Assembly (NCBI GenBank): GCA_001603115.1 | Contig: LVBG01000026.1 | Location: 1 to 44,519, forward strand | Length of the DNA stretch: 44,519 bases | From: Spirochaetales bacterium Spiro_05 | GTDB taxonomy: Bacteria > Spirochaetota > Spirochaetia > Sphaerochaetales > Sphaerochaetaceae | Direction of reading: 5' to 3' | Shown here: piece by piece, positions 1-44,519 of the stretch | Layout: the number at the start of each line of letters is the position of its first letter | How positions within the stretch are numbered: position 1 is the first letter of the stretch | The notes under the pieces: generated by a model | What the model was told of the DNA's origin: nothing | The model's database searches: none | What the model saw: the letters and a program-made list of their open reading frames with translations, nothing else | Program-made: the position numbers and the translations under genes

Positions 1-62
1 TCAAGGTTTGCTACCTTCAGCAGGAGGCCGGAGGCTTCGCCCTCCACCTCATCAGGGCATAA
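1..62 (+). CDS. C-terminal fragment of an unknown upstream gene
   Basis: The third forward frame is open from the left edge to a TAA at 60-62. It encodes about 19 residues ending in GGFALHLIRA, with the C/G-rich third positions typical of genes in this window. Frame 1 also stays open to a TAA at 64-66, so the frame choice is uncertain. The rho-independent hairpin at 82-116 follows, which supports a rightward gene ending here. Too little is present to assign a function. Confidence 0.35.
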   Translation, partial: KVCYLQQEAGGFALHLIRA

Positions 63-81
63 GTAATCCAAAGTCCTTCCC

Positions 82-116
82 AAAGCCGGCTTTCCTCTGG
101 TGAAGCCGGCTTTTTT
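82..116 (+). terminator. Rho-independent terminator
   Basis: AAGCCGGCTT and its inverted copy form a GC-rich stem separated by about ten bases and followed by TTTTTT. It terminates the gene entering from the left edge. It lies only 17 nt before the next start codon. Confidence 0.85.
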
Positions 117-133
117 GCGCAATACTTCCTCCT

Positions 134-988
134 ATGAACATCATCGCAACCAGTATCCTGACAAAGGAACAAGAAGAACAAATCAAGGCCTTGCAAGAGA
201 AGGCCTTCCAGGAAGAGCAACTGGGAAACGAGGTCTATCTCTCCTCAGAGATGAATATCGATAAAGAGAAGCCATGCTTTTTCTTGCTCAATGAACACAA
301 CGAGCTGGTGAGCTTTCTCTGCGCATTCTTTCCTTCCCCGGGTGAGGTTGAATTCAACGGATTCACCCACCCATCTCATCGGAAGAAGGGATACTTCACC
401 ACTTTGGTCCAGCAGGCGTTGAAGCAGTATCAGCACATGCCGTTCAAACAGGCCTTGTTCCAATGTGAAATCAACAGCAAATGCGGGAAAGCGTACCTGA
501 AGAAGCGGTATCCCACGCTGGACAGAAGTGAGTACGTGATGGCCCTTGAAAGAGGGAATTGGAAGAGCAGGCCTGCAAAGGGAAGCCTGATCAGGCTCAC
601 GAAGGTGAATCGCTTGCTTGCAGACCCAATTGTGTGTGAGACCTTTGAAGAGGAGTACAGTGCAGCTACCAAGGATCTGGATATTCTGCTTTCCGATTCT
701 GAAAGAGAAGTATTTGTCTATGAGGTAGACAATCAGATAATCGGAATGCTGAACGTACATCACGAAAACGAAGAGCGAGTCATGCTTCACGGAGTCGCCA
801 TCCATCCCGATGCCAGAGGCAAAGGCTATGGCAGGGCGATGATGTGCCTTGCCTTGGATGAGGTGTTCAGGAGGGTTGAAACCCTGCTTTTGGAAGTTGA
901 CTCTGAGAATCCCCCGGCTTTGGCTCTGTATCGCAACCTCGGTTTCCAGGTGTGCAGCCAAGTCGACTACCATAGATTGATTTTGTGA
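134..988 (+). CDS. Tandem GNAT N-acetyltransferase
   Basis: The product is a 284-residue cytoplasmic protein with two GNAT-like halves. The N-terminal half has the acetyl-CoA loop-like HPSHRKKGYF around residues 79-88. The C-terminal half has a complete GNAT signature, VAIHPDARGKGYGRAM around residues 222-237, followed by ENPPALALYRNLGF, the usual end of the fold. Known tandem-GNAT proteins often have one degenerate half; here the C-terminal copy is the more canonical. The substrate cannot be told. The ATG at 134 is chosen because the family-like N-terminus begins there. No Shine-Dalgarno is present. AATACT at 121-126 lies 7 nt upstream, so the message may be leaderless, but no good -35 is visible and the site abuts the terminator. 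Confidence 0.85.
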   Translation: MNIIATSILTKEQEEQIKALQEKAFQEEQLGNEVYLSSEMNIDKEKPCFFLLNEHNELVSFLCAFFPSPGEVEFNGFTHPSHRKKGYFTTLVQQALKQYQHMPFKQALFQCEINSKCGKAYLKKRYPTLDRSEYVMALERGNWKSRPAKGSLIRLTKVNRLLADPIVCETFEEEYSAATKDLDILLSDSEREVFVYEVDNQIIGMLNVHHENEERVMLHGVAIHPDARGKGYGRAMMCLALDEVFRRVETLLLEVDSENPPALALYRNLGFQVCSQVDYHRLIL

Positions 989-1023
989 TACTGTCACTGT
1001 TTTTTACCTTACAGTTATTTAGC

Positions 1024-1069
1024 TTGACGGCGCAAAGGCCAGAGGGTTAGCATAACATATCGTATGCTA
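1024..1069 (+). promoter_or_regulatory. Promoter with overlapping dyad upstream of the iron-type ABC operon
   Basis: TTGACG at 1024-1029 and TAGCAT at 1048-1053 (18-bp spacing) form a plausible sigma-70-type promoter. The -10 sits inside an inverted repeat, TAGCATA (1048-1054) - 8 nt - TATGCTA (1063-1069). A repressor binding this dyad would block the promoter. The regulator is unknown; the downstream genes suggest a metal-responsive one. Confidence 0.5.
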
Positions 1070-1115
1070 TTCACATTCACTTGGATGGATGTTCACAATG
1101 CATTTGGAGGAAAGA

Positions 1116-2183
1116 ATGAAAAAAACACTCGCAATCATGTTGATTCTGGCAGTGCTCACGGGATCCCTGTTTGCAGCAGGTGCCCAGGAAGCAGCACCCG
1201 CCGCAACTCCTGCAGCAGCCCCTGCCCCAGCAGCCGCCGCATCTGGCAGTGTAAACGCCTACACCACCCTTGAGGAGCCCCTTGCAGCCAAGCTGTTCCA
1301 GCTCTTTGAGGCAGAAACTGGTATCAAAGTCAACTTCGTCCGCCTCAGCGGTGGCGAGGCTGTAGCCCGTCTTGAAGCTGAGTCAGCCAATCCCCAGGCT
1401 TCCATCTGGGTCGGAGGTGTTGGTCTCGACCACATCACCGCCAAGAGCAAAGGCCTGACCACCCCGTATGTGAGCCGCTTCACTTCAAAGACCCCCGCAC
1501 AGTTCCGCGATGCTGATAACTTCTTCATCGGCCTGTATGTCGGTCCCCTTACTTTCGTCACCAACCTCGATCGCGCCAAGCAGCTGGGCTTTGAGGCTCC
1601 GAAGAGCTGGGCAGACCTGTTGAAGCCCGAGTACAAGGGGTACATCCGCATGGCTAATCCGAACTCTTCGGGCACTGCCTACAACGTACTGACCACGATG
1701 CTCGATATTTTCGGTACCGAGGACAAGATGATTGAGTACATGAAGGCACTGGACAAGAACATCGACCAGTACACCAAGAGCGGCTCTGCCCCTGGCAAGA
1801 GCGTTGCAACCGGCGAGATCCCCATTGCCATCGGCTATGCCCACGACCAGGTCAAGCTCAAGGAAGCAGGATCACCAGTGCTCATCACCGCACCAAGTGA
1901 AGGAACCGGCTACGAATTGGCTTCCATGTCCCTCGTCAAGGGCGGCAAGGATACCGTCAATGCCAAGAGACTGTACGACTGGATTCTTTCCAGCCCCGTA
2001 GCCCAGGCAACCTTCACCGAATGGTACGTCGTATTGGTTGCTGAAGGCGCTGCAAAGCACCCCGATGCCCTCTCCATCAACGAGATCAAGACCGTTGTAC
2101 AGGATATGGCTTGGGATGGCGACAACGTCAACAAGACTCGCCTGCTCGACCGCTGGACCAATGAGATCGGCAACAAGAGATAA
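1116..2183 (+). CDS. Periplasmic substrate-binding protein of a ferric-iron-type ABC importer
   Basis: A 355-residue exported binding protein of the family-1 extracellular solute-binding group, closest in style to AfuA/FbpA ferric binding proteins. A classic signal peptide (MKKTLAIMLILAVLTG...) ends near FAAGA. There is no lipobox cysteine, so it should be soluble in the periplasm. An Ala/Pro-rich linker of about 25 residues follows, then the mature start SGSVNAYTTLEEPLAA. The ATG at 1116 is preferred over 1089 because GGAGG lies five bases upstream and the signal peptide starts there. It is the first gene of a three-gene importer operon. Substrate assignment (Fe3+ versus another oxyanion or aminophosphonate) rests on the neighbours and is not proved. 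Confidence 0.85.
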   Translation: MKKTLAIMLILAVLTGSLFAAGAQEAAPAATPAAAPAPAAAASGSVNAYTTLEEPLAAKLFQLFEAETGIKVNFVRLSGGEAVARLEAESANPQASIWVGGVGLDHITAKSKGLTTPYVSRFTSKTPAQFRDADNFFIGLYVGPLTFVTNLDRAKQLGFEAPKSWADLLKPEYKGYIRMANPNSSGTAYNVLTTMLDIFGTEDKMIEYMKALDKNIDQYTKSGSAPGKSVATGEIPIAIGYAHDQVKLKEAGSPVLITAPSEGTGYELASMSLVKGGKDTVNAKRLYDWILSSPVAQATFTEWYVVLVAEGAAKHPDALSINEIKTVVQDMAWDGDNVNKTRLLDRWTNEIGNKR

Positions 2184-2212
2184 TTGCCTTTGGGTAATTT
2201 GGCTTTTCCTAC

Positions 2213-2239
2213 CACCCTGCAAGCACTCCTTGCAGGGTG
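2213..2239 (+). promoter_or_regulatory. Intergenic hairpin between binding protein and permease
   Basis: CACCCTGCAAG (2213-2223) and its exact inverse CTTGCAGGGTG (2229-2239) enclose a 5-nt loop. No T-tract follows. Such hairpins commonly protect the 3' end of binding-protein mRNA and lower expression of the downstream permease; that role is inferred. Confidence 0.65.
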
Positions 2240-2262
2240 TGTAGTACCAACGGAATGCATCG

Positions 2263-4500
2263 ATGTTTACAAAAAAACGCATCCTTCAGTTCTGTGCTGC
2301 GGCACTGATATTCCTGCTGGCCGACTTCTGGATGTACAGTACGCTCTCCTCAAATTTCAGATCGTATGAAGATCAGCGGAACTTCAATGAAATTGAACTG
2401 TTCGCCCAAACAGTACCCGATGAACGAACTGAGCAATCCTTTGCCACGTGGATGCCCACCGTAAAGGATATCATTCCTGGTAGCCGTGCTCTCTACCTTA
2501 CGTTCGATGAAGTCTCATTTGACTTCAAGCCAGAGAGCGGATCCGAAACAAACCTCTCCCTCTTCAATGCCTTCCGAAATACACCCAATTTCCAGAAAGC
2601 GATGGAGAGCGTGTATTATTTGGAACCCATGAGGCTTGCCTCCACCTACAAGGCTGACTACAGCCTTGACCCGGACACCAACAGCTTTGACGAGATTTCA
2701 AGCCAAGTGTATTTTGTCCCGGTAGTTGATGAAACCGGCTATCAGGTCTCCGGTGCCGTCATGATTCTTGTACCCACCAGCACAGCCACCGGTTTCAACA
2801 ACTTGCTGAGGACCCTCTTCATCGTTGCAGCAGTGTTCTTCCTGGGAATCATGCTGGTGCTTATGTTCACCCGTGACCCAATGACCGGGTTTATGGTACT
2901 CGCTCTCTTCGGCATTGTGCTGGTTTTCATCGCCTACCCCTTGCTGGAAGCAGTGCGACTCTCCTTCATGAAGAATGGAACATTCAGCCTGCAGACCTGG
3001 AAAGAGAGCCTCTCTCCCACCTACCTGATAGCCTTGTGGGGATCTCTGAGGCTCGGTGTCCTGACCGCCACCATTTCCACTCTCGTCGGGTATATGTTTG
3101 CCTTCCTGATTGAGCGGACATCTTTCAGGCAGAAGAAACTGATGACCACCCTGGCTACCATGCCGGTCATCTCCCCACCGTTCTCCCTTTCTCTCTCCAT
3201 CATCCTGCTGTTCGGCAACAACGGCTTGATAAGCAAGCAGTTGCTGAACTTGAACACATCCATCTATGGTCTTGGGGGACTGACGATTGTGCAGGTCATC
3301 GGTATGTTCCCAATTGCCTTCATGACCATCAGCGGTGTACTCAGGCAAATCGACTCCACCGTCGAGGATGCCTCCTTGGATTTGAGCGCCACACGCTGGC
3401 AGACCTTCAAATCCATCACCCTCCCACTCTCCGCCCCAGGCATTCTGTCAGCATGGCTCTTGGTTTTCACAAACTCCCTTGCTGACTTTGCAAACCCGCT
3501 GCTTCTCAGTGGTGACTATCGTGTACTCTCCACCGAGGCATACATGCTGGTTACCGGAAGAAGCAACCTGGGAGCAGGATCGGCTCTCTCCTTCATCCTG
3601 CTGATGCCCACCCTCACCGCCTTCCTGATCCAGCGTAACTGGGTCTCCAAGAAGAGCTTCGTGACGGTGACAGGCAAACCCTCCACCAACCTTACTGAAC
3701 TGACAAACAAACCGGTTCGCACGGTGTTGGAAGTGGGAGCCTGGGTCTTCATCGGCTTCATCGCATCCCTCTACCTTACCATCGTAGCTGGTTGCTTTGT
3801 GGTGAACTGGGGCATCGACTACTCCTTCACCCTTGCAAACTGGGGTGAGGCACTCGCCCGAGGCTGGACATCGATCCGTGACACAGTGACCCTTGCTGCC
3901 ATTGCAACCCCGATTGCCGGCCTGCTTGCCATGCTCAGTGCAATGCTGATTGTGCGCAAGAAGTTCCCAGGCAAGCGCTTGCTGGAGATGCTGATCATGA
4001 CCCCGTACGCAATACCAGGCACCCTGATCGGTATCAGCTATGTCCTCGCTTTCAACAAGCAACCGCTGTTGTTGGTCGGAACAGGGGCGATCATCGTCAT
4101 CAACTACATCATCCGCGAACTGCCGGTTGGCTTGGAGAATGGCATCACAGCCCTCCACCAGATCGACCCGGCCATCGAGGAGTCAGCTGCAGACCTTGGT
4201 GCTGATGTACCTACCGTATTCAGGACCATCGTACTGCCGCTGATCAGACCGGCCTTCCTGTCCAGCATGTCCTACACCTTCGTACGGTCCATGACTGCTG
4301 TCAGTGCCATCATCTTCCTGATATCGGCTCGCTGGAATCACCTGACCGTCCTGATCTTCAACTTCTCTGAGAATCTCAGATTCGGTCTTGCCAGCGTCTT
4401 GTCAACCATCCTGATCGTAATCGTCCTCTCCGTTTGGGGTCTGATGCAGGTTGTGGTCCGTGATGACAAGCTCACCCAGAAAACTATCTCAGCCCGTTAA
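2263..4500 (+). CDS. Fused FbpB-type ABC permease with an extra N-terminal periplasmic domain
   Basis: A 745-residue inner-membrane protein with two binding-protein-dependent permease domains in one chain, as in ferric-iron FbpB/AfuB transporters. The two EAA-like loops are visible: VEDASLDLSATRWQTFKSIT near residue 367 and IEESAADLGADVPTVFRTIV near residue 637. Unlike ordinary FbpB it begins with one membrane segment (about residues 9-28), then some 150 polar residues outside the membrane, then a second segment (about 183-203), before the usual permease core. This insert may be a sensor or a docking surface for the binding protein. Start ATG at 2263; only a weak Shine-Dalgarno is seen. The ATPase gene follows after 11 nt. 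Confidence 0.85.
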   Translation: MFTKKRILQFCAAALIFLLADFWMYSTLSSNFRSYEDQRNFNEIELFAQTVPDERTEQSFATWMPTVKDIIPGSRALYLTFDEVSFDFKPESGSETNLSLFNAFRNTPNFQKAMESVYYLEPMRLASTYKADYSLDPDTNSFDEISSQVYFVPVVDETGYQVSGAVMILVPTSTATGFNNLLRTLFIVAAVFFLGIMLVLMFTRDPMTGFMVLALFGIVLVFIAYPLLEAVRLSFMKNGTFSLQTWKESLSPTYLIALWGSLRLGVLTATISTLVGYMFAFLIERTSFRQKKLMTTLATMPVISPPFSLSLSIILLFGNNGLISKQLLNLNTSIYGLGGLTIVQVIGMFPIAFMTISGVLRQIDSTVEDASLDLSATRWQTFKSITLPLSAPGILSAWLLVFTNSLADFANPLLLSGDYRVLSTEAYMLVTGRSNLGAGSALSFILLMPTLTAFLIQRNWVSKKSFVTVTGKPSTNLTELTNKPVRTVLEVGAWVFIGFIASLYLTIVAGCFVVNWGIDYSFTLANWGEALARGWTSIRDTVTLAAIATPIAGLLAMLSAMLIVRKKFPGKRLLEMLIMTPYAIPGTLIGISYVLAFNKQPLLLVGTGAIIVINYIIRELPVGLENGITALHQIDPAIEESAADLGADVPTVFRTIVLPLIRPAFLSSMSYTFVRSMTAVSAIIFLISARWNHLTVLIFNFSENLRFGLASVLSTILIVIVLSVWGLMQVVVRDDKLTQKTISAR

Positions 4501-4511
4501 GGTGGTGATCC

Positions 4512-5612
4512 ATGGAAAAGAAAAGCGTATCGGTAACCCTTGAGCATGTAACCAAGAAATTCAAGGACGTAAAAGGAAAGGCTGATGTCATTGCTGTCAA
4601 TGATTCACACTTCGTCATCGAACCGGGAGAGCTGGTGACCTTGCTTGGTCCCTCCGGTTGCGGCAAAACCACCACCTTGAGGATGATTGCAGGATTCGAG
4701 CTTCCCACTGAGGGAAAGATCTACATCGGCAATGAGGAAGTGACCATGCTTCCCCCAAACAAGCGGGATACTGCGACCATGTTCCAGAGCTACGGCCTCT
4801 TCCCCCACATGACAGTCTTTGACAATGTGGCCTATGGCCTGAGACTGAGAAAGGTTGCGCAGGAAGAGATCACCAAGCGGGTTAATGAAACCCTGGATTT
4901 GGTGGGGCTGGCAAGCTATGGCGATCGTGCTCCCTCCAAGCTCAGCGGCGGGCAGCAGCAACGCGTTGCGCTCGCTCGCAGCCTCATCGTCACCCCATCT
5001 GTGTTGTTGCTGGATGAGCCGCTTTCGAACCTCGATGCACTGCTGCGCGAGCAGATGCGCGTAGAGATCCGCAAGATCCAGAAGGAACTGGGAATCACTG
5101 CCGTCTATGTAACCCACGACCGCGTTGAGGCTATGAGCCTCTCAGACCGTGTGGTTGTCATGAAGGATGGCTATGTTCGCCAAATCGGTTCCCCCAGTGA
5201 AATCTACGAGGATCCAAACTCCCGCTTCGTTGCCGGGTTTGTAGGAAAAGCCGCTTTCTTCCCCGTAAAAGTCATGAAGCATGACAAAAAGACGTGGGTC
5301 TGCCAGCTTGGTGAGAAAGAGGTTCTGGTAGAGCGTGCTGCAACTGACGTTGAGGTTGGCAGCGAAGCAGTGCTCATGGCTCGCCCTGAATCACTGAGGG
5401 TGGTGGAGAGCGGCACCGGGAAGATTGAAGGCAAGGTCAGGATGAATGTCTATCTGGGTCATAGCCTGGAAGCTTTCATCAACACTTCCTTCGGCGAGGT
5501 CCTCGTCCAAATCGATGATCCGCATGCAAAGAAGGTCTTCAAGGAAGGCGAAGATGTCTCGATTGACTTCACCGCTGACCGAGTGCGGCTTCTGAACAGG
5601 AACGATGCCTAA
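4512..5612 (+). CDS. ABC transporter ATP-binding protein (ferric-iron/polyamine type)
   Basis: A 366-residue nucleotide-binding subunit. Walker A GPSGCGKTT lies at residues 46-54, the Q-loop in TMFQSYGLFPH, the signature LSGGQQQR near residue 147, Walker B VLLLDEP, and the H-loop YVTHDRVEAM. A C-terminal TOBE-like region of about 120 residues follows, typical of FbpC/PotA/MalK-type ATPases, where it takes part in regulation or substrate response. It would power import through the permease just upstream. AAGGTGGTGATCC precedes the ATG as ribosome-binding site. This is the last gene of the operon; an inverted repeat follows at 5623. Confidence 0.9.
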   Translation: MEKKSVSVTLEHVTKKFKDVKGKADVIAVNDSHFVIEPGELVTLLGPSGCGKTTTLRMIAGFELPTEGKIYIGNEEVTMLPPNKRDTATMFQSYGLFPHMTVFDNVAYGLRLRKVAQEEITKRVNETLDLVGLASYGDRAPSKLSGGQQQRVALARSLIVTPSVLLLDEPLSNLDALLREQMRVEIRKIQKELGITAVYVTHDRVEAMSLSDRVVVMKDGYVRQIGSPSEIYEDPNSRFVAGFVGKAAFFPVKVMKHDKKTWVCQLGEKEVLVERAATDVEVGSEAVLMARPESLRVVESGTGKIEGKVRMNVYLGHSLEAFINTSFGEVLVQIDDPHAKKVFKEGEDVSIDFTADRVRLLNRNDA

Positions 5613-5622
5613 GGGATTGAAT

Positions 5623-5648
5623 GCAGGCTGCCAAAAACGGCAGCCTGC
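5623..5648. terminator. Hairpin between convergent genes
   Basis: GCAGGCTGCC (5623-5632) and GGCAGCCTGC (5639-5648) form a perfect 10-bp stem with a 6-nt loop between the ABC operon and the leftward GH28 gene. No long T-tract flanks it, so termination efficiency is uncertain. It could serve both directions. Confidence 0.6.
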
Positions 5649-5663
5649 TCCATGTTTGGGCTT

Positions 5664-7025
5664 CTACTCGAGTATCTGAACCCCGTCTTCCAGGCAAAAA
5701 GCCTCAGCAACTCCCTCCACTGCGACTTGTCGGAGGGTGCACTCAACATTTCTCAAGCGAAGGCCTCGTCCGCTTGGATCGGGAAGTCCTGCATACATCT
5801 CGCTATCGCTGACATCCTGCAGGTTCTCCTTGGCAAGAGAGAAAAAGCTGTCTCGTATCACCAAGTTTCTGATCGGCTGCTCGGGAAGTCCGACGATGAA
5901 CGCTGCCGAGGAGGTGCACGCTTCCATGCGGCAATTCTCAATAAGGACAGTGTCGATGCTGGGAGTAGTTGGGAGAATGGGCTTGGAGGCGAGGGAGAAC
6001 TCTTCTGCGTCCAGGCTGCCGCAACGATAGTACATGTTCATCGTCAACGCACAGAGGTTTCCCCTTGTACGGATGGCTGAGAAGTGGAGGTTGGAGATTG
6101 CTCCGCCCCTGCCACGACGGGTCTTGATCCTGATGCCCCGATCGGTACCATCAAAGAAGCACTCCTGCACCTTGACCGTATGGATGCCTGCAGCTGTCTC
6201 ACTTCCGATGACAGCCCCTCCATGGGCATTCTTCACCGTACACCCTTCGATGAGGATGTCATGGGTTGAAAGGCCTGTGGCAATCCCATCAGGCCCGCTC
6301 CCACTCTTGAGGGCGATGCCATCATCGCCGACGTCCACCAAACACTGCTTGATGGTCACAAAGCCACAGGAGTCGACATCGATACCATCGGTGTTGGGAG
6401 CCTCCTTTGGGTTTTCTATCCTCAGGCCCAGCAGGAACACGTTGGTGCTGTAAAGGGGATGGAGCGTCCAGAAGGGACTGTCCTTGAGGGTAAGGCCTTC
6501 AAGCTTCACATTGTTGCTCCTGAGGATCTGCAGCAACGGTGGGCGCAAGAACTGGCTTTGGCGCCCTCCTCCCCCGCCTTGCTGTGTCTCATAACCGGGA
6601 TTGAGCTGTGCCAGCTCACGTTCAAGGGGGGATACTGGTCCAAACTGGGAGTTTCTCTTCTCGTTTGCTTTCTTCCACCACCCACTTCCGTTGCCATCAA
6701 GGAGGCCTTTTCCCTTGAGGATGATCCCATCGCTCTTGGAGATCAGAAAGCAGGGGTGCATGCAGTAGCAGTTCACCCCTTCCCAGCGGGATAAGACGGG
6801 ACGATACCGCGCTTCATCGTCGATGAAGCGGATGACCGAGCCTTCAGCGAAATCGAGCACGATTCCCGTACCCTCAAGCAACAGGGGACCGGTGAGGTAG
6901 ACCCCCTTCTCGATATGCAGCACACCTCCCTCACGAACTGCCTGAAACGCCTTGGCGAAGGCTTGGGTATTGTCGAACGTGCCATTTCCTTGTGCTCCAA
7001 ATGCGCTGAGTGAAAACTCCTTCAC
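5664..7025 (-). CDS. Glycoside hydrolase family 28 (polygalacturonase-like)
   Basis: A 453-residue right-handed beta-helix glycosidase. The start matches the pectate-lyase/GH28 opening, FSLSAFGAQGNGTFDNTQAF. The catalytic set is present: NTDGID, DDGIALKSG (Asp pair), an HGG segment in place of the usual GHG, and RIKTRRGRGG (RIK). Members hydrolyse galacturonan or related uronate-containing glycans. There is no signal peptide, so it should act in the cytoplasm on imported oligosaccharides. I place the start at the GTG at 7025, because AGGAGAGG lies just upstream and the longer ORF would run into the divergent gene. It is divergent from the TIM-barrel epimerase, which may act in the same sugar-acid pathway. 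Confidence 0.88.
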   Translation of the reverse strand: MKEFSLSAFGAQGNGTFDNTQAFAKAFQAVREGGVLHIEKGVYLTGPLLLEGTGIVLDFAEGSVIRFIDDEARYRPVLSRWEGVNCYCMHPCFLISKSDGIILKGKGLLDGNGSGWWKKANEKRNSQFGPVSPLERELAQLNPGYETQQGGGGGRQSQFLRPPLLQILRSNNVKLEGLTLKDSPFWTLHPLYSTNVFLLGLRIENPKEAPNTDGIDVDSCGFVTIKQCLVDVGDDGIALKSGSGPDGIATGLSTHDILIEGCTVKNAHGGAVIGSETAAGIHTVKVQECFFDGTDRGIRIKTRRGRGGAISNLHFSAIRTRGNLCALTMNMYYRCGSLDAEEFSLASKPILPTTPSIDTVLIENCRMEACTSSAAFIVGLPEQPIRNLVIRDSFFSLAKENLQDVSDSEMYAGLPDPSGRGLRLRNVECTLRQVAVEGVAEAFCLEDGVQILE

Positions 7026-7047
7026 GATATCCTCTCCTCTCTCTTCC

Positions 7048-7076
7048 TTTACTTTTCCCTGTCGAACGCCTACACT
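7048..7076 (+). promoter_or_regulatory. Leaderless-type promoter of the TIM-barrel gene
   Basis: TTTACT (7048-7053), 17 nt, TACACT (7071-7076), then six bases to the ATG at 7083. No Shine-Dalgarno is present, so transcription should begin at or next to the start codon. Confidence 0.55.
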
Positions 7077-7082
7077 TTTCCC

Positions 7083-7961
7083 ATGAAACAGATAGGACTC
7101 AGAGCCCATGACCTGGGCACATTCGACTCAGCTGAACAGTTGGCCTCGGCCATCGCCGTCTATGGACCTTCCATTCCCATCCAGCTGGCAATCCGCAAGG
7201 TGCTCAGAGACGCACCCCAGCCCAGCGCGTACACCGAAACCTTCATCAGAACCCTGCACGATGAGCTTGCTGCCAAAGGCACCTATGTGGGGGTCTTTGG
7301 ATGCTACATCAACCCAGTCCATCCAGACAAGGCGGTCAGGGATGAGCAACTCACCTCATTCGAACAGCATCTCAGGTTCGCCAATCTTTTGGGCTGTCCG
7401 CTGGTCGGAACAGAAACCGGCTCGCTCAATGCCGACTGCTCCTTCCACCCCGATACTGCAGAACCCAAGGTCCTCGATGTGCTCTACCGCAGCATCGATC
7501 GCCTCGTTGAGGCAGCTGCCAAGTATGATGCCATCGTTGGGGTTGAAGCGGTCAGCAAGCAACATACGATCAGCACCATCGATCGGATGGCCGCATTGGC
7601 CGAAAAGTTTGACACTCCTCACCTCAAGATCATCTACGATCCGGTCAACCTCATCCCTTGGACAGGTCTCACCGAAAAGGATGGCAGCAGCAGAGGCAAG
7701 CCGTCGCTGGAGGCTCAGAGATCGTTTGTCAACGCTGCCCTCGATGCCTTCGGCTCACGCATTGCAGCCCTCCATGTCAAGGACTTCCGCCTTGACGCCA
7801 ACGGCTACAAGATCGGAGATCTTCCATTCGGGGAAGGAGTCTTCGATTGGAAGGACCTCTTCTCCGAACTGAGAAAGCGGTCGATCGAAGTCCCAGCCTT
7901 GCTGGAGAATGCAAATCCTGCGACCTTGGCTGACACCCTTTCGATCCTCTCTACATACTGA
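7083..7961 (+). CDS. Sugar-phosphate isomerase/epimerase family TIM-barrel protein
   Basis: A 292-residue protein of the xylose-isomerase-like / AP-endonuclease-2 TIM-barrel superfamily. Characteristic metal-site segments are GVEAVSKQH (Glu), KIIYDPVNL (Asp), ALHVKDF (His-x-Lys-Asp) and LLENANP (last barrel Glu). Family members epimerise or isomerise ketoses, inositol derivatives or their phosphates with a divalent metal; the exact substrate is unknown. The gene is divergent from the GH28 gene with 57 bp between start codons, which suggests a shared role in plant-polysaccharide or hexuronate use. It appears leaderless and ends in a strong terminator at 7964. Confidence 0.8.
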   Translation: MKQIGLRAHDLGTFDSAEQLASAIAVYGPSIPIQLAIRKVLRDAPQPSAYTETFIRTLHDELAAKGTYVGVFGCYINPVHPDKAVRDEQLTSFEQHLRFANLLGCPLVGTETGSLNADCSFHPDTAEPKVLDVLYRSIDRLVEAAAKYDAIVGVEAVSKQHTISTIDRMAALAEKFDTPHLKIIYDPVNLIPWTGLTEKDGSSRGKPSLEAQRSFVNAALDAFGSRIAALHVKDFRLDANGYKIGDLPFGEGVFDWKDLFSELRKRSIEVPALLENANPATLADTLSILSTY

Positions 7962-7963
7962 AC

Positions 7964-8005
7964 CACGCCAAGAAAGCGCTCAAGGCTCTTTCTTGACGTG
8001 TTTTT
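7964..8005 (+). terminator. Rho-independent terminator
   Basis: A stem of about 13 bp with one mismatch (CACGCCAAGAAAG, 7964-7976, against CTTTCTTGACGTG, 7988-8000) is followed by TTTTT. It ends the TIM-barrel gene. Confidence 0.85.
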
Positions 8006-8021
8006 GCACATTTCCGCCCTT

Positions 8022-9164
8022 CTAGAAGAGGAAGGGCTGTGCAAAGGAAACGGGACGCTTATTGTCGGCGAGAACCTTACTCAAATAGGCAGTATCCAGA
8101 TCAAGTTCTGAAACCAGGCGCAGCAAGAGTTCCTCGGGAACGAGATTCTGTTCACAGAAAAGAAATATCAGAGCTTTTTCTGCAATGTTCTGAGGCTTGA
8201 GTGCATTGAAGAAGATTTCCTCATCCTTGCGCCCGCGATACCGCTCGCAAAAGTTCTGGTAGAGCATCGACTGCCTGATATCCTGCTTGAGTGCAAACAG
8301 CTCGGTTTTCAGAGCCTTCTCCTCCCCACGAGCAGCTGCTTCCCCCAGTGGCTTCAGATGGAAGAAGGTATACTCCTTTCCCGGAAGGTAGTGGTGTTCA
8401 TCACAACGGGCAGCATAGTTGGGTTCAAGAGAACTGTCCTTGTGCGAATCACCTCCCACGATGATCAGAGGATCGAAATAGAGCGCCGGACACTCCTTGC
8501 CTTCCACTTGGTAGTAGCGGTAGGTGTAAAATGCATCGTTGATGCAATCAGGATGCTCACAATAGGCGGTCAAGGGAATCACATCGGTTGCAATGTCGAG
8601 CATCAGGCGAGCCGTTGAGTTGAAGAGATCCCTACGGAAGTTGAGGATAAGGGTAGGGAAAATGAACATCACCCCGCGCTCATAGCTATGGTTGCGTACC
8701 ACATAGGCCAGCCGCTCATCAAAGAAAGAAGCCTCATCGATGATGAAGGTACCGACAGCCGGATTGTCGGCAAGCACACGTTCAAGACCGAAGGAGTCCC
8801 GAATCCTGGCAATATTATCCCCACAACTCACGTACCCGCTTCGGTAGCAGAGCGCATCCTCGGGATAGTCGGTAAATCGTGATCCATCAATCTCAGAGCG
8901 TACGAAGAAGACCTTGCGCCGATCCACCTCACCGCTGCTTGTGAGAGCACGCACCTTCTCACCCTTTTTCTGGGCGATTGCTGCATCCCTCCATACCCTG
9001 GCTGCAAACTCAGTTTTGCCCGAACCCATGGGACCGATGAGAAGAACCCTACGTCCGGGCAACGTAAAATCAAAATGGGAGAACGTATCATGCACATCCA
9101 AGGTAGGAAACCCCAGACTCTTGAGAAAATCAGTTCCCCCACTCTTCTGCTCAATTCGCCCCAT
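8022..9164 (-). CDS. Thymidine-kinase-like P-loop protein with C-terminal extension
   Basis: A 380-residue cytoplasmic protein. The P-loop GPMGSGKT (residues 44-51) and the Walker-B-like IIDEASFF (141-148) have the spacing and wording of type-II thymidine kinases (GPMxSGKT, DEAQFF). A later Cys-rich part, CEHPDC and then CDEHH, resembles the zinc site and lasso region. About 110 residues after that are not part of a standard kinase of roughly 190-220 residues, and the middle is longer too. It lies directly downstream of deoC, overlapping it by 14 nt, which fits deoxynucleoside salvage. GAGGGG lies 4 nt before the ATG. It may be a diverged kinase or another P-loop enzyme. Confidence 0.65.
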
Positions 9165-9816
9165 GCTGCCCCTCTACGATGACGATGCCGGCACTAGCCC
9201 CGATTCTGGTAGCCCCTGCATCAATCATCGCCTTCGCATCTGCATAGGTGCGTATGCCGCCGGAGGCTTTGACGCCCATCTCCGGCCCGACAGTCCTTCG
9301 CATCAGCTTGATGTCCTCAACGGTAGCACCGCCGGTGGAGAAACCTGTGGAGGTTTTCACAAAGTCTGCCCCGCTTGCCTTGGCAAGCCTGCAGGCCCGA
9401 ACCTTCTCCTCATCCGTCAGGAGGCACGTTTCGATGATCACTTTCAGGTGAGCACTCCCGCAGGCCGCCTTCACAGCGGTAATATCGTCCTGCACCAAGT
9501 CATCGTCGTGATTCTTCAAATAACCGATGTTGATGACCATATCAATTTCGTCAGCTCCGGCAAGTACCGCCTTCTTTGCTTCATATGCTTTACTCACAGT
9601 GGACATGGCCCCCAAGGGAAATCCAACCACGGTGCACACCAGAACCTCGCTCTTTTCCAGAAGCTTGGCGCATAATTCGACCCAACAGCTGTTAACACAG
9701 ACCGATGCAAAGTGATACTGGTCAGCTTCTTTGCAAATCTGCTCAATTTTGTCTCGAGTCGCATTTGCTGCGAGCACCGTGTGATCGATATACTTGGCGA
9801 TATCATCTTGTTTCAT
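9151..9816 (-). CDS. deoC: Deoxyribose-phosphate aldolase
   Basis: A 221-residue class-I aldolase cleaving 2-deoxyribose-5-phosphate to glyceraldehyde-3-phosphate and acetaldehyde, the last step of deoxynucleoside breakdown. The Schiff-base Lys is in [14 protein letters not shown], and the second active-site Lys is in [14 protein letters not shown]. The N-terminus, [19 protein letters not shown], matches the family. The ATG at 9816 is chosen over 9834 because GGAGG is placed six bases upstream. It is the first gene of a leftward two-gene operon with the thymidine-kinase-like gene. Confidence 0.95.
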
Positions 9817-9839
9817 TGGCAACCTCCATGGCATCAGGT

Positions 9840-9845
9840 ACTATA
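9840..9845 (-). promoter_or_regulatory. -10 element for the deoC operon
   Basis: On the minus strand TATAGT lies about 24 nt upstream of the deoC ATG, with only a weak -35 candidate (CTGCAA) further upstream. The short leader contains the Shine-Dalgarno sequence. Confidence 0.5.
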
Positions 9846-9896
9846 GCAAGCTTACTCCAAAATTGCAGTGCCTTCAACGAGAATAGTGGTCCGAGC

Positions 9897-9925
9897 TTGA
9901 CGAAGGGGAAAGAGCCCTATACCCT
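9897..9925 (+). promoter_or_regulatory. Leaderless-type promoter of the Nudix operon
   Basis: TTGACG (9897-9902), 17 nt, TACCCT (9920-9925), then six bases to the ATG at 9932. The only purine-rich stretch lies about 25 nt upstream of the ATG, within the promoter spacer, and cannot act as a ribosome-binding site. Confidence 0.55.
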
Positions 9926-9931
9926 AGCACC

Positions 9932-10870
9932 ATGATCCTGAAAACCATCGAACAATACTATACTTGGGCTCTGATCGCCATACTTCTGCTCAATTTCACC
10001 CAGCGGAAAATCCCTGGAACCAACAAGAAGCGGTTCGCCACCATTTATCTGGCCTCCATTCTCCTGCTCTTTGAAGTAGGTGTGGTAACCATCCTCGCCA
10101 GAGGGTGGAATCACAACCTCGCTTGGGGCGTCGCCTTGGTGTGTGTGGCATTGCTCTACTTCTTGAGAGCGAAAGCCCTGCCGTTCCGCCTCCACTGTGT
10201 TGAGTGCAACGCTCGCTTGGATTTCAACCATGTCATCGGCCACGATGACAACCTCTGTCAGTCTTGCTATGACAAAGCACATCCAGAAGAGGCAGCAAAG
10301 CGTGAGGAGAAAGCACAGAAAACGAGCGAGGCCCCTGCAGTTTTGGTGAGCACCGATAAGGATGCTGCCTCGGTTGATGATATCGACTGGGATGTCTGGG
10401 AACCGACGGAAATCTGTGTCATTACGTACCTCTTTCATGGGGATCAAGTTCTGCTCATCGACAAGAAGACTGGGCTTGGAAAGGGCTTGGTCAACGCACC
10501 CGGAGGCCACATCGAGGAGACCGAGACGGCTCTTGAGGCTGCCAAGCGCGAGTTCACCGAAGAGACAGGCCTCTCTGTCGACAACCTGAGGATGGTGGGC
10601 AAGCTCAACTTCCAATTCCGTGATGGGCTTGCAGAGCGTGGGTATGTCTATTTTGCTGATACCTTTGAGGGGGAGATGCAGGAAACCGACGAAGCCAGAC
10701 CCTTCTGGTGCCCGGTCAGTGAAATTCCCTACGACAAGATGTGGGCGGATGACCTGCACTGGCTTCCCCTTGCCATGGAAGGAAAACAGTTCGAGGGCTT
10801 CTTCATCTTCGATGACCAGGTGATGGTGGATAAACGCATTGTCCTGGAAGAGGACGATGAAGAAATCTGA
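9932..10870 (+). CDS. Membrane-anchored Nudix hydrolase, MTH1-like, with zinc-ribbon
   Basis: 312 residues. Three predicted membrane segments (about 10-22, 37-57, 64-80) are followed by a four-cysteine zinc-ribbon-like site (C89, C92, C109, C112), a charged linker, and a Nudix domain with an intact box at residues 192-214 (G-x5-E-x7-REFTEETGL). The C-terminal MWADDLHWLPL and GFFIFDD resemble MTH1 / 8-oxo-dGTP diphosphatases, which clear oxidised purine nucleotides. The membrane-plus-zinc module in front is unusual. It is the first gene of an operon with the aldo/keto reductase (14-nt overlap) and yigZ. An alternative substrate, such as another nucleoside diphosphate derivative, is possible. 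Confidence 0.85.
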   Translation: MILKTIEQYYTWALIAILLLNFTQRKIPGTNKKRFATIYLASILLLFEVGVVTILARGWNHNLAWGVALVCVALLYFLRAKALPFRLHCVECNARLDFNHVIGHDDNLCQSCYDKAHPEEAAKREEKAQKTSEAPAVLVSTDKDAASVDDIDWDVWEPTEICVITYLFHGDQVLLIDKKTGLGKGLVNAPGGHIEETETALEAAKREFTEETGLSVDNLRMVGKLNFQFRDGLAERGYVYFADTFEGEMQETDEARPFWCPVSEIPYDKMWADDLHWLPLAMEGKQFEGFFIFDDQVMVDKRIVLEEDDEEI

Positions 10871-11771
10871 GCTGGGTTTGGGCACCTGGCAGTTCGGACC
10901 CTCCCATGGGTTTTGGACTGAGGCTGCTGAAGAGGCACCCCAAACCTTGATACGGTTTGCCCTTTCTCACCCAATCCGTCACATCGATACTGCCCCTGCC
11001 TACGGCAATGGCCTGAGCGAACAACGCATCGGATCCATCCTTGCCTCCCTTCCCAACCGAGGGGAGCTGCATATTGCTTCAAAATTCATGCCAAAAACAG
11101 TGAAAACTGTCCGACATGATGTAGAGAAGAGCTTGGGAAGGCTGAAAACCAGCTACCTGGACACCCTCTACATGCACTGGCCGAGCAGCAGTGTTCCTCT
11201 CAAGCCTATCCTTGATGCTGCCCTCCAGTTGGTTGAAGAGGGCCTTATTCACACTCTTGGGCTGTGCAATACCCCTCTTTCCTTGCTGGAAACACTGGAG
11301 GATGTGCCGTTCACTACCCTTCAGATTCCCTGCTCGCTGCTTTGGACGAAAGATTTGGAGTCACTGAGAAGCTATGCCAAGCAGCGCTCCATAAAACTGG
11401 TTGGTTACAGCCCACTTGGCTTGGGTCTCTTGGGAGGAAACCATCGGGAGAAACCCAAAGACCAGCGTTCATCCCTCTACGTCTATGACACAGCTGCCTA
11501 TCCCCACTATTTAAAACTTTTGGATACCATCGAGGAACTTGCCTCCAAGAAAGGGTGTTCACCAGCCCAGATTGCGCTTCTGTGGGCACTCCACCAAAAC
11601 TTCTCCACCATCTTGGTAGGAGCACGTTCCACAGCCCAGCTTGCGCAGTCTATCGCCTGTTCTGAGCTTACCCTTGACGAGCAGGAGAAATCGGTGTTGG
11701 ATGAGATGGCAGGACGCTTGGTCTCCCATGCACCCGCATCCTGTGATAATCTGTTCGGATACAGGTGGTAA
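10857..11771 (+). CDS. Aldo/keto reductase
   Basis: A 304-residue NAD(P)H-dependent reductase with the AKR catalytic tetrad: Asp and Tyr in HIDTAPAYGNG, Lys in IASKFM, and His in YMHWPSS. The late segment LVGARSTAQLAQSI is the cofactor-phosphate region. The ATG at 10857 overlaps the end of the Nudix gene and is preceded by GGAAGAGG; the upstream ATG at 10839 lies inside the Nudix gene without a good ribosome-binding site. The physiological carbonyl substrate cannot be told. Confidence 0.93.
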   Translation: MKKSELGLGTWQFGPSHGFWTEAAEEAPQTLIRFALSHPIRHIDTAPAYGNGLSEQRIGSILASLPNRGELHIASKFMPKTVKTVRHDVEKSLGRLKTSYLDTLYMHWPSSSVPLKPILDAALQLVEEGLIHTLGLCNTPLSLLETLEDVPFTTLQIPCSLLWTKDLESLRSYAKQRSIKLVGYSPLGLGLLGGNHREKPKDQRSSLYVYDTAAYPHYLKLLDTIEELASKKGCSPAQIALLWALHQNFSTILVGARSTAQLAQSIACSELTLDEQEKSVLDEMAGRLVSHAPASCDNLFGYRW

Positions 11772-11772
11772 C

Positions 11773-12372
11773 ATGCGTCTTTTGCTTGAGCAATGCGAAT
11801 GCGAATTGGAAGTGCGGAAATCGCGCTTCATCGCCATCGCCATCCCCATCACAGCCCTCTCCGAAATCAAGGACCTGGTCACCCAGACCCGTTCTCTTCA
11901 TGCAGGGGCTCATCATGTGGTACATGCAGCAGTGCTGGGAGAACGGGCAGATATCCATAGTTACAGTGATGACCATGAACCCAAAAATACGGCAGGGCGT
12001 CCAGCCTTTGAAGTCCTCAAAGGCAGCGGCATAACCAACATACTGGTCCTGGTGGTACGATACTTCGGAGGCACGTTGCTGGGAACCGGGGGTTTGGTGA
12101 AAGCCTACGGGGACAGTGTCAAGGAAGTGCTGAAATTGGTGAAGACAGAGGCCTTGATAGAGAAGTCAGGTTTTTCGATGACGATTCCCTATAACCTCTA
12201 TGATATCGTTAGGAAACGTCTTCTCGAAATGGAGGCGACTATCGACCATGAAGCATTCACCACCGATATCACCTTACAAGGAAATCTTCCTTCTGAGGGG
12301 AAGGATGCGCTTGCTGCCTATCTCACCGAATGCTCCAATGGGAGTTGTACGGTCCAGTTCAGCGATGTGTGA
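11773..12372 (+). CDS. yigZ: YigZ/IMPACT family protein
   Basis: A 199-residue protein of the UPF0029/IMPACT family. The hallmark segments are HHVVHAAVLG, SDDHEPKNTAGRPAFEVL and LVVRYFGGTLLGTGGLVKAY, followed by a smaller C-terminal alpha/beta domain. Bacterial YigZ is related to eukaryotic IMPACT, a Gcn2 regulator; its bacterial role is poorly defined. The ATG at 11773 is one base after the AKR stop and preceded by AGGTGG. It is the last gene of the rightward operon and overlaps the convergent M28 gene by 14 nt. Confidence 0.93.
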   Translation: MRLLLEQCECELEVRKSRFIAIAIPITALSEIKDLVTQTRSLHAGAHHVVHAAVLGERADIHSYSDDHEPKNTAGRPAFEVLKGSGITNILVLVVRYFGGTLLGTGGLVKAYGDSVKEVLKLVKTEALIEKSGFSMTIPYNLYDIVRKRLLEMEATIDHEAFTTDITLQGNLPSEGKDALAAYLTECSNGSCTVQFSDV

Positions 12373-13759
12373 GTTTTGAGAAGGTCAGCTTTGGATCACT
12401 CTCCTCTTCCTTCTGTTTTTCCTGCTTTGGATGTTCTGGTTCCCAGAGTCTTTTTTGGTCGACCAGTTCCACAAGCCGTATCGCAACAGACAAGGCCATC
12501 TCCACCGACTTCGGGTCAATGGATGCCACAGTATCGTCTTCGGTGTGATAGACTGCAGGCTTTGTCCGGTCATCCCACCCTACCGAGGTGAGGGTACAGG
12601 CTCTCAGGTTCGCTCTGCTGGCTTCTGCAGCATCGGTACCTCCGCTGAGGCGCGGTATGGACTCACAGGTTGCTGCATAGCCCATGGATTGGGCTATCTC
12701 AGCACAGCGACGGGCGAGAGGAGCATCCAAAGGCTGATGACCATTCACATCCCGTTCCAAAAAGGTGAGCTTATCGCTGTGATACATGCTGTCGAAGTTC
12801 AGTACCAAGGCCGATTCGAAATTCAATCCGTTCTGCTCATACCAAGCACGTGAGCCACGCAACCCCATCTCCTCTGCATCGAAAGAGCAGAAGACAAGGC
12901 GCGTATTGGCCAAGGGAGCGTTGCAGGAACGCTTCCAATGAAAGTAACGAGCCAACTGGATGACAATGCCTACCGATACCAAGTTATCCCCAGCTCCCGG
13001 CGATCCTGTTTTTGCGTGAAAGTTCCAAAGACTGAGAAGCAAAGGAGAGGAGAAGAGAAACAGCAGAAGCAGGATGAGGCTTGCGATTGAGGGGACATTG
13101 GGCACAAGCAAGAGCCCGCCAACCAGTTCGGAGAGTATCTGAACCATCGAAAGCAATCCGCTGCCTAGAAAGAGAAAGACAGGAAGTCCTACCTTTTTTG
13201 CATAGGTAAGCCGATCGAGTTTGTTGTAGGTGAATAAGGGTGCACTGTCATGATGACTGGTAAAAAGGAGGGTTTGCTCCACAGGCCCTTTGGGTTGGAG
13301 TACTGCATGAACATTCACCCCCTTCTCCCGTTTCAGGAACCGTACGGGAATGGGTTTGTAGAGATACAGCTCTTTTCCTGCGTACCAGAAGTAGAGCAAG
13401 AACAGCGCCAAGGAGAGATAGGGAAGACCTACCAGCTGAAAAACAACGAGTACCGGATAGAGTATGACAGCTACTTTCAGCGGAAGAGCATGAACCCCCG
13501 ATTCAAGCTCAAATGAGCTTTGCTCCGCCGTATCACAGAACGCGGCCAATTCCTTCTCTATCTCAGCTGCGGCGAGGCGGGAACTCTCACTGCCCGCAAG
13601 CCTTGGTCCGATGCCATCGATGATGCGTGAGGTGAATGCGAGTGCAAGAGAAGCGAGACGCCCTGCCTTCAGGGTCTCGATTTTTTGTGTTCGATGCGCT
13701 GCCTGCGCCCCGGTCAGGGTGGGCGGTTTGGGACGTTTATGGAAGAGAGGAATCCTCAT
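12359..13759 (-). CDS. Membrane-bound M28 family zinc aminopeptidase
   Basis: 466 residues. The M28 metal site is complete: LLFTSHHDSAP (His/Asp), GAGDNLVSVGI (Asp), CSFDAEEMGLRGS (Glu pair), LNFDSMYHSD (Asp) and VYHTEDDTV (His). Two hydrophobic clusters, around residues 100-135 and 190-250, supply several membrane segments, one of them inside the peptidase fold before the DNLVS motif. It probably trims peptides at the membrane. The open frame continues upstream through tRNA-Ser, so the start must be internal. I choose the ATG at 13759, placed 9 nt after a strong promoter, with no Shine-Dalgarno. Confidence 0.85.
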   Translation of the reverse strand: MRIPLFHKRPKPPTLTGAQAAHRTQKIETLKAGRLASLALAFTSRIIDGIGPRLAGSESSRLAAAEIEKELAAFCDTAEQSSFELESGVHALPLKVAVILYPVLVVFQLVGLPYLSLALFLLYFWYAGKELYLYKPIPVRFLKREKGVNVHAVLQPKGPVEQTLLFTSHHDSAPLFTYNKLDRLTYAKKVGLPVFLFLGSGLLSMVQILSELVGGLLLVPNVPSIASLILLLLFLFSSPLLLSLWNFHAKTGSPGAGDNLVSVGIVIQLARYFHWKRSCNAPLANTRLVFCSFDAEEMGLRGSRAWYEQNGLNFESALVLNFDSMYHSDKLTFLERDVNGHQPLDAPLARRCAEIAQSMGYAATCESIPRLSGGTDAAEASRANLRACTLTSVGWDDRTKPAVYHTEDDTVASIDPKSVEMALSVAIRLVELVDQKRLWEPEHPKQEKQKEEESDPKLTFSKLTHR

Positions 13760-13768
13760 GATCGTTCC

Positions 13769-13797
13769 ATGATGACAAGAGAGGGTTGCACTGTCAA
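13769..13797 (-). promoter_or_regulatory. Near-leaderless promoter of the M28 gene
   Basis: On the minus strand a consensus TTGACA (13797-13792), 17 nt, CATCAT (13774-13769), and nine bases to the ATG at 13759. Transcription would start within about 3 nt of the start codon. Confidence 0.6.
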
Positions 13798-13838
13798 GAA
13801 ATACCCGTGCGCTCATAGGTTTTCTCTCATGGAGGTTA

Positions 13839-13867
13839 TTGACAAAGATGGAGGCACTTACTATAGT
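13839..13867 (+). promoter_or_regulatory. Strong promoter of the tRNA/SRP RNA operon
   Basis: A consensus -35 TTGACA (13839-13844), a 17-nt spacer and TATAGT (13862-13867). The first tRNA begins about 60 nt downstream. No comparable promoter is seen between the following RNA genes, so all are probably co-transcribed. Confidence 0.85.
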
Positions 13868-13926
13868 GAAAACCCGATTGATAGCTAAGCAACCTAGAAT
13901 CGCGTGGCTTATTGTCATGTCTTTTT

Positions 13927-14011
13927 GGAGAGATGTCCGAGCGGTCGAAGGAGGCGGTCTTGAAAACCGTTGAGGCGAAAGTCTCCGAGGGTTCGAATCC
14001 CCCTCTCTCCG
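13927..14011 (+). tRNA. tRNA-Ser(UGA)
   Basis: An 85-nt class-II tRNA with acceptor GGAGAGA/TCTCTCC and discriminator G. The anticodon loop CTTGAAA gives anticodon TGA. A serine-type variable arm and a T-arm with GTTCGAATC are present. No CCA is encoded. Confidence 0.96.
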
Positions 14012-14049
14012 TTCTTGCATCAGCAAGGTGAAATCGTTTTTTTTGAGTT

Positions 14050-14136
14050 GGAGAGGTGCGAGAGTGGCCGAATCGGGCTCCCTGCTAAGGAGTTGACCTG
14101 GTAACGGGTCCGGGGGTTCGAATCCCCCCCTCTCCG
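14050..14136 (+). tRNA. tRNA-Ser(GCU)
   Basis: An 87-nt class-II tRNA with acceptor GGAGAGG/CCTCTCC and discriminator G. The anticodon loop CTGCTAA gives anticodon GCT. A long variable arm and GTTCGAATC in the T-arm are present. No CCA is encoded. Confidence 0.96.
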
Positions 14137-14157
14137 TTCTGTTTTTTTACAGTATTT

Positions 14158-14231
14158 GAGACCATAGCTCAGCTGGATAGAGCATCAGTTTGCGGAACTG
14201 AGGGTCGGAGGTTCGAATCCTCTTGGTCTCA
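14158..14231 (+). tRNA. tRNA-Arg(GCG)
   Basis: A 74-nt class-I tRNA: acceptor GAGACCA/TGGTCTC with discriminator A, D-arm GCTC/GAGC with the arginine identity base A20 after GG, anticodon stem TCAGT/ACTGA and loop TTGCGGA. The anticodon is therefore GCG, which reads CGC and CGU through G34. Most bacteria instead use ACG modified to inosine. Confidence 0.93.
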
Positions 14232-14263
14232 TAGTGCATTATGTATAGCGGTCATAATCACCG

Positions 14264-14351
14264 GGAGAGATGTCCGAGTGGTCGAAGGAGACGGACTCGA
14301 AATCCGTTGTACCGTCTGACGGTACCGAGGGTTCGAATCCCTCTCTCTCCG
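14264..14351 (+). tRNA. tRNA-Ser(CGA)
   Basis: An 88-nt class-II tRNA with acceptor GGAGAGA/TCTCTCC and discriminator G. The anticodon loop CTCGAAA gives anticodon CGA. The long variable arm TACCGTCTGACGGTA is a clear hairpin. No CCA is encoded. Confidence 0.96.
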
Positions 14352-14397
14352 ATAGCTTGGCTATTTTTTTGGTTTCATCCGCTGTAATCACACCTTT

Positions 14398-14482
14398 GGA
14401 GAGGTGTCCGAGTGGTCGATGGTGCACGCTTGGAAGGCGTGTGTGCTGAAAGGCACCGGGGGTTCGAATCCCCCCCTCTCCG
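14398..14482 (+). tRNA. tRNA-Ser(GGA)
   Basis: An 85-nt class-II tRNA with acceptor GGAGAGG/CCTCTCC and discriminator G. The anticodon loop TTGGAAG gives anticodon GGA. With the three others it completes a full set of serine isoacceptors in under 600 bp. Confidence 0.96.
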
Positions 14483-14487
14483 TTTTG

Positions 14488-14600
14488 TTCCCAGTCAACA
14501 GATTCTGTGCTATGGACGTTCACCCAACCCCGTCAGGACCGGAAGGTAGCAGCGGTAAGTGAATTGTTCATGAGACACAGGCGATTTGTTGGCTGGGTTC
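14488..14600 (+). ncRNA. ffs: Small bacterial signal recognition particle RNA
   Basis: The invariant apical domain is present: GTCAGGACCGGAAGG followed by TAGCAGC, with the GGAA tetraloop and the asymmetric internal loop bound by Ffh. A distal closing stem pairs CCCAGTCAACA (14490-14500) with TGTTGGCTGGG (14587-14597), giving a single-hairpin RNA of about 110 nt without an Alu domain. It follows the last tRNA after a few bases and probably shares its transcript. Exact ends are estimated. Confidence 0.88.
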
Positions 14601-14602
14601 TT

Positions 14603-15463
14603 TTATCGGCGTTTGTTTGCGTACATCGCACGATCGGCATGTTGAACCATCTGCTCAAGAGCCATCAGGGTTTTACCCTCTCGGGATGAACACCCGACGG
14701 TCACCTCAATCGTGAACGGAAGAGCATTTGTGCGCGAAATCTCAACCAAAGACTGTTTGAACCGATCGGTGAGTATATCAATCGTGCCTATCGGAGCATC
14801 GAGGGCCAACACCAAAAACTCATCACCACCCCAACGTGCAATGATATCTGTTGAGCGAAAGCTTGAGCGCAGGGTTTTAGCCACGAGACGGAGCACTCTG
14901 TCTCCCTCTCCATGGCCAAAAGTATCGTTGATGACCTTGAATGCATCGATGTCGATGCTGAGCATGATAACCTCAGTATTAAGCCTTTGACAGTGCCTCA
15001 ACTCTTGTTCTGCCATTATCTTGAATCCCCTACGGTTGTATAGGCCGGTCAGTTCATCGGTAAGTGCTTGGAACAAGAGATCTTCCTGCATCGCCTTATA
15101 GCTGGTGATATCACGAACCACCAGGAAGGCACCTTCTTCGGTGATGGTATTCACTGCCCGTAATTCAATCCATTGCTGGTGTGAGTCACAACCAGCCATC
15201 CGAACCTGTACTACGGTTTTCCCAAATTCAGGATGCATCATCCTGCCAAGGAAGTCCTCCAGCGAAGAACGATCATCCTCATGGATGAAGGGCAGGAGCG
15301 AAGCATTCTTGATTTCTTCGGTGTTTTTGAAGCAGAACAGCGTGGCAAAACTTCTATTCCCATAGAATAAGGAACCTTGGGTATCGGAGAAACAGACTCC
15401 ATCCGGAAGGTTTTCCACTAAGGCTTTGCATTTTGCAGCAAGAGAATCTCCTCTCATAGGCAT
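14603..15463 (-). CDS. Diguanylate cyclase with N-terminal PAS domain
   Basis: 286 residues with no membrane segment, so a cytoplasmic sensor. A PAS-like domain (about residues 10-125, DGVCFSDTQGSLFYGNRSF) precedes a GGDEF domain beginning DELTGLYNRRGF. The active loop WGGDEF is intact, so it should make cyclic di-GMP from GTP. No RxxD inhibitory site is obvious five residues before the GG motif. The ATG at 15463 is preferred over 15484 because AAGAGG lies five bases upstream. Its stop codon is almost on the 3' end of ffs, which is transcribed towards it. Confidence 0.9.
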   Translation of the reverse strand: MPMRGDSLAAKCKALVENLPDGVCFSDTQGSLFYGNRSFATLFCFKNTEEIKNASLLPFIHEDDRSSLEDFLGRMMHPEFGKTVVQVRMAGCDSHQQWIELRAVNTITEEGAFLVVRDITSYKAMQEDLLFQALTDELTGLYNRRGFKIMAEQELRHCQRLNTEVIMLSIDIDAFKVINDTFGHGEGDRVLRLVAKTLRSSFRSTDIIARWGGDEFLVLALDAPIGTIDILTDRFKQSLVEISRTNALPFTIEVTVGCSSREGKTLMALEQMVQHADRAMYANKRR

Positions 15464-15569
15464 CTTGGCCTCTTTTGGGAACATGATGATTCTTGCAAGC
15501 TCAACTTTGAAAGCACACTGCTACAGATAGTAAAACAGCTGGATTTCGAATGCAAGCAAAAGAAGGGAT

Positions 15570-15629
15570 ATTATAAGACATTCTCTTACAAGTAGTTAAT
15601 TTGTCTTATTTTAAAAGACAAAATAATAC
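15570..15629. promoter_or_regulatory. AT-rich divergent control region with repeated TGTCTTAT half-sites
   Basis: The 247-bp gap between the divergent cyclase and lipoprotein genes carries a leftward TATAAT (15575-15570). A dyad TTGTCTT (15601-15607) - 7 nt - AAGACAA (15615-15621) lies nearby, and a further inverted half-site ATAAGACA (15573-15580) overlaps the leftward -10. This arrangement suggests a regulator binding between or on both promoters. No regulator gene is adjacent. The rest of the gap shows nothing clear. Confidence 0.4.
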
Positions 15630-15710
15630 CGACTCCAAGAAATCAAGCGGTTTCCCATTGTCAATTTCATCCATGTCGAGGATACTGCAAGTGGAGACGG
15701 ACAAAGGGAA

Positions 15711-16958
15711 ATGTTCAGAAAATTCTTCTCTCTGGTTCTTATCTTCTTGGCAATCCTCATCGGCTGCAAGGGCGAGCCGGATGTCTCCACGAACCTTGGC
15801 CCGGATGCCATCGAGGAGTGGTTCGACTCATCGCTCCCCGCAGAATCTGAACCCTTGGAGTTCACCCAGCTTCCTGTCCTCTCTACTGACTTGCGGAAAG
15901 TGTATCCCCTAGGTATGGCGGGAACGCATGTCTTTCCTGCTGATCACATCTATCTTGAGCAAGCAGATAGGGAGGTGGTGGTAGGAGAAGACCCAATACA
16001 AGCCACTGTCTATGCACCGGCTGGGGGAATCATTCACTACATTGAAACCCCAGAGCAGTCTTCTTCCGACTACCATGACTACAGCATTCGCATCGCCGTA
16101 TCGAAAGATGTCAGCTATGTGTTTGGGCATATCATGCTGGAAACAAATCCTAATCATGAAGACTATCTTCGCGTCGGTGATGTGGTGGAAGCCGGAGACA
16201 AATTGGGAACGTTCAATCCTAATAGCAATCTGGATCTGTATGTGCTCGACAGGGGGAGGAGAAACTCACTTGCAAATAGCAAGTATCCCATCACGATGTC
16301 CTATGCCCAGAATCCCTTCTCGTACTTCACTGACGACTCTCTACGGCAGGAGTTATATGACAAGCTTCTTCCCCCCAAACCGGCAGGAACGGAAGATGGC
16401 CATCTGGATACCCCTCAGCGGCACTGCCCTGCACAGGATGCAGACCATACATCATCGTATCTTCACTCGATAGAATACATTCTGGATCAAAACCCAACTG
16501 AACAGATCTTCCTGGAGCACTATCTCGACCTTCGCCAAGGCTTCTCCTCCATCGAGGGAAGCTTTGAATATGACAGGGAAGACAGCATCCAGGGCAACTG
16601 GTTCTCGCCGCTTGCAGATAATACGTGGGGAGAGGGGATCTCCTTCCATTTCGACCATTGGTATCCCTCTCGGCCAAGGGTGAGAATGGATACAGAGTTC
16701 CTCAATAAAGCCCGATTTGCACTGAATCCCTCCCAAGATGGGTTCATCAATTTCTCCGAGGTAGGGGTCGGAGATGAGGCAACCTACGTCGTGTTTGATG
16801 AGGATTACTGCAACTGGCATGGGGTTCCGTATGAGGATCCGATCGGCTTGCTCTTGGTGAAGATGGAGAGCGAAAATAGGATCAAGGTGGAAGTTTTTGC
16901 GTACGACTCATCATTGGACGTTGAGTTCACAAATTCTGCCAGAACTTACTATCGTTGA
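15711..16958 (+). CDS. Lipoprotein with an M23-like domain
   Basis: 415 residues. A lipoprotein signal peptide ends in the lipobox AILIGC, so the protein should be lipid-anchored. Residues about 60-205 resemble LytM/M23 folds: HVFPADHIYL, VYAPAGGIIHYI, VFGHIML and VGDVVEAGDKLG. The last metal motif, HxH in active M23 enzymes, reads NLDLYV, so canonical zinc binding looks incomplete. The C-terminal half (after about residue 240) has no recognised family. AAAGGGAA just before the ATG acts as ribosome-binding site. It may be a non-catalytic cell-envelope protein. Confidence 0.7.
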   Translation: MFRKFFSLVLIFLAILIGCKGEPDVSTNLGPDAIEEWFDSSLPAESEPLEFTQLPVLSTDLRKVYPLGMAGTHVFPADHIYLEQADREVVVGEDPIQATVYAPAGGIIHYIETPEQSSSDYHDYSIRIAVSKDVSYVFGHIMLETNPNHEDYLRVGDVVEAGDKLGTFNPNSNLDLYVLDRGRRNSLANSKYPITMSYAQNPFSYFTDDSLRQELYDKLLPPKPAGTEDGHLDTPQRHCPAQDADHTSSYLHSIEYILDQNPTEQIFLEHYLDLRQGFSSIEGSFEYDREDSIQGNWFSPLADNTWGEGISFHFDHWYPSRPRVRMDTEFLNKARFALNPSQDGFINFSEVGVGDEATYVVFDEDYCNWHGVPYEDPIGLLLVKMESENRIKVEVFAYDSSLDVEFTNSARTYYR

Positions 16959-17068
16959 AAGAAACAATCTGAGAAATACGTAGCGAATTCTCTGCCTGGG
17001 AAAGAGGTACGGCTGTCTTTGAACAATGACATGCAGCGCCAGCGGTTCTACCCCACTTCTGCAAAGTA

Positions 17069-17077
17069 TGGTATACT
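17069..17077 (+). promoter_or_regulatory. Extended -10 promoter of dnaX
   Basis: TGGTATACT gives a TGn-TATACT extended -10 about 28 nt before the dnaX ATG. No good -35 is present, as is usual for extended -10 promoters. Confidence 0.6.
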
Positions 17078-17105
17078 CGCAAGGTACATTCGTAAGGGAG
17101 CATTC

Positions 17106-18773
17106 ATGGCATATGAAGTAACTGCTACCAGGAAACGGCCCCAGGAGTTTGACAACCTTGTGGGTCAGGAGTTCGTGGTATCCACCATCAAGCATGCGAT
17201 CGAATTGGGAAGAATTGCCCATGCCTACTTGTTCAGTGGACCAAGAGGGGTTGGCAAGACATCCTCCGCCCGTATCCTGGCACGGTCGCTCAACTGTGTA
17301 GAAGGACCGACAGCCCACCCCTGCGGAGTCTGTTCGAACTGCCGGGAAATTGCCCAAGGCAACAACGTAGATGTCATCGAGATTGACGGTGCGAGCAACA
17401 CCAGCGTCAACGATATCCGCCAGATCAAGGACGAGGTGCTTTTTCCTCCCCAGAGCAGCAAGTACAAGATTTATATCATTGACGAGGTGCATATGCTCTC
17501 CACCAGTGCGTTCAATGCACTGCTGAAGACCATTGAGGAGCCCCCTGCTTACATCGTATTCATCTTCGCAACCACAGAGCTGCAGAAAGTTCCGGCAACC
17601 ATCAGAAGCCGTTGCCAACAGTTTCATTTCCAGCTCATCGATCTCGACCTGATCAAGAACTGTCTTAAGGATGCGGCAGTCGAGAATGAGGTTGAAGCGG
17701 ATGAGGATGCGCTCTTTTGGATTGCCAAAGAGTCAACCGGCTCAATGCGCGATGCCTATACGCTTTTTGACCAGGTAGTGTCCTTCTCCCAAGGCCATAT
17801 CACCATGGAGAAAATTTCCAGCAAGCTTGGGCTCGTAGGCATCGATCAGATAGTTGCCATCGTCAGCCAGCTTCTGGAAAACAAATCTGACCAGGCCCTG
17901 CTCTCGGTACAAAACTTGTTGTTTGCCGGAGTATCGGTGGAACAGTGCATCAAGGATTTCACCCTCTTCTTCCGCAGCCTGCTCTTCATCAAGTCAGGGG
18001 TAACCGAGGATGCCATCCTAGGAATCCAAAGCGAAAGGATACCCCTCTCCTTGCGCAGTGCATACACCACAGAGCAACTTGAAGCAGCACTGGAACTCTT
18101 TCTTAGGCTCTACCGTGAAGTTCGTTACTCGCTCAATCCCCGATTCGAGCTGGAGCTCGCCATATCCCGGCTTGCAAGCCTTCCTCACCTCTCTTCTCCC
18201 ACCTCCTTGGTCCAGAAGATTGCGCAACTGCGTGAAGAACTGGTCAGTGGGGCGGTGAAAATCCAGGCGCGCAAGCTTGAAGTCCAGCCCGACTTGCTTG
18301 CCACTGAGGCTGTCATCCAGCCAAAGCAGAAGGAGGTGGCTTCCTCCTCTGTTGCAAGCATACCCAATAGGCAAGCTGAGCCAACACCGACGCCTGCTCC
18401 TGTCGTCCCGGTTTCCAAAGAGGAACCAAAGCCACAAAGCAGCCGCCCCTTCACCAAGGCCGACCTTCCCCTGCTGGTAAGCAAACTCACCAACGCGCCA
18501 CTGCTCAGTCAGGTTGCACAAGCAATCGTTGCCGTGAAAACCGAAGGCAATGCACTCTCGCTCACCTTCTCCACCCCCTTCTGCCAGAACAAGGCAAAGG
18601 AGAATGAGACACGATTCAAGGCCCTGATACAGGAGATTGCAAACTTTTCGGGAAACGTACACTTCCTCTGTGCCGAAGAGGAGGAAAAGGTCGCACCTAC
18701 AGAGGAAGACCCTCTCATCTCCAAGATTGCCTCGGTCTTCCGAGGTGAGATTACCAACAGAAACAACCAATAA
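17106..18773 (+). CDS. dnaX: DNA polymerase III subunit gamma/tau
   Basis: A 555-residue clamp-loader ATPase. It has RPQEFDNLVGQEFVV at the start, Walker A SGPRGVGKTSS (about residues 44-54), a four-cysteine zinc module (C64, C73, C76, C79), Walker B YIIDEVHM, the SRC motif (IRSRCQQF) and sensor 2 (TGSMRDA). The C-terminal third is the tau extension with a Pro/Ala-rich linker and a helical end. No A-rich frameshift signal is visible, so only the full-length form is predicted. AAGGGAG precedes the ATG at 17106; the longer open frame upstream lacks dnaX-like sequence. It is the first gene of the conserved dnaX-ybaB-recR operon. Confidence 0.97.
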   Translation: MAYEVTATRKRPQEFDNLVGQEFVVSTIKHAIELGRIAHAYLFSGPRGVGKTSSARILARSLNCVEGPTAHPCGVCSNCREIAQGNNVDVIEIDGASNTSVNDIRQIKDEVLFPPQSSKYKIYIIDEVHMLSTSAFNALLKTIEEPPAYIVFIFATTELQKVPATIRSRCQQFHFQLIDLDLIKNCLKDAAVENEVEADEDALFWIAKESTGSMRDAYTLFDQVVSFSQGHITMEKISSKLGLVGIDQIVAIVSQLLENKSDQALLSVQNLLFAGVSVEQCIKDFTLFFRSLLFIKSGVTEDAILGIQSERIPLSLRSAYTTEQLEAALELFLRLYREVRYSLNPRFELELAISRLASLPHLSSPTSLVQKIAQLREELVSGAVKIQARKLEVQPDLLATEAVIQPKQKEVASSSVASIPNRQAEPTPTPAPVVPVSKEEPKPQSSRPFTKADLPLLVSKLTNAPLLSQVAQAIVAVKTEGNALSLTFSTPFCQNKAKENETRFKALIQEIANFSGNVHFLCAEEEEKVAPTEEDPLISKIASVFRGEITNRNNQ

Positions 18774-18782
18774 CAGGAAGGA

Positions 18783-19097
18783 ATGAACGATATGGATATG
18801 AATCCTTTTGAGCTTTTGAAAAATATGAAAGGCATCCAGGAGAACGTGAAACGGATGCAAGATCTTCTGCCCACCATCACCGCTACCGGCAGTGCAGGGG
18901 CGGGTATGGTGGACGTGACAATCAACGGCAAGTTCATTGTCACCGATGTACACATTGAGAAGGACATCGTCGATCCTGAGGATGTGGAGACGCTGCAGGT
19001 ACTGCTTACCAGCGCATTCAACGATGCCAGTGCAAAGATTCAGCAGAAGATCCAAAGCGAAGGGTTGCGTATGGCCCCTTCCTTTACCCAGGCCTGA
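18783..19097 (+). CDS. ybaB: YbaB/EbfC family nucleoid-associated protein
   Basis: A 104-residue small DNA-binding protein. The body, NPFELLKNMKGIQENVKRMQ, a long helix, then VDVTINGKFIVTDVHI and a C-terminal helix, is the YbaB/EbfC fold, a homodimer that bends DNA; the spirochaete homologue EbfC is a known nucleoid protein. The start is the ATG at 18783, nine nt after dnaX and behind AGGAAGGA; a second ATG at 18792 is possible. Its position between dnaX and recR is conserved in many bacteria. Confidence 0.95.
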   Translation: MNDMDMNPFELLKNMKGIQENVKRMQDLLPTITATGSAGAGMVDVTINGKFIVTDVHIEKDIVDPEDVETLQVLLTSAFNDASAKIQQKIQSEGLRMAPSFTQA

Positions 19098-19099
19098 AG

Positions 19100-19690
19100 A
19101 TGACAGCACTGGAAAACCTTATCCAAACCCTATCACGTTTGCCTGGTATCGGGGTGAAGAGCGCCTCACGCCTTGCCTATCATCTTATCAAGACGGAGAA
19201 GAGCTACAACCAGAATCTTGCCCAGGCCATCGCCACCATCCAGGAGAGGGTCTTCCCCTGTTCTGAGTGTGGAAGCTTTACCGAAACCGACCCCTGTCCT
19301 GTGTGTGGCGATCTGTCGCGGGACAGAAGCCAGCTATGTGTAGTGGAGCAACCTCAGGATGTGGTTACCCTGCAGTCAAGCGGAGCATACAACGGACTCT
19401 ATCATGTCCTTGGGGGAGCCATCAGTCCTCTGGACGGTATCGGGCCGGAACACCTGAGTTTTGCCAAATTGATCAAACGCATTGAGAAGGGTTCCTTCAG
19501 CGAACTCATCATTGCAACCAATCCGACAGAGGAGGGCGACACCACTGCCCTCTACATCCGCCATATCCTCAAGGAGCATCCTGAGCTCTCTATCACCCGC
19601 CTTGCAAGCGGTCTTCCCATTGGCGGTGACTTGGAGTATGCAGACAGAATCACCCTTGCCCGTTCGATGCGGGGAAGGGTGAGGTTCTAG
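19100..19690 (+). CDS. recR: Recombination protein RecR
   Basis: A 196-residue ring-forming partner of RecO/RecF that loads RecA at gaps. It shows the helix-hairpin-helix LSRLPGIGVKSASRLAYHL, a four-Cys zinc finger (CSECGSF, CPVCGD), the Toprim start LCVVEQPQDV, and the Walker-B-like C-terminal ASGLPIGGDLEYAD. It starts two bases after the ybaB stop and ends the operon, 9 bp from the convergent djlA-like gene. Confidence 0.97.
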   Translation: MTALENLIQTLSRLPGIGVKSASRLAYHLIKTEKSYNQNLAQAIATIQERVFPCSECGSFTETDPCPVCGDLSRDRSQLCVVEQPQDVVTLQSSGAYNGLYHVLGGAISPLDGIGPEHLSFAKLIKRIEKGSFSELIIATNPTEEGDTTALYIRHILKEHPELSITRLASGLPIGGDLEYADRITLARSMRGRVRF

Positions 19691-19699
19691 GATCAGCTC

Positions 19700-20479
19700 T
19701 TATTTGATTCCGCGCTCTTTCTTGATCGACTCGTAAGCTTGCTGGATTTCCCTGAACTTGGAAGTGGCGTGTGCGAGGAACTCCTCACCCATGCCTTTGG
19801 CTGCCAGGGTATCGGGATGGAACTCAATGCTCAGTTTCCGGTATGCACGCTTGATTTCGTCATCGGTCGCGGTCCGGGTCACATTGAGAATGGCATAGGC
19901 CTTGTCGCTTGCGTTGGCGCAACCACCATAGCGATTGCAAAGCATCTCCACAAAGCTGTCAGGAAGATGGAAAATCTGGGCTGCACGCCTGATCATCTCC
20001 TCCTCACTGCGATTGATCTGCCCATCGGCAGCTGCAACGCGGTAGAAGATGTCGATCATCAGCTGAAGGATGTTTTGTGCGTGACTGAAGTTCTGGTAGA
20101 ATTGGGCTGCGAACTGCTCGAAAGTACCGCCACCGGTAAGGGCTGCATCAAAAACACGAAGGGCAGCCTCCTCCTCACGAAGGCCCAAACGGAGGTCGCT
20201 TCTGATGAATTCCACCACCTTTTGACGCTCATGTGTTGAAACAGAGCCATCGGCAGCCGCAATTCTGGCAAGCATGGAAAAGGCCCCGACAAAGAAGAGC
20301 ATCTGCTCCCGGTCGAGGGTAGTGTATGCTGTTCTCTGGCTCTGCTGATACGGAATCTGGCCGGAAATGTCGTCAGCCTTGTCGAACATATGGCCGAAGG
20401 CTATGCCGGCGATCATGCCCAAGGGCCCGCCGAACATAAAGCCTACAGCTCCTCCGAAGAGTTTCCCCAACCAAGCCAT
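19700..20479 (-). CDS. djlA: DjlA-like J-domain co-chaperone
   Basis: A 259-residue protein with DjlA architecture: a Gly-rich N-terminal hydrophobic segment (residues 5-30, FGGAVGFMFGGPLGMIAGIA), a TerB-like helical domain (about 55-175, with AAADGSVSTHERQKV and AAADGQINRSEEEMIRR), and a C-terminal J domain with intact HPD (SIEFHPDT). It should anchor at the inner membrane and stimulate DnaK there. The start lies 3 nt after the upstream glycosidase stop, with no clear Shine-Dalgarno, so translation is probably coupled. Confidence 0.88.
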   Translation of the reverse strand: MAWLGKLFGGAVGFMFGGPLGMIAGIAFGHMFDKADDISGQIPYQQSQRTAYTTLDREQMLFFVGAFSMLARIAAADGSVSTHERQKVVEFIRSDLRLGLREEEAALRVFDAALTGGGTFEQFAAQFYQNFSHAQNILQLMIDIFYRVAAADGQINRSEEEMIRRAAQIFHLPDSFVEMLCNRYGGCANASDKAYAILNVTRTATDDEIKRAYRKLSIEFHPDTLAAKGMGEEFLAHATSKFREIQQAYESIKKERGIK

Positions 20480-20482
20480 GGC

Positions 20483-21907
20483 TTACAGCTTGTCGATCAG
20501 CATCGAGCACTTGCCCGAAGGAATGGGAAGAGTCTTCTTCTTGTTCTCTCCGAGAATCTCAATGGTGAAGTAATAGAGCTTCTCGCTCTCCAGTCTGATT
20601 TCCCAGCCACGATCTGTTTTGTTGCTGAGAATGGTGATCATATTCCGTTTCAACGAGAGGCGTTCGATGCCCATCGCTTCCAAGGTAGGCATCACCCAGT
20701 TGACGGTCTTTCGCGGGAGGGAAATATCCAGGCCGACAATATTCTCGATCATCAAGGTGATGGTTACCAACGAGGCAAAGGGCATGAGACGTCTACGCGG
20801 GAAGTCTGCAATCTCGGTTGTCTTGGAGTACCCTTCCTTATTGGGCAGGTATGCCTCCCATACATCACCGATGGTTTCAGAATCGGGATGCAGTGTATCA
20901 AGCAGGAAGTACATATGCCTGATCGCACACTCACGGGCAAAAATGAACTGCTGGAACTTCTCCAAGCCCTTGATCACCATGAAGGTGTTCACTGAGAGCA
21001 CCCCTCCACAATGTCCGTTTCCTTCCTCACTGAAAGCAGGAGAGGAGACGGGAACACCGGGGAACGGATTGTCAGTACCGAACTCCTTCGGATCGTGCAG
21101 GTACTCAATCATATAGGCCGCACGCTCGTCATTGGGAATCTCGGCAAGCATCGTCCAATAGGCACCGATGAACTTGTGATGAAGCCGATTCTCCTTGATG
21201 TCGAGGTCGTAGTAGAAGTTTGTCTCGGGATCCCACATCATGCTGTTGATCCTCGTCTTGAGGGAGAAGTATATCCGCTTGTAACGGAAACTCAGCTCCT
21301 TGTCATTGAGGATGTCACCAATGGCGGACATGTAGAGGGCATTGACGGCAAGCTGGGCATTGAAGTCCAGTGGATAGTACACATGGTCGCGGGGAGTATT
21401 TCCCGTCTGGCAGGCTTCAACAGGGACACTGAACAGCCCATTGGGTTTCTGGAATGTTGCCTGAATCCAGGAAAAGTACTTCTCAAGGATGGGAACAACG
21501 TCTTTCAACCGCTTCTTGTTGCCGATCTTGTGGTAGAAACCATGCTCTACATAGGCAAACAACGGGGGGGAAATTCCCTCCGGATTGGCAGCAGTGAAAA
21601 CGGGCTTGCCATCTTCGATCGAATACTCACCACGAATGGCGCCGTTGGCTTCCTGCTTCTGATAAAAATAGTCGAGCAGCGGAAACGGCGAATTATTCTG
21701 GTTGCTATACACCAAAAACAGGGAGGTAAAGCAAGATAAATACTGATTGAAGGTGGTCTGGCCGGGATGGGAAAGATAGGAACCATTGAAGCCGTTCGCC
21801 TCCGTTCCTTGTTTCCACAGTTCGTCAATCCAGACCCATGACCTGTCGTACATATCGACGAAATCCTGGTCATAAAAATGTACGAACGGCACCATATCCT
21901 TTATCAA
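20483..21907 (-). CDS. Six-hairpin (alpha/alpha)6 glycosidase, GH37/GH63/MGH1-like
   Basis: A 474-residue cytoplasmic protein without signal peptide. Repeated aromatic helical segments (DRSWVWIDELW, EHGFYHKIGNKKRL, YYPLDFNAQLAVNALYMS, MMWDPETNFYYDLD, IGAYWTMLAEIPNDE) fit trehalase / mannosylglycerate-hydrolase-like glycosidases. FYYDLD is the commonly seen stretch of that group, and WEAYLPNKEGY lies where the second acid would fall. The substrate is uncertain, perhaps a compatible solute or short alpha-glycan. A TTG at 21907 is the best start because AAGGAG stands 8 nt upstream; the ATG at 21895 has none at proper distance. It is translationally linked to the DjlA-like gene downstream. Confidence 0.75.
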   Translation of the reverse strand: MIKDMVPFVHFYDQDFVDMYDRSWVWIDELWKQGTEANGFNGSYLSHPGQTTFNQYLSCFTSLFLVYSNQNNSPFPLLDYFYQKQEANGAIRGEYSIEDGKPVFTAANPEGISPPLFAYVEHGFYHKIGNKKRLKDVVPILEKYFSWIQATFQKPNGLFSVPVEACQTGNTPRDHVYYPLDFNAQLAVNALYMSAIGDILNDKELSFRYKRIYFSLKTRINSMMWDPETNFYYDLDIKENRLHHKFIGAYWTMLAEIPNDERAAYMIEYLHDPKEFGTDNPFPGVPVSSPAFSEEGNGHCGGVLSVNTFMVIKGLEKFQQFIFARECAIRHMYFLLDTLHPDSETIGDVWEAYLPNKEGYSKTTEIADFPRRRLMPFASLVTITLMIENIVGLDISLPRKTVNWVMPTLEAMGIERLSLKRNMITILSNKTDRGWEIRLESEKLYYFTIEILGENKKKTLPIPSGKCSMLIDKL

Positions 21908-21968
21908 ATTGGGAACTCCTTACTCAGCAGGTAAACACTGGAAAAACTACATAAGACGCGCATTTTTA

Positions 21969-21997
21969 AAGATATACTCTCTTTTCGGAGAAGTCAA
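21969..21997 (-). promoter_or_regulatory. Promoter of the glycosidase-djlA operon
   Basis: On the minus strand TTGACT (21997-21992), 17 nt, TATCTT (21974-21969). The leader to the TTG start is about 55 nt and carries the AAGGAG ribosome-binding site. The rest of the 292-bp gap (21908-22199) is AT-rich and holds no other feature I trust. Confidence 0.6.
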
Positions 21998-22199
21998 TCG
22001 CATATACAACAAGATGCAGAAACAACAGAAATATTCTAAAACTGAGAACTCTCTTTAAGCTGCTTCCAAATAATCATTTATATAATAGCTAATTATGCCC
22101 GATACGGAAAGTCCTTTTTTTTCACAAACCAGCACATCCCCTTATCTTGCAACACAACAACACTCCCTCTGGACATGGTTTCGCAAAAACTGTGTTTTC

Positions 22200-23129
22200 T
22201 CAGCAAAATACCGGTAACACAGACTCCAATAAACGTGCAGTAAACTCCATACAACCCAAAGAAATCTCCTCTCCGTCCACATGAATCGGCATCAGATTAT
22301 CGCTGCTGATCATCTTCACATATTTCACCCGTTTGACACTGAACTGCTTCAGTTTTACTTGCGTCCCCTTGAAGAACGTAAGAGCGATGGGAACCAACTT
22401 GTAGCTTGCCACAGGTGAATTGGCATATACAACATCGAAATACCCATCATCGAAGAGAGCATCAGGCCCCATGAGGAAAGCAGACCCCATTCGCCTTCCA
22501 TTGCAAATGCTCAGCTGTTGGGTTTTCAGGTCGATGACCTCATCATCAAGAGTGAGCTGGACGGTGTAAGGATCAGGATAGTTGATCAGGATCCTGATGA
22601 GAGCCAGCACGTAACTGAGGGTTCCTGTCACATGCTTGAAATCACTGGCAAGAAAGTTTACCAAGGGTTCAAATCCTACTCCTTGCCCGTTTACAAAGAA
22701 CCTCCCCTCTGGATAGTTTCCCCCATAGGTCACGCCCGCATCGATGACTCTGGTCCTTCCTGCAAGAATAGTGGAGCAAGCTTTCGCCAAATCCTTTGGA
22801 ATGCCCATACCCCAAGCAAAATCATTTCCCCTTCCTATGGGGATAACCCCCATGGCAGGACAGGCAATACCATCCTTGGTGACTGCTTTCAGGATACCGT
22901 TGGCGACCTCGTTCACCGTACCATCGCCCCCGGCTGCTATAATGGGATTTCTCCCTGCCAATGCCGCTTCATAGGCAATCGATTGTGCCCCTTCCCCCGC
23001 TTTGGTATGGGAAAGAATGACCTTCGCCCCGCTCGAGGAGAGCAACGTCTGTATCATCCTCTCCTGCTTCTTCGCCCGTCCTTTGTCCGCATGGGGATTG
23101 AGGATGACAAAGAGCTCGTTTTGCTGCAT
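22200..23129 (-). CDS. YegS/DagK family lipid kinase
   Basis: A 309-residue diacylglycerol-kinase-catalytic family protein. The N-terminus, FVILNPHADKGRAKK, the nucleotide loop IAAGGDGTVNEVANGI (about residues 65-80) and GVIPIGRGNDFAWGMGIP are diagnostic; the C-terminal beta-sandwich follows (NGRRMGSAFLMGP, DGYFDVV). It phosphorylates diacylglycerol or a related lipid at the cytoplasmic membrane face, recycling lipid from envelope synthesis; which lipid is not known. AAAGGAG lies seven bases before the ATG. Divergent from ygiQ. Confidence 0.92.
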   Translation of the reverse strand: MQQNELFVILNPHADKGRAKKQERMIQTLLSSSGAKVILSHTKAGEGAQSIAYEAALAGRNPIIAAGGDGTVNEVANGILKAVTKDGIACPAMGVIPIGRGNDFAWGMGIPKDLAKACSTILAGRTRVIDAGVTYGGNYPEGRFFVNGQGVGFEPLVNFLASDFKHVTGTLSYVLALIRILINYPDPYTVQLTLDDEVIDLKTQQLSICNGRRMGSAFLMGPDALFDDGYFDVVYANSPVASYKLVPIALTFFKGTQVKLKQFSVKRVKYVKMISSDNLMPIHVDGEEISLGCMEFTARLLESVLPVFC

Positions 23130-23162
23130 GGTTGCACTCCTTTGATGCTCCGACGAAGGCTA

Positions 23163-23191
23163 TTTACACCCAAGAGGCAATCCCCTATCAT
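23163..23191 (+). promoter_or_regulatory. Leaderless-type promoter of ygiQ
   Basis: TTTACA (23163-23168), 17 nt, TATCAT (23186-23191), then six bases to an in-frame GTG at 23198. This decides the ygiQ start, since no Shine-Dalgarno fits any upstream codon. Confidence 0.6.
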
Positions 23192-23197
23192 TGCGAT

Positions 23198-25054
23198 GTG
23201 AAAACCTACGCCCCTCGCTCTGCATTTCTTCCTACAACACAAGAAGATTTGCACAATCGGTCCTGGGACCAAATCGACATTGCCTTCATCAGCGCAGATG
23301 CCTACGTTGACCATCCCTCTTTCGGAACAGCCCTACTGGCCAGACTGCTCGAGCGGGAGGGTTATCGTGTGGGTATTATCGCACAACCTTCTTGGAACTC
23401 AACCAAAGATTTTCTCAAAATGGGAAAACCCAGACTCTGCTGCATGATCAGCGGAGGGAATATCGACAGTATGGTATCCCACTATACTGCAAATCAGAAA
23501 ATCCGAAGCGAGGATGAGTACAGTCCAGGAGGCAAAGCAGGCCTTCGGCCCGACCGACCGACACTGGTCTATACTGCCTTGGCCAAGCAAGCCTATGGCA
23601 GTGATATTCCCATAATCATAGGGGGGCTGGAAGCATCACTGCGAAGGCTCAGCCATTATGACTACTGGTCCGATAAGGTACGAAAGCCCATCATCCTCGA
23701 TGCAAAGGCCGATCTTTTGGTCTATGGCATGGGAGAACGACAGACGGTGGAGATAGTCAAACGCCTCGATGCAGGACAAACCATCAAGGAACTGACCGAT
23801 ATCCCCGGCACTGTCCATGTGCTCAGCAAAAAATCCTACGAGCAGCTTCCTGATACACTTCAGATACCCTCCTTTGAGGAAGTCAGTGCACGTGATGCCA
23901 AGTCAAATACCCCCACAGAGGAAGGAAAGAAGGCATATGCCCTCGCCTTCCAGCTGCAGTTGGCACAAGAAAACCCGATACGGGGCAAGCGCATCGTCCA
24001 AGCATGCATGGACCGTGTGGTTGTACAGAACAGGCCGGCTCTGCCATTGGACGAGGCTCAGTTCGATGCGCTCTTTGCCCTGCCTTTCACCCTGGATGCA
24101 CACCCCGACTATGAAAAAGAGGGGGGGGTTCCTGCCCTGACAGAGATTCAGTTCTCCCTTACCAGCAACCGAGGCTGCTTTGGTTCCTGCTCCTTCTGTG
24201 CCATCACCAGCCACCAGGGAAGGATGATCCAGACACGCAGCAAGGACTCATTGCTCAAGGAAGCAAAACGAATGGCCGCGCATCCTCTCTTCAAAGGGTA
24301 TATCCACGACTTGGGAGGACCTACAGCCAACTTCCAAGGTCTGGCTTGCGACCGTCAGCTCACTCATGGACCCTGCCCTGCCAAGGAGTGCCTTTGGCCA
24401 AGCCCCTGTACTAACCTGAAAGACTATCATGCTCGCTATCTGGACCTTTTGGAGAGTCTGGAAGCTATCAAAGGGGTTAAGAAGGTGTTCATTCGCAGCG
24501 GTATCCGCTACGACTACCTGCTTGAGGTCTGTGACGAGCAGACCCGTACCCGCTTCATTCGACATCTGGTACGTCATAACGTCAGCGGACAGCTCAAGGT
24601 TGCCCCTGAGCATGTAAGCCCAGCAGTCCTCGATGCCATGGGAAAACCCAAGGCGGAACTCTTTGATGCTTTCTCTGAGCTCTATCAGGGAGCAACCGAA
24701 GAGGCTGGGAAAAAGCAGTACCTCATTCCCTACTTCATCGCAGCACATCCTGGCAGCACACTTGAGGATGCCATCGAATTGGCTTTGTATTTGCAAAAAA
24801 GTCGATTCATCCCTGATCAGGTACAGGAATTTTATCCAACACCCGGGACAGTCTCTACTTGCATGTACTATACTGGGCTCGATCCACGGATGGGCAAGCG
24901 GTTTGCCGCCATCCATGTCCCCAAGGGACGCGAGCGACACCTGCAACGGGCCCTGCTGCAGTATCAGAAACCTGAAAACCGCCCCTTGGTTCTTGAAGCC
25001 TTGGAAAAAGCAAAGAGAAAGGACTTGGCGAGAGTGCTGCTCGCGAGAAGGTAA
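23198..25054 (+). CDS. ygiQ: YgiQ family radical SAM protein
   Basis: 618 residues from the GTG at 23198; the open frame extends to a TTG at 23132 but without family-like sequence. The family opening, FLPTTQEDL, and AYVDHPSFGTALLARLLE are followed by GGLEASLRRLSHYDYWS. The radical SAM cluster motif is CFGSCSFCAI (Cys-x3-Cys-x2-Cys) near residue 330. APEH in the barrel and a C-terminal DPRMGKRFAAIHVPKGR are also typical. The enzyme binds a 4Fe-4S cluster and cleaves S-adenosylmethionine; the substrate is unknown for the family. Eight consecutive Gs at 24121-24128 are a possible slippage site. The MATE gene follows after four bases. Confidence 0.93.
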   Translation: MKTYAPRSAFLPTTQEDLHNRSWDQIDIAFISADAYVDHPSFGTALLARLLEREGYRVGIIAQPSWNSTKDFLKMGKPRLCCMISGGNIDSMVSHYTANQKIRSEDEYSPGGKAGLRPDRPTLVYTALAKQAYGSDIPIIIGGLEASLRRLSHYDYWSDKVRKPIILDAKADLLVYGMGERQTVEIVKRLDAGQTIKELTDIPGTVHVLSKKSYEQLPDTLQIPSFEEVSARDAKSNTPTEEGKKAYALAFQLQLAQENPIRGKRIVQACMDRVVVQNRPALPLDEAQFDALFALPFTLDAHPDYEKEGGVPALTEIQFSLTSNRGCFGSCSFCAITSHQGRMIQTRSKDSLLKEAKRMAAHPLFKGYIHDLGGPTANFQGLACDRQLTHGPCPAKECLWPSPCTNLKDYHARYLDLLESLEAIKGVKKVFIRSGIRYDYLLEVCDEQTRTRFIRHLVRHNVSGQLKVAPEHVSPAVLDAMGKPKAELFDAFSELYQGATEEAGKKQYLIPYFIAAHPGSTLEDAIELALYLQKSRFIPDQVQEFYPTPGTVSTCMYYTGLDPRMGKRFAAIHVPKGRERHLQRALLQYQKPENRPLVLEALEKAKRKDLARVLLARR

Positions 25055-25058
25055 GAAG

Positions 25059-26420
25059 GTGATCAAAGACATAACGGAACGGAAAGATTTCACCAGCAAG
25101 ATGATTTCCATCGCCTTGCCGGTCATCTTCCAAAGCCTGCTCAACAACTCTCTCTCCTTTGTGGACACCCTGATGATAGGCCAGCTGGGGGAAGCCTCCA
25201 TTGCAGCTGTTGCACTGGCAAACCAGATGTTCTTCCTCATCAGCCTCCTGTTTTTTGGGGTAACCAGCGGCTCGGCCATCTTTCTCTCCCAATATTGGGG
25301 AGCCAAGAATGAGACGAACATCCAACGGGTGCTCGGACTCTCTGTTGCCGTAGCCGGAATCGGTGCTTTTATTTTCGCCCTCGCCTCATTCTTCATTCCC
25401 CGTCAGATCATGTACATCTTCACTACCGAGGAAGTCGTGGTCGCCCATGGCATTTCCTACCTGAAAATCGTGGCGATAAGCTACATCTTCTCAGCCATCA
25501 GCCAGGTACTCGCAACAGCACTGCGCGTTGTGGGCCATGCAAGGATTCCCCTGCTGGTTGCACTTTTCTCCCTTTCCATGAATGCAGTGGGAAACTACCT
25601 GTTGATCTTCGGCATCGGACCCATCCCCGCAATGGGGGTTGCAGGGGCCGCTTATGCAACCGCTGCCAGCCGTCTGGTGGAGGTGGTTGCACTTCTTATC
25701 ATCGTCTACCGCCGCCACCCAGTCCTGGCCATCCGGACAAAAGAGGCCTTCCACTGGAATAAGGCTTTCCTCCTGCATATCGTACCAACCAGTCTTCCTG
25801 TCATCCTCAACGAGTTCTTCTGGGCCTTGGGCATGATCGCATACAAGGTGGCCTACAGCAGAATCGGTATCGAGGCAATTGCCGCCATCAATGTGGCTGA
25901 ATCGATCGGCAATCTCTTCTTCGTCGCCATGATGGGGGTGAGCAACGCCACCCTGATCATGATCGGGGTCAAGATCGGGGAAAAGCAGATCCCCCTGGCA
26001 AAGCTGTATGCCAAACGGTTCATCATTACTGCCTTGATGGTTGGCATCGCCATGGGTCTCTTTGAAGTCATCATCGCTCCGCTTTTCGCCCAATTCTTCA
26101 ATATCAGCGACGAAGTGAGGAGATTGGCAATCCTCTGCCTCTACGTCCATGCCCTGACCATGCCGTTCAAGAGCATCAACATTGTGATCATTGTCGGCAT
26201 CCTGCGCAGCGGAGGCGATACGCGCTACTCCATGTTTGCCGAGATGTTCGGTGTCTGGGCTGTCGGTGTCCCGCTGGCGTTCCTTGGGGCTCTGGTGTTC
26301 CAGCTGGAAATCCATCAGCTCTTCTTGCTTCTGGGGATGGATGAGGTCTCCAAGATGTTCATCGGACTTCATCGCATCAAGAGAGGAACCTGGGTGAATG
26401 ACCTGACCACCGTTCATTGA
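25059..26420 (+). CDS. MATE family efflux transporter
   Basis: A 453-residue inner-membrane antiporter with about twelve hydrophobic segments. The MATE opening, ISIALPVIFQSLLNNSLSFV followed by DTLMIGQLG, and a second-half repeat, PVILNEFFWALGMIAYKVAY, mark the two pseudo-symmetric halves. Members export drugs or metabolites using H+ or Na+ gradients. The start is the GTG at 25059, four bases past the ygiQ stop and behind GAAGGTAAGAAG; the longer frame upstream overlaps ygiQ and is a shadow. Probably co-transcribed with ygiQ. Confidence 0.93.
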   Translation: MIKDITERKDFTSKMISIALPVIFQSLLNNSLSFVDTLMIGQLGEASIAAVALANQMFFLISLLFFGVTSGSAIFLSQYWGAKNETNIQRVLGLSVAVAGIGAFIFALASFFIPRQIMYIFTTEEVVVAHGISYLKIVAISYIFSAISQVLATALRVVGHARIPLLVALFSLSMNAVGNYLLIFGIGPIPAMGVAGAAYATAASRLVEVVALLIIVYRRHPVLAIRTKEAFHWNKAFLLHIVPTSLPVILNEFFWALGMIAYKVAYSRIGIEAIAAINVAESIGNLFFVAMMGVSNATLIMIGVKIGEKQIPLAKLYAKRFIITALMVGIAMGLFEVIIAPLFAQFFNISDEVRRLAILCLYVHALTMPFKSINIVIIVGILRSGGDTRYSMFAEMFGVWAVGVPLAFLGALVFQLEIHQLFLLLGMDEVSKMFIGLHRIKRGTWVNDLTTVH

Positions 26421-26445
26421 CCTCCTGTAGATATGAACGTATAGT
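26417..26445 (+). promoter_or_regulatory. Promoter of the nagA operon
   Basis: TTGACC (26417-26422), 17 nt, TATAGT (26440-26445), about 21 nt before the nagA ATG. The -35 overlaps the stop codon of the MATE gene. Confidence 0.8.
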
Positions 26446-26466
26446 TTATCCAAAGAGAGGTACCGT

Positions 26467-27651
26467 ATGAGTCTGAGAACAGTACTTACCAATGGAACTG
26501 TCGTTACAGGGTATGCAAAACTTAAGAATTGCGCCCTTTATATAGATGAGAAAGGGGAAATCGGGGATATCTTCAACATGCGAAGGCTGGAAGAGAAAGA
26601 CTTTCCCCCCGACACGGTCATGATTGATGTAGGGGGGTCCTACATCATGCCCGGATTCATCGATTCCCACATTCACGGAATTGGTGGTTTTGGCACCGAG
26701 GATTGCAAAGCATCTTCAATTTTGGGAATGAGCGAACGGCTCGCAGACTTCGGAGTCAGTGCGTTCATGCCTACCGTCTACACCGATACCTTGGATAACA
26801 TGCTTGCAAGCATCAAGGCCATTGTGGAGGCCATGGGCAGCGAGCAAGGCGCCAAGATCATGGGGGTCAATCTTGAAGGTCCCTTCATCTCCATGGAGCG
26901 GGTGGGTGCACAGAATCCAGCAGGAGTACTGCCGGTAAACCTGGATGTTTTCAACCAGCTCATAGATGCAGGAAAAGGACATGTCATTTGCATGACGGTA
27001 GCCCCAGAGCTCAAGCACATGCGTGAATTGGCCCTTCTTGCAAGGGAGCGGAACATCATTCTCTTGGCTGGCCATACCGATGCCACGTATGAGAACATCA
27101 TGGAAGGCATGCAGTGCGGCATCTTCCACTCCACCCACTTCTTCAATGCCATGAGCCGGTTGCACCACCGCAACCCGGGAACGGTCGGGGCAATCCTGAT
27201 ACAGCGTGAGATGCAATGCGAGATCATCTGTGACGGAATTCATGTCCACCCTGAGTTGGTGAAGATGCTGCTCAGGGAGAAACCGCTGGACAACATCGTC
27301 ATGGTCACCGACTCCCTCAAGCCGACCAAGCAACGTGCAGGGTCCTGTGTAGCAAACGGCATCGAGTGTGCCGTTGGGGCCGATGGAGCCTTCGTTGCAT
27401 TAAAAGACCCAGATCTTTTCATTGGTTCTGCACTGACCATGTTGCAGGGACTGCGCAATGTCGTGGATTGGGAGGTGCCCATCCAGCAAGCAAGCCAGAT
27501 GAGCGCTACAAACCCTGCCCGTATTTACAACTTCGCCAAGCAAGGCATGTTGGTCCCAGGCTATAAGGCTGATGTCGTCGTTCTGGACGAGAACCTTCAG
27601 ATGAAGGGACTGTTCATCGAAGGAAATCTCATCAGGGACCGATTCGCCTGA
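26467..27651 (+). CDS. nagA: N-acetylglucosamine-6-phosphate deacetylase
   Basis: A 394-residue amidohydrolase converting GlcNAc-6-phosphate to glucosamine-6-phosphate and acetate. Visible family features are IDSHIHGIGGFGTEDC, GVNLEGPFIS (metal Glu), LAGHTDATYENIMEG (His), HSTHFFNAMS (His), DGIHVHPE (substrate His) and the catalytic Asp in MVTDSLKPT. GAGAGG lies six bases before the ATG. It heads an operon with a dipeptidase and an amidotransferase, suggesting amino-sugar and peptide salvage, for example from cell walls in the environment. No nagB is in the window. Confidence 0.95.
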   Translation: MSLRTVLTNGTVVTGYAKLKNCALYIDEKGEIGDIFNMRRLEEKDFPPDTVMIDVGGSYIMPGFIDSHIHGIGGFGTEDCKASSILGMSERLADFGVSAFMPTVYTDTLDNMLASIKAIVEAMGSEQGAKIMGVNLEGPFISMERVGAQNPAGVLPVNLDVFNQLIDAGKGHVICMTVAPELKHMRELALLARERNIILLAGHTDATYENIMEGMQCGIFHSTHFFNAMSRLHHRNPGTVGAILIQREMQCEIICDGIHVHPELVKMLLREKPLDNIVMVTDSLKPTKQRAGSCVANGIECAVGADGAFVALKDPDLFIGSALTMLQGLRNVVDWEVPIQQASQMSATNPARIYNFAKQGMLVPGYKADVVVLDENLQMKGLFIEGNLIRDRFA

Positions 27652-27676
27652 AACTCATCACACAAGGAGCAATTGG

Positions 27677-29122
27677 ATGCAAAAAGCTGTACAAGGCCTG
27701 AAGCCTGAAAGACTCTGGAACTACTTCTCTGACCTTTCTGACATCCCCCGCGAGTCGGGCAATGAGGAAGGGGTACGACAATTCCTGCTCGCCTTCGCCA
27801 AAGAGCATGCGCTTAAGGCGATAGTTGACGATATCGGCAATGTCATCATCCGAAAGAAAGCCTATCCCGGTTACGAGGGTCGCAGCTCGGTTGCTTTGCA
27901 AGGCCATATGGACATGGTGTGCGTCAAGGTCGAAGGAAGCACGCATGATTTTGCCGCCGATCCCATCGAACTGGTACGGGATGGGGACTTTCTGAAGGCC
28001 AATGGAACCACATTGGGAGGAGACAACGGCATCGCCATCGCCCTTGCTCTGGATATCCTTGCCGATCCAGATTGCAAACACGGCCCGCTTGAGGCAATCT
28101 TCACCGTCAGTGAGGAGACAGGCCTCACCGGGGCTTTCAACATTCAGGAAGAGCACGTAGAGAGCAGGCTCATGATCAACCTCGACAGCGAGGAGGAAGG
28201 GGTGCTCTACATTGGGTGTGCCGGGGGAATCGAGGTGGATGCCCAGCTTCCTGTCACCTGGACCAAGCCAGAGCCTACATCGAAGGCCTTCCTGCTCACT
28301 GCAAACGGTATGCTCGGCGGCCACAGTGGTGGGGAGATCCACAAACAGCGTGCGAATGCGATCAAGGTGGCTGCCCGAGCTGTCAGCCAGTTGCCTTCCT
28401 TCCAGATTTTCAAGGCTGAGGGAGGAACCAAGCGTAATGTCATTCCTTCTGTCTGCAGCATTGGTCTGGTTGTAGAAAAGAAGGATGCAACACTGCTTGC
28501 CTCCCTGGTTGCACAAAATCAGAAGGAGTTGAGTCTTGAGTATGCACACAGTGATCCCAACCTCCTGCTGACTCTCACCGAGGTTCCCATGGTAGAGAAA
28601 GCGGTCGCCAAGGAGCAGAGCAAGGCTTTCTTCACTGCTCTCTATGCCGCTCCCCATGGCGTCGATGCCATGAGTATGACCATTCCCGGCATTGTGGAGA
28701 CCTCCTCCAACCTTGCCATTCTCCGTCTTGAGGAGCAGGGCTTCACCGTCATCAGCAGTCATCGCTCATCGGTGCTCTCCGCCCGCGACGACATTGCCCA
28801 TCGCAATGGAGCCATCCTTTCTCTGGCTGGAGCCAAGGTCTCCTATACGGGAGCCTATCCCTCTTGGACACCTAACCCAGCATCGGCTCTGACCGGCTTC
28901 TGTGCCAAAGCGTACGAGCAGTACACCAACAAGAAGCCGAAGATCACAGCCATCCATGCTGGTCTTGAGTGCGGTATCATCAACAGCAGGATCAGCGGGA
29001 TGGATTCGGTCTCCTTCGGTCCTGACATGTATGACGTGCACTCAGTGAAGGAGCGGCTTTGCATCTCATCGGTGGAGCGCATCAGCGGCTTTACCCGCCA
29101 CCTGCTCTCAATCATCGAATGA
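27677..29122 (+). CDS. pepD: Xaa-His dipeptidase (PepD-like, M20 family)
   Basis: A 481-residue zinc aminoacyl-dipeptidase. It has the PepD opening, FSDLSDIPRESGNEEGVRQF, and the M20 metal residues in VALQGHMDMV (His, Asp), LGGDNGIA (bridging Asp), VSEETGLTGA (catalytic Glu pair), NLDSEEEG (Asp) and a late VHSVKERL (His). Such enzymes cleave dipeptides, classically beta-Ala-His and other unspecific pairs, in the cytoplasm. AAGGAG precedes the ATG. It sits 25 nt after nagA and overlaps the next gene at ATGA. Confidence 0.93.
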   Translation: MQKAVQGLKPERLWNYFSDLSDIPRESGNEEGVRQFLLAFAKEHALKAIVDDIGNVIIRKKAYPGYEGRSSVALQGHMDMVCVKVEGSTHDFAADPIELVRDGDFLKANGTTLGGDNGIAIALALDILADPDCKHGPLEAIFTVSEETGLTGAFNIQEEHVESRLMINLDSEEEGVLYIGCAGGIEVDAQLPVTWTKPEPTSKAFLLTANGMLGGHSGGEIHKQRANAIKVAARAVSQLPSFQIFKAEGGTKRNVIPSVCSIGLVVEKKDATLLASLVAQNQKELSLEYAHSDPNLLLTLTEVPMVEKAVAKEQSKAFFTALYAAPHGVDAMSMTIPGIVETSSNLAILRLEEQGFTVISSHRSSVLSARDDIAHRNGAILSLAGAKVSYTGAYPSWTPNPASALTGFCAKAYEQYTNKKPKITAIHAGLECGIINSRISGMDSVSFGPDMYDVHSVKERLCISSVERISGFTRHLLSIIE

Positions 29123-29838
29123 GAAAGCCGGTCATCGGCATTGCCGGAACCTATGAACAGGCTCCGGCAGGCTCTGCCTTTCCCACCCTGCGGAGAATTT
29201 TCACCAACGAGGGATACAGCACCTGCCTCCAAGAGGCGGGTGCTCTGGTCATTCTGCTTCCCCCCACCACTATCAATATCGAGCAACTGGTGCAACTCTG
29301 CGATGGGGTGCTCTTTGCCGGTGGAGCGGATATCGACCCTTCGTGCTATAAGCAAGAAAGATCCCCTCTTTGTGGACCTTCCGACCTTGATACCGATACA
29401 TTTCACCTTGCGCTCTATCATCAGGCACGACAAGCAGGAAAGCCCATACTGGGCATTTGCCGTGGTATGCAACTGATCAACGTGGCAGAGGGAGGAACGC
29501 TGTATCAGGACTATAAAGAGCAAGAAGGCTGGAATATTCACCACCCCGATCTGAAGCATTGGAACTGCCCAAGCCACCCGGTACACATCAGGCAAGACAG
29601 CATACTTTTCTCCATTCTCAAGTCAACAGAACGGGAAGTGAACAGTCTGCATCACCAGCTGGTGGACACCCCTTCTGATGCCTTAAAAATCACAGCTAAT
29701 GTATCTGATGGTTCCATTGAGGCCTTTGAGGCTATCGATGGCCCTTGGTGCGTAGGAGTGCAATGGCATCCGGAAACCTTGGGAATCTCCATGGCTCCTC
29801 TCTTTGAGGCCTTTGCCAGAGAGGCTTCCTTACGGTGA
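29119..29838 (+). CDS. Class-I glutamine amidotransferase-like hydrolase (PuuD-like)
   Basis: 239 residues. Catalytic Cys in ILGICRGMQLINV and His/Glu in VGVQWHPE define the class-I amidotransferase triad; LFAGGADIDPSCY and NSLHHQLVDTP are typical of the gamma-glutamyl-GABA hydrolase / PuuD subgroup. It probably hydrolyses a gamma-glutamyl amide. The ATG at 29119 overlaps the pepD stop (ATGA); the longer frame back to 29059 lies inside pepD. Its 3' end overlaps the convergent lipoprotein gene by 9 nt. Confidence 0.9.
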   Translation: MRKPVIGIAGTYEQAPAGSAFPTLRRIFTNEGYSTCLQEAGALVILLPPTTINIEQLVQLCDGVLFAGGADIDPSCYKQERSPLCGPSDLDTDTFHLALYHQARQAGKPILGICRGMQLINVAEGGTLYQDYKEQEGWNIHHPDLKHWNCPSHPVHIRQDSILFSILKSTEREVNSLHHQLVDTPSDALKITANVSDGSIEAFEAIDGPWCVGVQWHPETLGISMAPLFEAFAREASLR

Positions 29839-32379
29839 CCAAGCCGACCCAGCTTTGTAGCCGACTATGGTCTGGGCATGGTTTATGTTTTTACTGAAAT
29901 TGGCAATATCTTCTTGAGCAACCCCCGTAAGGTCTACCACGTCCTCACCGTTCATCCACGGATCTTCGGTACCAAAAAAGCTTATGGCGTCGATGCCAGT
30001 AGCCAGACAATACCCACTGGCAAGCAGTTGTTGCACGATATCTATCTTTGCCGGGTCATCAAGTACAATGAGCCCCCCCGAGTTCTCCTCAAAGTAGCTG
30101 CCATCACTTTGTCTGCCCCGGTATTGTGCTGCTTCCCGGAACGCCTCTTCCGTTGGCCAGGGATACTCATACCCTTCGAGGCGTTCATCGGGATACTCAT
30201 CATATCCAGTGGTTTTCCAAGTACTCGACCCTATGCGGTTCAATACGGATTGAAGCGCAGCTATTGATGCCCCTGGAGCTTGAGATACCAGGTGGTAACT
30301 GAAATCCGGGCTCATGATCTTATCCTGATACTCGACAGATGGATAGCCGGAACCTGTGGTGCTTTTCACCCACTGTGCACCACTGAGATCCCACCCATGT
30401 TCACGTGCCTCATTGTACGTGTGGATGTAGTAAGCGTTCGTGAAGGCAGCACAGCTTCCCTTCGCCCCCTGGTTGCCTATCGGGGGGAAGTAGGGACTTT
30501 GGGTCCAGTCAACTTCTGAGGGAAGATCACCTGGATACCAGCGGGTACCCACGTCCAAGGTTCTCATGCTCCTCAGTTCAGCTTCAGTGGGAGGGACCAA
30601 TCCCCCTAAGCTTGCGTTGCTCTGACTTCTGCTTCTGCTAGCAGGAGCCTGCAAGGCAAGGATGGACTGGATCTCCTCCTCACTCAGTGAACGTTGGGCA
30701 GGAAGTGACTGAGCCATGGTCCTGCTTCGGCTCTGCGTGCGAAGCAGGGGAAGATGTGAAGGATCCAAATCTCTGCTTGTGCTGATCAGAAAGGTTTTGT
30801 TCTCTCCTGCTGCCACTGTAGGAGAAGAGCCTTCCAGAGGGAACCCAAGGATTTGTGCTGCATCCGCAGGATCAAGCGAATAGTCGTCGTACAACTCCAC
30901 AGAGAAAGAAGAAAGGGTTGCTGTTTCGGTTCCCATTCTGTTATCGATCCTGATGAAGATGTCATTGGTGGCAATATAGGGGGCAAACTCACTGATGTCC
31001 AAGATCATCTTCGTATCTGGGAAGGGATTGGGCCCTCCTGCCAGGACAGGGGCATCATTTTTGATATCAGAGACTGATTGAAGCCGTTTTACCATGAGGG
31101 GATGGCTCGGCTCTCCCACTCCGATGCTGATCAGGCAGGTCTCACGATTTTCGTGAGCCACATCAAAAGAAGCAAGCAAAAAGGGCTCATATACGGTTTG
31201 GCTGGTGTTCAATGAGTAATAAATTTTCAATTTCAGGGCAACCGCGGCATCAAGGGGAAGGTAGTAGGCCCCATCAGGGATATGTTCCCAGTTGCCCTCT
31301 CCCCATGAATTAACAATCTTGAAGGCACCATCCGTCGTGTCTGCATCGCTTTCCGTGAAGAAAACCGAATCGACATACTGTGATGCTGTCCAGTTGTTCT
31401 GGGTGAGCAGCTCTGACTCCTCTGTTCTGAGATGGTACCCTATATACTGAAACCCTTCCAAAGTGCTGACTTGATATGTTAACTGGGGAACACCTTCCAC
31501 TGTCTTGATAAGACCCAAAAGCCAAATCACATCGGTCGGCCATGAGCCATCTTGGGAAGCACCGTAGGTCTGGTTGGGCTGTAGGGTAAAATCGATGGTC
31601 TCCATTGAAAGGAAGAGAACATCCTCTTCCGTGATGTAGGGATCTGATGATGCATAGAAATCAAGAAAGACCGAACCTGAAAAGGCAGCGTTACCTCGAT
31701 TGGTGATGGTGGGAATGGCGATGGTTGCGTTTCCATCTCGGATGTCGGCATCAAAAATCAGCGCGCTGAAATCATCGATCACCCCTTCATGTAAGCGAGC
31801 ATGCGCAACGTAGCAGTTCCCAGCTACCAGATCGGGCCCATCGGAGCCCAGGATCTCTCCAAGAAAGAACCTATCATCCTGTACCAGCTTATGTCTGACA
31901 TGAACCGTATTGCCTACTGATAGCGAAGGGAGGGATTGGGAGAGTCCTGTGCAAGCTTGCCAGTTGTTCCCGTCGTCTGTGCTGTACTCATACTGGTCAG
32001 AGACATGATAGAGCCTTCGGTCGACCACTGAAAGGGTTGGGGAGAAGTGGGGAGTACCCCGCACGATGTAGTTCCAGCTTTTTCGTTGCACAACCTTATC
32101 ACTGCTGTCGATTGCAATGGCTTGCACCTGTGTTGTCTTGGTGAGGGTGATGGGAGTTGTGTAGCGAGGGCTGTCCAAGGTAGGAAGTGACCCGTCGGTC
32201 GTGTAATGGATCGCCTTGGAATGGTTGCTTGAAAGGGTGATTGCGATTGGCTGCAGATAAGTGCCCGCTTGCCGGGAACTTTGCAGCACTCCCGGCGGTG
32301 AGTACAGCAGATCACAGGCAATGAAGAGCAGTGTACAGATAGAGACAATGAGAATCTTGATCGTCCGAGCGTTTTGCAT
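29830..32379 (-). CDS. Large lipoprotein with permuted papain-family (C1) peptidase motifs
   Basis: 849 residues. A lipoprotein signal (LLFIAC, Cys22) is followed by a chitobiase/CHB_HEX-type beta domain (about 28-109) and a CARDB-like beta region (about 180-300). Next comes FKIVNSWGEG, the papain Asn motif, with N357, and a beta domain typical of the tail of bacterial C1 proteins. A Ser/Arg-rich linker (about 545-600) leads to the papain N-terminal part, PIGNQGAKGSCAAF, with oxyanion Gln637 and nucleophile Cys643, and finally NHAQTIVGY with His834, 16 residues before the stop. All catalytic residues are present but the order is Asn - Gln/Cys - His instead of Gln/Cys - His - Asn. AGGGG precedes the ATG. 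Confidence 0.75.
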   Translation of the reverse strand: MQNARTIKILIVSICTLLFIACDLLYSPPGVLQSSRQAGTYLQPIAITLSSNHSKAIHYTTDGSLPTLDSPRYTTPITLTKTTQVQAIAIDSSDKVVQRKSWNYIVRGTPHFSPTLSVVDRRLYHVSDQYEYSTDDGNNWQACTGLSQSLPSLSVGNTVHVRHKLVQDDRFFLGEILGSDGPDLVAGNCYVAHARLHEGVIDDFSALIFDADIRDGNATIAIPTITNRGNAAFSGSVFLDFYASSDPYITEEDVLFLSMETIDFTLQPNQTYGASQDGSWPTDVIWLLGLIKTVEGVPQLTYQVSTLEGFQYIGYHLRTEESELLTQNNWTASQYVDSVFFTESDADTTDGAFKIVNSWGEGNWEHIPDGAYYLPLDAAVALKLKIYYSLNTSQTVYEPFLLASFDVAHENRETCLISIGVGEPSHPLMVKRLQSVSDIKNDAPVLAGGPNPFPDTKMILDISEFAPYIATNDIFIRIDNRMGTETATLSSFSVELYDDYSLDPADAAQILGFPLEGSSPTVAAGENKTFLISTSRDLDPSHLPLLRTQSRSRTMAQSLPAQRSLSEEEIQSILALQAPASRSRSQSNASLGGLVPPTEAELRSMRTLDVGTRWYPGDLPSEVDWTQSPYFPPIGNQGAKGSCAAFTNAYYIHTYNEAREHGWDLSGAQWVKSTTGSGYPSVEYQDKIMSPDFSYHLVSQAPGASIAALQSVLNRIGSSTWKTTGYDEYPDERLEGYEYPWPTEEAFREAAQYRGRQSDGSYFEENSGGLIVLDDPAKIDIVQQLLASGYCLATGIDAISFFGTEDPWMNGEDVVDLTGVAQEDIANFSKNINHAQTIVGYKAGSAWSP

Positions 32380-32408
32380 GAAACCCCTGGGGTGCGCAGG
32401 ATGGTCTC

Positions 32409-32437
32409 AGCATACCAAACACATTTGTACAATTCAA
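32409..32437 (-). promoter_or_regulatory. Promoter of the C1-peptidase lipoprotein gene
   Basis: On the minus strand TTGAAT (32437-32432), 17 nt, TATGCT (32414-32409), about 30 nt before the ATG at 32379. Confidence 0.6.
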
Positions 32438-32452
32438 GAAAATTGACTGGAT

Positions 32453-32497
32453 GGGGAGAAGAAAATGGCTGCTGAACGGAGGGCCCGACCAGCAGCC
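32453..32497 (-). terminator. Terminator of the flavodiiron gene
   Basis: Read on the minus strand, GGCTGCTG and CAGCAGCC (arms at 32490-32497 and 32467-32474) form an 8-bp stem with a 15-nt loop, followed by ATTTTCTTCTC. Confidence 0.7.
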
Positions 32498-32506
32498 TTG
32501 TGATTG

Positions 32507-33715
32507 TCAGCCCTTGATTTCCTTGGCCATGGCCTTGGCAAGCTCATAGGCTTTCTTCTTGTCTTCTTCCGTCGGAGAGCCTTGGTATTCAATCACTCCC
32601 TTGCAATCGAGCTTCATGAGGGTGGAGAACTCATCAAACTGCTTCTGAGCCCCTCCTGACCAGCCGAAGGAGCCGAAGCGCAGGGTCTTTCTTCCCTGTA
32701 CATGGCTTCTCTCAAGGATGTCCAGGACATGGTACATCGGAGGGAACATCTTGTACTCATAGGTTGGCATCCCGATCACCAGGCCCTCACTGCGCCAGAC
32801 TTTCTCCAGCACAAAGGATTCATGGGTCTGGGGAACCTGCAGGACGTGTACGGGAACCCCTTCGCTTTCCAAGCCTTTGACAATCGAGGAGAGAAGAGCC
32901 TCGGTATTGCCATACATGCTCGACCACACCACCGCGACTTCCTTCTCACGCGGACCGTTCATATACGATGCAAGCGTCTCATACCATTTGATGATCTTCT
33001 CGGGCTCTTTCCTCCAGACCACCCCATGACTCGGTGCAACCATCCTGATGCCAAGCGGAGCAAGCTTTGCTATGCCGCGCGTGACGAACGAGGAGAAGGA
33101 GGAGACAATGTTCGCATAGTAGCGCTCAGTCTCACTGGAAAGCTTGGTCTTCTCCTCCTCGGTCAGCTCATCATCGAAGCAGCTCTCATAGCGGCCGAAG
33201 GAACCGAAAGCGTCACAGCTGAAGAGTATCTGGTCCTCCTCAAGGTAAGTCATCATGGTCTCCGGCCAGTGGATGTTCGGTGTCATGAAAAACTGCAAGG
33301 TCTTCCCACCCAAATCGAGCTTCTCTCCGTCGGCCACAGCGCGTACATTCTTTTCAATCTTATAGAAGTGCTTGATCAGGGGGACTGCTTTTGCCGAGCA
33401 GAGGATCTCGACTTCCGGGTAGGCAGCAACAATGCGTGCCATCGCACCGGTATGGTCGGGTTCCATATGGTTGATCACGATGTAATCAAGTTTTCCCGGT
33501 CCCACCGATAAGTCATCGAGTTGCTTATTGACCGCAGCCAACGCGCCATCCCAATCCTTTACCAGGTCGATCAGGACACGTTTCTCACTTCCCTTTACCA
33601 CATAGGAGTTCAACATCACTCCGTCGGGGATGGGCCATATACCTTCAAACAGGTCACGGTTGCCGATTTTTGCTGCAACACGAAATACTCCGTCTGCCAA
33701 TGTATCAGGTTTCAT
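32507..33715 (-). CDS. Flavodiiron protein (FprA family A-type flavoprotein)
   Basis: A 402-residue cytoplasmic enzyme with an N-terminal metallo-beta-lactamase-like diiron domain (INHMEPDHTGAM carries the H-x-E-x-D-H ligands; later APSHGVVWRK supplies a further His) and a C-terminal flavodoxin domain (VVWSSMYGNTEALLSS, FMN phosphate loop, about residue 258). Family members reduce O2 or NO to protect anaerobes. No rubredoxin domain is fused and none is next to it. The start codon is the ATG at 33715; AGGAG lies ten bases upstream, slightly far. It has its own promoter and terminator, so it is monocistronic. Confidence 0.95.
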   Translation of the reverse strand: MKPDTLADGVFRVAAKIGNRDLFEGIWPIPDGVMLNSYVVKGSEKRVLIDLVKDWDGALAAVNKQLDDLSVGPGKLDYIVINHMEPDHTGAMARIVAAYPEVEILCSAKAVPLIKHFYKIEKNVRAVADGEKLDLGGKTLQFFMTPNIHWPETMMTYLEEDQILFSCDAFGSFGRYESCFDDELTEEEKTKLSSETERYYANIVSSFSSFVTRGIAKLAPLGIRMVAPSHGVVWRKEPEKIIKWYETLASYMNGPREKEVAVVWSSMYGNTEALLSSIVKGLESEGVPVHVLQVPQTHESFVLEKVWRSEGLVIGMPTYEYKMFPPMYHVLDILERSHVQGRKTLRFGSFGWSGGAQKQFDEFSTLMKLDCKGVIEYQGSPTEEDKKKAYELAKAMAKEIKG

Positions 33716-33738
33716 ACTGCTCTATCTCCTCTCCCTCT

Positions 33739-33767
33739 AAGATACACAATAAAGATAGCGTTGTGAA
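33739..33767 (-). promoter_or_regulatory. Promoter of the flavodiiron gene
   Basis: On the minus strand TTCACA (33767-33762), 17 nt, TATCTT (33744-33739). It starts right behind the stop of the YgjP-like gene. Confidence 0.65.
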
Positions 33768-34466
33768 TCACAGGCAAAGCTGACTTTCCTTTTGTAAGGC
33801 AAATACCGATTTTTGGATCTCCCTGTAGGAGGGCATCTGCTCTCCAAGCAGAGCATGGAACTGTGATGAGTGGTTGAAATGCACAAGATGGGCCATCTCA
33901 TGCAACACCAGGTAGGAGAACTGCTCGTCATCAAGGATCTGCGAGCGTAAGGAAAAACTCAATCTACCCTTGGCGGAACAGCTTCCCCAACGGCTTCTTG
34001 CATCGCGTACCCCATAGGGGGGAGTATCCAGCGAGAGACGGTTTGCCCAGTAGGGCACCCAATAGGCAAGCCGCTGTTTGACATGCTGGCGAAAGAGTTC
34101 TTTGATCAGGGTACAGACCACCAAGGATTGTGGCTCTGCCTCAGCATACGTAACCAAAAGATGCTTATCTGTAGCGGCAATGGTGTTCTTCTCTGATGAA
34201 ACCAACTTGAGCGTAAGGGATGTTCCGGCAAACAAGAAGGTCTCCCCTTCTTGGTACGTGTGCAGCGCATTGCGCTGTGCATCAATCGTGGAAAGCAACT
34301 TGGCCTTGTTGTTGGTGATCACCCGTTCAATGGCAGCCACGGAAACCCCATAGGGAGCACTTACCTTCACCAAGCCATCCGGACGCACCCTGATGGTGAT
34401 ATGCCGGCTGTTGCGCCGTCTTTGCAGAACATAGGATAAGGAGTCCACTTTACGGTCTGTTTTCAT
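33768..34466 (-). CDS. YgjP-like zinc metallopeptidase domain protein
   Basis: A 232-residue protein of the YgjP/DUF45 group. The zinc motif YLVLHEMAHLVHFNHSSQFH gives HExxH plus a downstream His, and the preceding RDARSRWGSCSAKGRLSFSL is the family signature. It is likely a cytoplasmic metalloprotease; biological role unknown. The start is the ATG at 34466, because SYVLQRRRNSRHITIRV opens the family domain and TACTGT (34478-34473) stands 6 nt upstream without a Shine-Dalgarno. The longer frame to 34514 would cross the divergent gene's start. Confidence 0.85.
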   Translation of the reverse strand: MKTDRKVDSLSYVLQRRRNSRHITIRVRPDGLVKVSAPYGVSVAAIERVITNNKAKLLSTIDAQRNALHTYQEGETFLFAGTSLTLKLVSSEKNTIAATDKHLLVTYAEAEPQSLVVCTLIKELFRQHVKQRLAYWVPYWANRLSLDTPPYGVRDARSRWGSCSAKGRLSFSLRSQILDDEQFSYLVLHEMAHLVHFNHSSQFHALLGEQMPSYREIQKSVFALQKESQLCL

Positions 34467-34503
34467 TCTGCTACAGTATCTCCCATGCAAACAGCCAAGT
34501 CCA
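34449..34503. promoter_or_regulatory. Divergent leaderless promoters sharing overlapping -10 elements
   Basis: Rightward: TTTACG (34449-34454), 17 nt, TACAGT (34472-34477), seven bases to the ATG at 34485. Leftward: TACTGT (34478-34473), six bases to the ATG at 34466, with a weaker -35-like TGGACT at 34503-34498. The two -10s occupy nearly the same base pairs on opposite strands, so the two start codons are separated by only 18 bp. Confidence 0.5.
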
Positions 34504-34913
34504 TGACCTTGCATCTACAGCAAGCCATCTCCTACAAACAAGCACCCTTCGAAACCACTGAGGCCGAGCATGCCTACCAACAGTTGCTCTCCTTCCTCGA
34601 TTCAGCTGAGGTTGGAAGCGAAGGGTGTCTTGCGCTCACCTCAACATTGAGCCTGCTCTTTGCCGGCATTCAGGATCCTCCTACCGAAGAGATACGGAAC
34701 CGGGTTGAACAAGGCCTCGCAATGCCTCCACACCAAGATCCCCACCAGATTGAGCCTGGCACCTATACGTTTCTCCAGCTATCTGTCGCTGAGCACCTCC
34801 GGACTTTGGTTGACCAAGTACCGATGCTCTTTGACGGACCCAACAGAATCTATGTGCGCCTGCTCAAGGAGAACGCTCTCGCCATTGTCGCACAAATGTG
34901 GATTAGCCGCTAG
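34485..34913 (+). CDS. Small protein of unknown function
   Basis: 142 residues, acidic, with no signal peptide or membrane segment and no motif I recognise. It contains mostly helical stretches (ETTEAEHAYQQLLSFLDSAE, IRNRVEQGLAMP, FLQLSVAEHLRTLVDQVP) and a C-terminal YVRLLKENALAIVAQMW. Codon usage with GC-rich third positions supports it as real. It starts at a leaderless-type ATG, divergent from the YgjP-like gene, and overlaps the convergent lysO by 4 nt. Confidence 0.75.
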   Translation: MQTAKSMTLHLQQAISYKQAPFETTEAEHAYQQLLSFLDSAEVGSEGCLALTSTLSLLFAGIQDPPTEEIRNRVEQGLAMPPHQDPHQIEPGTYTFLQLSVAEHLRTLVDQVPMLFDGPNRIYVRLLKENALAIVAQMWISR

Positions 34914-35854
34914 AAGAAGAAAGGAATCAGAAGTGGTGCGGCAAGGCTCATGATCACCCCATGGTAGATTGAGCCCACCATGGTCCTCGTCCCGAAGTGT
35001 GAACTGAGCAATACGAGCGTGACGTCCATACTGGTCGCCCCCGCATTGCAGACAGCGGGGTAGTAGAACCGTTTCCCCAGCCTGCCGAAGAGCGGGATGA
35101 GGAAGAAGGAGAAGCTCTCCCGAAGCAGGTTGGATAGAAAAGAGATTGAGCCCAGTACGGGAAAGCCCAAATCGCTGATCAAAATCCCTGAAAGGGAGTA
35201 CCACCCAAACCCACTGAGCATTCCCATCGCTTCAGAAAGCGTGTATGGAGTGAGCAGGGGTGCCAAAAGAGCACCAAGATAGGTACCCCCAATGGTGTAC
35301 AGGGGAAGCAGGAGAAGACTGCGATCCGAGAAAACTCCCTTGAAACTGATCTTCTTGTGAACCATTCCCATCCCTACGAAAAAGAGGAGGGTGTAGAGCA
35401 GATAGGTGACCAGAGAGCTGTCAAACCATGAAAAGAGATTGGTACCCAAGCGAAGAGCCAGGCCAACAATCACAATACTGACCAGAAGCAACGGTTCTTT
35501 GATGATATCGTAGAACCTGCGCAACAGGCTCTGCTCCTTTCGCTTGGCAATGGCAATGCCTTCCTCCTTGCTTGATGGGGAGAGCAGGAACGAAAAGAGG
35601 AGGGAGACGGCGATGGTCCCCACCACTGCCAAAAGGGTCAATACCAGCGCTGAAAGCCCGATGGTTCCGAACTGCGAGCTGATGTCCTCAATACCTCCGG
35701 TATTCACTCCCATGAAGAACAGAAGCAACCATACAAGCACCGTCTGGGCATAGGCAGATACCCTGTTGAACCGATGCACTCCAAGCGTGCGGGCAGATAG
35801 GACGCCGAACAGCAGCGCCAAAGCCAATTTTGCCAGATACCAAAGTGTGTCCAT
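34910..35854 (-). CDS. LysO-like lysine exporter family membrane protein
   Basis: 314 residues with about eight to ten membrane segments. The family-specific stretches GMLSGFGWYSLSGILISDLG and the C-terminal NAGATSMDVTLVLLSSHFG match the Lys_export (LysO/YbjE, formerly DUF340) family, which exports L-lysine and toxic analogues in E. coli. Substrate here is inferred. No lysine riboswitch is possible, since the promoter leaves only a 2-3 nt leader. ATG at 35854; no Shine-Dalgarno. Confidence 0.87.
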   Translation of the reverse strand: MDTLWYLAKLALALLFGVLSARTLGVHRFNRVSAYAQTVLVWLLLFFMGVNTGGIEDISSQFGTIGLSALVLTLLAVVGTIAVSLLFSFLLSPSSKEEGIAIAKRKEQSLLRRFYDIIKEPLLLVSIVIVGLALRLGTNLFSWFDSSLVTYLLYTLLFFVGMGMVHKKISFKGVFSDRSLLLLPLYTIGGTYLGALLAPLLTPYTLSEAMGMLSGFGWYSLSGILISDLGFPVLGSISFLSNLLRESFSFFLIPLFGRLGKRFYYPAVCNAGATSMDVTLVLLSSHFGTRTMVGSIYHGVIMSLAAPLLIPFFF

Positions 35855-35863
35855 GTGAGCAAA

Positions 35864-35892
35864 ACTCTATCCGAATCCTGTACGCCTGTCAA
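35864..35892 (-). promoter_or_regulatory. Near-leaderless promoter of the lysO-like gene
   Basis: On the minus strand a consensus TTGACA (35892-35887), 17 nt, TAGAGT (35869-35864), then nine bases to the ATG at 35854. Confidence 0.65.
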
Positions 35893-35898
35893 ATTCCC

Positions 35899-35927
35899 TT
35901 GTTTCTCTCTCCTTCCTTGAGTATAGT
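35899..35927 (+). promoter_or_regulatory. Leaderless-type promoter of the TraB-family gene
   Basis: TTGTTT (35899-35904), 17 nt, TATAGT (35922-35927), then seven bases to the ATG at 35935. It lies back to back with the lysO promoter. Confidence 0.6.
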
Positions 35928-35934
35928 TGTCAGC

Positions 35935-37128
35935 ATGATTGATGAAAAACTGAGCGATACCTTCCATCGCCTCTCCCTCTCCGACGGCAAGCAGATCCTC
36001 TTGGTGGGGACAGCCCATGTCTCCAAGGAGAGCGTCGACGAGGTGGCTTTGGCTATCGAGGCTGAGGCGCCCGACCATATATGCCTGGAACTTGACGACG
36101 GTAGGATGAAAAACAGGGAGGAGCAATCTTCCTGGTCCAATATGGATATCAAGAAAGTCCTCAAGGAAAACAAGGGTTTTCTCCTTCTCGCCAACATGGC
36201 TCTTGCTTCTTTCCAGAAACGGATGGGCAACCAATCCGGCAGCGCCCCTGGTGAAGAGATTCTCAGTGCAGCACGGCTTGCCAAGGAGAAGGAGATTCCC
36301 TACTCCCTCTGCGACCGTGAGATCCAAGTCACCTTCCAGCGTGCCTGGAGAAAATCCAATCTCTGGAACAAGGCAAAATTGATCGCCACCATCATCAGCG
36401 CGGTCTTCAGCAGTGAGAAGATCAGCGAAGAGGATCTTGCGGAACTGAAGAAGGCCGATGTCATGCAAAGCATGATGGATGAGATGGCAAAGGAACTTCC
36501 TTCGGTCAAGGCGGTCCTCATCGACGAGCGGGATCGTTACCTTGCCACCAGTATCTATCTTGCCCCCGGCTCAAAGAAACTGGCGGTCATTGGAGCCGGC
36601 CATCAAGAGGGAATCGTACGGACAATACAGGCCATAGAAGAGGGTAAGATCGGAACCGATCTCAGCGACATCAGCCAGGCTCCAAAAGCCGGATACGGTG
36701 GAAAAATCCTCGGCTGGTCCTTCCCCGTTCTCATCGTCGGGTTGCTTGTGTACGGCTTCGTCAACCTTGGGCAGACTGAGGGAATCAAGATGTTCTGGTA
36801 CTGGCTTGCAACCAACATGACGTTCACCGCAATCGGAGCAATTCTCTCCCTTGCACATCCTCTGAACACCCTGCTCAGCATTTTGTCAGCACCCCTTACC
36901 AGCCTCCATCCCGGCATTGGGGTCGGCATGGTCAGTGGCGTCTTGCAAGCAACCTTGCGAAAACCCAAGGTGCGTGACTTTGAAAACCTCGGTGACGATG
37001 CGACCACGTTCAAAGGTTGGTACCGCAACCGCGTGCTCCACACCCTGCTGGTCTTCCTCTTCACAAGCCTTGGAGCCTCCATCGGAAATGTAGTGGTTTT
37101 CCCTATCCTGTTGAGTATGCTAAGTTAA
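35935..37128 (+). CDS. TraB/PrgY family membrane protein
   Basis: 397 residues. A soluble N-terminal TraB/TIKI-like domain opens with ILLVGTAHVSKESVDEV, the GxxH-type motif of this putative metalloprotease superfamily, and has LELDDGRM (Glu/Asp) and IGAGHQEGIVRTI (second His). The C-terminal 150 residues form several membrane segments (WSFPVLIVGLLVYGFVNLG onward). Enterococcal PrgY/TraB inactivates peptide pheromone; the role in other bacteria is unknown. The ATG at 35935 is chosen because the domain starts there and the promoter ends 7 nt before it; the longer frame overlaps the lysO promoter. Confidence 0.85.
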   Translation: MIDEKLSDTFHRLSLSDGKQILLVGTAHVSKESVDEVALAIEAEAPDHICLELDDGRMKNREEQSSWSNMDIKKVLKENKGFLLLANMALASFQKRMGNQSGSAPGEEILSAARLAKEKEIPYSLCDREIQVTFQRAWRKSNLWNKAKLIATIISAVFSSEKISEEDLAELKKADVMQSMMDEMAKELPSVKAVLIDERDRYLATSIYLAPGSKKLAVIGAGHQEGIVRTIQAIEEGKIGTDLSDISQAPKAGYGGKILGWSFPVLIVGLLVYGFVNLGQTEGIKMFWYWLATNMTFTAIGAILSLAHPLNTLLSILSAPLTSLHPGIGVGMVSGVLQATLRKPKVRDFENLGDDATTFKGWYRNRVLHTLLVFLFTSLGASIGNVVVFPILLSMLS

Positions 37129-37142
37129 TTATCTTTCCTAAC
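37123..37142 (+). repeat. 20-bp direct repeat, left copy
   Basis: AGTTAATTATCTTTCCTAAC overlaps the stop codon of the TraB-family gene. The right copy at 37245 differs at two positions. Confidence 0.75.
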
Positions 37143-37153
37143 CAACTTATTAC

Positions 37154-37189
37154 AAACAGCTGCATCGACGTATGCAGCTGTTTCTTTTT
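37154..37189. terminator. Terminator between TraB-family gene and radA
   Basis: A perfect 12-bp stem, AAACAGCTGCAT (37154-37165) with ATGCAGCTGTTT (37172-37183), loop of six, followed by CTTTTT on the plus strand. It terminates the rightward gene and may also stop leftward readthrough from radA. Confidence 0.9.
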
Positions 37190-37244
37190 ACAGCTCCATA
37201 CGTTCTTATAGTTTTTATTAGTATGGAGTTAAAGATAGGGGCTT

Positions 37245-37264
37245 AGTTAATTAGTTTTCCTAAC
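37245..37264 (+). repeat. 20-bp direct repeat, right copy
   Basis: AGTTAATTAGTTTTCCTAAC, 18 of 20 bases identical to the copy at 37123. Between the copies lie the terminator and a second hairpin, CTCCATAC (37194-37201) with GTATGGAG (37221-37228). Confidence 0.75.
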
Positions 37265-37272
37265 TATTGTAG

Positions 37273-38625
37273 TCAACCAAGCTTTGTGCATGCTTCGAGT
37301 GCGTCTCTGATCGTAGCACAAGGATACTGGTTCAGCGGAGAATGGGAGAGAGCTCGGGGCAAGAGAGAACGGGTGAAACCGAGCTCCTTTGCTGCCTTTT
37401 CCCGTTTTTCAGGAAAGCCTACACTGCGCACTTCTCCTGCAAGACTCAACTCACCAAAGCTTACCAAAGCCTTGGGAAGGCTCTTGCCGCTGAGGGCTGA
37501 CCAGAGAGCGAGTGCCAGGGGAAGTTCGATGGAAACCTCACTGAGTTTCATACCTCCCGCCACATTCACGTAGATGTCCTGGTCACTTATGCGTACCCCG
37601 GCATGGCGTTCCAAAATGGCTGCCACTCGGGTAACCCTAGCCGTGTCGATACGCTCTGAATAGATGCGCGAGTACCCGTTCTTTGCAAGGGTTGTCAAAG
37701 CCTGGATCTCAACCAAGAAGGTACGTGAACCTTCGATGACCGCGGTGTAGGCGATACCGGCAGGAAGGGTCGCACCACTGCGGTCGGTGATGAAAAATGA
37801 GGAGGGATTTGCCACCGCCGTGAGCCCCTTCTCATGCATGCTGAAGATGCCTATCTCATCAACGGAACCGAAGCGATTCTTTGCTGCACGCACCAAGCGG
37901 ACTCCGCTGGAAACCTGCTCAAAGTAGAGGACGGTATCAACCAGATGTTCGATGACTTTCGGTCCTGCAAGCACCCCTTCCTTCGTCACATGACCAATAA
38001 GAAAGAGGGAGATTCCCAGCTGTTTGCATATGCCCACCAACAAGGTGGAGCAGTAGCGTATCTGGTTCACCGAGCCTGCAGGAGAGGGAAGCTCTTCGCT
38101 GCTGAGTGTCTGCAATGAGTCGATGACCACCACATCAGGCTTAGTGGAAGTGAGAAGCGATTCTAGGATTTCTGCGCGGGTATCACAGAAGATATCGATC
38201 GAAGAGAGCTTGAGCTCCAATCGCTGGGCCCTGAGCTTAACCTGGCTGGGAGACTCCTCGCCTGATACATAGAGCACCTTTCTTCCCAGAGAGCACTTCT
38301 CCAAGACTTGGAGCATAAGGGTGGATTTCCCGATTCCCGGCTCTCCGCCAAGCAGGATGGAGGAGCCACGCATGACCCCTCCCCCAAGAACCCGGTCAAG
38401 CTCCCCGATGCCTGTCTCATAGCGGAAGTGTGGGTCAATGACGACACTCTCCAGCGAAACCGGCTTGGCAAGCGTGCTGATGAGAGCATGCTTGCCATCG
38501 GAAACACTCTGTATTGCCTCTTCCTCAAAGGTGTTCCAGCTGCCACAGTCCGGACAGCGCCCCAACCACTTGGTTTCGCTTCGCCCACACTGGCTGCAGA
38601 CATAATGAACATCCTTCGATTTCAC
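37273..38625 (-). CDS. radA: DNA repair protein RadA (Sms)
   Basis: A 450-residue RecA-like helicase assisting branch migration in recombination. It shows the N-terminal zinc finger CSQCGRSETKWLGRCPDCGSW, Walker A GGEPGIGKSTL (about residue 90), the RadA-specific KNRFGSVDEIGIF, and a C-terminal Lon-protease-like domain (GGMKLSEVSIELPLALALWS). A GTG start at 38625 is preferred because AAGGAG lies seven bases upstream; the TTG at 38631 is too close to it. Last gene of the soj-parB-PPIase-radA operon. Confidence 0.96.
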   Translation of the reverse strand: MKSKDVHYVCSQCGRSETKWLGRCPDCGSWNTFEEEAIQSVSDGKHALISTLAKPVSLESVVIDPHFRYETGIGELDRVLGGGVMRGSSILLGGEPGIGKSTLMLQVLEKCSLGRKVLYVSGEESPSQVKLRAQRLELKLSSIDIFCDTRAEILESLLTSTKPDVVVIDSLQTLSSEELPSPAGSVNQIRYCSTLLVGICKQLGISLFLIGHVTKEGVLAGPKVIEHLVDTVLYFEQVSSGVRLVRAAKNRFGSVDEIGIFSMHEKGLTAVANPSSFFITDRSGATLPAGIAYTAVIEGSRTFLVEIQALTTLAKNGYSRIYSERIDTARVTRVAAILERHAGVRISDQDIYVNVAGGMKLSEVSIELPLALALWSALSGKSLPKALVSFGELSLAGEVRSVGFPEKREKAAKELGFTRSLLPRALSHSPLNQYPCATIRDALEACTKLG

Positions 38626-38650
38626 AGGCAACTCCTTTCCATATTTACTG

Positions 38651-39601
38651 TTAGAACTTAATCAACTCAACATCGAAGATCAAGTACGCATTCGGAGGAA
38701 TGACTCCCGGATACCCCATGGTCCCATAGCCGAGTTCAGGGGGGATGATCAGGGTACGCTGTTCCCCGGCACTCATGGTCATCAGCGCCTCATTCCATCC
38801 CTCGATCACTTCACCGATGGCAAATTGGGCAGGACTGCCTCTGCGAACTGAGCTGTCAAACACTCGTCCATCAAGCAATGATCCGGTATAGTGCACCGTA
38901 ACTTTCTGACCATATGCAGGATTCTTCTTTCCATCGCCTGCTTTCTTCACTACATACCGAAGACCGCTGGGAGTGATGGTTGCATCAGGGAAGCGGTTCT
39001 TCAGCTCTGCATCAAGCTTCGCCTGTTCCTTTCCTTGAGCCTTCTTGTTCTTCTCCTCGACTTCAAGTACATACTGTGTAAAGCTTTCCCTTGTAACCGT
39101 GAAGGAAGTGGCACGTTCTCCCTTGCGCAGGATTTCCACATGCTTGATCTTGTCTCCCTGTGCAATGGTGTCTACAACACTCTGCCCTTCAACCACATGG
39201 CCAAAGACCGTGTGCTTCCCATCAAGCCAAGGAGTCGGCACATGGGTGATGAAAAATTGGCTCCCATTGGTACCTGGACCGGCATTCGCCATGGAGAGGA
39301 CTCCAGCCGTGGAATGCTTCAGGCTGTCAACAATCTCATCGGGGAACGTATAGCCCGGTCCACCGGTTCCGGTTCCTTTGGGACATCCTCCCTGGATCAT
39401 GAAATTCTCGATGACACGGTGGAAAGTGAGATTGTCATAATACCGTGCATGCTTTCCATTGATATTCAGGGTTCCTTCTGCCAAGCCAATAAAATTCGCC
39501 ACAGTCATCGGCGTCTTCTCATGCTCGAGTAAAAGTGTGATATCCCCTTTTGTAGTATGCAGTACGGCATACAAGCCGTCTGCCAGGTTCAGTGTGTCCA
39601 T
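38651..39601 (-). CDS. Cyclophilin-FKBP fusion peptidyl-prolyl isomerase
   Basis: 316 residues joining two unrelated proline isomerases. Residues 10-160 are cyclophilin ([15 protein letters not shown], active Arg; [29 protein letters not shown]). A charged helical linker (about 165-200) leads to an FKBP domain (about 205-316: [46 protein letters not shown]). Such dual-family immunophilins of the cyclophilin-first type are known from a few bacteria, including treponemes. There is no signal peptide, so it acts in the cytoplasm. GAGGAG lies five bases before the ATG. It sits between parB and radA in one operon. Confidence 0.93.
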
Positions 39602-39619
39602 GATAACTCCTCTAACGTA

Positions 39620-40570
39620 TTATACTTCGAACAACTCCTGGCTAGGAGCCAGAAGTTGGTACAGTCGTTCCAATTCCTCGCTGCTACGATAAGGAATCTC
39701 AAGCTTCCCTTTCTCTAGCGAGCCTTTCACTTCCACCTGCGATCCGATGACATGAAGGAACTTATCCTCCACGGCGAGGATATCAGCAGACTTTGCCAAG
39801 CCTTTCTTTGCACGCTTTTTCTTTTGATATGCCACCCGTTTCCCCATGTTGAATTGGGCTGCCAATTGTTCCGTTGCACGGACAGACAGTTCCTTTTCCA
39901 ATACGGTTCGGTATAGTATCTCACGATCTGCAGGGTTGACAACAGAGAGAATCGCTCGTGCTTGCCCCGCACTGAATTTGCCATGCAAGAGGTCTTGCTG
40001 CATTGCAGAACTCAATTGGAGGAGCCTGATGCTGTTGCTGATGGTAGACCTGTTCTTTCCCATCCGGTTTGCCAACTCTTCCTGGGTAATGCCGGCTTCC
40101 TGTATGAGATATGCATACGCTTTCGCTTCTTCAATAGGATTGAGGTTCTCTCTTTGGATATTCTCAATGAGGGAGACCTCCAGACGCTGCATCTGGGTAA
40201 AATCCTTAACCAAAACAGGTATTGAGGTGAGCCCTGCCAGCTTGGTTGCCCGAAATCGTCGTTCTCCGGCAACAATGCTATACTGCCCGGGTGCGATTTC
40301 CTCCACCAAGATAGGCTGCAAGACACCCTCACGCTTGATCGATTGTGCCAGCTCTTCGAGTGACTCCTGGTTGAAGTCCTTCCGAGGCTGATTGGGATTG
40401 GCACGAATGTTCTCAACAGGAACTTCGAGTATCCGCTGGGCAGTATCAATCTCCTGCTTGGGAGAAGCAAGGCCCAATGCTGTATCCAATACCGAATCAA
40501 AGGAGTAATCCTGCATCAAGGAACCAATTCCCTTACCCAGTCCATGCTTCTTAGGTGTTTCTTGCGACAC
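39620..40570 (-). CDS. parB: Chromosome partitioning protein ParB (Spo0J)
   Basis: A 316-residue parS-binding CTPase. The N-terminal GLGKGIGSL peptide contacts ParA; VPVENIRANPNQPRKDF and YSIVAGERRFRATKLAG form the ParB/CTP-binding domain; a helix-turn-helix (ITQEELANRMGKNRSTISNS) binds parS; the C-terminus dimerises. The GTG at 40570 is the start, with AGGAGG nine bases upstream inside the soj gene; the genes overlap by 20 nt. Cognate parS sites lie at 41684-41888. Confidence 0.97.
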   Translation of the reverse strand: MSQETPKKHGLGKGIGSLMQDYSFDSVLDTALGLASPKQEIDTAQRILEVPVENIRANPNQPRKDFNQESLEELAQSIKREGVLQPILVEEIAPGQYSIVAGERRFRATKLAGLTSIPVLVKDFTQMQRLEVSLIENIQRENLNPIEEAKAYAYLIQEAGITQEELANRMGKNRSTISNSIRLLQLSSAMQQDLLHGKFSAGQARAILSVVNPADREILYRTVLEKELSVRATEQLAAQFNMGKRVAYQKKKRAKKGLAKSADILAVEDKFLHVIGSQVEVKGSLEKGKLEIPYRSSEELERLYQLLAPSQELFEV

Positions 40571-41321
40571 GTTCGATTACCTCCTCTGCCAGAGCCTTAT
40601 AGGCTTTTGCTCCACTGCTTGCATTATCATACACATTGATAGGCAGTCCATGAGACGGTGCTTCGGCAATACGGACATTCCGTGGAATCATCGTCTTGAA
40701 TACCAAGGTATTGAAGAATGAACTGATATCCTCTACCACCTCATTCGCCAACTTGGTGCGTTTGCTATACATGGTGAAAAGTATTCCAAGCACTTCCAAG
40801 TCAGGATTGAGGGACTTTTTCATATTCCCTACTGTTCGCATCAGCAAATTCAAGCCTTCCATCGCAAAATACTCGCACTGCATTGGTATGATGACATGCT
40901 TGGCCCACACCATGGCATTCACGGTAACCAGTCCCAGGGAGGGAGGGCAATCACCAAGGATATAATCCCAGCCTTCTTCCAAACCGACCAAGACCCGTTT
41001 GAGAAAGAATTCACGTTCATCCTCACCAACCAATTCGATGTTCAACCCAGCCATATTAATGTTGCTCGCTATGGCATACAGGTTACGGATCGGCGTTTGT
41101 TGTATGGCATCAGCAGCACTGCACTGTCCGGCAATGACCTCATACAAGCCTGGCTTCCTCCCATCAATGGAGGTGGCACTGGTAAGGTTACCTTGGGAAT
41201 CCAGGTCAATGAGAAGAACCTTTTTTCCCTTCTGTGCCAGTGCAGATCCCAGATTCACAGCCGAGGTGGTCTTGCCAACTCCGCCTTTTTGGTTTAGAAA
41301 CAGTATCGTTTGCGCACTCAT
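40551..41321 (-). CDS. soj: Chromosome partitioning ATPase ParA (Soj)
   Basis: A 256-residue deviant-Walker ATPase driving origin segregation with ParB. The Walker A motif is QKGGVGKTTSAVNLG (residues 11-25), with the signature Lys; LLIDLDSQGN follows, and GDCPPSLGLVTVNAM is the Walker B region. The ATG at 41321 is chosen because it opens the family sequence and lies 7 nt behind TATAGT; the ORF extension to 41360 covers the promoter. It is the first gene of the operon soj-parB-PPIase-radA. Confidence 0.97.
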   Translation of the reverse strand: MSAQTILFLNQKGGVGKTTSAVNLGSALAQKGKKVLLIDLDSQGNLTSATSIDGRKPGLYEVIAGQCSAADAIQQTPIRNLYAIASNINMAGLNIELVGEDEREFFLKRVLVGLEEGWDYILGDCPPSLGLVTVNAMVWAKHVIIPMQCEYFAMEGLNLLMRTVGNMKKSLNPDLEVLGILFTMYSKRTKLANEVVEDISSFFNTLVFKTMIPRNVRIAEAPSHGLPINVYDNASSGAKAYKALAEEVIERVARNT

Positions 41322-41328
41322 ATTCGTT

Positions 41329-41357
41329 ACTATACGGAAATATCCAAGTATTGTCAC
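41329..41357 (-). promoter_or_regulatory. Leaderless-type promoter of the soj-parB-PPIase-radA operon
   Basis: On the minus strand GTGACA (41357-41352), 17 nt, TATAGT (41334-41329), then seven bases to the ATG at 41321. No ribosome-binding site is present. Confidence 0.7.
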
Positions 41358-41374
41358 CACAAAAGGCTAAGTCC

Positions 41375-41403
41375 TTGACCCTTCTTTCCCTCTATTGTAT
41401 CTT
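41375..41403 (+). promoter_or_regulatory. Promoter of the nfu gene
   Basis: TTGACC (41375-41380), 17 nt, TATCTT (41398-41403), about 26 nt before the ATG at 41430. It is divergent from the soj promoter with 17 bp between the two -35 elements. Confidence 0.75.
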
Positions 41404-41429
41404 CAAGATACCCTATGGAGGATAAATAC

Positions 41430-41657
41430 ATGGAAGATAAAGTCAAAAAGGCACTCGAGGATATCAGACCCTCGTTGCAGAATGACGGAGGAGATATTGA
41501 GTTTGTCAGCCTGGTTGGCAGTGATGTCACCGTACGCTTGAAAGGCGCATGTGCAGGTTGCCCGATGTCCCAGATGACACTCAAGAGCGGCGTAGAACGC
41601 TACCTTCGCAATTTCGTAGATCCGAAGCTTACTGTTGTAAACACCCCTGATTTCTAA
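41430..41657 (+). CDS. NifU C-terminal-domain (Nfu) iron-sulfur scaffold
   Basis: A 75-residue single-domain Nfu protein. ALEDIRPSLQNDGGDIEFV and LKGACAGCPMSQMTLKSGVE contain the family CxxC that holds a transient Fe-S cluster between two subunits for delivery to target enzymes. I use the ATG at 41430 because GGAGG lies eight bases upstream; the in-frame ATG at 41415 lies immediately before that GGAGG and lacks its own site. Monocistronic, ending in a terminator built from parS-like sequence. Confidence 0.93.
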   Translation: MEDKVKKALEDIRPSLQNDGGDIEFVSLVGSDVTVRLKGACAGCPMSQMTLKSGVERYLRNFVDPKLTVVNTPDF

Positions 41658-41681
41658 ATAATTCAGGTCCTTCGAATCATC

Positions 41682-41719
41682 AACGTTTCACGTGAAACTT
41701 TTCCGTGAAACGTTTTTTT
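41682..41719 (+). terminator. Terminator of nfu, overlapping a parS site
   Basis: AACGTTTCACG (41682-41692) pairs with CGTGAAACGTT (41704-41714), and seven Ts follow (41713-41719). The left arm is the first half of the parS site at 41684-41699. Confidence 0.85.
41684..41699. other. parS site 1
   Basis: cGTTTCACGTGAAACt contains the full 14-bp palindromic core of the conserved bacterial parS. ParB should load here. Confidence 0.95.
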
Positions 41720-41771
41720 ATGCCTCTGCAATCCTCATTACCAAATGAGTATCCTCTGGATGATGCCTTGG

Positions 41772-41787
41772 GGTTTCACGTGAAACA
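41772..41787. other. parS site 2
   Basis: gGTTTCACGTGAAACa contains the full 14-bp parS core, 88 bp after site 1. Confidence 0.95.
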
Positions 41788-41872
41788 CTCTTCCCTGCCA
41801 ACCTTTCCCCTACCCCACCATACATCATGCCTGTCTGCCCCGATCCTGTAAAGCACACGAAACCTTCATGTA

Positions 41873-41888
41873 TGTTTCACGTGAAACG
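41873..41888. other. parS site 3
   Basis: tGTTTCACGTGAAACg contains the full 14-bp parS core, 101 bp after site 2. The gene-free stretch 41658-42149 (about 490 bp) holds the three parS sites, the nfu and gyrA terminators and the hairpin at 41994. No DnaA-box cluster was recognised. Confidence 0.95.
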
Positions 41889-41993
41889 ATTGGTTTTTTG
41901 TTAGCAAATCACTAACAGGATAGAGGGAGAAGCCTGCACATTTTTCGGTTGTATCGGTTTTTTCGCAAGATTTTTCACTTAGCACACAAAATG

Positions 41994-42036
41994 GCTAAAA
42001 ACTGCATCTGGATGCGTCATTTGCAGGTTTTTAAGC
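41994..42036. other. Imperfect inverted repeat in the parS-gyrA intergenic region
   Basis: GCTAAAAACTGCA near 41995 is answered by TGCAGGTTTTTAAGC (42022-42036), giving a stem of about 13 bp with bulges. A short inner hairpin GCATC-TG-GATGC lies at 42004-42015. It could be a bidirectional terminator or part of a structured RNA. Confidence 0.4.
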
Positions 42037-42086
42037 AATGTTTCTATTAATAGTTACAGATTTGCGTGGGAGTATGGCACTGTTTT

Positions 42087-42125
42087 TTGCTTAAAAAAGA
42101 GGCTGCCCTGCAATGCAGAACAGCC
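42087..42125 (-). terminator. Terminator of gyrA
   Basis: On the minus strand GGCTGTTCTGC and GCAGGGCAGCC (arms at 42125-42115 and 42111-42101) form an 11-bp stem with one non-Watson-Crick position and a 3-nt loop, followed by TCTTTTTT. Confidence 0.88.
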
Positions 42126-42149
42126 CTTTTCAACTACTTAACAAATGTT

Positions 42150-44519
42150 TTATTCGGCGTCTGGAGCCTCAGGTACGACCTCTTCTTCGTCATCTTCAAC
42201 GACTTCGTCGGTCTCAACCTCATCATCTTCGACCATCTCCGAATCTTCTGCACTGGCCTGTTCAGGAATTTCCACTTCCTCTTCATCGTCACGTACCGTG
42301 AAGGCAATCGCTACGATGGAGTCCTTGGAAAATTTCATGCTTACCACCCTGACACCTGCAGCATTCCTGCCTTGAACCGAGATGGCTTGTACATGCACCC
42401 TGAGCGTCTGTCCCATCAGCGTTACACAGACCACATCATTCTCATCGTTCACTGAAAGCACACCGATGATATAGCTGGCCTTGCCGCCGAGGCGATAGAT
42501 CTTCTGACCCTGCGTAGCTCGTCCATGGACAGAGAAGGAGTCGAATGTCACCTGCTTGCCCTGGCCGTTCTCCGTGATCATGAGGATTCGTTTGGTATCG
42601 TCCACCTTCAACAGGCCGGCGACCTGGTCCTCATTGATCAGGCGAATGCCGCGTACACCGCGTGAGGCACGGCCCATTGCCCTCACATCACTGCAACGGA
42701 AGCGGAGGCCTCTGCCATACTTGGTGATGAGCATCACCTCATCTCCTTCCTGTACGAACTCACAGCTGAGCAACTCATCTCCCTCATCAAGGAAGAGTGC
42801 CCTGATGCCCCTGACCTTGGCATTGATGAAATTGGTAAGGGAAACCTTTTTCACCACACCCATCCTGGTAGCCATCATAAGGTATTGATCGTCGCGGAAC
42901 TCCTTGAAGCTGATGATCGAGGTAATCTTCTCGGTGGTCTCCAGCTGCAGGATATTCTTGATGCTTGTTCCCTTTGCAGTCTTGGTAGCCTCAGGAATCT
43001 CGAATACCTTCGTATAATAGGCCTTTCCGGCGTTGGTGACGAACATCACATACTCTTTGGTGGAGGCGACAAACATATGGTCGACAAAATCCCCATCCTG
43101 AAGCTTGGTGGTTCTCGTTCCCTTGCCGGCCCGCCCGTGAGCTTCGTACTCTTCGGTCGGGATACGCTTTGCAAAGCCCTTGTTGCTGATCAACACCACC
43201 ACATCCTCTTCCTTGATGAAGTCTTCCATGGTAGCCTGACCAAGCTCCTCACGTACAATCTTGGTGAGCCTTCGATCCTTGGGAGCGAGGGTGGAAGGAA
43301 GTGCCTTCACTTCAGCCTGAACCACTTTAAGAATCTTCACCTCATCAGAGAGCAGGTCCTGATAGTAGGCAATCTTCTGTTCAAGCTCACCCAACTCTTC
43401 CAATATCTTGGAGGTTTCGAGATGGCTGAGCCGTCCAAGCTTCATGTCAATGATTGCCTGAGCCTGAATGTCATCCAAGCCGAATCGCTGGACCAAGCGC
43501 TGTGCTGCAATCGTGTTGTCATCAGACTCCTTGATGATCTGAATCACCTCATCGATATTGTCCAGACCAATCTTCAAACCTCTGAGAATGTGAGCACGTT
43601 CCTGCGCCTTTCTCAGATCATAGCGGGTTCTTCTGGTAATCACCTCCTCGCGGTGGCGAATGTAGTAGACCAGCATGTCCTTGAGGTTCAGCAACTGGGG
43701 TCTGCCCTGGACAAGGGCGAGGTTGTTCACATTGAAGTTGGACTGCAGGGCAGTGCGGGCAAACAGTTGATTGAGCACGACCATGGGCTCAGAGCCCATC
43801 TTCAACTCAACCACAATGCGGATGCCCTTGCGGTCAGACTCATCACGGACAGTGGAGATCATGGGGATCGCCCCATCCTTTCTCAGGTCATCAATCTTCT
43901 TGATCAAGTCAGCCTTGTTCACCTGATAGGGAATCTCATTGAAGATGATCTGGTCATGGCCGCGATCATCGCTCTCAATCTCATAGGTTGAGCGGATGAC
44001 AATCTTTCCCCGTCCGGTGGTGAAGGCATCCTTGATGCCCTGCATACCGCAAATCACTCCTCCAGAGGGGAAATCAGGGCCCTTGATAAGCTCCATCAAC
44101 TCATCGATGGTGATATCGGGGTTGTCGATCACTGCAGAGATTGCGTCGCTGATCTCCTGCAGGTTGTGGGGAGCCATATTGGTCGCCATACCTACGGCGA
44201 TACCACTGCTCCCGTTGGCCAGAAGGAAGGGGAAAGAGGCGGGAAGAACGGTGGGCTCTGTCATGGAGTCATCGTAGTTCGGACCAAAATCCACGGTCTC
44301 TTTCTGGATATCCTGCAGCATCTCTTCGCCGATGCGGCTCATCTTTGCTTCGGTGTATCGCATTGCTGCTGCTGGATCACCGTCGATGGACCCGAAGTTT
44401 CCCTGTGGATTCACCACCGGATAGCGCAGCGAAAAGTCCTGGGCCAAGCGGACCAGGGCATCATAGACCGATGCATCCCCGTGGGGATGGTATTTACCAA
44501 GTACGTCACCGACGATACG
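42150..44519 (-). CDS. gyrA: DNA gyrase subunit A, C-terminal 789 residues (5' end beyond window)
   Basis: The frame is open to the right edge, so the N-terminus is missing. The visible part begins [20 protein letters not shown]. The catalytic Tyr lies in [10 protein letters not shown], and the coiled-coil and tower segments follow. The C-terminal beta-pinwheel has GyrA-box-like repeats ([42 protein letters not shown]), which favours GyrA over ParC. It ends in a very acidic tail of about 35 residues rich in Glu/Asp. The position equivalent to E. coli Ser83 is Ala (codon at 44472-44474), followed by Ser; the Asp87 equivalent is kept. Confidence 0.97.

Follow-up and report, generated by a model that had tools for sequence, protein, structure and literature searches.

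A spirochaetal lipoprotein carrying the catalytic parts of a papain family C1 peptidase in circularly permuted order

Papain-type (C1) peptidases present their catalytic residues in the order Gln/Cys, His and then Asn within an NSWG motif, an order that textbooks treat as fixed. Circularly permuted papain-like folds are represented by the permuted NlpC/P60-type enzymes (C92, LRAT) and by PPPDE, in which, according to PMC3142127 and PMC10318531, the Cys helix has moved to a position after the strands bearing His and the polar residue, bringing the catalytic Cys close to the C-terminus. Among the OTU-like enzymes, PMC10318531 describes a permuted third-residue strand and a cluster V with LupA as circular permutant; by that description these are folds of the deubiquitinase type in which strands are reversed, as opposed to C1 enzymes with NSWG and an attached beta-rich domain. 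In the papain-family survey PMC10380794, the main text contains no word starting with "permut". No natural permutant of family C1 was found in the open-access literature searched. To our knowledge, none has been described. The protein reported here differs from permuted NlpC/P60 and PPPDE enzymes in that Cys and His stand together in the C-terminal half, with Asn separated, and in its family, C1; the Cys-helix cut typical of those enzymes is absent from it.

The window, that is, the whole 44,519-nucleotide stretch analysed, contains one unbroken ORF of 849 codons on the minus strand, its first base at 32379 and its stop ending at 29830. The first-pass annotation had reported this uninterrupted frame, with Asn357 of NSWG far upstream of Gln637 and Cys643, and His834 close to the stop; translation of the minus strand confirmed the frame and all four positions (IVNSWGEG from residue 355, NQGAKGSCAAF from 636, NHAQTIVGY from 833). 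Its lipoprotein assignment is borne out by a lipobox at the N-terminus. The features, with their evidence, are as follows.

29830..32379, minus strand: whole ORF, putative permuted C1 lipoprotein peptidase, 849 aa (ORF, motifs, homologues)
32314..32379, minus strand: residues 1-22, lipoprotein signal peptide, lipobox LLFIAC, Cys22 (motif)
32101..32271, minus strand: residues 37-93, CHB_HEX_C_1 domain (Pfam PF13290, E 1.2e-16)
31345..31839, minus strand: residues 181-345, presumptive CARDB-like region (aligned homologue L015)
31195..31344, minus strand: residues 346-395, equivalent of the C-terminal papain strands (GAFKIVNSWG...DGAYYLP), here on the N-terminal side (homologue alignments, profile matches)
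31309..31311, minus strand: Asn357 codon, predicted catalytic Asn of NSWG (motif; invariant 23/23)
30790..31194, minus strand: residues 396-530, beta-rich domain after NSWG, as in canonical L067 (L067 alignment to about residue 495)
30610..30789, minus strand: residues 531-590, variable Ser/Arg-rich joining segment (outside the second L067 block)
30547..30609, minus strand: residues 591-611, pro-like segment (GGLVPPTEAEL), N-terminal to Cys in canonical L067 (L067 alignment)
29833..30546, minus strand: residues 612-849, Cys/His half, ending just past the His strand (profile comparisons)
30469..30471, minus strand: Gln637 codon, predicted oxyanion-hole Gln (motif; invariant 23/23)
30451..30453, minus strand: Cys643 codon, predicted nucleophile (motif; invariant 23/23)
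29878..29880, minus strand: His834 codon (motif; invariant 23/23)

CARDB was matched in L015 (Pfam, E 5.2e-9), and the Pfam scan of the window protein itself returned no CARDB match.

We consider it very likely (probability of about 0.85) that the gene encodes a lipid-anchored papain family C1 cysteine peptidase in which the catalytic unit has undergone natural circular permutation. This reading draws on the order of the parts, their conservation, their homology to a canonical unit and purifying selection, all established at the level of sequence. The closest comparison is with L067 (IMGVR_UViG_3300032020_000788), a canonical-order two-domain relative that has the same parts as the permuted proteins (GTGLRPPTEEEW segment, Cys, His, NSWG and beta-rich domain) and differs from them in its papain order and in that a regular-expression scan found no lipobox. 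Against the permuted proteins, L067 aligned as two swapped BLAST segments in nine of nine cases, which is the pattern that marks a circular permutant of the C1 unit. For instance, L067 residues 58-318 align with L015 468-734 (E 8e-41) and residues 331-490 with L015 264-429 (E 4e-17), the opened loop of L067 being ~12 residues long (319-330). The beta-rich domain that follows NSWG has moved along with it and stands ahead of the Cys half, as first annotated, and so has the pro-like segment before Cys.

Profile searches point the same way. Against Pfam Peptidase_C1 (PF00112; curated cut-off 20.7 bits), the unrotated window protein scored 15.8 bits, below the cut-off, and its pieces joined in papain order scored 26.2 bits, above it, compared with 18.8 for the natural order, 20.1 for the Cys half alone and 19.5 and 19.3 for the two control joins scanned with this profile out of nine made. 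Unrotated, seven of the 23 permuted proteins were scanned, and two exceeded the cut-off: the second copy in genome G248 (22.4 bits) and the protein of G147 (27.4 bits), which match profile positions 1-177 and 1-175 of 220 near their C-terminal ends, with NSWG far upstream. The first G248 copy stayed under the cut-off (18.2 bits), and no match was listed for L015, L071 and L080; two of five members of the rotated alignment were matched, and canonical L067 gave no match at all. The circular permutation proposed in the first-pass annotation is thus supported by the swapped L067 blocks, by the rotated join as the only one above the cut-off among those scanned and by the G248 and G147 matches.

Among PDB entries, the Cys/His profile matches cathepsin K residues 2-33 and 121-174 (whole-sequence E 3.1e-6, the His stretch being weak alone), and the NSWG profile, searched up to E 5, matched only residues 251-280 of the cysteine protease 3ois, in its C-terminal part (E 0.023, weak; E 0.82 with a narrower profile). 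The Gln, Cys, His and Asn motifs were thereby matched to the corresponding parts of solved family C1 (PF00112) enzymes, from which the window protein differs by having the Asn-strand part before the Cys part and by its unrotated score below the Pfam cut-off. The beta-rich domain found no Pfam family (up to E 5 in one scan and E 0.05 in another) and no match in the PDB profile search, where the NSWG part alone was matched; a Cwp84-type lectin-like identity was not supported by the Pfam or PDB profile searches and was dropped. NCBIfam gave one weak unrelated match.

Homologues with the same rotated order, which the first-pass annotation had proposed to look for, were found among relatives and class genomes. 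Besides the window's own genome, 8 of 59 relatives carry collinear homologues, seven of the genus and near full-length, and one of another family covering residues 300-849; in all seven genus genomes the gene is flanked by the same two neighbour genes. In 297 class genomes, drawn evenly from a larger group and including the window's own, a profile of NSWG plus the beta-rich domain matched in 18 genomes at 20 places. At all 20 the NSWG half lies upstream of the Cys/His half and the papain order Gln/Cys, His, Asn is absent (19 are one open frame, one is a broken copy), and we therefore file the gene as a permuted C1 variant and not as an ordinary member. Each within a C1-type motif, Asn357, Gln637, Cys643 and His834 occur without exception in the alignment of permuted proteins (23 of 23, from 21 genomes), which was made without the broken copy, L084. 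One row has NSYG in place of NSWG. Ratios of dN/dS against three near relatives were 0.09-0.33 in each of seven segments, indicating purifying selection on both halves of the permuted gene. In 20,000 shuffles of the window protein, the bare NSWG appeared 68 times and the Cys and His motifs never, figures that concern single motifs and not their arrangement. Chance motifs are ruled out by these shuffles and the four-residue invariance in relatives; the arrangement together with four residues conserved in relatives is stronger than a chance figure.

No canonical copy with the same beta-rich domain was found in the class genomes at E 1e-5, and the wider phylum search with the NSWG and beta-rich profile returned only G000 and G147 (2/296). 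A Cys/His profile search gave 45 places; inspection of 18 newly returned loci yielded L090, a weaker canonical copy with the beta-rich domain. A scan of the contig collection returned only L016, on the same contig as G008, and the viral, plasmid and phage collections contained canonical or partial relatives. The plasmid matches listed include two from Leptospira and two cyanobacterial ones. When 26 genus genomes were searched with Peptidase_C1 at E 0.01, none of the eight permuted genes was recovered: profiles built on the fixed C1 order miss them.

That the order reflects a faulty assembly, with pieces of two genes or contigs wrongly joined, is hardly conceivable, even if the window is an entire contig of an assembly of 68.6% completeness: eight further genomes share the order, in five cases (G001, G002, G017, G019, G040) on contigs of 2.4-3.5 Mb, and in the seven genus genomes the gene lies between the same two neighbours. 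With collinear homologues and constant neighbour genes, misassembly was ruled out. A pseudo-enzyme or binding lipoprotein, keeping the papain-like halves as a scaffold after loss of catalysis, would be in line with the Pfam score of 15.8 against 20.7 bits, the NSYG row and a catalytic assignment predicted from the protein's sequence; we find it unlikely, given the four residues invariant in 23/23 and the purifying selection in both halves. A domain swap, in which the Cys/His half is completed by the NSWG segment of a second molecule and the enzyme would act as a membrane-bound dimer or polymer, could be permitted by the beta-rich domain and variable linker that separate the segment from the half. 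It seems improbable to us, as the loop opened in L067 is short and the new ends should be near each other, so that closure within one molecule would need no long reach. Structure prediction, named beforehand as a check, gave two AlphaFold runs (input alignments of 4 and 8 rows) with mean pLDDT of 33.8 and 36.1; the catalytic part fell below 50 in both, and the triad could thus not be judged. Both low-confidence models show strands at the beta-rich domain. With the second model as query, Foldseek matched nothing at E 0.001, and the best 50 of 353 matches included no papain; weak lipase-, C2- and kinase-type matches were set aside. We infer that, within one molecule, the NSWG strand returns to the side of the His strand and so closes the active site, and that the permuted enzyme is catalytically active.

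As to its origin, the tree lets all permuted rows fall to the same side of a single branch, with L067 closest (support 83/50 for the clade of permuted rows without L067) and allows a single origin. It was built without L012 (a near-copy of L011), L080 (missed by the Cys pattern), the broken L084, the canonical L037, L040, L085, L094, L097, L099 and L102 (motif patterns failed), and L107, L108 and L110. The rotation probably arose once via tandem duplication and trimming. The ancestral order would have been pro-segment, Cys part, His strand, Asn (NSWG) strand and beta-rich domain, as in L067; the chain would have opened in the loop between the His and Asn strands, the old ends (beta-rich domain and pro-segment) becoming connected by the variable linker. 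The new N-terminus would then be the lipid anchor and spacer domains leading into the NSWG strand, and the new C-terminus would lie just past the His strand. Fission and re-fusion of half genes is a possible route, though not a probable one: the end product would be the same, and no duplicated intermediate was seen in the class and Cys/His profile searches. Against it, the pro-like segment and beta-rich domain are both retained at the new joint, as duplication and trimming predicts, and G248 carries two permuted genes in tandem, ~80 bp apart and 57.5% identical, so that tandem copies of the permuted gene do occur.

Besides the duplication-and-trimming origin, we tentatively raise a functional reading that we regard as rather doubtful, namely that the permutation prevents an enzyme with an N-terminal lipid anchor from leaving the membrane once its pro-segment is cleaved. 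The rotated chain would place the pro-like segment internally, and a cut at the Ser/Arg-rich linker would give a two-chain enzyme whose tethered NSWG/beta half holds the Cys/His half; in the unrotated order, removal of an N-terminal pro-segment would instead release the enzyme. This reading fits the distribution of a lipobox-like motif, which a regular expression detected in 21 of the 23 permuted proteins, the exceptions being L071, with LSAGC but no ATG found before it, and L074, whose N-terminus is missing, versus 6 of 31 canonical relatives, four of the six having the Cys inside an ordinary-looking signal core; in seven of the 31 no signal of any kind was found. If the permuted rows go back to one evolutionary event, as they may, the association of lipobox and permutation is a single coincidence.

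Altogether, we regard the permuted lipoprotein as real and, on its predicted catalytic parts, as a new variant of papain family C1. Conservation of a natural permutant in which His and Asn are parted would mean that the C1 fold withstands being cut within its active-site sheet; it also opens folding, the control of zymogens and the way permutations arise to direct test.

The permuted peptidase is real and conserved, and the first-pass annotation was correct in reading it as a permuted papain-type enzyme, which is a variant within a known enzyme family. The window is the entire contig C24 (44,519 bases) of a 2.32-Mb assembly in 69 contigs with an estimated completeness of 68.6%. The 849-codon frame announced there, with NSWG placed before the Cys and His motifs, is present and runs on the minus strand, and a lipobox Cys bears out the claim of a lipoprotein. 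The features of the gene and its product are as follows.

32379 to 29830, minus strand: permuted peptidase ORF, 849 codons
Residue 22 of the protein: lipobox Cys
Residues 37-93: CHB_HEX_C_1 domain (Pfam, E 1.2e-16)
From residue 355: IVNSWGEG
Residues 619-671: Peptidase_C1, below threshold (Pfam, 15.8 bits against a cut-off of 20.7)
From residue 636: NQGAKGSCAAF
From residue 833: NHAQTIVGY

Homologues with the same order, which had been suggested as a check, were found at E 1e-10 in 8 of the 59 relatives searched (own genome not counted): seven genus genomes carry near full-length, collinear proteins with 49 to 86% identity, and G040, from another family, shows 38% identity across residues 300-849. 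With collinear homologues in other genomes, five of the eight on contigs of 2.4 to 3.5 Mb, an assembly artefact is ruled out. Profiles of the two halves extended this to 297 genomes of the class, the window's own included. At E 1e-5, the Cys/His profile (A3) matched 33 genomes and the NSWG+beta profile (A2) 18 genomes at 20 places; at all 20 the two halves were on the same strand with A2 upstream, so the order of the halves is fixed in the class sample. Both halves shared a single open frame at 19 places, the twentieth being a broken copy (L084, G216:C68) with its Cys/His half split over two reading frames. Leaving that copy aside, Asn357, Gln637, Cys643, and His834 are invariant in all 23 permuted proteins aligned, which represent 21 genomes in seven families and include the near-copies L011 and L012, and in these 23 the A3 match stops 0 to 8 residues before the end of the frame.

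The canonical-order homologue used for comparison is L067 (IMGVR_UViG_3300032020_000788), a 1,528-amino-acid ORF returned by an A3 scan of viral contigs, which carries in papain order GTGLRPPTEEEW, SCTCW, GHEVTVVGY, and GAFKIANSWG, followed by the same beta-rich domain as in the permuted proteins. The beta domain said to stand before the Cys half trails NSWG in this canonical-order relative, and the claimed circular permutation is supported by BLASTP, L067 aligning with each of nine permuted proteins (9/9) as two strong segments in swapped order. Against the permuted protein L015, residues 58-318 align with 468-734 and residues 331-490 with 264-429; the 12 L067 residues between the two segments mark the opened loop, and L015 430-467 is the new joint of the permuted chain. 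The L067 protein itself is a large, secreted, canonical C1 protein on a viral-collection contig, next to what we take to be a terminase large-subunit gene. Canonical order was also found in L107, L108/L109, a Persicobacter plasmid protein, and L090; the last comes from a different class in the phylum, matches the NSWG+beta profile more weakly, and has a CHB_HEX_C_1 domain behind that match. Among 18 loci inspected in an A3 search of the phylum, all outside the class, none had A2 before A3; NSWG followed the His motif in 14, and NSWG itself was unmatched in the other four, two of which have NSWS after His.

The Peptidase_C1 score responded to the order of the pieces. Joined in papain order, the window's Cys/His half and NSWG piece scored 26.2 bits with Peptidase_C1 (cut-off 20.7), against 18.8 bits in natural order, 20.1 bits for the Cys/His half alone, and 19.5 and 19.3 bits for that half joined to two other protein pieces, two of nine prepared control joins having been scored. 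Unrotated, two of seven permuted proteins passed the cut-off, the second G248 copy (22.4 bits) and the G147 protein (27.4 bits), each matching near its C-terminal end and only up to profile positions 177 and 175 of 220, respectively; the first G248 copy remained under it (18.2 bits), and no Peptidase_C1 match was listed for L015, L071, and L080. The rotated alignment (A8) had two of five members matching Peptidase_C1 at E 1, and canonical L067 had no match, so the subfamily is divergent overall. Regarding solved structures, a broader Cys/His profile matched residues 2-33 and 121-174 of cathepsin K (E 3.1e-6 for the whole sequence, the latter stretch being weak by itself), and the sole match of the NSWG+beta profile was the cysteine protease 3ois, residues 251-280 (E 0.023). 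The best match of rotated A8 was 6a0n, Lpg2622 (E 1.4e-4), where one unbroken stretch spans both the His and the NSW part; 3ois was also matched (E 0.0019). AlphaFold models of window residues 331-849 and 341-849 had mean pLDDT of 33.8 and 36.1 (alignments of 4 and 8 rows). Ten-residue blocks at pLDDT ≥ 60 were confined to residues 401-430, 471-490, and 521-530, all within the beta-rich domain. A Foldseek search started from the second of these models yielded 353 hits at a limit of E 10; none reached E 0.001, and the 50 hits listed included no papain. We therefore infer from homology only that the four catalytic residues come together.

N-terminal modules differ among the seven permuted proteins scanned with Pfam: CHB_HEX_C_1 in the window protein and L071, CARDB in L015 and L080, and a Listeria-Bacteroides repeat in L083. 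L080 (G110:C86), a 1,343-amino-acid frame with seven Big_2 stretches and CARDB before the permuted peptidase, is the enzyme in a long-stalk form. Several other frames resembling the CHB_HEX-type N-terminal domain of the window protein are clustered on a single contig of its genome (G000:C47:51580-59883, L002-L007). Two permuted genes stand in tandem in G248 (L081, G248:C47:30000-37500; frames at 1896 and 3658), about 80 bp apart and with 57.5% identity over 518 residues. No N-terminal domain was listed for either protein in the Pfam scan; a short linker alone joins lipobox and NSWG strand, the Asn lying at about residues 42 and 80 from the first Met.

In a tree of 45 rows set in one order (21 permuted and 24 canonical), a single branch (support 83/50) separates all the permuted rows from the rest, as it does in 84% of 200 bootstrap trees, and L067 adjoins them (96/100), L090 and L083 having long branches; such a tree allows a single origin without proving it. 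The rotation may have arisen by tandem duplication, as proposed earlier: retention of both the pro-like segment and the beta-rich domain at the new junction matches the duplication route to permutation set out in PMC3320104. No duplicated intermediate was seen. The G248 pair shows that such genes do duplicate in tandem, the pair itself being no intermediate.

In the genus, the permuted gene is flanked by the same two neighbors in all seven genomes, presumably a flavodiiron-type gene and a C26-type peptidase gene. The former was located in 25 of 26 genus genomes and adjoins the permuted gene in 8 of these 25. Eleven others (L118, L119, L121-L125, L130-L132, and L134) have the C26-type gene nearby with no permuted gene detected between, and the remaining six have neither gene within the stretch examined beside the flavodiiron-type gene. 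Since the neighbors stand close together without it in 11 genomes, the permuted gene is an accessory one at this locus. The dN/dS of the window gene against L016, L009, and L010 was 0.09 to 0.33 across seven segments.

According to the accessible parts of PMC10318531 and PMC3142127, the permutations of C92, LRAT, and PPPDE/C97 shift the Cys helix, whereas the window's C1-type protein is cut between His and Asn, an arrangement not described in those parts; OTU-like enzymes offer a precedent for permutation of the third-residue strand (PMC10318531). In the portions available, a papain-family survey (PMC10380794) lists Spirochaetes among the holders and has no word starting with "permut", and CIRPIN (PMC12667903) names papain only in a reference. 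No natural C1 permutant of this kind appeared among the papers listed in searches of mostly open-access literature.

The most likely working mode of the putative enzyme, judged from sequence, would be that of an exported lipoprotein, tethered through Cys22 and presenting a papain-type peptidase. The NSWG strand would enter from the spacer side and the His strand would close the chain, and the two would pair like a hairpin opened at its tip. Lipobox-like motifs were found in 21/23 permuted proteins versus 6/31 canonical relatives, and four of these six are doubtful; this suggests, short of proof, a link between rotation and lipid anchoring, perhaps since processing of a pro-segment inside the chain could leave the anchor in place.
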